Below are positions 1 to 39,025 of a DNA stretch of 39,025 nucleotides, piece by piece (within the stretch, counting starts at the first letter, position 1; every line of letters starts with the position of its first letter). A program made the position numbers and the translations under genes. The stretch is taken from the NCBI GenBank assembly GCA_003670925.1, contig QWQG01000249.1:1-39025 (forward strand). Reading direction: 5' to 3'. This DNA comes from Planctomycetota bacterium. GTDB lineage: Bacteria > Planctomycetota > Planctomycetia > Planctomycetales > Planctomycetaceae. The notes beneath the pieces are model-generated. The model did no database searches. It was given only the letters and a program-made list of their open reading frames with translations, and was not told the origin of the DNA.

Positions 1-170
1 CAAGTGGCCAGTTTTTAACCAAACCCCAGTCTTCTACCGCTCGAAGCCCAATTTGGAGCCGTTCAAGTTCAGATTAGGCGGAGGCACGAAGGGATGGAGC
101 GGAGCGACGACCGCAGCTGCCGTAGCCTGATGGCGTAGCGTTGGTGCTGTGGAGGAAAGCGACCGTACGA

Positions 171-242
171 TGGACATCCTTGTCCGTCGTGGCTTGCCCC
201 CTCGTTCGTGGCAAGCTGAGGAATCTCGGACAAGAATGTCCA
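171..242. repeat. Long imperfect hairpin element
   Basis: The outer arms tggacatccttgtccg (171-186) and cggacaagaatgtcca (227-242) are reverse complements at 15 of 16 positions. An inner pair, ggcttgcc (191-198) and ggcaagc (210-216), extends the fold. No T-tract follows, so it is not an ordinary terminator. It ends just before a decayed SUMF1-like gene end. It resembles a small palindromic repeat or MITE-like remnant; no second copy was found in this window. Confidence 0.6.
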
Positions 243-248
243 AGGTAC

Positions 249-372
249 TGCGGAAACGCCGCCTACCGTGGCCGTCTGGTTTGATTCTGGCGGGCGCTCC
301 ACAACGGCAACTTCGGCTTCTGCCTTGCCCTAAGTTTCCCGTCAGGTCAGTAGCCGGGGCGGAACGGAGCGG
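249..372 (+). pseudogene. Decayed 3' end of a SUMF1/FGE-like gene
   Basis: Read from 264, the codons give Y-R-G-R-L-V, a TGA at 282, then ...H-N-G-N-F-G-F-C-L-A-L-S-F-P-S-G-Q and a TAG at 351. This matches the C-terminal signature of planctomycete formylglycine-generating-enzyme-like proteins, where a YRG segment leads to GFRLALSPSG. The copy at 12163-12220 shows the same motif intact. An in-frame stop and the loss of everything upstream show this is a remnant. The following ccggggcggaac resembles the SPEAEQ codons of the copy near 12235. It probably arrived as part of a dispersed gene family, and nothing suggests it is expressed. Confidence 0.55.
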
Positions 373-497
373 CCATCCCCCAGACAATCGCAGCAGGCAG
401 GCCAGCTTTGCCGCATACACACGCTTTCATGCGCGCCAGGGAGATGCGGAAGCACTGACTGGGCAAATTCAAAACTGGGGCGGCCAGTGCAAGGGGT

Positions 498-698
498 ATG
501 ACAGGGTTCGGCGTGGCGGTACCGGCGGTGCTGGCATGGCTTCCGGAGTGGTTCAGGTGGTCCCGTGGTTGCTGTGGCCAGTACGAAGATACGTCGGGAC
601 AACTGCCGAATCAGAACGTTTTAACGGGTGTGGCCACACCAGCAACAGTGTGTTTTCATGCTTTCCCTGAGCTATTTCAGAACGTAGAAACCATATAA
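498..698 (+). pseudogene. Remnant ORF sharing the 45-residue tail of the SUMF1-like gene
   Basis: A 66-codon frame starts at ATG 498, with aagggg just upstream but too close for a good ribosome site. It begins M-T-G-F-G-V-A-V-P-A-V-L-A-W-L-P-E-W-F-R, which lines up residue for residue with the end of the SUMF1-like protein at 12193-12249 (G-F-H-L-A-L...S-P-E-A-E-Q-G). It then continues in the same frame through SRGCCGQYEDTSGQLPNQ to FPELFQNVETI and a TAA. The conserved frame suggests the tail was coding in an ancestor. Without the catalytic or lectin-like domain it is most likely a gene fragment. Confidence 0.45.
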
Positions 699-714
699 AA
701 CACTGGAAACGCTG
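560..714 (+). repeat. 155-bp dispersed repeat, copy A
   Basis: This segment aligns without gaps to 12255-12409, with 9 differences by eye (about 94% identity). It begins at gtcccgtggttgctg and ends at aaacgctg; the flanks beyond both ends differ between copies, apart from weaker similarity just upstream. It includes the C-terminal extension of the remnant ORF, its stop codon and about 16 bases beyond. The copy carries gttgctgtggcca and the partly complementary tggccacaccagcaac, so it can fold. Confidence 0.9.
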
Positions 715-897
715 TAATTATTCCGGAGGGGTGCCGTAGTATCGGACCGGAGCAGCGAACCGAATGCCGGTTCGCCACGCCGGTCGTGACCACTGACGTG
801 GTTGATGAAGATCCGTTTGCTGGGTAGGTCGATGTGACCGGTGTGGGTCGTCGCATTGGTCGGTCTCACCTCACCGGAGCCGGTTCGCACATCATGT
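715..897. other. Gene-free spacer downstream of the RND pump gene
   Basis: No convincing reading frame is present. A clean hairpin, gcgaacc (755-761) and ggttcgc (769-775) around a 7-base loop, lies about 120 bases past the pump stop codon, but no T-run follows on either strand. It may stabilise or end the operon mRNA, or be another palindromic repeat. Confidence 0.35.
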
Positions 898-3800
898 TCA
901 TGGGTTCCGCGAGTAGTAGACGCGACGACCAAACTTCAAAAAGAGTGCAGGTGTGACGACTTGGTCAAGCACCGTCGATGTCAGCATGCCGCCAAACACA
1001 ACCAGAGCCAGCGGGTAAAGAATCTCTTTTCCGGTTTGCCCGGCTCCAAACAGAAGCGGCAGCAGTCCGATGAAACTTGTAGCCGCCGTCATCATCACGG
1101 GCGACAGACGCTCCAGACTGCCGCGAATGATCATCTCCTCGCCAAATACTTCACCTTCGTGTTCCATGAGGTGAATGTAGTGCGAAATCATCATGATGCC
1201 GTTGCGGCTAACGATTCCGATCAGAGTAATGAACCCAACCCAATGAGCGACAGACAAACTGGTAGCGCTGACCCACACTTTTGGCCACTGCCACCATTCG
1301 ACTGCCTGCAGCGCTTCAGTGGTTGGTTGATTGACGATCAACAGAGTAACAACGGACCCCAGTGCAGCCAGTGGAATGTTAGCCAGAACCTGCAACGCGG
1401 CTCGCCAGGATCCAAGACACTTCGTCAACAGCAGAAACACACCAATTACCGACACACTTCCCAAGATCAGCAGCCGAAAATTGGCTTGCTGTTGTGCTTC
1501 AAACTGGCCACCGTATTCAATGCGATAGTTTCCCGGCAGTGTCCGCAGTCGCTCTTCAATCGGTTTCGCGAGGAGTTTGATCTGCCCGACTACACTGGCC
1601 AGATCCCGTGCTTCGACGTTGCAGAAGACCACAATGCGTCTCTGAACGTGTTCTCGATTCAGCGTGTTGGGCCCTGTGGTATCCCACACATCGGCGACTT
1701 CCCCCAGCGAGACTTTGCGACCGGAGGGCGTGTCTAGTATAGTCTGCTGGATCACGTCCGGATCATTGCGTGAGGCTTCGTCGTACCAGACGACCAGTCC
1801 AAAGTATCGATCATCATCCAAAACCTGTGAAACGACTCGACCTTTGTACGCCGTCTCCAACAGTGCAGAAACATCCCCCGGTGCCAACCCATAACGCGCC
1901 GCGTCTTCACGGCGAACCTGCAAACGTACCTGTGAAACATCCACCTGAGGCTCCAGTTGCAGGTCAACGACGCCGGGAACTTGGCTCATCGCCGTATAAA
2001 CATCCTGACTAGCATTTCGAAGTTCTCGCAGGTCGTTGCCGAAAACCTTGACGGCGATCTGAGCCCGCACGCCCGACATGATGTGGTCGAGGCGGTGCGA
2101 GATCGGTTGACCGATATTGGCCTTGATACTGGGGATCGACGTAATGCGATCGCGAATTTCAGCCAGAACCTGCTCGCGAGGTCGCCCGGTCGTCTCGAAT
2201 CCCCATAGATGTGCCATTGGAATCAATCGCAGGATCGCAGCGCCCCAGCCGGATTTTGGACGACGATACTCCTGAACTCGTACGTCAATTTCGGATGAAT
2301 TGACTCCCTCCGCATGTTCATCCAGTTCCGCTCGGCCTGTACGACGCGAGATGGAAAGGACTTCAGGAATCTCCATCAGCAACATTTCGGCACGTTGAGC
2401 CAGCCGCTGACTTTCGTCCAGACTGGTGCCAGGTTCCGTCTGAAAGCTGATGGTGAATGTGCCCTCGTTGAAAGGCGGAAGAAACTCGCCGCCCATCCAA
2501 AACAGCGCAAGCATCGCAACGCCAACCATCGCGACTGTCCCGCCGAGCACAAGATTGGCATGCCGCAGTGTCCACCGCAGCATGACAGACGTGGCAGACT
2601 TCAAAACGCGCAGGACAAACGGGTCGCCTTTCTCTTCCAGGAATTTGGCCTTTGGCAGCAGATAGGAAGCCAGCACAGGTGTGATGGTGAGCGATACCAC
2701 CAGCGATGCGAGCAACGACGTCATGTACGCCACGCCGAGTGGAGCGAACATGCGCCCTTCCAGGCCGGCCATCGAGAACAGCGGAAACACAACCAGCACG
2801 ACGATCAGGGTGGCGTAGACGATTGAATTCCGAACTTCACAGGATGCATCGTAAATGACCTTGAGTGCGTCTTCGGGAATTGCCTTCTGACGGTTTTCCT
2901 TCAGTCGCCGGTAGATGTTTTCGATGTCCACAATGGAGTCATCAACCAGATCACCAATGGCAACCGCGATACCTCCGAGCGTCATCGTATTGAGCGAGAT
3001 TCCAAACCAGCGAAAAATCAGCACTGTCAGCAGGATTGAGATCGGCATCGCGGTCAGCGAACTGATGCTGGTGCGAAAATTCCACATGAAGATGAAAAGG
3101 ACGACAACGACCCAGATTGCACCGTCACGAATGGCTTCAACGACATTCTCAACTGCCGCCTCAATGAAGTCTGCCTGCTTGAAGATTCGGTCTTCGATGA
3201 GGATGCCGTCCGGCAAATCGTGTTGAAGTTCGTCCAGCACAACACTGATCTGCCGATCAAGTTTCAGTGTGTCCGCGTTGGGCTGCTTCTGGACAGCCAG
3301 AATGACCGCTGATCCGCCTTCAATCCTGTCGCCTTCGCGCACCAGCACGCTACCGTCGCCACGCTTGACCGGACCACCGAACCCAACGTCAGCCACTTCT
3401 TTCAACAGCACGGCTCGCTGATTGCGCCAGACAACAGGCGTGTTTTCGATTTCTTCCAGAGTCAGACTTTGCCCGCTGATCCGGATCAATGATTCTTTTG
3501 GCGATCGAACCATGATGCCACCGCCTGCCAGGACGTTGGCTTTTTCGGCAGCGGCGGTCAGTTGGTCTAGCGTGATGTTCTGAGCCGCCAGTCGCGCAGG
3601 CGAGGTAATAATCTGATACTGCTTCAGAGTACCACCCATAACTGTCACCTGCGAAACACCTTCCACAGCGAGCAGCCGGTTGCGGACGGTGAACTCGCCG
3701 AGCGTTCGCAACTCCATATTGAGTTCAGCGGTGGTGGCTTCGTCGGCAGGAGGTTTCGTGGACCGCAATCCAAGGAGCATGATCTCACCCATGATGGACG

Positions 3801-4197
3801 AGATCGGGGCCATGACAGGATTCACGTCGCCGGGAAGTCGTTCGCGAGCAATCTGCATTTTCTCGGCGACAATCTGACGGTCGCGATAAATGTCAGTACC
3901 CCAGTCAAACTCAACCCAGACAATCGATAGTCCGATGCCGGATGCCGAACGGACTCGTTGAACACCCGTTGCGCCGTTCAATAAATACTCAATCGGTCGA
4001 GTCACCAGCACTTCGACTTCTTCCGGTGCGAGACCGGGGGCCTCAGTCATGACAGTGACAGTTGGTCGATTCAGATCGGGGAACACATCGACGGGCATTT
4101 CGCTGAGTGTGAATCCTCCGTAGATCAGCACTGCGATCGCTGCGATCAGCACGAAGCCGCGATTCTTCAGGGAGAAAGCGATAATGGCGTTCAGCAT
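898..4197 (-). CDS. Heavy-metal efflux RND permease (CusA/CzcA family)
   Basis: This is the inner-membrane proton-driven pump of a tripartite metal exporter, 1099 residues against the family's usual 1030-1060. The N-terminus (MLNAIIAFSLKNRGFVL) is the typical first membrane helix, followed by the porter domain and a helix cluster near residues 360-510. The fourth-helix signature AIGDLVDDSIVDIEN (412-426) carries acidic residues D416, D419, D420, D424 and E426, the proton-relay pattern of heavy-metal RND pumps. The segment corresponding to the CusA periplasmic metal loop reads HRLDHIMSGVRAQIAVKVFG, closer to CzcA than to CusA, so the metal cannot be assigned. It is the last gene of the minus-strand operon, 230 bases after its adaptor gene, with a palindromic element between. 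No outer-membrane factor gene is present. Confidence 0.93.
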   Translation of the reverse strand: MLNAIIAFSLKNRGFVLIAAIAVLIYGGFTLSEMPVDVFPDLNRPTVTVMTEAPGLAPEEVEVLVTRPIEYLLNGATGVQRVRSASGIGLSIVWVEFDWGTDIYRDRQIVAEKMQIARERLPGDVNPVMAPISSIMGEIMLLGLRSTKPPADEATTAELNMELRTLGEFTVRNRLLAVEGVSQVTVMGGTLKQYQIITSPARLAAQNITLDQLTAAAEKANVLAGGGIMVRSPKESLIRISGQSLTLEEIENTPVVWRNQRAVLLKEVADVGFGGPVKRGDGSVLVREGDRIEGGSAVILAVQKQPNADTLKLDRQISVVLDELQHDLPDGILIEDRIFKQADFIEAAVENVVEAIRDGAIWVVVVLFIFMWNFRTSISSLTAMPISILLTVLIFRWFGISLNTMTLGGIAVAIGDLVDDSIVDIENIYRRLKENRQKAIPEDALKVIYDASCEVRNSIVYATLIVVLVVFPLFSMAGLEGRMFAPLGVAYMTSLLASLVVSLTITPVLASYLLPKAKFLEEKGDPFVLRVLKSATSVMLRWTLRHANLVLGGTVAMVGVAMLALFWMGGEFLPPFNEGTFTISFQTEPGTSLDESQRLAQRAEMLLMEIPEVLSISRRTGRAELDEHAEGVNSSEIDVRVQEYRRPKSGWGAAILRLIPMAHLWGFETTGRPREQVLAEIRDRITSIPSIKANIGQPISHRLDHIMSGVRAQIAVKVFGNDLRELRNASQDVYTAMSQVPGVVDLQLEPQVDVSQVRLQVRREDAARYGLAPGDVSALLETAYKGRVVSQVLDDDRYFGLVVWYDEASRNDPDVIQQTILDTPSGRKVSLGEVADVWDTTGPNTLNREHVQRRIVVFCNVEARDLASVVGQIKLLAKPIEERLRTLPGNYRIEYGGQFEAQQQANFRLLILGSVSVIGVFLLLTKCLGSWRAALQVLANIPLAALGSVVTLLIVNQPTTEALQAVEWWQWPKVWVSATSLSVAHWVGFITLIGIVSRNGIMMISHYIHLMEHEGEVFGEEMIIRGSLERLSPVMMTAATSFIGLLPLLFGAGQTGKEILYPLALVVFGGMLTSTVLDQVVTPALFLKFGRRVYYSRNP

Positions 4198-4216
4198 GAA
4201 TTATTCACTTCACTAT

Positions 4217-4411
4217 GAGCCGCGAGGCGCTAGTCAGTTGTTGATTTAGTTCTGTGGATAAGTTTTCGTTTAACGGCAAGCCGTAGGCGACAGTTACTGC
4301 TTGCGCCGACGCCTGCGGCTTGCCGTTAAACGGTTAAATCAACAGACCGCTAGCTGCGGGTGTCTTTTCTGAGTTTCCACACTGTCCCCCGCAGCTAGCG
4401 CTTTGCGGCTC
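4217..4411. repeat. Nested palindromic element between adaptor and pump genes
   Basis: Four inverted pairs lie within 195 bases. The outer pair is gagccgcgaggcgctag (4217-4233) with ctagcgctttgcggctc (4395-4411), 15 of 17 matched. Inside are gttgattta (4240-4248) with taaatcaac (4335-4343), and 23-base arms at 4267-4289 and 4310-4332 with one mismatch. A fourth pair, gctagctgcggg (4349-4360) with cccgcagctagc (4388-4399), overlaps the outer right arm, so two alternative folds compete. It looks like a composite of two palindromic repeats in the intergenic space, possibly affecting pump-to-adaptor mRNA ratio. Confidence 0.85.
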
Positions 4412-4427
4412 ACTCAATCAACGACAG

Positions 4428-6680
4428 CTAACGCAGCGCCGCATAACCTGTCTGCAGGGCCCTCGCCCCGCTAACAGCGACCGAATCATTTGGCACAAGG
4501 CCTTCCAGAATCTGAACAGCCACATCGTCGGATCGACCGAGCACCACAAATCGCCGTTCAAAAGTGTCATCGACTTTGTGAACGAAAACGTACGATCGAG
4601 TCCCCTCGCGAACAATGGCCTCACGCGGCACCGCGAGTTGCGGCGGAATGCTTCCCGTTTCAATCGTCAGTCGAGCCAGCATGTTGTGCTGAACCGGTAC
4701 GCGTGGCATCTGCCTGAGTTCGATCCAGACAGACAGCGTTCGATCATCCTGCCCGACTGAGCGGCCACTTCGGACAAGAGTCCCCGTTACAACTTCCGTG
4801 GCATCTGCGACAAGGCGAACGCGAACCGTTTGTCCAACTTTGACTCGCGAAAGATCGCGTTCCGAAACAAAGCCCTGAACCCACACCTGAGACAGATCAT
4901 GGATCTCAAACACCGACTCATCCGGCTGTACAATATGGCCAAGAACCTTGTCGAAATCCATCACAACTCCATCGATCGGAGAACGGACAGGCAGCGTTGG
5001 CAACAGCGTTCGGGTGGTCACCATCTGAGTCAGTTGTGCTTCCGAGATTCCGGCGGTCGTCAATCGCTGTCGGACATTGTCACGCAGGCCGTTTGCAAAG
5101 TTGAGTCGACTCTCCGCCTCCCATAGTCGTCGCTGAGAGACAGCATCGCCGGCCTCAGCAAGATTGGTCATGATTTCCTGCTGCAACTCCGAATCCAGAT
5201 GGGCTCGCAGCAAATCAAGCTGCAGGTTCTGAAAGTCCTGACTGACGATTTCCGCCAGCACTTCGCCCACACCAACCTTCTGTCCACGATCCACCAGAAT
5301 GCGTGCGATGGCCCCGCTGAGCTGAGCCGAAGCCACGGTACGCCGTGTGGGAGGCACATCGACCAGACCATCCACTGTGATAGTCTCAGCCAGAGTCAAC
5401 TGCGATGCTGGTTGCAGGGTGAGCCCAATATCGCGGGCCGTTTCATCGCTGACCTTTAGCACACCTTTTTTAAAGAAGCTGCCAAGCTCATGGCTTCCGC
5501 GAGTGACAACACGATCTCCAGGGAACAAATTGCCGCCACGCACTTCGATCAGGTCCCCCATGCGGTGACCGAAAACGACGGTTTGCTTCTGATACGTTGA
5601 TGCCACTTTTGTCTGCTCTTCTTCCACAAGCACGAACCGTTCAGCTCCATCCCGAATGACAGCGGACATCGGCACCACTACCTTCTCGCCTGTGTCGCCA
5701 ATCTTCAGCTGTACCTGACCGGACATGCCCGGCAGAAGCAGCAGGTCTTCGGCAGAAGAATTCGACAGCGACGCCCAGACGGTTCCAAGATGTGTCTGTG
5801 GATCCAGAAACTGACCGAAGACATCGACCTGTGCAGGGATCTTCCGATTCGGATACGCCGTCAGAGTCAACTCCAGCGATTGCCCAATCGCGACACGGGC
5901 AAGGTCCTTCTCCAGCACACCGATCTTCAGCCACACAGATGACAGGTCGAGCACTTCAAACAGATGTTCTTTGGAGTTGATCACCTTTCCGACAGAAAGG
6001 TCTGTGTGTGTCACAGTTCCATCAATCGGACTTTTCAGGGCCAGACGCTGCTCAAATGGTTCGTTAGGAGTTCCCAGCATCGCGTCCAGCGCTTCAGGTG
6101 GCAGTTGCAGACCCAGCCATTTGGCGCGAGCGATTTCCAGTGCCGCACGATCTTTCTGGACCTGATTCTTTGCTTCAATGAATCGGATCGCGGGAATTGC
6201 ACCCGTTTTGCCGGCGGCCTCCGCCGAGGACAGGAGCCTGAGAGACAGATTTAGTGCTGTTTGTGCGTTGCGAATCTCCAGCTGCAGCGATTCCAGTTCC
6301 GGGCTGTCGAGTTCGGCCAGCAGTTGCCCGGCTTTGACGGATTCTCCCGGCGTCACCAGGAGTTCGACAATCCGGCCGGAGAGAGGTGAACTCACCATCG
6401 CATGGCGGTTCCATGGCGAGACCAGTGTCCCATAGGCCAGAAGCGACTGAGTCACCTTCTGCGGGCCGACTTCTGCCGTTTGTACATCCAACGTTGTCCG
6501 CGCGGACTTCGTCAGCACCATCTTCCCTGTTTCCGCGTTGACTTCCATCCCACGCGTCGGAAGCGGCTTATGCCCTTCGTGCGCAAACGTTATCGCTGAC
6601 GCAAGGCAAAGAACTACCAGACAGCCACAGTTTATGATTGTCATAACCGGTAGTTCTCGTCCCGATCGTGATCGCATCAT
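4428..6680 (-). CDS. Efflux RND periplasmic adaptor with two tandem membrane-fusion modules
   Basis: This is the adaptor (HlyD/CusB family) linking the pump to an outer-membrane channel. At 750 residues it is nearly twice the family norm (350-450) because the module is duplicated. Barrel/lipoyl segments recur: SPIDGTVTHTDLSVGKVI (218-235) pairs with SPIDGVVMDFDKVLGHIV (567-584), each followed by a D-L-S-x-V-W strand (245-250 and 595-600). A coiled hairpin lies in each half, near 125-190 and 485-545. The N-terminus has Arg residues and a hydrophobic stretch (INCGCLVVLCLASAITFA), a signal peptide, then a HEGH metal-site-like motif. ATG 6680 overlaps the stop of the upstream gene (ATGA), arguing for translational coupling and for this start; ATG 6644 is an alternative. 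Confidence 0.9.
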   Translation of the reverse strand: MMRSRSGRELPVMTIINCGCLVVLCLASAITFAHEGHKPLPTRGMEVNAETGKMVLTKSARTTLDVQTAEVGPQKVTQSLLAYGTLVSPWNRHAMVSSPLSGRIVELLVTPGESVKAGQLLAELDSPELESLQLEIRNAQTALNLSLRLLSSAEAAGKTGAIPAIRFIEAKNQVQKDRAALEIARAKWLGLQLPPEALDAMLGTPNEPFEQRLALKSPIDGTVTHTDLSVGKVINSKEHLFEVLDLSSVWLKIGVLEKDLARVAIGQSLELTLTAYPNRKIPAQVDVFGQFLDPQTHLGTVWASLSNSSAEDLLLLPGMSGQVQLKIGDTGEKVVVPMSAVIRDGAERFVLVEEEQTKVASTYQKQTVVFGHRMGDLIEVRGGNLFPGDRVVTRGSHELGSFFKKGVLKVSDETARDIGLTLQPASQLTLAETITVDGLVDVPPTRRTVASAQLSGAIARILVDRGQKVGVGEVLAEIVSQDFQNLQLDLLRAHLDSELQQEIMTNLAEAGDAVSQRRLWEAESRLNFANGLRDNVRQRLTTAGISEAQLTQMVTTRTLLPTLPVRSPIDGVVMDFDKVLGHIVQPDESVFEIHDLSQVWVQGFVSERDLSRVKVGQTVRVRLVADATEVVTGTLVRSGRSVGQDDRTLSVWIELRQMPRVPVQHNMLARLTIETGSIPPQLAVPREAIVREGTRSYVFVHKVDDTFERRFVVLGRSDDVAVQILEGLVPNDSVAVSGARALQTGYAALR

Positions 6681-7387
6681 TGTGTCACCTCGTCTTTAGA
6701 TGTTGTGTCTGCTTTGTGCTCCAATACATATGGCACCGTAAAGACGGTCCCATTTCGCTGAAACTGGCCCCACGCCTTATAGATTCCGGGCTTCGGAAAA
6801 TGTGCCGCGAATGCGACGGCTCCGTCGGGAGCCGTTTTGGCGTCGCTGCCTGAGACATTCACTTCGCCCGTTGCAAGCCCTGCTGGTTTGCCTTGAGGCT
6901 GATGATTGGCGAAGAGTCGGTATTTTCCAGACTTCGGAAACACGAACTGAGTCGTCATCATGCCAGAGCTGTCCACGTCGGGATGCAGGTGAGCAAATTC
7001 ATCCAGCCCGTCGCGGACGACAATCAAATGCACAAGCTGTTCATGCAGAATGTCAAATGACTTAATTGGCGTGCCATCGGCATCTTGAATTTTCAACATG
7101 AGCTTTGTGGTCGAACCAGCCGCGGGCTGCGAAGGTTCGCTCATCACCACGAGTGTGCGGGGCGGTGCCATATTCATTGGCATATTCTCATGGCCGCCGT
7201 GCGAGCCGTGATCACTTTTCGATGGCGCACCGTTGTGACTGTGCCCGGCATGAGAGTCCGGCAAAGTCGCTTGTTCGCCTGTCGTGGAATGGTCAGTGGA
7301 TGCAGCTGGTGGAACAGGCGTTTGTTGCCCGCACCCGAAAAGGCCAATGCGCACGAGGAGAATTACTACATCAAACGATTTCAACAT
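6677..7387 (-). CDS. His/Met-rich lipoprotein with YtkA/FixH-like domain
   Basis: The 236-residue protein begins with a short hydrophobic segment ending L-F-G-C (C19), a lipobox, so it should be a lipid-anchored periplasmic protein. Residues 30-75 are very rich in His and Met (HSHNGAPSKSDHGSHGGHEN, then MPMNM), a pattern typical of copper-handling proteins. The rest has beta-strand segments such as LMLKIQDADGTPIKSFDI and VRDGLDEFAHLHPDVDSSG, resembling YtkA-like domains. An AAAGG ribosome site precedes ATG 7387. It overlaps the adaptor gene by four bases. The inferred role is periplasmic metal binding or delivery to the pump; the domain name is by pattern only. Confidence 0.8.
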   Translation of the reverse strand: MLKSFDVVILLVRIGLFGCGQQTPVPPAASTDHSTTGEQATLPDSHAGHSHNGAPSKSDHGSHGGHENMPMNMAPPRTLVVMSEPSQPAAGSTTKLMLKIQDADGTPIKSFDILHEQLVHLIVVRDGLDEFAHLHPDVDSSGMMTTQFVFPKSGKYRLFANHQPQGKPAGLATGEVNVSGSDAKTAPDGAVAFAAHFPKPGIYKAWGQFQRNGTVFTVPYVLEHKADTTSKDEVTQ

Positions 7388-7454
7388 GGACTGACCTTTG
7401 ATCTAACGGTGACGTGGACTAAAGGCTGACAAGCACGGCGGACTCACAGGACAT

Positions 7455-8588
7455 CTATTTGACCACATCAATACGAGCGGCCAACACGACAGGATCACCG
7501 TTGTGTTCGGATTCCCAGCAAGCAATGACGGGCCCTGAACCATTCGAAGCTGCAGCAATCATCGGATCGCGCGCCGCTTCCGCCAGCTTTTGTGGTTGCC
7601 CTGAGACAGAGTTCTGTACGAGAAGATCACCCTCGCGTCCGACCGTCCAAACGATCACAGATCCCTTTGAAGATGCGGCAATCCACGGTTGCTGGCCTTT
7701 ACCGAGGAGAACTTCCGGCGATCCATCGCCAGCTGCCTTATAGACATTCCCATCGCGCCGCCAGACTGTTTCCAGAGAGCCCTTTGGGTTGGCCGCCAGC
7801 ATGCCACCATCCATCGGACAGGCGTCCAGTGTCCACTTTCCTCTGCCCAGCTTCTTGCCAGGTGAGAACGACTTTCCGTCGTCCTTCGACGAAGTGACGT
7901 ACATATCTCGATCACCACCGATCGAGTTTCGAAACATGACATGCACACTGTTGCCATTAACAATCACCGACGGATGACAGCATTCACAGACACTTCCATC
8001 CGGTGAACGATAGACGCACTGGTTGGCCTCCCATGTGGCGCCATCATTTTTCGAAACGGCGGCGTAGATTTCCGACTTCTTATCTCGAAGGTCGAGCCAG
8101 ACGCACCAGATCGAACCATCTGCACCCGAGGCCATCGCATGCAGTCCTTCACGCGCTGAATCAGCCATGTCGTTCACTCGAACGGGCCCGTGCCATGTCT
8201 TGCCATCGTCCGTTGATCGCCAGGCAAGGACGTCGCCGTCGCGGCCTTTGCCGATCTGACCACCAATTGCGGTTACGACAACCGCGTTCTTCGTCTTCAC
8301 AATTCGAGGACCACGACGCATTCCGAGCGACATATTGGGAACACGAAATGCCTGCATTGCCTTCCCAAAAGTGATTCCTCCATCGGGAGACTGACAATAC
8401 TGAACCGTATCGCCAATCCCATAGACAAGGTGGACGGAGCCATCGGTCCCGATAGCCGCCTGCGGCTGTTTTGGAGCGTTTGCTCCCTTCCCGGATGCAA
8501 TGATCACTGGATCACTGGCCGAACAATCCGCGGCAGACAATGACGCAAGACACAATGCTGCAATGACGCTGAGATTCAGGCACTTCAT
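7455..8588 (-). CDS. Secreted sialidase-like beta-propeller with CECC motif
   Basis: This 377-residue protein has a signal peptide (MKCLNLSVIAALCLASLSAA). Four Asp-box motifs of the BNR/sialidase fold are visible: SPDGGITF (67), STDDGKTW (125), SKNDGATW (179) and SKDDGKSF (234), so it forms a beta-propeller. I see no clear sialidase Arg triad, so glycan cleavage is not supported. Unusual for the fold are CECCHP (201-206) and DACPMDGG (255-262), clustered Cys/His/Met residues that suggest a metal site. An AAAGGACGG ribosome site precedes ATG 8588. It lies 38 bases after a metal-binding lipoprotein gene and 67 bases before another, which implies a metal-linked role. Confidence 0.82.
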   Translation of the reverse strand: MKCLNLSVIAALCLASLSAADCSASDPVIIASGKGANAPKQPQAAIGTDGSVHLVYGIGDTVQYCQSPDGGITFGKAMQAFRVPNMSLGMRRGPRIVKTKNAVVVTAIGGQIGKGRDGDVLAWRSTDDGKTWHGPVRVNDMADSAREGLHAMASGADGSIWCVWLDLRDKKSEIYAAVSKNDGATWEANQCVYRSPDGSVCECCHPSVIVNGNSVHVMFRNSIGGDRDMYVTSSKDDGKSFSPGKKLGRGKWTLDACPMDGGMLAANPKGSLETVWRRDGNVYKAAGDGSPEVLLGKGQQPWIAASSKGSVIVWTVGREGDLLVQNSVSGQPQKLAEAARDPMIAAASNGSGPVIACWESEHNGDPVVLAARIDVVK

Positions 8589-8626
8589 AACGACCGTCCT
8601 TTTTTGAACAATGACTCAAGTAACGC

Positions 8627-9034
8627 CTATTCCTTGCTTCTGCCGTTTTCGGCCTTCAGCTTCGTCACTGTCGCCAAGGTCTCATCTGGATTCTTCAATG
8701 CTTTGGATTTGCATCCAGCGCAGCACACGAAGACTGGTTGGCCCTTCACATCAAGCTTGAGCGGAGCGTCCATTGATCCAAGCAGGCTGGTGTTCATAAC
8801 TGCACAGAACTTCTGAGCCTCGGCCTCCTTGCGATCCTCGGGGCTCAGTTCTGCCATCGCCAAAGCCACATCAGATTCGCCGCCATCACCGTGCTCATGC
8901 TCGTCATGATCATGACCGTCCACTTCGACGTTAGCCGACGCTTCAGTTGGTGGCGGGGAAGTTTGCGATTGGCAGCCTGACGCAATGGTCGTAAGAGCCG
9001 CAAAGCAAGACAATAACTTCCACGAAACATTCAT
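8627..9034 (-). CDS. Small lipoprotein with His-rich segment and CCxxC metal-binding motif
   Basis: A lipoprotein signal (WKLLSCFAALTTIASGC) is followed by a His/Asp/Glu-rich stretch (DGHDHDEHEHGDGG). The C-terminal half is a treble-clef-like metal domain: FCAVMNTSLLGSMDAPLKLD, then VFVCCAGCKSKALKNP, resembling YHS/TRASH heavy-metal domains. ATG 9034 is chosen because GGAGA sits six bases upstream; ATG 9040 directly abuts GGAGA, and the longer frame to 9100 adds a charged leader unlike a signal peptide. It lies between a related lipoprotein gene and the beta-propeller gene. The inferred role is metal binding or sensing outside the cytoplasmic membrane. Confidence 0.8.
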   Translation of the reverse strand: MNVSWKLLSCFAALTTIASGCQSQTSPPPTEASANVEVDGHDHDEHEHGDGGESDVALAMAELSPEDRKEAEAQKFCAVMNTSLLGSMDAPLKLDVKGQPVFVCCAGCKSKALKNPDETLATVTKLKAENGRSKE

Positions 9035-9077
9035 TTTCATTCTCCATTTGAAGGTTGATTCGGAAACACTGTGAAAC

Positions 9078-9983
9078 CTATTTCGACTTAATGTAATCAT
9101 CGGGAGTTTTCATTTCTTCGGGCCGCTCTTTGGCCATTGTCACGAACTCATCGACGCAGGGTGGGCAGCAGAACTGGTAAGACTTCCCGTCCACAATCCA
9201 GGTAAATTTTGGGTTGGCTTTCGTCTTCGTCACGGGGCAAATTTGATCGCCTTCCTTCGGAAACATGTTATGCGACGAGGTCAGGCCCTTAAATTTCTGA
9301 GTGGCCGTCATACCGCCATTCGCTTTGATATCGGCCTCTGTGTACTTGCCGCCCGCTGTCAAATACAGCTTCTTCTCTTCTTCTGCCGGCAGGCTCTCAG
9401 GCATTTCTTCAGCGTGGGCTTCCGTCACCGTCGTAAAACCCACACGAAAGCGTTCTCCAGCAATTCGCAGGTTGGGAATCGTGACATCCAGTTGTTTACC
9501 CCGAAATTCCTCCGGCAGCTGCCCGACGAACTGCGACGTTTTATCTGGCGCGTCGCCGTCCTGAGGAACAGCCGCAAGTTCGATTGGCGTAGAGTTTGGA
9601 TCGCCGATCGCTTTGACATAGGCTTTGACCGGCTGCACATCCACTTCCTGAATGCGCGTTTCATCTTTGCCCAGCATCAACAAGCGAAAATCTCCGCTTG
9701 TTTCAATGACCGCTTCCGCATGGTAACTGTCCGAGCCAATCGGAATGATGATGCCCCCATGAGAGCCCGGCTTGTGAGGATGCACTTCGTCAGTAACCGC
9801 CTTCTCGCCATCTTCGGCAGCGGAATTCGTTGTGAGGACTGCAGGAGAAGTAACCGGCGTTGTTGCCACGGTCGCGGGTGCAACGGCCGTTGGTTGCGAT
9901 TCTGAGCTGCATCCAGCCAACGTTAACAGGAGAACACTGGTCCAAAGTAAGCCTGCAGAAAAAACAACTAAATACGATTTCAT
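9078..9983 (-). CDS. Lipoprotein with C-terminal Cys metal-binding (TRASH/YHS-like) domain
   Basis: The 301-residue protein has a lipobox (LLLTLAGC, C25), a low-complexity Ala/Thr/Pro linker, and a His-containing region (DEVHPHKPGSHGG). A middle domain of about 120 residues with beta-strand character follows. The C-terminus has CPVTKTKANPKFTWIVDGKS (from C249), then YQFCCPPCVDEF (C272, C273, C276), matching the CP...FCC..C layout of YHS/TRASH metal domains. AAGGAG precedes ATG 9983. The next gene shares the Cys domain type, so the two may be related lipoproteins with different N-terminal parts. A role in periplasmic metal capture is inferred from motif and operon. Confidence 0.82.
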   Translation of the reverse strand: MKSYLVVFSAGLLWTSVLLLTLAGCSSESQPTAVAPATVATTPVTSPAVLTTNSAAEDGEKAVTDEVHPHKPGSHGGIIIPIGSDSYHAEAVIETSGDFRLLMLGKDETRIQEVDVQPVKAYVKAIGDPNSTPIELAAVPQDGDAPDKTSQFVGQLPEEFRGKQLDVTIPNLRIAGERFRVGFTTVTEAHAEEMPESLPAEEEKKLYLTAGGKYTEADIKANGGMTATQKFKGLTSSHNMFPKEGDQICPVTKTKANPKFTWIVDGKSYQFCCPPCVDEFVTMAKERPEEMKTPDDYIKSK

Positions 9984-10237
9984 TTTGCGACTCCTTGCAA
10001 TCGCTCGCGCAGGATTGCGTCGAGAAAGTTCAGGACACGGGAATAACTTGCTGACAATGCAGCCAAACGATTGAGAGCAATGTCGCGCAGCGACTTGCTC
10101 TGTCCATTAAAGCCGTTTTCAGAATCACGCATCAGAGTTCGTGAGAACTCTGTCGAATCTCAGCAGGCACTGGGAGGCCCGAATTCTGACGAATCCGGCT
10201 ATTTCAACAGCAAGTCCAGCCGGACTGAGCGTACGTT
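9984..10237. other. Operon spacer with perfect hairpin
   Basis: The 254 bases between the Cys-rich gene and the first lipoprotein gene hold no gene. A perfect 8-base stem with a GNRA-like loop is present: cagagttc (10133-10140), gtga, gaactctg (10145-10152). There is no adjacent T-run. It could be an mRNA-processing or stability element. Confidence 0.4.
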
Positions 10238-10652
10238 TCAACAGCGACGCACGCTGTGCGCAATCAGAATTGCTGTGCCTGTCGGCATCGAGTCAAATCT
10301 ACATGGCGGCAACCTCATTCTCTGTGGCGACGATTCATCAGCGGACAGGAATAAGGCAGGTGAGCAGATTTCTGAAAGTTCAAGTCTCCATTTAACTGAC
10401 GGAGACGTCGCCAGGATCCGGCTGTCGTCGAGCTTCGCTCCAACTGTGCGATGTTTGCGACACGGGCAATCGTGCTTCTTGTCACCTTCCGAGTTCTTTG
10501 AACACGATTTTTCCGAGCCATCCTGGTGACAGCAGCAAGAAGGTGATTCAGAAGATTCCGCACTCAACATGCGGACCGAACAACAGCATACCGCAGGCCC
10601 CAGAAGGGTCGTCCCGATGAGTAGTCTTTAAAAGGATACGATGTAACATCAT
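10238..10652 (-). pseudogene. Small exported Cys-rich protein gene with one-base frameshift
   Basis: Two overlapping frames form one gene if one A is removed at the TTTTAAAG run (plus-strand 10627-10634). The joined product begins M-M-L-H-R-I-L-L-R-L-L-I-G-T-T-L-L-G-P-A, then V-C-C-C, a convincing signal sequence. It continues with ESPSCCCHQDGSEKSC and KKHDCPCRKH and ends AHSVRRC. Without the shift the downstream frame has only a late ATG at 10570 and would lose its signal sequence. This may be a true inactivating mutation, a sequencing error in a homopolymer, or frameshifting at a slippery run. The Cys clusters and position ahead of the metal lipoproteins suggest a secreted metal-binding peptide. 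No family was recognised with certainty. Confidence 0.65.
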
Positions 10653-10848
10653 GAACTTCGCTGTTAGAATGATCCGCCCGCATACAGGATAGAACGAAAC
10701 CAAACGCAGCACCAGATCAAGCGCAAAATCTACTGCTTCGCGTCTCCCCGTCGAAGTTGTGGCGGCGTTGCTGTTAGATGCTGCGAAGATCACGTTTCTT
10801 CACGAACGAAATCCCCATTCCCATATCTGGCGATTCCAACTTGATGGA

Positions 10849-11536
10849 CTACCCTGCGGAGTTGTGATGATCGACGGCAGCCATAAGACTGGCGATTTCC
10901 TCAAGACCGTTGACACCGATGGCCGTGACATATCTCGTCCCCACTTTCCAAGTGACCGCAAGCTGGTCGGGCATGTGCAACATGGCATTTTCAGCACATG
11001 AGTGGACGCCAATCGGTAACCAGCTGAGGGCCGCTTCGCCACGACCGGCTCATATCCCAGCAGTTCCTTAGCAGCGTCAAGCGAAACCAGCGTCCCTCCA
11101 TCCTGAGCGGACAATGCATCAACGACGGCATGTGGCTTCCGGGGAAATCGCGTCAGAGTCTTATAAACGTGAGCTGCGACCACACGATGGATCTGGTCAT
11201 GCGATGTTGGCGATGCTGCCCAATAGCCAATCGCCACGGCGACAATAGCGATGTCACTATCAACGGAAGCCACCGATACATTGACCGGGGAAAACTCCAC
11301 CGTCGGAAAGGGCGATTTCGCTCGTCAAGGCGCACAACAATCTTTGCCCAATTCCCCGCTGAAATCGCCAATTCGCGTTCCTCACGGAACAGTCCTCCAA
11401 TTTGGCCAAAGGATCGGAGTTCTGCCGTACAAACGTCGCAACTGTTGACGTGCTCACTGATCTCTGCAGTCTTATCCGCAGGCAATTCGCCGTCATAGAA
11501 TTCCGAAAGCCGAGCCCTGACTTGTTCGCAATTCAT
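10849..11536 (-). pseudogene. zf-HC2 anti-sigma factor with CCTC motif, multiply frameshifted
   Basis: Three frames contain consecutive parts of one protein. Frame one (from ATG 11536) gives MNCEQVRARLSEFYDGELPA and HVNSCDVC, the zinc-binding HxxxCxxC of zf-HC2 anti-sigma factors. Near 11250 the reading continues in a second frame with the membrane helix AIVAVAIGYWAAS, then the domain EPVVAKRPSAGYRL and LKMPCCTCP. Near 10970 it moves to a third frame, LAVTWKVGTRYVTAIGVNGL to HHNSAG, stop at 10849. The segment between CCTC and the third frame appears shortened by deletion. The start lies one base after the stop of the sigma remnant, a normal sigma/anti-sigma pair. At least two lesions make it nonfunctional. 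Confidence 0.8.
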
Positions 11537-11537
11537 G

Positions 11538-11640
11538 TCAATCTCCCCAACCCAGAGCCAGCAGTTCTTTCTGCAATTCTCGACGAGCCCGATTGAGCCG
11601 CGACCCTACCGTCCCTTCCGTTCTAGCGACATTGCCGCCG
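11538..11640 (-). pseudogene. C-terminal remnant of an ECF sigma factor
   Basis: Reading back from the TGA at 11538-11540, the frame gives N-V-A-R-T-E-G-T-V-G-S-R-L-N-R-A-R-R-E-L, then QKELLALGWGD. This matches the end of sigma region 4, with the conserved EGTVxSRLxRAR helix. The adjoining anti-sigma gene starts one base later. Upstream, around 11626-11646, the sequence becomes the opposite-strand SUMF1-like gene, so the body of the sigma gene is missing. The exact junction is uncertain by about 20 bases. Confidence 0.75.
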
Positions 11641-12393
11641 TTTGAGAATACGATCGGTATGTCATTCAAGCGATTACCCATTGGTCCATCTGGTGGTTTT
11701 TCTATCGGCGTCCACGAAGTGACTCAGTCTCAGGATGAGTCGGTGATGGGCGCTAACCCGAGCTCGTTCAAGGGCGCGAACAACCCTGTTGAGAATGTGA
11801 GTTGGGACGACGCAGTGGCGTTTTGCGCGAAGCTGTCAGCTCTTCCGGCGGAGGTAGCCGCCGGTCGCGTGTATCGTTTACCGACGGAGGCAGAATCGGA
11901 ATATGCATGCCGCGCGGGGACAACGACAGGCTACAGTTTTGGAGATGATGCGCAGGATCTTGGTGAGTACGCGTGGTTTAGCGACAACAGCGGGAATACA
12001 ACTCACGGAGTAGGTGAGAAGCTTCCGAACGGCTGGGGTCTATACGACATGCACGGTAATGTGTGGGAGTGGTGTTCTGATGCAGAAGGCTCGCCCCGCG
12101 TGTACCGTGGCGGCAGTTGGGACGACGACGCGGCGTCGTGCCGGACGGCTTACCGCGGCACGGTCGACCCGTTGTCCCTCAACTACTCCTACGGCTTCCA
12201 CCTTGCCCTGAGTTCTCCGTCTGGCAAGTCGCCGGAGGCGGAACAGGGCAAGTTGTCCCGTGGTTGCTGTGGCCAGTACGAAGATACGTCGGGACAACTG
12301 CCGAATCAGGCCGTTTCAACGGGTGTGGCCACACCCGCAACCATGTGTTTTCATGCTTTCCCTGAACTATTTCAGAACGTGGAAACCATATAA
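11626..12393 (+). pseudogene. Truncated SUMF1/FGE-like (formylglycine-generating-enzyme family) gene
   Basis: The frame carries hallmark family blocks: NTIGMSFK, GVHEVTQSQ, NPSSFKGANNPVENVSWDDA, YRLPTEAESEYACRAGTTTG, LPNGWGLYDMHGNVWEWCSD and RVYRGGSW. The open frame begins at TTG 11593, but its first codons (MSRDPTVPSVL) are simply the antisense of the sigma-factor remnant. The first ATG is 11659, inside the conserved NTIGM block, so the 5' end and signal peptide are gone. Compared with the family, the loop after GG (the MGS...R region) and the segment between WCSD and RVYRGG are also missing. LALSSPSGK, the usual end, is followed by a 45-residue extension with CC and C residues shared with the remnant at 498. 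It is probably an inserted, decaying cassette. The family includes lectin-like display proteins as well as enzymes. Confidence 0.72.
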
Positions 12394-12409
12394 AACACTG
12401 AAAACGCTG
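12255..12409 (+). repeat. 155-bp dispersed repeat, copy B, with hairpin potential
   Basis: This is the second copy of the module at 560-714. A perfect 10-base inverted pair is present, agttgtcccg (12251-12260) with cgggacaact (12290-12299). A second gapped pair crosses it, ggttgctgtggcca (12262-12275) with tggccacacccgcaacc (12326-12342). The module covers the tail codons, the TAA at 12391 and 16 further bases, and similarity stops sharply at gctg. Confidence 0.88.
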
Positions 12410-12814
12410 CAAAAGCGAAGTGATTAAGTCATATTCAGGATAGTCTTGAGCAGCATTCTGAGGTGCCTCTTTCACGGACTGATGTCGTCAGATAACACCA
12501 GTTTACGAAACACGCCACAGAATGCACTTCTTTGTTCCCCAATGATTGCGGCCACTCCAAAGTCCCGCTACGCTGGAGAAAGGCTGAGCGGAGCATAGGG
12601 CAACGCAGAAGTGCGACCCGAGCGCCGTCTCAGGGCTCAAGACCGAAGCGGCGACGACGAGCTTCGCTTGCTGTCGCCCTCATCTGACTTCGGGATTGAG
12701 CTGAATGCGATAAACTTCACCCCGACTTGCCTGCGCACTCCCAAGACACAACGCCACTTTTCCTAATCGATTTCACCCACAGACCCTGCGAACGAGCCAG
12801 TTTTTTGGCAGGTC
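12410..12814. other. Gene-free region with weak repeats
   Basis: About 400 bases hold no plausible gene on either strand. A partial hairpin, ggcgacgacgagc (12650-12662) with gcttgctgtcgcc (12666-12678), has 10 of 13 positions matched. The stretch separates the inserted SUMF1-like gene from the next transcription unit and may contain the other flank of the insertion. Confidence 0.4.
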
Positions 12815-12816
12815 AT

Positions 12817-12859
12817 AAAAAAGGCACTCCGTCAGAGTTGAGTGCTCTAACGGAGTGCC
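12817..12859 (-). terminator. Intrinsic terminator of the 161-residue hypothetical gene
   Basis: Read on the minus strand, a perfect 10-base stem (ggcactccgt at 12823-12832 with acggagtgcc at 12850-12859) has a 17-base loop and is followed by six Ts (plus-strand A-run 12817-12822). It lies 46 bases past the stop codon at 12906, so it ends that gene's transcript. Confidence 0.88.
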
Positions 12860-12905
12860 GTCGCCCGACCTTATGCGGTTTGACTGCCGTGGAAACTGCG
12901 TGAGT

Positions 12906-13391
12906 TCAATGTGTTTCGTAGATCATGCCGTCAGGCCGATAATGCAATCCTGGTTTGATCTTATGTGGAGGAACGGACAGGAGTTCCAGGCGAACTTCAT
13001 TGCCCAGCGCGACTACACCATGAATCGAAATGATGGAACGGATAGATTCGGGTTCGTTGAGTTCACAGGATTCTGCCACGGAATACCATTCCAAACGGCT
13101 CATGGATGTAAAAAGCAGGGTAATTTGAGTCAGATCAATTCGAAAACTCGCATGATCGATTCTGCCATCCTTCGCTCCCCCGACAATCTCAGTTGTTCCG
13201 AGGTACATGCAGACTGTCCAGCCACGCTCGTCAAACTGGCAATCGTATCCGACACGTCCGACATGCGTCAGAGGTTCAAACAAGCCTGCAGCCTGTTGCA
13301 CAAAGCCTTTCAACCAGTCAGGTCGATAGTCTCGCTGCTCCCTGCGTAATCGATACTGCTCCATCTGTTCCAGCAGTTCTTCAATAGACAT
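12906..13391 (-). CDS. Conserved-looking hypothetical protein, 161 residues
   Basis: I do not recognise the family. The protein starts MSIEELLEQMEQYRLRREQR, an amphipathic charged helix, followed by DYRPDWLKGFVQQAAGLFEP. A probable globular part follows, with beta-like segments such as GWTVCMYLGTTEIVGG and GVVALGNEVRLELLSVPPHK. There is no signal peptide or membrane segment, so it is likely cytoplasmic. The ribosome site is weak. A strong terminator just after the stop and amino-acid composition typical of real proteins support it as a monocistronic gene. No function can be inferred from neighbours. Confidence 0.72.
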   Translation of the reverse strand: MSIEELLEQMEQYRLRREQRDYRPDWLKGFVQQAAGLFEPLTHVGRVGYDCQFDERGWTVCMYLGTTEIVGGAKDGRIDHASFRIDLTQITLLFTSMSRLEWYSVAESCELNEPESIRSIISIHGVVALGNEVRLELLSVPPHKIKPGLHYRPDGMIYETH

Positions 13392-13831
13392 GGGTAACCT
13401 GTGTGTTTGGTTGAAATTCCAGACAATTGAAATTCATTCCGCATCGCGTGAAATGACTCTACAACGGGCTGAAAATCATCGTCAGAGTTAAGGTCACATC
13501 CATGAGTGTGATGGGCAACAGAGCACCAGCTCTGGCGAGTCAGGCGGTCTGACATTGGCCACACGATGTATCGGGAGTGCGCGGGCCGCCAATCAGTCAT
13601 TTTCGGCAACTCAAGGTTACGAATGCTCTGCGGCAGTCCTATCCTGCCGTCAGGATGTTGAGCACGCATTGAGTCACGCGTGCCGGATGCTCCGACTGTG
13701 CAAGTTGTACACAATTGTGCATCAATAAAACAAAAACCAACCGTCGTGGACTGTGATCGATTTAAAACGGATCACGCTCCCGTGCGCGGTGCATAGGTCC
13801 GCAGTTCGATCTTCTGACCGCCATGTTGGTA
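13392..13831. other. Intergenic region
   Basis: These 440 bases separate the hypothetical gene from the 3' end of the glycosyltransferase gene. A 134-codon minus-strand frame (13310-13714) crosses it, but it overlaps the upstream end of the hypothetical gene in another frame and has no family features. The promoter of the hypothetical gene should lie within it; no confident promoter was identified. Confidence 0.4.
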
Positions 13832-14974
13832 TCAATCCACTGCTGTCTGTCGAGCGCGGACTGTCGTGGGGGCAGATTCTTGGGTAATTGGACGCGCGGC
13901 ATGAACTTCGCGGTAGACCTGAATGACTTCGTCCAGCATGCGATTTTCATTAAATCGATCGCGCACCATCTGCTGACCGGTCGCTGCGATCCGGCGTGCT
14001 TTGTCACGATCTTGGAGCAACTCAAGAATGCGATCACTCAGGCTGCGACTATCTGAGGGAGGCACAATGAGGCCATGCACATTGTCTTCAATCACACTCA
14101 TCACACCACCTACGCCGGAAGCAATCACCGGTCGGCCCAACGCCATTGCCTCGAGCATGACGACGCCTAGGCCCTGCTGCAGAGACGGGAGGCAGTAAAT
14201 ATCAATCGCCTCGAGATAACCAGCCATCGCGACGCCGCCGTCGACAAAAGTCAGTCTTTGCGACAACTGGAGCGATGCGGCAAGTTTTCGGAGACTACGT
14301 TCTTCCGGCCCGCTGCCTGCGATCACGATGCGGATTTCGTGTCCCGCCTCAACAACGCGATGGCAGGCCCGGAGAAAAAATGAAGCCCCTTTCTCAATTT
14401 CAAGCGGGCCAGCCATTCCGATCACTGGTGGACGATCATCGTCTAGCGGCAAATCGATCTTCGTCGCATGGGGAACTTCGACGCCCGGCAGAATGACTCG
14501 TTTCTCAATCGAGGCCATAAATGCCGTTTCAGGAATCTGCTGCTGGACGCTCTCACTGACAGAAATCACAACTTTGAGCTCGGGCGTCGCTTGGCGAAGC
14601 ACCAATGCGCGGGCTTCAGCTTGATCCGAAATGTTTACAATCAGAGGACGACGAAGTTTTCGTGCTAGGCGAATCCCTTGGGGTAAAAGGTTTGGATCCT
14701 GCACATGGATGATATCGGGGCGTTGCTCTTTAATGTCACGACAGAGCGTGCGCAGGACAATCTGGCCCCAGATCGGCAAATTGTAGCCGGGAATCTCATG
14801 GAGGCGAACACCATGCAGCAGGGTATTATCCAGTTCGGTCACCCGGGTGCAAATGAGCGCAGTGTCCAACTCGCGACGTTCGAGTCCTCGCGCAAGTCGC
14901 AACGTGAGCAGCGAAGAGCCTCGAAAAGACAGCTCGCCGTCAAGCAACAGGATTCGCTGAACGGTCTCAGCCAT
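13832..14974 (-). CDS. Glycosyltransferase family 4 (GT-B fold)
   Basis: This 380-residue cytoplasmic or membrane-associated retaining glycosyltransferase has an N-terminal Rossmann half with a glycine loop (ELSFRGSSLLTLRLARG). The C-terminal nucleotide-sugar half carries GMAGPLEIEKGASFFLRA (186-203), VIAGSGPEE (217-225) and PSLQQGLGVVMLEAM (263-277). In most GT4 enzymes the last motif is E-x7-E; here the first acidic residue is Gln267 and the second is Glu275, so catalysis may be altered. It is the last gene of the Tad-like operon, 32 bases after the previous gene. A role in sugar-modifying a surface or pilus component is an inference from position only; acceptor and donor are unknown. Confidence 0.88.
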   Translation of the reverse strand: MAETVQRILLLDGELSFRGSSLLTLRLARGLERRELDTALICTRVTELDNTLLHGVRLHEIPGYNLPIWGQIVLRTLCRDIKEQRPDIIHVQDPNLLPQGIRLARKLRRPLIVNISDQAEARALVLRQATPELKVVISVSESVQQQIPETAFMASIEKRVILPGVEVPHATKIDLPLDDDRPPVIGMAGPLEIEKGASFFLRACHRVVEAGHEIRIVIAGSGPEERSLRKLAASLQLSQRLTFVDGGVAMAGYLEAIDIYCLPSLQQGLGVVMLEAMALGRPVIASGVGGVMSVIEDNVHGLIVPPSDSRSLSDRILELLQDRDKARRIAATGQQMVRDRFNENRMLDEVIQVYREVHAARPITQESAPTTVRARQTAVD

Positions 14975-15006
14975 GATGACTCACAGAATGGAACCGGGAT
15001 CGAACA

Positions 15007-15633
15007 TCAGGACCGTCGCAGCGCTTTTGGTTTCGACAGGACTTCACTGATCAGAATGGCTTGTCTTACACCCTGTGGACTGCGGAGAGCCAACAGCAAA
15101 TCGCCCGCAGCCGCAGAACCGTGCGTTGTCGCTGCTGTGGGAGCAGTCGGCCGATTCTTGTCTTCACCAAGATGACTGCGGACTTGATCATTGATGTCAG
15201 TCTTTACGGATTCAGAAAGCTGATTCCCGATGTGCGATTTGACATGCTTACCAATGAATGCGTCGACATGCGCGCCGACACCTGATCCCGGCGATCGGTC
15301 GGCTCCGACAGGTTTGGCGGCGGGTCTTGCCGTCGGTGCATTTCGTTGCTTCTTCGGCCGCGACTGTTGAGCACGAACTGGTTCCTGCGTCCTCTGGGGG
15401 CGGGATCCGGCTGTTGTTGCGGCCGGGCGTGGGATGCTTTGGGAAGTCATTTCGGAACGAAACGAAGCGGGGTCGTGAGTTGCCCGCTGACGCGGCACTG
15501 CTGGTTGTTCCACGCGCCCACTGTTCAAGGCAGGATTCGGCATAAAAAAAGTGGTGCGAATCCAGTTCACGAACCGAGCCACGAGGGCACAAAAAATGAG
15601 AAATGGAACAATTCCATCAATAAGTTTCTGCAT
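15007..15633 (-). CDS. Membrane-anchored planctomycete hypothetical protein
   Basis: The 208-residue protein starts with one membrane helix (IVPFLIFCALVARFVNWI), followed by a long Pro/Ala/Arg/Gln-rich disordered region (about 35-115). Its C-terminal block has AAGDLLLALRSPQGVRQAIL and VLSKPKALRRS. By memory this terminal block recurs in planctomycete proteins of unknown function; that was not checked. An AGGATG ribosome site precedes ATG 15633. It sits between a small membrane protein and the glycosyltransferase, in the same direction as tadABC, so it may be an accessory of that system or merely co-transcribed. Confidence 0.75.
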   Translation of the reverse strand: MQKLIDGIVPFLIFCALVARFVNWIRTTFFMPNPALNSGRVEQPAVPRQRATHDPASFRSEMTSQSIPRPAATTAGSRPQRTQEPVRAQQSRPKKQRNAPTARPAAKPVGADRSPGSGVGAHVDAFIGKHVKSHIGNQLSESVKTDINDQVRSHLGEDKNRPTAPTAATTHGSAAAGDLLLALRSPQGVRQAILISEVLSKPKALRRS

Positions 15634-15699
15634 AACTCATCCTTTACCCAACGTCATGTCTCGCCGCTACTTCTCGTCCACAACTGTGGCAAGCTTGCC

Positions 15700-15933
15700 T
15701 TAAGCCTTTGTTGAACCTTCCGCATCATCATCGCAAGAATTCGGGATGGGCTCCGCAACCTCACCCGCAGGATCAACTGCCGGTGCGGTTCGATTCGTGA
15801 TGCGTTTCTTCGCGAGCCGAGAACCGCGCGGCACTCGTGCTTCGATTTCTTTCCGTACCTGAGATCGTTGCATCAGCCCGCGGAGAACCGCAAGCAGCAT
15901 CACAATCAGAAAGACAGTAATTTTGCTGTCCAT
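15700..15933 (-). CDS. Small single-pass membrane protein, 77 residues
   Basis: An N-terminal membrane helix (ITVFLIVMLLAVLRGLM) is followed by a basic segment (RSQVRKEIEARVPRGSRLAKKR) of 22 residues spanning roughly 22-44, and an acidic tail. The charge pattern predicts a cytoplasmic C-terminus. The start at 15933 has no strong ribosome site. It lies 66 bases before the next gene and 173 bases after tadC. No known family was recognised. Confidence 0.6.
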   Translation of the reverse strand: MDSKITVFLIVMLLAVLRGLMQRSQVRKEIEARVPRGSRLAKKRITNRTAPAVDPAGEVAEPIPNSCDDDAEGSTKA

Positions 15934-16106
15934 CGGGTTTCTCAGGATTCAAACAGCTAACACACGCGAACGGCAGATCCGAAACAATGGATCAGACGAC
16001 CTTGCAAGAAAATTCGTACGGGAGTGTAATCGAATTCAGGTCACTTCGAAAAGGCATGCGGCTAAGTTGAGTTCCTCGGGGGCCGGCGGTCTGCAAATTG
16101 ACAGGC

Positions 16107-17057
16107 TCAGTTATTGAGCATGTTTTCCTTCAATTGGATGGCAGCCGGGCCGACAAGAATGACAAAAATTCCAGGAAAAATGAACAGGACCAGCGGGAAA
16201 ATCATCTTCACTGCCGTCTTCGCTGCTTTCTCTTCCGCCATCTGGCGACGTTTTACACGCATTGTGTCCGACTGTACGCGGAGTGCCTGCGCGATTGATG
16301 AGCCGAAGCGATCGGCTTGGATCAGGATCGCCGCAAGCGCCCGGACGTCATCGACGCCCGTGCGGACTCCCAGATCATGCAATACTTCGCGTCGAGCCTT
16401 ACCCATTTGCAGTTGCTTGTTCGCGATTGCCAATTCAGAACAGACCTCCGGAGCTCCGGTGGCAAGTTCTTCCGACACCTTACGCAAGCCGGAATCGAGC
16501 CCTAGGCCGGCTTCTACGCAGACAACCAAGAGGTCGAGAGCATCGGGGAGTTGCAAAAAGATCTTTTCCTGACGCGACCATTTTTGGAGCGTGAGAATCA
16601 GTTCGGGTAGGAAAAATCCGATGCCACCAGCGATCACGAGCGACATCCATGAATTTTTCGCGAATCCCGCGGAATACAATCCGTAGCTGCCGCCAAGGAG
16701 CAAACCCACCCCCAAGGTTATGATTTTAATTGCGAGGAAATTTTGGGAGGCATAATGTCTTGTATAACCTGCATTGGCGAGACGGGTCTTTAGATCGCTC
16801 TGCTCCAGTTCACTTTTAGATTCCAGCGGTTTGGAGAGGAGAGGAGCGGCTTTGTTGAAGATCGCTGCCAAAAAATTAACGGAATTGGGAGTGGCAGTGA
16901 TACCAGAAATGCGTTTCTGCAAAGCAAATGGATCGCGCCACTCGTCGAGTCGTTCTGTCGCGCGAGACGACTTCCCGGCGAACGCGGCCCAGACGCCCCA
17001 AATGCCTGTGGCGACGCCCATGAATGTGATGATTGGTAGCAGCGTTTCATGATTCAT
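16107..17057 (-). CDS. tadC: Tad pilus/type II secretion platform protein TadC
   Basis: This is an inner-membrane platform protein of a Tad/Flp-type secretion system, with the type II secretion F domain. It has an N-terminal helix (LLPIITFMGVATGIWGVWAA), further helices near the middle, the F-domain core LPDALDLLVVCVEAGLGLDS, and the characteristic ending AVKMIFPLVLFIFPGIFVIL. Partner TadB lies 87 bases upstream. The frame is open to a TTG at 17108, but ATG 17057 (MNHETLLP) gives a normal length of 316 residues and is preferred despite a weak ribosome site. With TadB it should form the membrane base driven by the TadA ATPase. Confidence 0.9.
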   Translation of the reverse strand: MNHETLLPIITFMGVATGIWGVWAAFAGKSSRATERLDEWRDPFALQKRISGITATPNSVNFLAAIFNKAAPLLSKPLESKSELEQSDLKTRLANAGYTRHYASQNFLAIKIITLGVGLLLGGSYGLYSAGFAKNSWMSLVIAGGIGFFLPELILTLQKWSRQEKIFLQLPDALDLLVVCVEAGLGLDSGLRKVSEELATGAPEVCSELAIANKQLQMGKARREVLHDLGVRTGVDDVRALAAILIQADRFGSSIAQALRVQSDTMRVKRRQMAEEKAAKTAVKMIFPLVLFIFPGIFVILVGPAAIQLKENMLNN

Positions 17058-17144
17058 GACAGTTGCTCGATAAGTAATAATTTGGAATGCAGGAAACGTA
17101 TTGCTCAAAATGTAAGAGCATCCACTTGCATTGCCGAGATTTGT

Positions 17145-18107
17145 TCAGACCTTGATGTCCACAATTTTCTTAATGATGATGGCGCCGATAATCTGCATGA
17201 CCACTGCAGCCGTAATCATCTGACGACCAAGTTCACGATTAAAGAGGAGCATCACGTAATCGGGGTTCAGATAATAAACGGCGAAGAACAACACAACTGG
17301 CAAGCCCATCAGGACGACACCGCTGATGCGTCCTTCTCCAGTCAGGGCTTTCACCTGTCCCAGAATCTTGAAGCGTTCGCGCACGATGTAACTGATCTTG
17401 TTCAGAATTTCTGCAAGGTCTCCGCCCGCTTGACGCTGGATCGCGACAGCCGTCACAAAGAACTGCAAGTCCATGTTAGGAATTCGAAGTTGCATATTTC
17501 GCAATGCCTGTTCCATCGAAATCCCAAGATTCTGCTCGTCATAGACATGGCGGAATTCGGTGGAAATCGGAGCCTGCATTTCTGATGACACGACATTCAG
17601 ACCGGAAGAAAGACTATGACCTGAACGCAGAGCTCGGGAAATCAGTTCGAGTGCGTCCGGCAGTTGTTGTTCGAATTTAGTAAAGCGTGCTCGACGTCGC
17701 CACCATAGCCACAACCATGGAAGCGAGGCACCGAGGCCGGCACCTAAAGGAATCAACGCCAACGGCGCTTTGGAAATGCCCGGAAGCAAGGCACCCAGCA
17801 CCGCGGCAACCGCGCAAAGTATTAAAAATTGTTCAATCTTGAGGGGTGAATTGGCCTGTCGAAAAAACAGGGGTAGTTTCGAGAACCGTTGAATGAGGCC
17901 ATCGACAAGCCCCCCTGCAGTGCTCACACCGTCCCGCAGAAGTTGCTGAGAAATATTCCTCTTCGTTGGCTTTGCTGCGCCAGTAAAGGCCGCCAGTCTC
18001 GCATCGAGATTCGAGTCCGAATTGCCACGAAACGCGGAGTAGAGACCGAACACCAACGCCAGCACGCCGATGAAGGCCGTGATCATAATGATGAGATTTG
18101 GATCCAT
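17145..18107 (-). CDS. tadB: Tad pilus/type II secretion platform protein TadB
   Basis: The 320-residue inner-membrane protein has an N-terminal helix (LIIMITAFIGVLALVFGLYS), paired helices near residues 95-140, and the F-domain block LISRALRSGHSLSSGLNVVS, then QAGGDLAEILNKISYIVRER. A final helix pair precedes the end (MITAAVVMQIIGAIII). ATG 18107 is chosen because GGGAGG lies six bases upstream; ATG 18134 would place that site inside the gene. It follows tadA by 93 bases and precedes tadC by 87, the standard tadABC order. Confidence 0.92.
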   Translation of the reverse strand: MDPNLIIMITAFIGVLALVFGLYSAFRGNSDSNLDARLAAFTGAAKPTKRNISQQLLRDGVSTAGGLVDGLIQRFSKLPLFFRQANSPLKIEQFLILCAVAAVLGALLPGISKAPLALIPLGAGLGASLPWLWLWWRRRARFTKFEQQLPDALELISRALRSGHSLSSGLNVVSSEMQAPISTEFRHVYDEQNLGISMEQALRNMQLRIPNMDLQFFVTAVAIQRQAGGDLAEILNKISYIVRERFKILGQVKALTGEGRISGVVLMGLPVVLFFAVYYLNPDYVMLLFNRELGRQMITAAVVMQIIGAIIIKKIVDIKV

Positions 18108-18200
18108 ATTCGCCTCCCTTTGAGGAAGAACCATTTGGGAACAAGCCAGAGGCCGTTACCGACAGCGGCATCAACGAGATTTAAAAATTCATGAGATCTG

Positions 18201-19511
18201 TTAGGGACATCGCATCGTACGCTGGGCAAACAGGCCATTCGGCAGACGCACTCCACTGGTTTCCATGTGCTCAATGCACTTCGGGCGGACACCTGTTGAT
18301 TCGAAGTGACCGAATGCTTTTCCATTTTCACCAATTCCATCCTGTTGGAATTTAAAGATGTCCTGCATAACAATCGTGTCACCTTCCATGCCAACGACTT
18401 CGGTAATGTACGTGACTTTACGCGGTCCGCCCTGCAGGCGGTTGACCTGGATAATCAAATGCACGGCTGATGCAACCTGCTTTCGGACCGCAGACAGCGG
18501 CAAGTCGCAACCCGACATGTTGACCAGTGTTTCAATTCGCGAAATCGCATCGCGGGGATTATTCGCATGGACAGTGGTCATTGAACCATCGTGCCCCGTA
18601 TTCATGGCCTGCAACATGTCGAGTGCTTCGCCCCCACGGCATTCGCCGATGATGATGCGGTCAGGACGCATTCGAAGGGCGTTTTTCACGAGGTCCGTAG
18701 CCGTTACTTTGCCCTTGCCTTCAATGTTCGGCGGACGTGTTTCCAGACGCAGGACGTGTTCCTGCTGCAACTGAATTTCCGCAGCATCTTCGATTGTGAT
18801 GATGCGGTTGTCGTTCGAAATGAAGCTCGAGAGCGTGTTCAGCAGCGTCGTTTTTCCGGAACCAGTCCCGCCACTGATGATGAGATTTAAGCGTGCCTTC
18901 ATGGCACCTTCGAGAAACATGACCATTTCTGGCGTGAATGTGCCAAATTTGAGCAGGTCTTCCAATGTCAGCGGATTCGAACCGAATCGCCGAATCGTCA
19001 GAGACGGGCCATCCAGAGCCAAGGGAGGAATAATGGCGTTTAGACGCGAGCCGTCGGGTAGTCGAGCGTCCACCATGGGAGATGTTTCATCGATCCGCCG
19101 CCCAACTCGAGACACGATCCTGTCCAAAATCTGCAGCAAGTGATCGTTGTCTCTGAACGTTACGTCAGACTTGATGATCCGCCCGTTCTTTTCAAGGAAG
19201 ACGCTTTTAGGTCCGTTGATCATAATATCCGCAACGCCCTCCTCCTTCAGCAACAGTTCCAGTGGGCCGAAACCGAATGCTTCGTCAAGGACTTCTTCGA
19301 CGAGGCGTTCCCGCTCCGCACGATTCAAGAGCGGGTTTTCTGTGTCGCAAAGATGCTCGACGACGACACGAATCTCCCGTCTTAGTGAATCGCCTTCGAT
19401 CTCATTCAGTCGGGTTAGATCGAGTTTTTCAACGAGTTTACTATGAATATGTGACTTTAGTGCTTCGAAGTCGCCAGGCGATTGCTTGGACGATCTCATG
19501 GGGGCGATCAT
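18201..19511 (-). CDS. tadA: Tad/CpaF-type secretion ATPase
   Basis: This is the cytoplasmic hexameric ATPase that powers pilus assembly. An N-terminal helical domain ends in [20 protein letters not shown], the usual CpaF family block. Walker A is GGTGSGKTT (about 214-222), the Walker B region is [12 protein letters not shown] (about 285), and [11 protein letters not shown] is the family His box. ATG 19511 follows GGAGAAATTGGTC; the frame extends two codons to a TTG, and ATG 19499 is also possible. The C-terminal 60 residues after the core (from [20 protein letters not shown]) match the usual CpaF tail. The operon lacks CpaB, secretin, CpaE and pilin genes, which must lie elsewhere if the system works. 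Confidence 0.94.
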
Positions 19512-20275
19512 GACCAATTTCTCCGTATTTTCTTATGCAAGCTCTGAACAGACTCATCCGCATTCGTGGTGCTGACGACGGGATATGCGGTCTGAGTCCT
19601 TTATGCAAGATAGGTCACGGATTACATCAGTGGCGGAAGGATCAGCCGAAAATGTAGCGGGAAATCGACACTTGCAGCAAATCATGCTCATTTGCAGCGG
19701 CTGACTGAAATGAGAATTGGACCCAAATGGAACGACAGACCTGCGGAAGTCTGCGGACAAGCAGCCAGTGACAAAGAATTCACTGCTTTCTCCCAAAACG
19801 GGTGCTGACAGCGATCGTTCATCAGATGGTCGAACTCGCAGGTGTCTCAATTCCAGGGCAGCGTCCGAATTCTTCACGGGCACGCTGATGTTCCGCGACG
19901 GTAACGATGTAGCCTAAAACATTGATGGAACACCGCACTTCCGTCCCCAGATCATGTGAGGGGACGCTGCGAAACATCGATTCTAATCGTGCCGGATGCT
20001 TGACAGTCAGCAAAAATCCGAGTAATTTGCCGCTTCGTCCTGAGAGACTTGGCGAAAATTCAGGGGATATCCGGGGTTGTCGTCAGATGTTTCAGGAAGT
20101 TTGCTGTTTGTTTGCTCCAGAACCGCGTTGAAGGAACCTGAAATGGACAAGATGTAGGTCTGACTCCATTTCTCCGATGTCTGGCGTGATTCACCAAATT
20201 GGTGACGCACGCTTCGAATAAGGTTCGGTTTTCTGCCATTGTGACTCAATTTGAGCAACTGTGGCGGGCGCGAAA
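19512..20275. other. Divergent intergenic region between tadA and nusA
   Basis: About 760 bases contain no recognisable gene; short frames on both strands lack family features. It must hold the divergent promoters of the tad and nusA operons, although I could not place them securely. The nusA-proximal end carries a dyad at 20184-20212 and a terminator-like hairpin at 20276. Confidence 0.45.
20184..20212. promoter_or_regulatory. Palindromic dyad upstream of nusA
   Basis: tcaccaa (20191-20197) and ttggtga (20199-20205) are perfect inverted arms around one central A. Outer bases gcgtg (20184-20188) and cacgc (20208-20212) extend the symmetry. It lies about 125 bases before the nusA start. The tight spacing fits a dimeric-repressor operator, but no regulator is known. 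Confidence 0.4.
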
Positions 20276-20303
20276 AGTGGGACATTGATCCCGCTTTTTT
20301 TTT
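20276..20303 (+). terminator. Intrinsic terminator or attenuator in the nusA leader
   Basis: The stem agtggga (20276-20282) pairs with tcccgct (20289-20295), with one G-U pair, around a six-base loop, and runs into nine Ts (20295-20303). It is 33 bases before the nusA ATG and in the same direction. It may attenuate the nusA-infB operon or end an upstream short transcript. Confidence 0.75.
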
Positions 20304-20335
20304 ATCCACGCACAGCACTATCAGACGTCTACTTC

Positions 20336-21766
20336 ATGAACGGAAACGAAATACTCAGAATTGTCGATGCAATCCACCGCGACAAGGCCATCGATTCCGA
20401 GGTCGTGTTTGAGGGGATTGAGCAGGCCATTCTTTCTGCCGCCCGTAAGCACTTTTCGGAAGAAGAGAAGCTGGAAGTTCGCATTGATCGCGAAACTGGC
20501 CAGCCTGCTCTGATCTGCGACGGTGCGACACTGGACCCCGATCTGCTGGGAGATCTGTTGGGACGCATTTCTGCGCAGACAGCCAAGCAGGTCATGATTC
20601 AGAAGATTCGCGAAGCCGAACGCGACACGCTTTATGAGGAATACCTCGAACTGCGAAGTCAGCAAGTCTCTGGCCAAGTCACACGTGTTGATCGTGGTAC
20701 GGTGATTGTGAGTCTCGGGAAAATTGAAGCCATTCTGCCTCGCAGTGAGCAAATCCGCAAAGAAAATTATCGCACGGGAGATCGTGTGCGCGCGATCGTC
20801 CTTGATGTACGCAAGGCGGGTTCGCGGGTTCGCGTTATTTTGTCGCGTACGCATCCAGACTTCGTACGGCGATTATTTGAGGTAGAGATACCGGAAGTTA
20901 ATGATCAGATTATTGAAGTTCGTTCGATTGCGCGAGAAGCAGGCAATCGTTCCAAGGTTGCTGTCTCGTGCAGCGACACGTCAATTGACTGTGTTGGTGC
21001 CTGCGTTGGGGTGCGTGGTGCAAGAATTCGCGGGATCGTAGAGGAATTGGCTGGCGAGCGAATTGATATCGTGCGCTGGAATGATTCGCTCTCAATTCTC
21101 GTGCCTAACGCGATGCAGCCGGCGGAAGTTGAAGATGTGATTCTCTGCCAGATGCTTGGAAAAGTGATCGTGCTGGTTCGTGAAGATCAGTTGTCGCTCG
21201 CGATTGGCAAGTTTGGTCAAAACGTACGATTGGCATCCAAACTGGTTGGTTGGGATATCAATGTCATGACCCAAGCATTGCTTGACCAGCAATTAGACAA
21301 GTCGATTGAAGCCTTCTGTGTTGCCCCGGGAGTGACTCCGGAATTGGCAGAAAATTTGGTTTCACAGGGCTTCTTCAGCTTCGACGATCTTTCTGTAATA
21401 GAGCCGGATCAGCTTGTGGAAATGAGCGGTCTATCCGCAGCAGATTGTGATCGAATCATTGAGTACGCCGACGTCGAAAGTGCGCGGCTTGAGGTAGAAG
21501 AGCGCATTGCGGCAGATCAACGTAAGCACGCGACCAATCAGGTGTCGACTTCTGCGTTAAAGAAACCTCTGGTGCAGTTGGAAATTGAGTCAGTAGCGGC
21601 TGGTGGTGATGCCGGTGACGAATCGGCCGCGGCAAAAGAGATGGATGATGCTGACGTGGTGATTGAAGATTCATTGGTCAGCCAGCCGGATTTAACTGCA
21701 CCTCAGGAGGGGTCTGTTTCTTCAGGTGCTGGCGATGATCTTCCTGCAGGGGTTGAAGAAATTTGA
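20336..21766 (+). CDS. nusA: Transcription termination/antitermination factor NusA
   Basis: NusA binds RNA polymerase and RNA to control pausing, termination and antitermination. The 476-residue protein has the N-terminal RNAP-binding domain (1-105), an S1 domain (about 110-172), and KH1 with [22 protein letters not shown]2 has [20 protein letters not shown], followed by an HhH-type region ([12 protein letters not shown]...[14 protein letters not shown]). An acidic low-complexity tail ends the protein. ATG 20336 ([13 protein letters not shown]) matches the family start; the frame runs open upstream through the terminator T-run, which should not be coding. No strong ribosome site is seen. It heads the nusA-infB-rbfA cluster, but the rimP gene normally in front is absent. 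Confidence 0.96.
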
Positions 21767-22070
21767 GCAATGTGGAAATCCGTGGTCTGGTAGTTGGTTG
21801 AATATTTGCTTTGAAACTCACGTTATTGTTGGATTTGAATCGAGGAGACACATTCTTCAGTCAATGAATCACGTGTCTTTTGGTGTAGTGCGTCTTGTTG
21901 TTGGCTGTCACCGGCGTTTGCCGGAAACAAGTTGAAAATCGGCGTTGACCGGGTCAGCATGTCTCCGAAAGTAAACTCGGGTTGCTTAATGGATTGTTGC
22001 GAGTTTCAGTGCTGACACTGTCAGGGAAACGTTTTCTCGGACAGACTTCGTCGGTCTAAGGGGTTAAGTT
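21767..22070. other. Structured spacer and leader before infB
   Basis: The 304-base gap has no gene, unusually long for nusA-infB. It contains ccggcgtttgccgg (21911-21924), a tight hairpin. It also has a nested pair: gtcagca (21953-21959) with tgctgac (22010-22016), and aaactcg (21973-21979) with cgagttt (22000-22006). This could be an RNA leader controlling infB. Confidence 0.45.
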
Positions 22071-24839
22071 TTGAAGATACGTATCTTTGCTCTTGCACGG
22101 GATCTCGGTCTCGACAGTAAGGTGTTGATCGATCTCTGTGAACAAGCTGGAGTTAAGCTGCGCAACGCGCTAGCGACAATCAGCGAAGAAGAACGAGACA
22201 CGGTCGTAGCCTACATCCGCAGCAAGGGTCCCTCGACAGGTTTTGTTGCACCGTCGGTGGAAATGCCACCGGTTCGTGACTTACCGATGGTGCCCCCCGC
22301 GAAAATCCGGCAGATCGTCGGAATTCCGTCCCGCGGACTAGTTCGCGGCCAAGATGAGATTGAAGATCAGGAAGACAGCCTCGAGAAGATCGAAACTGAG
22401 GAACGTAATGCGGTTGAGACTGACACTGAGGCTGAGACTGAGATTGAGCCAGTGATTGAAGCGGTAGTTCTTGAAGACTTGGCTGTTTCCAATCCAGAAA
22501 CTCCAGCTGAAGAGCTTGCCCCGGAAGCCGAGATTTCATTTCAGGTAGCTGCTGCTGCGGAGATCGTCTCGAGTGTGACGATTGCTTCATCCCCGAAAGC
22601 AGAGGGATCATCGTTGGACGCGATGCGGCGTCCAAGAATGGCGAAGCAGCGTGAAATGCGGCCGATTGGTTCTGTCAAAGAACGCGAGCAGCAGGCTGCT
22701 GGCGCGGCGAGTAAACCGTCCGGACCACTCAAGGTCAACCGCGACAGACAGCCTAGCAGGCCCATGGTTGCGGCAGCGCCAGCGTTGCCGACTCCGAGCG
22801 TGAAGAAAACGAAGCCGCGCGAAGAAAAAGTGCAGAAGCCCGACATGTCACTGTCGGAAATTGTAGACCGACGCAGTCCACTTGCTGATCAATTGAAGGC
22901 TCTTCGCAAAGCTCGGGACGAGCACGAAGCGGGCGGTCCGGCTCCGGTTGAACGCAAAAAGGGAGGCCCTGCAAACCGTGGTTCGCTTCTGAAAGAACTC
23001 CGCGACACTCGAGAAGCTGAGCGTCAGGCCAAAAAAATCAAACGCCGCAAGCGTTCGGGTCCAATCGATCTTAAAACGACGGCTTCAATTTCATTTCCGA
23101 TCACAGTGCGAGCTTTATCGGAAGCAATCGGTCGGCCGGCCAAGTCGATTATGAGCATCCTGTTTAAAGCAGGACGGATGGTGACGATTAATGATGAGCT
23201 TGGCGAAGAAGAGGCGATGGAAGTCTCGATGGAGCTGGGGGTTGATCTCTCGTTCAAACGTCGCCGCGACATCGAAGTCGAATTGCTGGCATCGCTCGAT
23301 CACGAAGATCCGCCTGAACTGATGCGTCAACGTCCGCCGATGATTACAATTCTCGGGCACGTTGACCACGGCAAAACCACCATGGTGGATCGGATCCGCA
23401 AGGCGAATGTCGCTGCTGGCGAAGCAGGCGGGATTACTCAGCATATTGCAGCATATCAGGTCAACTACGAGGGTCATCAGTTGACGTTCGTCGATACTCC
23501 CGGCCACGCCGCATTTGGTGAAATGCGTTCTCGCGGTGCGGATGCGACTGACATCGTGGTCTTGGTAATCGCAGCGGATGACGGTGTAATGCCTCAGACC
23601 GTGGAATGCATCAGCCACGCCAAAAATGCCGGTGTGCCGATCGTTGTAGCGCTCAACAAAATCGATCTGCCGGGCATTGATGAGCAGCGAATTCTGCAAC
23701 AATTGGCGCAACACGAGTTGTTGCCAGCCGAATGGGGCGGGGAAGTTGAAGTGGTCAGAACGTCTGGAACGACGGGTAAGGGGATCGACAAGCTACTTGA
23801 AACCCTGTTACTGACTGCTGAACTGCAGGAATTTAAGGCAAATCCCGATCGCGAGGGACTGGGAGTCTGCCTCGAGGCGTTCCGAGACGAAGGTCGTGGG
23901 GCGATCGCGTGGCTCATCGTGCAAAAGGGAACGCTGCGCATTGGGGACAATGTCCTCTGCGGTGCAACCTATGGCCGAATTCGAGCGATGTACAACGATC
24001 GAGACGAGGCAATTACGGAAGCTGGTCCATCGACGCCGGTCAAGGTCTCTGGCCTCTCAGATGTGCCTGGGGCTGGCGATCATTTCTTTGTGATGAAGGA
24101 TATCGAAGAGGCTCGCGAAACGGCGGAAAGTCGGCTACACGAGGGCCGCACCGAGGCACTCTCCTCACGCGTGACTGCACGCACTCTCGAAGACATCCTC
24201 AGTGTGCCCCGCGAGGGTTTTGGAGTTCAAGAGTTGCCATTGATTTTGAAAGCCGATTCACCGGGCTCGATCGAAGCGTTGCGGGGTGAAGTCTGTAAAT
24301 TTGCGCATCCCGAAGTTAGGGTACAGATTATTCACTCTGGCGTTGGCGGCGTAAACGAAAGTGACGTATCGCTGGCCAGTGCTGCGGGAGCAATCATTAT
24401 TGCATTCCATGTGATAGCTGAAGATCGTGCTCAAATTCAGGCGGATCGTCAGGGGGTCGAGATCCGGCGCTATAACATCATCTATGAGGTGACTGACCAT
24501 ATTAAGCTGGCACTGCAGGGATTGTTGCGGCCGGAGCGTGTGGAAGTTTCCACCGGTCGTGCGATCGTGCTGCGGACGTTTAGTATCAGTCGGTTCGGCA
24601 CGATTGCCGGTTGTCGGGTTTTGAACGGGACAATTTCCCGGGATTGTCGCGTGCATTTAATCCGTGATCAGAAAGTGATGAACGACTATCGAATTGGATC
24701 ACTCAAGCGCGAAAAAGATGATGCAAGGGAGGTCCGCGATGGAATGGAATGCGGAATCCGGCTGGATGGATTCAATGATATTAAAGAAGGAGACTTGTTC
24801 GAGGCATTTCGAATTGACGAGATCGCGCGCACGCTATAA
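22071..24839 (+). CDS. infB: Translation initiation factor IF-2
   Basis: IF-2 is the GTPase that places initiator tRNA on the ribosome. The 922-residue protein has the IF2-N domain ([20 protein letters not shown]), a long acidic/Lys/Pro-rich linker (about 95-320), a second IF2-N segment near 345-400, and the G domain. G1 is GHVDHGKTT (429-437), G3 DTPGHAAF (from 475) and G4 NKID (529-532). Domains II to IV follow, ending [20 protein letters not shown]. The start is TTG 22071, supported by AAGGGG a few bases upstream and by the fit of MKIRIFALA to the family N-terminus. A rare start codon with a long structured leader suggests translational control. Confidence 0.96.
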
Positions 24840-24956
24840 TGCTCACAGGTTTCGGCACCGCGGCCGCTGTGTTGCATCACTGGAACGCAGTGTTTCAAGA
24901 ACTCGAAACTGCGGACATAGTGTCTGAGTCGGCTGTCTCTTCAGGAATTAAACCCA

Positions 24957-25385
24957 ATGTCAACACGTCGAACGGCAAGAGTCGCCTCGATGATCCGGGA
25001 AGTCGTTAGTACCTCAATTCTGTTTGAGCTTCGCGATCCTCGGATCCAGAATGTCACGGTGCTGGGAGCGGATGTCAGTCCTGATCTTAGGTATGCTGCC
25101 GTGCGGATTTCCGTAATGGGCGATGAAAAGACAGCAGCACTTACGATGCACGGTTTGACTTCAGCAAAAGGTTATTTGCAGTCGAAAGTCGCTGAATACA
25201 TTAAGAGTCGCTACACTCCGGAACTGCGGTTTGTCTTGGACGACACCGTTTTGAAGTCTGTTCAGACGTCTGCTATTTTGCGTGATGTGCTCGCTCCTAA
25301 CAATGCGGATGTTGATGTAACTACGAGCGAGACGGAGCATTCAGCGGAACCATTTGCAAGCGACTCGAAGTATGGGGATTTGTAA
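24957..25385 (+). CDS. rbfA: 30S ribosome-binding factor RbfA
   Basis: RbfA helps mature the 30S subunit. The 142-residue protein shows the KH-like family pattern: STRRTARVASMIREVVSTSI, LRDPRIQNVTVLGADVSPDL, then HGLTSAKGYLQSKVAEYI and RYTPELRFVLDDTV. The last 30 residues are a variable acidic tail. It lies 117 bases after infB, the standard gene order, and shares its operon. ATG 24957 gives the expected start. Confidence 0.94.
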   Translation: MSTRRTARVASMIREVVSTSILFELRDPRIQNVTVLGADVSPDLRYAAVRISVMGDEKTAALTMHGLTSAKGYLQSKVAEYIKSRYTPELRFVLDDTVLKSVQTSAILRDVLAPNNADVDVTTSETEHSAEPFASDSKYGDL

Positions 25386-25476
25386 TCCAAATGGGCGTTT
25401 GAGCAGGTAAAGAATCAGGGGGCCGTGTCCAGATTATTTTTCTGGACTTGTCGATTAAGTTCAGCAGGGAACCACA

Positions 25477-26532
25477 ATGGGAACGACCAAGACCACCAAA
25501 GCGGCAGATAAGTCGCAGGTCTGTCGCAAGTTTGTCACGGCGCTTCACAAGCTGTACGGGAAGTCCGTTCCAAAGATCGAATTGTCGGTCATTGAAACGA
25601 TGCTTTTTGCTGCCTGTCTCGAGGATAATTCGTGGGCTCCCGCTGAAGTTGGATTAAAGAAGATGCTCGGCACCTTTTTTGACCTCAACGAAATTCGGGT
25701 AAGTTCCGTGAATGAACTTGAAATGGTGCTATCGCCGCTCAACAAGGCCGACTGGAAAGGGCTGCGTATTCGCTCCATTCTGAGATCAGTTTTTGAGTCA
25801 ACATATTCTTACGACTTTGAAAAACTCCGCCGACAGACATTGGAACAGGCCGTCAAGACTCTGAAAAAAATGACGGATGTGACACCATTCGTTCGGGATT
25901 TCGTATTGCACGAAATCTTAGGGAGCCATCTGGTATGTTTGGATGCGTCTATGCTGACAGCCGCAAAATGGTTTGGGCTAGTTCCAGAGACGCTGGATGT
26001 GAATGAAGGATCGGAATTTCTGAAGGGCGGGCTGAAGAAATCTGAAGTCTCCGAATTTTGCTATCTGCTGCGATGTATCTCGACAGATCCTAAATTTGTC
26101 CCACGATTTGCCGATCATCAGGACACAGAGCAGAGCATGGCCGATGTGATGGATCGTTTTGCGGAACTGCAGTTGCCACCCAAGCGAAAACCCAACAAGC
26201 CGCCTGTGGTAAAAGAGGTTTCAAAACCGTCAAAGCCTGAAATCGCCAAAAAGTCCGCGTTAGCAACTTCGTCGAAACCAACTGCGTCGGCCCAACCGCC
26301 AAAAACGTCTAGCAAGGCGGCAAAGGAAACGAAGCCTGTCGTAGCTGCTGCCAAGCAAAGTGCGAAGCCGGTGGCAAAGGCAAAAATTACGACACCGTCA
26401 AAATCAACACCGAAGACTCTTCCCAAAGCGAAGCCGCTCCATCCCGTACAGAAAAAGACAGTGACGCCAGTTGGTGGACAATCACTCGGATCTGGCAAAA
26501 AGGGAACAGCAAAGCCGGTGAAGAAGAAATAG
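25477..26532 (+). CDS. HhH-GPD (endonuclease III-like) protein, catalytic Lys replaced, with basic tail
   Basis: Residues 12-220 follow the endonuclease III fold pattern. The block MTDVTPFV (132-139) lies 18 residues before the conserved Asp in LVCLDASM (D156), the exact spacing of K120 and D138 in E. coli Nth. Here the Lys position is Phe138, and the helix-hairpin-helix glycines (GVG) are replaced by DVT. No four-Cys iron-sulfur motif follows. Residues 225-351 form a low-complexity Lys/Pro/Ala/Ser tail, strongly basic. The protein is thus probably a noncatalytic or altered relative that may bind nucleic acid through its tail. ATG 25477 follows cagcaggg. It lies 91 bases after rbfA, in the same direction. 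Confidence 0.72.
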   Translation: MGTTKTTKAADKSQVCRKFVTALHKLYGKSVPKIELSVIETMLFAACLEDNSWAPAEVGLKKMLGTFFDLNEIRVSSVNELEMVLSPLNKADWKGLRIRSILRSVFESTYSYDFEKLRRQTLEQAVKTLKKMTDVTPFVRDFVLHEILGSHLVCLDASMLTAAKWFGLVPETLDVNEGSEFLKGGLKKSEVSEFCYLLRCISTDPKFVPRFADHQDTEQSMADVMDRFAELQLPPKRKPNKPPVVKEVSKPSKPEIAKKSALATSSKPTASAQPPKTSSKAAKETKPVVAAAKQSAKPVAKAKITTPSKSTPKTLPKAKPLHPVQKKTVTPVGGQSLGSGKKGTAKPVKKK

Positions 26533-26720
26533 AATGGGACTTAATTCCGTGGTGCGTGAACCGAACTCGACATAACGCCAGAGCGGATCAATAATACCGG
26601 ATGAGCGAGATGGTACTGACCGCCGTTTCCAATCGTTGGATCAAGCCGACGAAACACGGGCGGGTATTACCGTTCCGCTGAGTTTTGTGTTTCTGCCTAC
26701 AGCTTTCGGTGAGACTGACA

Positions 26721-29102
26721 ATGAAGCATTTCGATTCGGCATCTTGGTGGCGTCAAGTAACGCAAGTTATCGTGTTCGCATTGGTTGCGTTGTGTTTTTC
26801 CGCAAACCTCATGACACGTTTGACACAAGCAGCGTCAGATGAACCAATCGTCGATGAAAAACCGACTTCGGATTCTGATGCGGCACTCGAAGAATTGAAG
26901 CCGAAAACGGACGGCAATCAGTTACGGGACGAAAGTGAGGCGCTTGACCCTGCCAACAAAGACGCCTTGGCTTGGTATATGGCGGGTCAGAAGGCCATGC
27001 GGCGCGGCGACCTCCAGCCTGCTGCCGACGCATTCGAAAAAGCGGCCGAAGCATCACCCAAATCTGCCGTTCCTTTGCGGGCCCTTTCGATGGTTCAGCT
27101 GCGACTTGGCCGCACAGAAGAGGGAATTAGCACTGCCGAAAAAGCCATCGCACTGGATCCAGATGACGTTGAGATGCGACTTCAGATGGCGGTATTCTAT
27201 GCCACTACGCAGCGTATTGAAAAATCCATCGCATTGTTGAACGAAGCATTGGAGTCGAAAACGCTGAAACAGAAGTCACCTGAGTTCGTGCAGGTTCATC
27301 AGGTCCGCGCCGCCGTCTTTCTGGCAACTCGGAATCTGAAGGAGGCAGCTGACAGTTACGAAGTATTGCTGAATGCACTCGAACGACCCGAAGATTTTGG
27401 AATAACCGACCGCGACCATAAGGCGATGGTCAAGAATCGTCCGACTGGTTACGAAGCGATTGGTCGTGTGATGCTGGAAGTTGGGCGTTACGAGAAAGCC
27501 ATTGAGGCATTTGAAGCTCTGGGGCGGATGGAACAGGATAAGCCTAGTGAGCACAACTTACTGTTGGCGCGTGCGTATTTTTTGAAAGACAAATTGGAGG
27601 ACAGCGAAAAGAATCTAAATTTATATTTTAGCAGCGGGCGACGTAGTAAAGAATCCCTCCAGATTCTGCTCGACCTTTATAGTGCCACAAGTCGCTCAGG
27701 CTCACTGACCGAACGCTTGAATCAGTTGAGTGAAAATACGCCGGATGCGACTTCTGTCAACATGTTTTTGGGTCAGGTGTTGCTGGATCAGGGAAAAGCG
27801 GTCGAAGCGAGTGCCGTCTATCAGGCAATCCTTGATTCCACTGGCGAAGCGGACGCCTATCTTGGATTGATTCGGGTGGCGATCACGCAACAGGACACGA
27901 GTGCGCTCATTGCCACAGTGAACCGTGCCGCTCGGTCCCGAATTCGCGTTGAGGAATTGGTTCCCTTGGTAGTCAGTATTGCTGCTGGCGATGAATTTGC
28001 CAAGCTTTCCATCAGCGCTTGTCAGACCATGTATGACGAAAAACCTGCTGACCTGCATCCGATGGTTCCGTACTTCTGTGCTTTGATTGCGGAAGCAATC
28101 AAGCAGCCAAAGGAAGAATCAGGGTTACTTAAGGCCGCCTTAGAATTGAATCCTGATCGCGCATTGTTGGAAAAGGTGCTTGAGAACTACGGCCTGAATC
28201 AGTTGACACTCAATGAGTACGCCATGGCGGCCAAGATTTTTGAACAGTTATTAACGATTCCAGGGTTAGAACCTAGTGTTCGGATTAATACGCTGTTTCG
28301 AATTTCTGGAGCCTACGCTTCAATTGAGGATATTAGTGCTGCGCGACAAGCACTCCAAGAAGCGTTGCGGATGGTTCCAAATGAACCTCAGTTGTTGGCT
28401 CGGTTAGCAATGGTTGAAGCCATTGATGGAAAGCTCGAAGTCGCCGAAAAGTTGCTCGAGAAATCTTTGGAAGGACTTGCTGAAGATTCGGAATTGCTTG
28501 TGGAGATCCGCATCCGTCTAGCGGGCATTTACGCTCGTGGGGACAAATGGGACGGTGCGATCGAGCAGTATCTCTTGGCGACCGAAAATCCGACAATCAC
28601 GGCGGCCACGCTGCGGTTGGTGCGGATGGGGTTGTCGAATGCTTACGTGCAGAGCGGCGATATGAGCAAAGGCGAAAAAGTGCTGGAAGCCATCTATGCG
28701 GAAGATCCAACTGATCCCGGCGTCAACAACGACCTTGGATATCTTTACACGGACCAAGGTAAGGAACTTGAAAAGGCAGAGCAGATGATTCGCATTGCCG
28801 TCGCAGATCAACCGGACAACCCCGCCTATCTGGACAGTCTTGGTTGGGTGCTGTTCAAGTTGGGTAAAAATGCAGAGGCCTTGGAACCGTTGAAAAAAGC
28901 GAACGGTAATCCAGAGTACCGTGATGCAACGCTGCTCGAACATCAGGGTGATGTGCATCAGGCTTTGCAGCAAACAAAAGAAGCTAGTGATTTGTGGTCG
29001 CAATCGTTGACGGTCGAACTGGAATCTCCCCAACCTGACAACAAGGTTGTCGCAAGGCTGAAATCAAAAATTGGAGATACCACACCGGCAGAGGCCAAGT
29101 GA
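26721..29102 (+). CDS. Large tetratricopeptide repeat protein, exported or membrane-anchored
   Basis: The 793-residue protein starts at ATG 26721 (MKHFDSASWWRQ), followed by a hydrophobic segment (VIVFALVALCFSANLM) that is a signal or anchor. A charged linker precedes about ten to fifteen TPR-type helical pairs. Clear examples are KAMRRGDLQPAADAFEKAAE, LRLGRTEEGISTAEKAIALD and, near the end, NNDLGYLYTDQGKELEKAEQ. The frame is open to TTG 26685, but the ATG gives a better N-terminus with ggtgag upstream. TPR scaffolds mediate protein contacts; the C-terminal part resembles tetratricopeptide proteins of lipoprotein or exopolysaccharide systems, without a specific assignment. Confidence 0.87.
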   Translation: MKHFDSASWWRQVTQVIVFALVALCFSANLMTRLTQAASDEPIVDEKPTSDSDAALEELKPKTDGNQLRDESEALDPANKDALAWYMAGQKAMRRGDLQPAADAFEKAAEASPKSAVPLRALSMVQLRLGRTEEGISTAEKAIALDPDDVEMRLQMAVFYATTQRIEKSIALLNEALESKTLKQKSPEFVQVHQVRAAVFLATRNLKEAADSYEVLLNALERPEDFGITDRDHKAMVKNRPTGYEAIGRVMLEVGRYEKAIEAFEALGRMEQDKPSEHNLLLARAYFLKDKLEDSEKNLNLYFSSGRRSKESLQILLDLYSATSRSGSLTERLNQLSENTPDATSVNMFLGQVLLDQGKAVEASAVYQAILDSTGEADAYLGLIRVAITQQDTSALIATVNRAARSRIRVEELVPLVVSIAAGDEFAKLSISACQTMYDEKPADLHPMVPYFCALIAEAIKQPKEESGLLKAALELNPDRALLEKVLENYGLNQLTLNEYAMAAKIFEQLLTIPGLEPSVRINTLFRISGAYASIEDISAARQALQEALRMVPNEPQLLARLAMVEAIDGKLEVAEKLLEKSLEGLAEDSELLVEIRIRLAGIYARGDKWDGAIEQYLLATENPTITAATLRLVRMGLSNAYVQSGDMSKGEKVLEAIYAEDPTDPGVNNDLGYLYTDQGKELEKAEQMIRIAVADQPDNPAYLDSLGWVLFKLGKNAEALEPLKKANGNPEYRDATLLEHQGDVHQALQQTKEASDLWSQSLTVELESPQPDNKVVARLKSKIGDTTPAEAK

Positions 29103-29271
29103 TTTTATGGCTCTCAAGACTGAACGATGAGCCCATCAAGAATTCGAATTTCGCGAAAATCGCGGGGGATGTTTGCCCGACGGTTGCGGCTTTCAGCCTA
29201 AGGGCAATCTGCAGCTTTTGAGCTCAAGCTCTCCCGAACGCGATGGTTGACGAGCAGGAAAACGCGCCCCC

Positions 29272-30411
29272 ATGGCCCGCAAGACGACGATCCGAAACGA
29301 CGATGATGAACCCGACGAACCGGAAAAATCCGCGAGGGAAGGCATCGGATCAGGGCGGGGTACAACGCGCGATGGCGGCGGTGATGAACCAGATCAACAA
29401 CGATATGACGATGAACTGCGCCCGTCCCGACTAGAAGACGTTGTCGGCCAAAAGGCAGTGGTTGAACGCCTACGAATTCTACTCGACGCAACTAAGCGGC
29501 GGAATGAGCCGCTGGGGCATCTGTTGCTGGACGGCCCACCGGGATTGGGTAAGACGACGTTAGCCACCGTGATCCCGCGTGAACTGGGGACGGAGTTGCA
29601 GATCACGGCAGGCCCTTCACTCAGCGCGCCCAAGGATCTGTTGCCGTATCTCACCAACGCGGCTTACGGCAGCGTGCTGTTTATTGACGAAATTCACCGC
29701 ATGCCGCCCGCAGTTGAAGAATTCATCTATCCTGCGATGGAAGATTTTCGAGTTGATATCACCTTGGGTGATGGACTGAACGCGCGCACGATCAATATGA
29801 AACTGCAGCCGTTCACACTCATTGGTGCCACAACACGCAGTGGTATGTTGACAGCGCCGCTGCGTGATCGCTTCGTCAATCGAGAGCATCTAGATTTTTA
29901 CACCGACGAAGAGCTGGCCACCATCGTCACGCGCAACTCCCGCAAGTTGCGCACAGAAATTTGCCCAGAGGCTGCTCAGGAAATTGCCATCCGATCCCGA
30001 GGTACGCCTCGCAAGACTAACAACTGGCTCCGCTGGACCCGTGACTACGCTGACGTTCGGGCAAATGGCAAAATCACGTTGGAGGTAGCCCGTGCGGCAC
30101 TCAAGATGAAGGGAGTTGACGACGCCGGACTGGAAGAACAGGATCGGAAATACCTGCACACGATCATGCATGTCTTTGCCGGCGGTCCCGCGGGCGTTCA
30201 AGCGTTGGGGCACACCATGAATATTCCGGCGGATACGCTGGAAGATGAAGTGGAGCCGTTTCTGCTCCGCGAAGGATTTATTCAACGGACGCCGCGTGGT
30301 CGGATGATCACGGCAAAAGCTATGGCACATCTGGGAATTTCGCAAAAGCAAAATCCGAAACATCCCCGATCCGGCTCCGAAAACCCTGATCAGCGGGAAC
30401 TCTTCGATTAG
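29272..30411 (+). CDS. ruvB: Holliday junction branch migration helicase RuvB
   Basis: RuvB is the AAA+ motor that drives branch migration with RuvA. The 379-residue protein has Walker [10 protein letters not shown] (88-96), Walker [10 protein letters not shown] (135-143), sensor [17 protein letters not shown] (185-201) with the arginine finger region, and the GTPR sensor-2 block (244-247). A C-terminal winged helix ends [20 protein letters not shown]. The N-terminal 45 residues are an extra charged Asp/Glu/Arg/Gly-rich extension, making it longer than the usual 335-350. No ribosome site is evident before ATG 29272. The fumarase gene starts 17 bases after its stop. No ruvA or ruvC is present here. 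Confidence 0.94.
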
Positions 30412-30428
30412 CATCTCTCTTTTGAATT

Positions 30429-32072
30429 GTGAAACCTCACGTGCCAACCGCTTCATTTGTATACGAACCACTTTTCGACACCGGCGTCGATGACACTCAA
30501 TACCGACTACTGACGCGAGATCATGTCACGGTTCGTCAGTTTGAGGGTCAGGATGTACTGTGCATCGATCCGGAGGCGCTCACGTTGCTGTGTTCTCAGG
30601 CATTCCACGATATTAATTTTTTCCTCCGCCCAGCGCACCTGCAGCAGGTCGCCGCCATTCTGGACGACCCGGAGGCATCGGACAATGATCGCATCGTTGC
30701 GCTAACGCTGCTCAAAAATGCCGACGTCTCCAGTGCGGGCGTCCTGCCGTTTTGCCAAGATACCGGGACCGCAATCGTCCAAGGGAAAAAAGGTCACGCC
30801 GTTTGGTCGCACGGCGACGAGGAGGCTTTGGCAAGGGGCGTCTACAACGCTTACACGGAGAACAATCTGCGGTATTCACAGAACGCCGCCCTGACAATGT
30901 GGGATGAGAAGAACACCAATACAAACCTACCGGCGCAATTGGAGCTAATGTCCTGCGACGGCCATGAGTATAAATTTCTGTTCATTGCCAAAGGCGGCGG
31001 TTCGGCCAATAAGTCGTTCTTCTATCAGGAGACCCGCGCGGTCCTCAATCCGAAATCGCTGGTCGAATACCTCACCTCAAAAATGCTGACGCTGGGCACC
31101 GCCGCTTGTCCGCCCTATCACCTCGTATTTGTCATCGGCGGGACATCTGCCGAAGCCACGATGAAGACCGTCAAACTGGCATCAACCAAATACTTAGATC
31201 ATCTTCCAACCACTGGTGACATCCAAGGTCGCGCATTTCGCGATCTGGACATGGAAGCGCAGATGCTCCAGCAGGCGCGGACGTGTGGCATTGGAGCGCA
31301 GTTTGGCGGCAAGTATTTCGCCCTAGATGTGCGTGTGATTCGGTTACCTCGACATGGCGCGTCGTTGCCCATAGGCATCGGTGTCTCGTGCAGCGCGGAT
31401 CGTCAGGCAAAGGGGAAAATCACGAAAGACGGCGTCTTTATTGAACATCTTGAAACAGAGCCGCTGAAGTACATTCCCGAGCACCTCCGACATCGCAAGG
31501 ACGAAGGCGCAGTGCGCATCGATCTGAATCGGCCGATGCTGGAAATTCTGGCGGACCTCAATCAGTATCCTGTAACGACCCGACTGCTGCTGAGTGGTCC
31601 GATCGTGGTGGCTCGGGATATCGCGCATGCGAAGCTGAAAGAACGTCTGGATGTTGGTCAACCGTTGCCTGAGTATTTTCAGCAGCATCCTGTTTACTAT
31701 GCAGGTCCGGCAAAGAAACCGGAAGGCTATGCGAGTGGTTCATTTGGCCCGACAACCGCAGGTCGGATGGATTCTTATGTCGATCTTTTTCAATCCGCAG
31801 GTGGCAGTATGGTAATGATCGCGAAAGGGAATCGTGGCAAGCAGGTGACTGCAGCTTGCCACACGCACGGGGGATTTTACCTTGGCAGTATTGGCGGACC
31901 GGCTGCAATTTTAGCGAAAGAAAATATCCGCAGCGTCGAAGTGCTTGAATTTCCTGAACTCGGTATGGAAGCCATCTGGAAAATTGACGTGATTGATTTC
32001 CCCGCGTTCATTCTAGTTGACAACAAGGGCCACGACTTCTTTGAAAACATCGGCGCAGGATGTGCGCATTAA
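30429..32072 (+). CDS. Class I fumarate hydratase (iron-sulfur)
   Basis: The enzyme interconverts fumarate and malate in the citric acid cycle using a [4Fe-4S] cluster. At 547 residues it matches E. coli FumA (548). The three cluster cysteines are in place: C109 (LPFCQDTGT), C227 (GTAACPPYH) and C321 (GVSCSADR), against C105, C224 and C318 in FumA. Other family blocks are [20 protein letters not shown] and [20 protein letters not shown]. The GTG start at 30429 lies 17 bases after ruvB and suggests co-transcription, though the two have no functional link. An oxygen-sensitive cluster is expected. Confidence 0.94.
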
Positions 32073-32082
32073 CCGGAGATCG

Positions 32083-32177
32083 CAGCGCGACTGTGCGCGT
32101 CGCGGCTGCATTAGCCGCATGGCGCTTGACGACGAGCTTCAGCTCTTACGAGGCTCGACTCAGACAGTCGCGCGCTG
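32083..32177. repeat. Inverted repeat between fumarase and membrane glycosyltransferase genes
   Basis: cagcgcgactgt (32083-32094) and acagtcgcgcgctg (32164-32177) are complementary except for a two-base insertion. The region between contains further gc-rich partial arms. No T-run follows. It fills the 112-base spacer and resembles the other palindromic repeats in the window. Confidence 0.55.
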
Positions 32178-32184
32178 GTAGATC

Positions 32185-33756
32185 ATGTCAACTGAGAGAT
32201 TAAAACATGGCCCCCAATTCATCTGCATGGCGTTGCTGATATGTCTCGTGCTGGCCATTGCGTGGGCCGGTGGCGGGCGTTATTTGCTGCAGCGGCAATT
32301 GTGGATGGATGAGGTTCACTCATGGCTGCTGATTCAGGAACCGCAGCCACAACGCTCACTTCAAGCGCTGGGCGCCGGGATAGATTACAACCCACCGACT
32401 TACGTTTTCCTAGCTCGACAACTGCAGTACCTGCCTGGAGGAATTACAGAATCCGCATTGCGGGGGCTTTCCCTGAGCCTAATGCTTCTGGCAATCGTTG
32501 GTGTTTTTGTTGTTTTGTATCGTCGTTTTTCGTTACTTGTGTGTGTGGCTGCGGTACTCATGATGGCCTCCAATGTGCATTTGATTCATCAGGCGGCGGA
32601 GATTCGATTTTATCCACTGTGGTGCGCGGCATGTGCGTGGTTGTGTGTCGTGCTGGATGGTCAAGTCATTCATAGACTGTGGCTGCTGCGTCTGAACAAT
32701 ATCGTGGCGATCCTGCTGGCAGGCATCATTCCGACGACGCACTATTTTGGGATTCTGACGCTCGGTCTCATCTGCGTCGGGGCGATGCTCGTGCCAAACA
32801 TTACACAAGGTCGCCGGAGGACGATCGGATTGGTTGCCTTGACAGGCGGCCTGTGTCTTGTCGGGTGTCTGCCGTTTCTGATCGGACAGCGGGCGGCAAT
32901 CACACGCGCGACATGGGTTTCCCCCGCAACATTCGACGACAGCATCGGCTTTCTGACGGCCATGTTTCCTGTGCTCCCGATCATTGCCTGCGGCGCAGCC
33001 TTTGTCATTTCATCGGCATTGAGCAAAGTGGGAGAAAGGCGCGCGGATCTGACGGTGGCAGAACATGAGGCAACCTCTGACGCAGTTCCAACTCTCAACG
33101 AACAGGCAAAACATCTGGCCCCGAGCCTGCTATTGGCCCTGCTGCCGCTCGTGATTGTGCTCCTTTCGTGGAGTGTGCAGCCGGCGTTGGTGACGCGCTA
33201 CGCGGTCCCCGGAGTCCTCGGTTTCGGGGCCATCTTCGCCCTCCTCCTGTCCCGCTGTGGTCCTCGTTTTCAGATGCTAATGATCGTTGCTGGCGGTGTC
33301 ATGTTTCTGCAGGGTGTCGCGTTCTGTAGTCATCAATGGTACGAGATCGACCGAATCCGCGACGAGCTCGTGACACAATTGAAAAAGCTTCCTCCCGACG
33401 GACCGATTGTGTTCGAGGACCGCACTGTCTCCATGCCTGTCCTACATTCACACCCGGAACTACACGCGCGGTGTTCCCTGTTAGATTTCACAGACGATCA
33501 GCTTTCCGAAGACTCCGAGCTCCGCATTGTCCAACGTGATGTTGGCAGACGAGTCGCGGAGTGGTATCCCGCGTACGCGCTGAGGTCACTCACATCCCTG
33601 CAAAATGAACCCACGTTCTTTGTAATTCCATACATGGAGTCAGCCTCAGCTTCACTCAAGTGGCCATTCGACCATCGGAAGTCTGCCGTTTCTCCAAGTA
33701 TCGATCGTTATGATCGCAAAGCGCCTGACGCGCCAACAGCTGCTGGGCAACTCTAG
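32185..33756 (+). CDS. Polytopic membrane glycosyltransferase-like protein (GT39/ArnT type)
   Basis: The 523-residue protein is strongly hydrophobic with about ten membrane helices. After the first helix (FICMALLICLVLAIAWAGGG) the motif LWMDEVHSW (39-47, D42 E43) matches the catalytic Asp-Glu of GT39/GT-C enzymes, in the first periplasmic loop. A segment DYNPPTYVF (67-75) is also typical. The soluble C-terminal region (about 385-523) is extracytoplasmic. Such enzymes use polyprenyl-phosphate sugars. The acceptor is unknown. The stop is only six bases from the convergent nagA-like gene end, and no terminator was seen. Confidence 0.82.
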   Translation: MSTERLKHGPQFICMALLICLVLAIAWAGGGRYLLQRQLWMDEVHSWLLIQEPQPQRSLQALGAGIDYNPPTYVFLARQLQYLPGGITESALRGLSLSLMLLAIVGVFVVLYRRFSLLVCVAAVLMMASNVHLIHQAAEIRFYPLWCAACAWLCVVLDGQVIHRLWLLRLNNIVAILLAGIIPTTHYFGILTLGLICVGAMLVPNITQGRRRTIGLVALTGGLCLVGCLPFLIGQRAAITRATWVSPATFDDSIGFLTAMFPVLPIIACGAAFVISSALSKVGERRADLTVAEHEATSDAVPTLNEQAKHLAPSLLLALLPLVIVLLSWSVQPALVTRYAVPGVLGFGAIFALLLSRCGPRFQMLMIVAGGVMFLQGVAFCSHQWYEIDRIRDELVTQLKKLPPDGPIVFEDRTVSMPVLHSHPELHARCSLLDFTDDQLSEDSELRIVQRDVGRRVAEWYPAYALRSLTSLQNEPTFFVIPYMESASASLKWPFDHRKSAVSPSIDRYDRKAPDAPTAAGQL

Positions 33757-33762
33757 AATCAG

Positions 33763-34956
33763 CTATGAGGCGTTGAAAACAACTTGACCATCAACAACGG
33801 TGACAACAGGCTGGAACTTTGGGCCCTGCGTTGTATGTGATGCTGGCTCGGCGGTGATCCCAGAGATTCGAAAGACGGTCAGGCGGGGCGATTGTCCTTC
33901 CTCTAGAAATCCACGGTGAGATTCGAGGATCGCGGCAGGTTTGGTTGAGGCGAGGTTCCATGCGGCGTGCAACGGAACATTGCAAGCGGACATCAACTGC
34001 GCAACGCAGTCGCCTGTAGTAACGCCGGAGCCTGCCAGAAACTCCGTCTGCCCAGCGACGACAATTCGACCATCGTCGAGGACTTCGACCGCCACCTCGC
34101 CGGTGCTGTAACGTCCAACTGGGCAGCCACCAAAGCCAGAGACGTCTGACGTCAGAATGAGCCGGTCAAGCGACTTACATCGGACAATGCAGTTCAGCAT
34201 CGCCTCGGGAACATGCCAGCCGTCAGCGATCACGCTGCAGACCAATCTGTCGTCGGCAAGTTGGGGCCAGAAGACGTTGTGATGACGAGGTATCAGCCCG
34301 GTGCAGCCGTTTCCCAAATGCGTTCCTAGCGTAGCACCGGCATCTATAGCGGCTGTAATTTCGCCAGGACTTGCAGCCGTATGGCCAATCGAAACACGAA
34401 CTCCCGCATGCACCATTTGCTTCACGACATTGATCGCGTTGGGCACTTCCGGAGCAAGAGTCACGATGCGTACCAGATTTGCTGAGACCTGCTGCCAACG
34501 GCAAAATTCTGAAAAATCGGCAGGCCGAACATGCGCCAACGGGTGTGCTCCGCGCGGCCCGTCTTTCGGTGAAATCCACGGGCCTTCGACATGGCACCCG
34601 GCAATAACTTGACGCAAGAGGGGTGATCGATCTCGAGCAGCTCGAATGGTTGCTAGGCCGTGCTCAATTGCGGCTGTTGAATTTGTGATAAGAGTCGGCA
34701 GGCATTGCGTGATTCCCCGTTCAAGATACCAGTGGATCACTGTTTCTACCTCGTCCATTGTCAGCGTTTCGCTGCTGAACCAGATGCCTTTGAATCCGTT
34801 GAGCTGGATATCGCAAAGTCCCGGCCCCACGAGCGGCAGCTCGCGGCATTCGTGCGGCGGCATATCTAACGGCACGACGGACGCAATTCGCCCATGACGA
34901 AGGGTGATGCGAATCGGTTGCAACGTATCAAATCGGCGAGCAGTAATTGTCGTCAT
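33763..34956 (-). CDS. N-acetylglucosamine-6-phosphate deacetylase-like amidohydrolase
   Basis: The 397-residue metal-dependent amidohydrolase probably removes acetate from N-acetylglucosamine-6-phosphate. Motifs are GPGLCDIQLNG (start of the barrel), HVEGPW (metal Glu), RVSIGHTAASPGE (metal His), and LTSDVSGFGG (catalytic Asp). The usual NagA block THLFNAM is here THLGNGCTGLIPRHHNVFW, so substrate preference may differ. It follows the glycosylasparaginase gene by 12 bases, which links release of GlcNAc from Asn-linked glycans with its deacetylation. The N-terminal beta-sandwich is short. The exact substrate is inferred. Confidence 0.85.
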   Translation of the reverse strand: MTTITARRFDTLQPIRITLRHGRIASVVPLDMPPHECRELPLVGPGLCDIQLNGFKGIWFSSETLTMDEVETVIHWYLERGITQCLPTLITNSTAAIEHGLATIRAARDRSPLLRQVIAGCHVEGPWISPKDGPRGAHPLAHVRPADFSEFCRWQQVSANLVRIVTLAPEVPNAINVVKQMVHAGVRVSIGHTAASPGEITAAIDAGATLGTHLGNGCTGLIPRHHNVFWPQLADDRLVCSVIADGWHVPEAMLNCIVRCKSLDRLILTSDVSGFGGCPVGRYSTGEVAVEVLDDGRIVVAGQTEFLAGSGVTTGDCVAQLMSACNVPLHAAWNLASTKPAAILESHRGFLEEGQSPRLTVFRISGITAEPASHTTQGPKFQPVVTVVDGQVVFNAS

Positions 34957-34968
34957 GGCAAATAATCG

Positions 34969-36099
34969 CTATGGGCGTGTGAATAAGGCCGTGCAGTCTT
35001 CGTGGCGTGTGCCGTTTTCATCGGTGACGGAAAACTTTTCAGGTCCCCACATAGTCACGCCCGCATGGCGCCCATCTTTTGCCAGCAGATAAAAGATGAG
35101 CCCAAAATCCGGATGACCGTCTTTGTCCCGCAATCGAGGCTCGATTTTCTTGGCAACTCGCCGCAGGACTTCCATTCCGGCCTCCTCCGGTGACGCTCCA
35201 TTTCGCATTAATTCCACGGCGGCAAACGAGCACAGGTTCTGCAGATTGACTTCACCTAGACCTGTGCTGCCGCAAGAACCGATTTCATTGTCGCAGTACA
35301 ATCCGGCACCGATAATGGGTGAATCGCCAACACGACCGGGAATCTTGAACGCAAGGCCGCTTGTCGTAGTTGTGCAGGCAAAGTCACCTAAACGTGTCAT
35401 GCCAGCACAATGGATGGTCCCAGTCGGCCGACGAAACTTCATGGGAGAGATGTCTGACGCGACCTTCACATCCCTCGTCGCCGCCGATTGGACCAAGGGA
35501 ACCGAACGGCTCCGAAAAAAATCAGCAACAGGAATATCGTTGTCGGCTGGATCAGGCATCCAGTCATCTTTGTCACTGAGTGTTTCCTTCCACCGTAACC
35601 AGATTTTCCGAGAAAGTTCAGTCAGCAGATTTTCTTCGGGAAATCCGTGTGCCTTTGCAAAGTCAAGCGCCCCGGCACCGACGAGCAGCACATGATCCGT
35701 GCGCCGCATCACCTTGAGAGCGACCAACGCTGGGTGACGAATATTCTGCAGCGAAGCCACTGCACCGGCCCGATGGGTTGGCCCGTGCATTACTGCTGCA
35801 TCAAGTTCGACAATGCCACGTTCATTCGGTAATCCTCCGTAACCAACACTGGTGTCGTTTGGGTCGTCCTCCACAATCCCGACTCCAGCCACGACGGCAT
35901 CCGCGGGGTCGGATCCCGCTAAGATCATCTCGTACGCTTTTCTTGTAGCCTCCAGACCATTGGCAGAAGATACAACTTTGATTTTACCCGCAGTTGGACG
36001 AGACGGATTGCCAACCGCAGCATTCGTCGATGTTGCGCCGACAACTGCCGCCGCCACACCTGCCACATGCATAAAAGCTCGACGCGACACATCGGACAT
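34969..36099 (-). CDS. Tat-exported N4-(beta-N-acetylglucosaminyl)-L-asparaginase
   Basis: This Ntn hydrolase cleaves the GlcNAc-Asn bond of glycopeptides and self-processes to expose a catalytic Thr. The 376-residue protein begins with a Tat signal (SRRAFMHVAGVAAAVVGA). The processing site is PTGTIHCAGM with Thr228, followed by the family block AFKIPGRVGDSPIIGAGLYC and GSCGSTGLGE. In human AGA the corresponding motifs are TIGM and GRVGDSP; here two residues (HC) sit between TI and GM. It is first in a two-gene operon with the nagA-like gene. Export implies digestion of glycopeptides in the periplasm. Confidence 0.91.
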   Translation of the reverse strand: MSDVSRRAFMHVAGVAAAVVGATSTNAAVGNPSRPTAGKIKVVSSANGLEATRKAYEMILAGSDPADAVVAGVGIVEDDPNDTSVGYGGLPNERGIVELDAAVMHGPTHRAGAVASLQNIRHPALVALKVMRRTDHVLLVGAGALDFAKAHGFPEENLLTELSRKIWLRWKETLSDKDDWMPDPADNDIPVADFFRSRSVPLVQSAATRDVKVASDISPMKFRRPTGTIHCAGMTRLGDFACTTTTSGLAFKIPGRVGDSPIIGAGLYCDNEIGSCGSTGLGEVNLQNLCSFAAVELMRNGASPEEAGMEVLRRVAKKIEPRLRDKDGHPDFGLIFYLLAKDGRHAGVTMWGPEKFSVTDENGTRHEDCTALFTRP

Positions 36100-36634
36100 T
36101 GGTTCTTACTCCATCGTGTTCTGGCGGAGGGATGTTTTATTTACGCTGGGAGGGAAGGCTTCCAGCCTGCGGAGCTGAAGACGCAAGTTTCCGGTGGACG
36201 AGGCATGCTGAGACCCCGCCATGTCAGACATGAAACCCCGTGCAGAATTGCGTGAGCCGTCCGGTACTGCGTTTCTGCACCGGCAAGCTCAAACCTGCCG
36301 CTCGCCAATTCCTGAAACCACGACCGCGTGGAGTCAGAAGCCAGCCCCGCGGTCGTGGAGGTTAGACATTTCGGCACGGACCACAAGCAGACGCACCACA
36401 ATCCCGCAAGTTTCAGTGGAACAATGTTTGCATCTCGCAGCGGTTGTTTCTAAAAAACCTGCCGGATTGGCAGAAAGTTATGGGCAACGTGTCATTCCCG
36501 TTGGACGGACAGTCCCGGTGCCAATTTTATCGGTTCGATTGCAATCTGAAGGAAACTCGTGAGGATGCCCTCAGAGCAACTGATTCCGCGTTGATTTATG
36601 AATTTGAACAATAGTCGCACGAGGAAGTCATTAG
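36100..36634. other. Divergent intergenic region with two hairpins
   Basis: The 535 bases hold no supported gene; a 113-codon plus-strand frame (36221-36562) has no family features. An 11-base perfect inverted pair is present, ccacgaccgcg (36318-36328) with cgcggtcgtgg (36348-36358). A second hairpin, ctgcc (36459-36463) with ggcag (36469-36473), is followed by six Ts on the minus strand (plus A-run 36452-36457). That is terminator-like, but no minus-strand gene lies just upstream of it. Confidence 0.5.
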
Positions 36635-37381
36635 ATGAGTTCGTCGCCAAAGATGTCACCTGACGTCATGATTGAAGCTCGTGGTTTGAGCAAATTTTAT
36701 GGTGAATTTGCGGCCACGCGAGACGTTACGTTTTCTGTCCCACGAGGACAGATCTGTGCATTTCTGGGTCCCAATGGGGCTGGAAAAAGCACCACGATGA
36801 AATTGCTGACAGGATTCTTGGCACCCAGCCGAGGCGAATCCTTTCTGGCCGGAATCAATGTGGGCACCGATCGAATCAAAGCCAGTGAATCGCTTGGTTA
36901 TCTGCCAGAAAATGGCCCGCTTTACGTCGAAATGACGCCGCAGAGTCTGCTCAAATATATGGGTGAAGTGCGCGGTCTTTCCGGGGACACTTTGGCGCGA
37001 CGCATGGCTTGGGTATCCGACAAGTGTTCACTGTCTGAAGTTTGGCGAAAACCGATTTCCAAGTTGTCGCGAGGATTCCGCCAGCGCGTCGGCATGGCAC
37101 ATGCCATGCTGCATGATCCGGAAGTCCTGATTCTGGACGAGCCCACGAGCGGTCTCGATCCTAACCAAGTTCACCATATGCGTGATTTAATCGTGGAACT
37201 GGCGAAGACGAAGACGATTTTGCTGTCGACGCACATTCTGCAAGAAGTGCGTGCCGTTTGTAGTCGCGTTGTGATGGTGAACAACGGGCGCGTTGTATTT
37301 GATGGCCCGACCTCAGATCTCGGTGCCAATGAAGTCGATATGGAAAAACAATTTCGCAAGCTGACCCATAGCGCAGCTTGA
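36635..37381 (+). CDS. ABC transporter ATP-binding protein (GldA-like)
   Basis: The 248-residue ATPase energises an ABC-2 exporter. Walker A is GPNGAGKSTT, the signature is KLSRGFRQRVGMA (a divergent LSGGQ), and Walker B is VLILDEPTSGLDPNQ, with a switch His in LLSTHILQEV. A gaggaag ribosome site precedes ATG 36635. The permease/GldG fusion begins 62 bases later. The protein fits the gliding-type ABC family often found with GldF and GldG, but gliding is not implied in planctomycetes; substrate is unknown. Confidence 0.93.
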   Translation: MSSSPKMSPDVMIEARGLSKFYGEFAATRDVTFSVPRGQICAFLGPNGAGKSTTMKLLTGFLAPSRGESFLAGINVGTDRIKASESLGYLPENGPLYVEMTPQSLLKYMGEVRGLSGDTLARRMAWVSDKCSLSEVWRKPISKLSRGFRQRVGMAHAMLHDPEVLILDEPTSGLDPNQVHHMRDLIVELAKTKTILLSTHILQEVRAVCSRVVMVNNGRVVFDGPTSDLGANEVDMEKQFRKLTHSAA

Positions 37382-37443
37382 AGTTGACCAGCCATCGCGG
37401 GTCATACATCTTACAGTCGAGACTACAAGACGCAGGTGTGTTC

Positions 37444-39025
37444 ATGGTTCGAAGTCATGTGATTCTGGCAGTCGCCAAACGAAATTTCCGCAGTTACTTC
37501 TCAGGAATTCTGGGGTATCTGTTTATTATCGTCTTTTGTGTCGCGTCGGCAGCGCTGGCGTTTTCGTCGGCCTTCTTTGCCGCGAATCAAGCCAATCTGG
37601 ATCAGTTGACGGCTTGGTATCCGTGGCTTTTGCTGTTTGTGATTCCGGCCATCACGATGACGACGTGGTCTGACGAGCGGAAGTTGGGAACAGACGAATT
37701 GCTGTTTACGATGCCCGCCACGGACGTGGAGATTTTGACGGGAAAATACTTAGCCGTGTTGTTCGTTTATACGGTTGCCCTCGTGTTTTCAATGATCAAT
37801 GTGCTTGTGTTGGCATGGCTGGGGTCACCAGACACAGGTGCGTTACTCAGCACCTATCTTGGTTACTGGTTGGCTGGGGCAGCGTTGCTGACGGCTGGAA
37901 TGCTCGCTTCGTCGTTGACGAACAACGCGACAGTGGCGTTTGTGTTGGGGGTTGTATTCTGTTGCTTGCCGGTCATGTTATTTTACGTAACCGACGTCAT
38001 CGAATGGTTCTTCAGCGCTGTTGGCGCAAGAGTCAGTCTCTATGACCTCCGGACTGCTGTCACGTCAATCAGTCTGCAACAGCAGTTGCAAGACTTCAGC
38101 CGTGGTATCCTGCCATTGTCCGGAATTGCGTGGTTCGTTTTTCTCGCGACAGTGATGCTCTATCTAAATCTGATTGCCATTTCAAAACGCCGTTGGGCAG
38201 CGACGCAACAATTGGGGATAGGATTTCAGTTTGCAATCCGAGCCGTATGTCTTCTGATCACATGTGGCAGCCTGCTGGCAATCTTCTGGACTTATCCGGC
38301 CCGAGCCGATTGGTCGGCAGAGCAGCTTTTTACGCTGTCCGACGCAACTCAATCTACGATGCAGGCTTTGAAAAAGTCGCAGAAAATTACCATTCAGTCG
38401 TTCATCAGCCCCGACGTTCCAGGCGACTACGTCGAAATCCGACGTCAACTGCGTGGCCTGTTGCGTGAATTTGAATTAGAGAGTGGTGGATCCATCGAGT
38501 GGCGTGATGTCTCGGTCGAACCTTTCAGTGAAGCGGCTGAGCAGGCGCGGGCACTGGGGATCGATCCCGTTCGACTGTCGTACGATCGCGACGGGAAACG
38601 GGAAGAGTCAGATGTCTTCATGGGGGCGTTTCTGCAGAGTCCCAACGATGAGTTGGTGATCCCCTTCTTCGGTAAGGGTTTGCCAATTGAATATGAACTC
38701 ACGAGATCTCTGCGAACTGTGTCTCAGGAACAGCGTCTAACTGTGGGCATTCTGCTGACCGATGCCCGAGCGATCGCTGAGGGCGGTGGTCCTGGTGGCA
38801 AATGGGAAATCGTTCGCGAGCTCGAAAAGCAGTACAAGGTCATCGCCGTCAACCCCTCGCAGCGAATTCTGGTAACTGACGCCACGAAGCCGGACGAAAA
38901 ACCAGTCGACGACGAAGCCGCAGCAAAGGAGTCTGCCGTTACGGAGGCGAAGCCCGACTCCGCCAAACAGAATTTTGATGTGTTGATTGCGGTCATGCCG
39001 TCGTCGCTGACGGAACCACAAATGG
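37444..39025 (+). CDS. ABC-2 permease fused to GldG-like domain (partial, runs off the window)
   Basis: The frame opens at ATG 37444 (AGGTG upstream) and stays open to the window end, at least 527 codons. Residues 1-245 form an ABC-2-type permease with six helices (KRNFRSYFSGILGYLFIIVF, ITMTTWSDERKLGTDELLFT). A seventh helix (AIRAVCLLITCGSLLAIFW) leads to an extracytoplasmic GldG domain, with DWSAEQLFTLSDATQSTMQ and QKITIQSFISPDVPGDYVEI. In Bacteroidetes these are separate GldF and GldG proteins; here they are one chain. A low-complexity Asp/Glu/Ala/Lys loop lies near residues 485-515. The C-terminal end is outside the window. Confidence 0.9.
   Translation, partial: MVRSHVILAVAKRNFRSYFSGILGYLFIIVFCVASAALAFSSAFFAANQANLDQLTAWYPWLLLFVIPAITMTTWSDERKLGTDELLFTMPATDVEILTGKYLAVLFVYTVALVFSMINVLVLAWLGSPDTGALLSTYLGYWLAGAALLTAGMLASSLTNNATVAFVLGVVFCCLPVMLFYVTDVIEWFFSAVGARVSLYDLRTAVTSISLQQQLQDFSRGILPLSGIAWFVFLATVMLYLNLIAISKRRWAATQQLGIGFQFAIRAVCLLITCGSLLAIFWTYPARADWSAEQLFTLSDATQSTMQALKKSQKITIQSFISPDVPGDYVEIRRQLRGLLREFELESGGSIEWRDVSVEPFSEAAEQARALGIDPVRLSYDRDGKREESDVFMGAFLQSPNDELVIPFFGKGLPIEYELTRSLRTVSQEQRLTVGILLTDARAIAEGGGPGGKWEIVRELEKQYKVIAVNPSQRILVTDATKPDEKPVDDEAAAKESAVTEAKPDSAKQNFDVLIAVMPSSLTEPQM

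Follow-up and report, generated by a model that had tools for sequence, protein, structure and literature searches.

Does the cluster of genes around an RND pump in this planctomycete constitute a metal-handling module, and how might such a module work? The window analysed here is the whole 39,025-nucleotide stretch at positions 1-39,025 of contig QWQG01000249.1, from a Planctomycetota bacterium (Planctomycetaceae; assembly GCA_003670925.1). A first-pass annotation had placed seven same-strand genes at 898-10652 and read them as an extracytoplasmic metal module around the pump. All seven were recovered there on the minus strand with the composition described, namely, an RND pump, an adaptor, a His/Met-rich lipoprotein, a propeller with CECC, two CC..C proteins and a Cys-rich peptide. 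Judged from sequence, several Planctomycetota share the combination of an HME-type RND pump with two adaptors fused into one chain and with anchored or exported proteins that bear conserved Cys, His and Met motifs. We consider it fairly probable that these genes specify a metal exporter of the cell envelope, probably for copper, whose pre-dimerised adaptor would form a 3+3 ring as a trimer; within this reading, we infer the metal identity, the relay and the adaptor stoichiometry.

The pump (1099 aa; 898..4197, minus strand) matched PF00873 with 772 bits, and its best NCBIfam match was TIGR00914 with 698.2 bits, just below the cut-off of 701.45. The ACR_tran fold and a CusA/CzcA model as the best family model place the protein in the HME-RND (CusA/CzcA) family. 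The positions that we take to be the CusA Met triad (M573, M623 and M672, residue numbers placed on the PDB alignment) are occupied by S584, S634 and H705 in the window pump, which thus lacks the triad, and MMM was found at these positions in five outgroup rows of the same alignment. D626, H628, H701, D704 and H705 are invariant across the pumps of the tandem-adaptor clade described below. D626, H628 and H701 are also present in 92/92 main-family pumps, and E627 in 89/92, so that D626, E627, H628 and H701 are uninformative on that clade specifically.

The adaptor gene (4428..6680, minus strand) had been annotated simply as an adaptor; one is indeed encoded, and its tandem nature had gone unreported. 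Two complete RND adaptors, 26% identical to each other, lie in one 750-aa chain (N adaptor, ~66-399; C adaptor, ~466-741), with a single N-terminal helix and a HEGH motif at residues 34-37. TIGR01730 matched in two stretches (239.6 bits, cut-off 94.9), and HlyD_D23 likewise. Together with this match, the AF2 model (mean pLDDT 87; alpha-hairpins 127-158/164-190 and 481-509/516-542) displays the barrel-sandwich, hairpin and beta-barrel in the RND_mfp arrangement of periplasmic adaptors. The best PDB fold match of the tandem adaptor was ZneB, followed by CusB, in a Foldseek comparison that works chain by chain, so the adjacent packing of two halves in a ring is beyond its reach. By sequence, the closest solved relative of the N half was also ZneB, a CzcB-like adaptor that we take to be a zinc adaptor. 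Read-through of two genes was rejected as an origin of the 750-aa chain, since 10 more genomes carry the fused form, at 27-47% identity. Nearly full-length tandems were detected in at least 11 of 392 genomes of the phylum, window included, a lower bound; at most two candidates per genome were scored. Two Armatimonadota loci (L126 and L137), with profile coverage of 1.2-1.4, were rejected as tandems, since each holds one full-length C-terminal match and the extras are partial.

In the pump tree, all 29 tandem-linked rows formed one clade, planctomycete within the sample, against 53 single-adaptor rows. The tree took L069-L079 and L105 from the initially fetched loci and left out the pumps in L080-L104; 20 unlabelled rows stand outside the tandem/single count, and treating them as a third group makes the table need more changes. 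The unlabelled rows include L107 and L115, which fall in the tandem clade with no adaptor found on their stretches, L105, where a contig end cuts the adaptor, and L123, whose stretch starts at the pump. The neighbour and residue counts omit ten distant RND rows. The H[EA]GH motif was present in 29/29 tandem adaptors versus 3/53 single ones, several of the latter being cut by contig ends that possibly hide it. In a tree of the separate halves, the N halves grouped together (SH-aLRT 91), as did 27 of the 29 C halves (92), with L113 and L114 apart. The order among these half-groups does not separate duplication in place from the joining of two adaptors.

Three lipoprotein genes lie upstream of the adaptor, interrupted by a propeller gene. 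The His/Met-rich lipoprotein (236 aa; 6677..7387, minus strand) has 14 His, 8 Met, a lipobox (LFGC) and an EFAHLHP motif, and matched no Pfam family. The BNR propeller (377 aa; 7455..8588, minus strand) is probably secreted and carries conserved CECC (201-204) and CP (257-258, within CPMD). Both CC..C proteins bear that motif, and the lipobox pattern was matched in CysLip1 (9078..9983, minus strand; LAGC) and not in CysLip2 (8627..9100, minus strand; ASGC), a short, probable lipoprotein with a C-x26-C-C-x2-C motif. CysLip1 combines an N-terminal beta sandwich (78-184) with a C-terminal TRASH/YHS-like segment (C249, C272, C273 and C276). TRASH/YHS metal-binding domains carry a CX19-22CX3C motif; the CysLip1 sequence agrees with this spacing (C249-x22-C272-x3-C276), and the Pfam scores were below threshold (TRASH, 20.7 bits vs 27; YHS, 14.8 vs 30.3). 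Among the top structural matches of the N-domain, at Z of 8 to 9.6, are three copper proteins, CrdA (9.1), FetP (9.3) and P19, and CopC scored 6.3; the comparison, at 6-15% identity, covered the fold, and Z below 10 is weak for a sandwich. The structural alignment rows (VIA-align) span the N-domain and barely the C-terminal Cys domain. In Foldseek, no match to CysLip1 reached E<=0.001; this, the low Z and the pTM of 0.45 for the CysLip1 model count against the favoured reading. A defence-gene library gave no match for four accessory proteins. The Cys-rich exported peptide gene (10238..10652, minus strand) is present and cannot be read in a single frame from 10652: the frame that begins with the ATG there ends at 10548, and the part homologous to the 136-aa protein of L110 is a second frame (10624-10241; intact ORF 10238-10570, starting at ATG 10570). 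Compared with L110, the frame breaks at about 10624-10650, through either a frameshift or an error in the assembly.

The gene order recurs in L069 and L110 and partly in L071, L106 and L113. All seven genes had dN/dS of 0.04-0.34 against L110, each below 0.35, and on these two grounds the gene set is above chance. Genes within 8.5 kb of the pump counted as neighbours if they were a best match at E<1e-5, with the near-identical pairs L112/L118, L113/L114, L073/L125 and window/L110 retained, which inflates the counts; CysLip1 was found in 19/29 and CysLip2 in 12/29 tandem-type loci. The corresponding figures for single-adaptor loci in this pump family were 3/45 and 0/45 (CysLip1, p 8e-8, uncorrected for kinship). 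The Cys lipoproteins thus have homologues beside RND pumps elsewhere; the refuting condition set for the module idea did not hold for them, and an extracytoplasmic metal module around the pump is supported. The peptide genes of the window and L069 fall below the neighbour criterion and so lie outside the 6 counted. The propeller does not hold as a fixed member: it was found in 6/29 tandem loci, and among the 27 propeller loci that were fetched, whose stretches vary in length and in some cases run into a contig end, RND or adaptor matches came up in only 6. The propeller and the His/Met lipoprotein are optional members. Although the order was found in Planctomycetota, the label "planctomycete-type" is too narrow: this pump family also has a mainly Bdellovibrionota clade, where 6 of 12 loci contain a CysLip1 N-domain relative, and in L131, L139, L146 and L158 the pump is preceded by a relative of the His/Met protein. 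The reported lack of a channel gene was confirmed by profile search, with no PF02321 match on the window's contig; 15 domain matches lie on 9 other contigs of the same genome. This lack is no rule, an OMF being within 8.5 kb in 13/29 tandem-type loci. OMF neighbours were rarer for tandem pumps than for single ones (34/45; p 0.013), which counts against the favoured reading. CopA-type ATPases were no commoner near tandem pumps (9/29) than near single-adaptor pumps (12/45).

The window shares with CusCFBA and CzcCBA a CusA/CzcA-family pump and a CusB/ZneB-type adaptor fold, but differs in its fused adaptor pair, its pump without the Met triad and its extra proteins with Cys/His/Met motifs; without a channel gene on the contig, the window has no tripartite Cus/Czc operon. 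The first-pass annotation held that known Cus/Czc operons lack such metal proteins. The window does add several, but RND metal pumps accompanied by accessory metal proteins of the periplasm are already known, CusF being one such protein; no CusF-type Pfam match was found among the scanned window proteins. The Helicobacter pylori CrdAB-CzcBA system has a single adaptor, and its CrdA, among the best fold matches of the CysLip1 N-domain at 8-14% identity over the aligned part, lacks, to our knowledge, a lipid anchor and a TRASH-like domain. The accessible text on that system describes an RND metal pump accompanied by an accessory protein that binds copper (PMC12319023, PMC9182242). A fused adaptor is already known from a Gram-positive ABC transporter: in the accessible text, DSY0927 of Desulfitobacterium hafniense is a fused MFP with two adaptors in one chain and an N half without a coiled coil (PMC4338810, PMC4446572). 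The window adaptor likewise has two adaptors per polypeptide, but its partner is an RND pump, both model halves have hairpins, and 29 tandem rows were sampled; it is a variant serving a metal RND pump. TriABC-OpmH, as far as the accessible text goes, is a triclosan pump with two distinct adaptors, TriA and TriB, as separate proteins (PMC13328181), whereas here a fused chain serves a metal-type pump. Literature searches for a natural fused RND adaptor or for this planctomycete module, which covered few subscription papers, turned up DSY0927 and TriABC and, among the results listed, no description of the present system.

In the favoured reading, metal would be bound outside the inner membrane by the lipoproteins: CysLip1 would use its copper-protein-like sandwich and TRASH-like Cys site, CysLip2 its CC..C motif and the third lipoprotein its His/Met residues. 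They would then pass the metal on to the pump, possibly by way of the adaptor's HEGH end. Since each pump trimer works with six adaptors (3+3), three of the fused chains would suffice for a full ring, with the N and C halves perhaps fixed in two non-equivalent positions, like TriA and TriB, and the ring would meet an outer-membrane factor encoded elsewhere. The accessible text argues for a 3:6:3 stoichiometry, with the six as 3+3, from CusBA-like structures, cross-links, TriABC and laboratory AcrA fusions (PMC4446572, PMC13328181). A lineage with a fused pair as its natural metal RND adaptor provides an independent evolutionary test of this stoichiometry; the fusion could reveal the position of each half, and the halves can be altered separately. 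For planctomycete lipoprotein domains that lack annotation, the locus also suggests a role in metal handling that can be tested.

Rather than copper, the metal exported by the same machine might be divalent (Zn, Co, Cd or Ni), an account that appears unlikely; it fits a pump without the CusA Met triad, the conserved DEH with H701/H705 and the proximity of the N half to ZneB among solved sequences. The TRASH/YHS-like domains point to copper, as do the Caa3_CtaG genes adjoining the CysLip1 C-terminal domain in L190 and L191 and the P-type ATPases with YHS and HMBD domains, presumably of copper type, in L069, L108 and L111. An equally unlikely account is mere co-location, in which the pump needs only its adaptor, while the lipoproteins, propeller and peptide respond to metal stress separately and merely share a regulator with it. 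Variable content fits it, as the tandem loci L072-L079 combine a pump with an adaptor, and in 7/8 with an OMF, without CysLip1, and so does the frequent distance of the propeller from pumps. The presence of CysLip1 at 19 of the 29 tandem loci argues otherwise, as does its N-domain lying ~1.5 kb or less from RND, adaptor or OMF genes in 15/21 loci of a separate search that scored at most six candidates per genome. More doubtful still is an extension of the favoured reading, that of a single origin in Planctomycetota of an RND metal pump with an adaptor ring of three covalently fused, functionally split pairs, the N and C halves each in a set position, a surface relay of CrdA-like/TRASH lipoproteins and an anti-sigma factor sensing the metal by its own Cys-rich domain.

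The regulator bears on whether the window copy still works. An intact ECF sigma/anti-sigma pair, unreported in the first-pass annotation, lies upstream in two relatives, L110 and L106, and may sense metal through the Cys-rich part of the anti-sigma factor; this switch would be broken in the window genome. There, the zf-HC2 anti-sigma factor remnant (10855..11536, minus strand) is spread over three frames, with no counterpart found for the Cys-rich residues 194-234 of the L110 protein. A decaying, no longer working copy is improbable in our view. The regulator remnants, the frameshifted Cys-rich gene and a second site in the genome (L094) with a shortened propeller and CysLip2 suggest it, but the pump, adaptor, propeller and lipoprotein genes are open, with dN/dS of 0.04-0.33 against L110 pointing to purifying selection, a value to which selection along the L110 branch adds. 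The ECF sigma factor remnant (11541..11618, minus strand) is reduced to its C-terminal 26 residues, which share 92% identity with L110, and an FGE-sulfatase gene (11593..12393, plus strand) abuts its cut end.

The seven genes around the RND pump that the first-pass annotation had read as a planctomycete metal-handling module were all located on the minus strand, from 10652 down to 898. The set begins at its upstream end (10652) with the gene of a Cys-rich exported peptide, followed by CysLip1 (9078-9983), a lipoprotein with an N-terminal beta sandwich and a C-terminal TRASH/YHS-like Cys segment, the short CC..C protein CysLip2 (8627-9100), a BNR propeller (7455-8588), a His/Met-rich lipoprotein (6677-7387), the adaptor (4428-6680), whose gene overlaps the preceding one by four bases, and the pump (898-4197). 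The propeller, adaptor and pump were named by Pfam, and the other four had no Pfam family over the cut-off. The window is the entire contig C230 of a 5.78-Mb genome, and the reported absence of a channel gene was confirmed: no outer-membrane factor gene was found anywhere on this contig, and the genome carries 15 PF02321 domain matches spread over 9 other contigs. Two directly repeated copies of a 164-base sequence (93%) lie on either side of the module, at 554-717 and 12249-12412; the second copy overlaps an FGE-sulfatase gene (11593-12393), and more partial copies lie on contigs C90 and C192.

Judged from its sequence, the adaptor is a tandem of two complete RND periplasmic adaptors in one 750-aa chain. 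TIGR01730 and HlyD_D23 each matched twice, and the halves aligned over 322 residues at 26% identity (E 1e-31). The AF2 model (17 rows; mean pLDDT 87, pTM 0.73) showed one helix at the N-terminus (residues 12-35) and a pair of hairpins (127-158/164-190 and 481-509/516-542), and its Foldseek matches to ZneB, CusB, MacA, MexA and AcrA each spanned approximately one half. Nearly full-length, co-linear tandems were detected in at least 11 of 392 genomes of the phylum, including that of the window, a lower bound because at most two candidates were scored per genome. An H[EA]GH motif directly preceded the first half in 29/29 tandem adaptors versus 3/53 single ones, some of the latter being cut by contig ends.

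A pump-alignment scan of named genomes provided 80 loci, the best of those listed, and the pump tree comprised 102 pumps from these loci, the window and the fetched stretches L069-L079 and L105. The adaptor was readable for 82 of them (29 tandem and 53 single). All 29 tandem rows, together with four unlabelled rows, formed one clade (SH-aLRT 99), and a single change suffices for the 82 labelled rows. One origin of the tandem is well supported but not proven, because the tree was a quick LG+G4 analysis with no bootstraps and some long branches. Every tandem row in the sample analysed was planctomycete, and cases outside Planctomycetota are possible. A pump 74% identical to that of the window was present in L107, a contig filed as Candidatus Kuenenia and possibly misbinned; no adaptor was found in that stretch.

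Reviews regard adaptor dimers as the working unit, citing TriABC, AcrA fusions made in the laboratory and a single fusion that occurs naturally, DSY0927, which is the adaptor of a Gram-positive ABC transporter and whose N half lacks a coiled coil (PMC4446572, PMC4338810, PMC13328181). The partner of the window tandem is an RND pump. The accessible text of a Chem Rev review (PMC8277102) mentioned no natural RND adaptor fusion, and no report of an RND pump with a fused adaptor in Planctomycetota was found in the portions of the literature searched; this kind of fusion is therefore known, and its RND form appears new.

The gene order proved to be conserved in other Planctomycetota. All seven genes occurred in the same order in L110, a Planctomycetaceae MAG locus whose pump is 96% identical to that of the window, and in L069, where a YHS/HMBD P-type ATPase gene sits between those of the His/Met-rich lipoprotein and the adaptor. 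L071 contained an ATPase, a divergent channel gene, the peptide, both Cys lipoproteins, the adaptor and the pump, without the propeller. Neighbours within 8.5 kb of the pump were counted for 29 tandem and 45 single-adaptor loci of the same pump family. CysLip1 was present at 19/29 versus 3/45 loci, CysLip2 at 12/29 versus 0/45, the propeller at 6/29 versus 1/45, the peptide at 6/29 versus 0/45, the His/Met protein at 4/29 versus 7/45, the ATPase at 9/29 versus 12/45 and the channel at 13/29 versus 34/45. The Cys lipoproteins are therefore associated with the tandem pump, and the ATPase and His/Met protein do not discriminate. The expectation that the lipoproteins and propeller would adjoin RND pumps elsewhere thus held for CysLip1 and CysLip2 and in a minority of cases for the propeller: RND or adaptor genes were found at only 6 of the 27 propeller loci fetched, on stretches that differ in length and in part end with their contig. 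Some tandem loci outside the subclade of the window (L072-L074 and L125) were arranged as channel-adaptor-pump, which suggests that the lipoproteins joined later, within one subclade.

Copper is probably the exported metal, and a divalent metal other than copper is a less likely alternative. The three Met positions of CusA are S/S/H in the window pump; the third is H in 90/92 main-family pumps, where D626, H628 and H701 are invariant (92/92) and E627 nearly so (89/92). Because these residues are near-universal, the copper reading rests on the TRASH/YHS-like domains, ATPases, CtaG neighbours and fold matches, not on the pump. The CysLip1 model (mean pLDDT 79, pTM 0.45) comprised a beta sandwich (residues 78-184) and a strand-strand-helix segment around the Cys residues (257-286; C-terminal domain motif C-x22-C-C-x2-C). 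The top structural matches of the sandwich were PA0388, then FetP, CrdA, P19 and HftA (Z 8-9.6), several of them copper proteins; Foldseek returned no match at E<=0.001, and this likeness is suggestive only. CysLip1-type C-terminal Cys domains adjoin CtaG (Caa3_CtaG, a cytochrome oxidase assembly factor) at L190 1498-3355 and L191 1486-2942.

For copper or another metal, the lipid-anchored domains may capture it and hand it on to the pump or its adaptor. A trimer of the fused adaptor would form a six-part ring, and a shared channel encoded elsewhere would complete the conduit. In relatives, metal might free an ECF factor from a Cys-rich anti-sigma factor: L110 and L106 encode, upstream, a sigma factor of the ECF type together with an anti-sigma factor of the zf-HC2 type, and the C-terminal part of the L110 anti-sigma factor is Cys-rich. 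In the window, only the last 26 residues of the sigma factor are left (92% identical), adjoining the FGE-sulfatase gene; the anti-sigma factor is split over three frames and no counterpart of its Cys-rich segment was detected. The start of the peptide gene is shifted. The structural genes are conserved despite these broken genes, with dN/dS against L110 of 0.043 (pump), 0.114 (adaptor), 0.125 (CysLip1), 0.149 (propeller), 0.274 (His/Met protein), 0.331 (CysLip2) and 0.341 (peptide). Between its anti-sigma and peptide genes (2018-2897), L110 has two more short ORFs rich in Cys, of 132 and 167 aa.

The CECC of the propeller was retained in 12 of 13 aligned propellers, including that of L143 (an Acidobacteriota MAG) at only 22% identity. 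Contig C116 of the window's genome (L094, 4819-6119) carries another CysLip2 next to another propeller, which is shortened to 239 aa and corresponds to residues 38-117 and 224-375 of the window propeller; no pump or adaptor match was found in the 15 kb fetched.

Near full-length CysLip1 was found in 3/392 phylum genomes, in every case within the tandem module. Its N-terminal domain is more widespread, and RND, adaptor or channel genes lay within about 1.5 kb in 15 of 21 N-domain loci (30 loci fetched). Twelve same-family pumps formed a mainly Bdellovibrionota clade (L130, L131, L139, L145, L146, L147, L148, L150, L151, L158, L162 and L185, the last stretch starting at the pump), beside which the half-adaptor profile recognised no adaptor; their adaptor may be absent or highly divergent. 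Relatives of the His/Met protein were present in L131, L139, L146 and L158, and those of the CysLip1 N-domain in six of the twelve loci (L130, L139, L146, L147, L150 and L158; E 2e-8 to 8e-5), immediately preceding the pump in L130 and L158.
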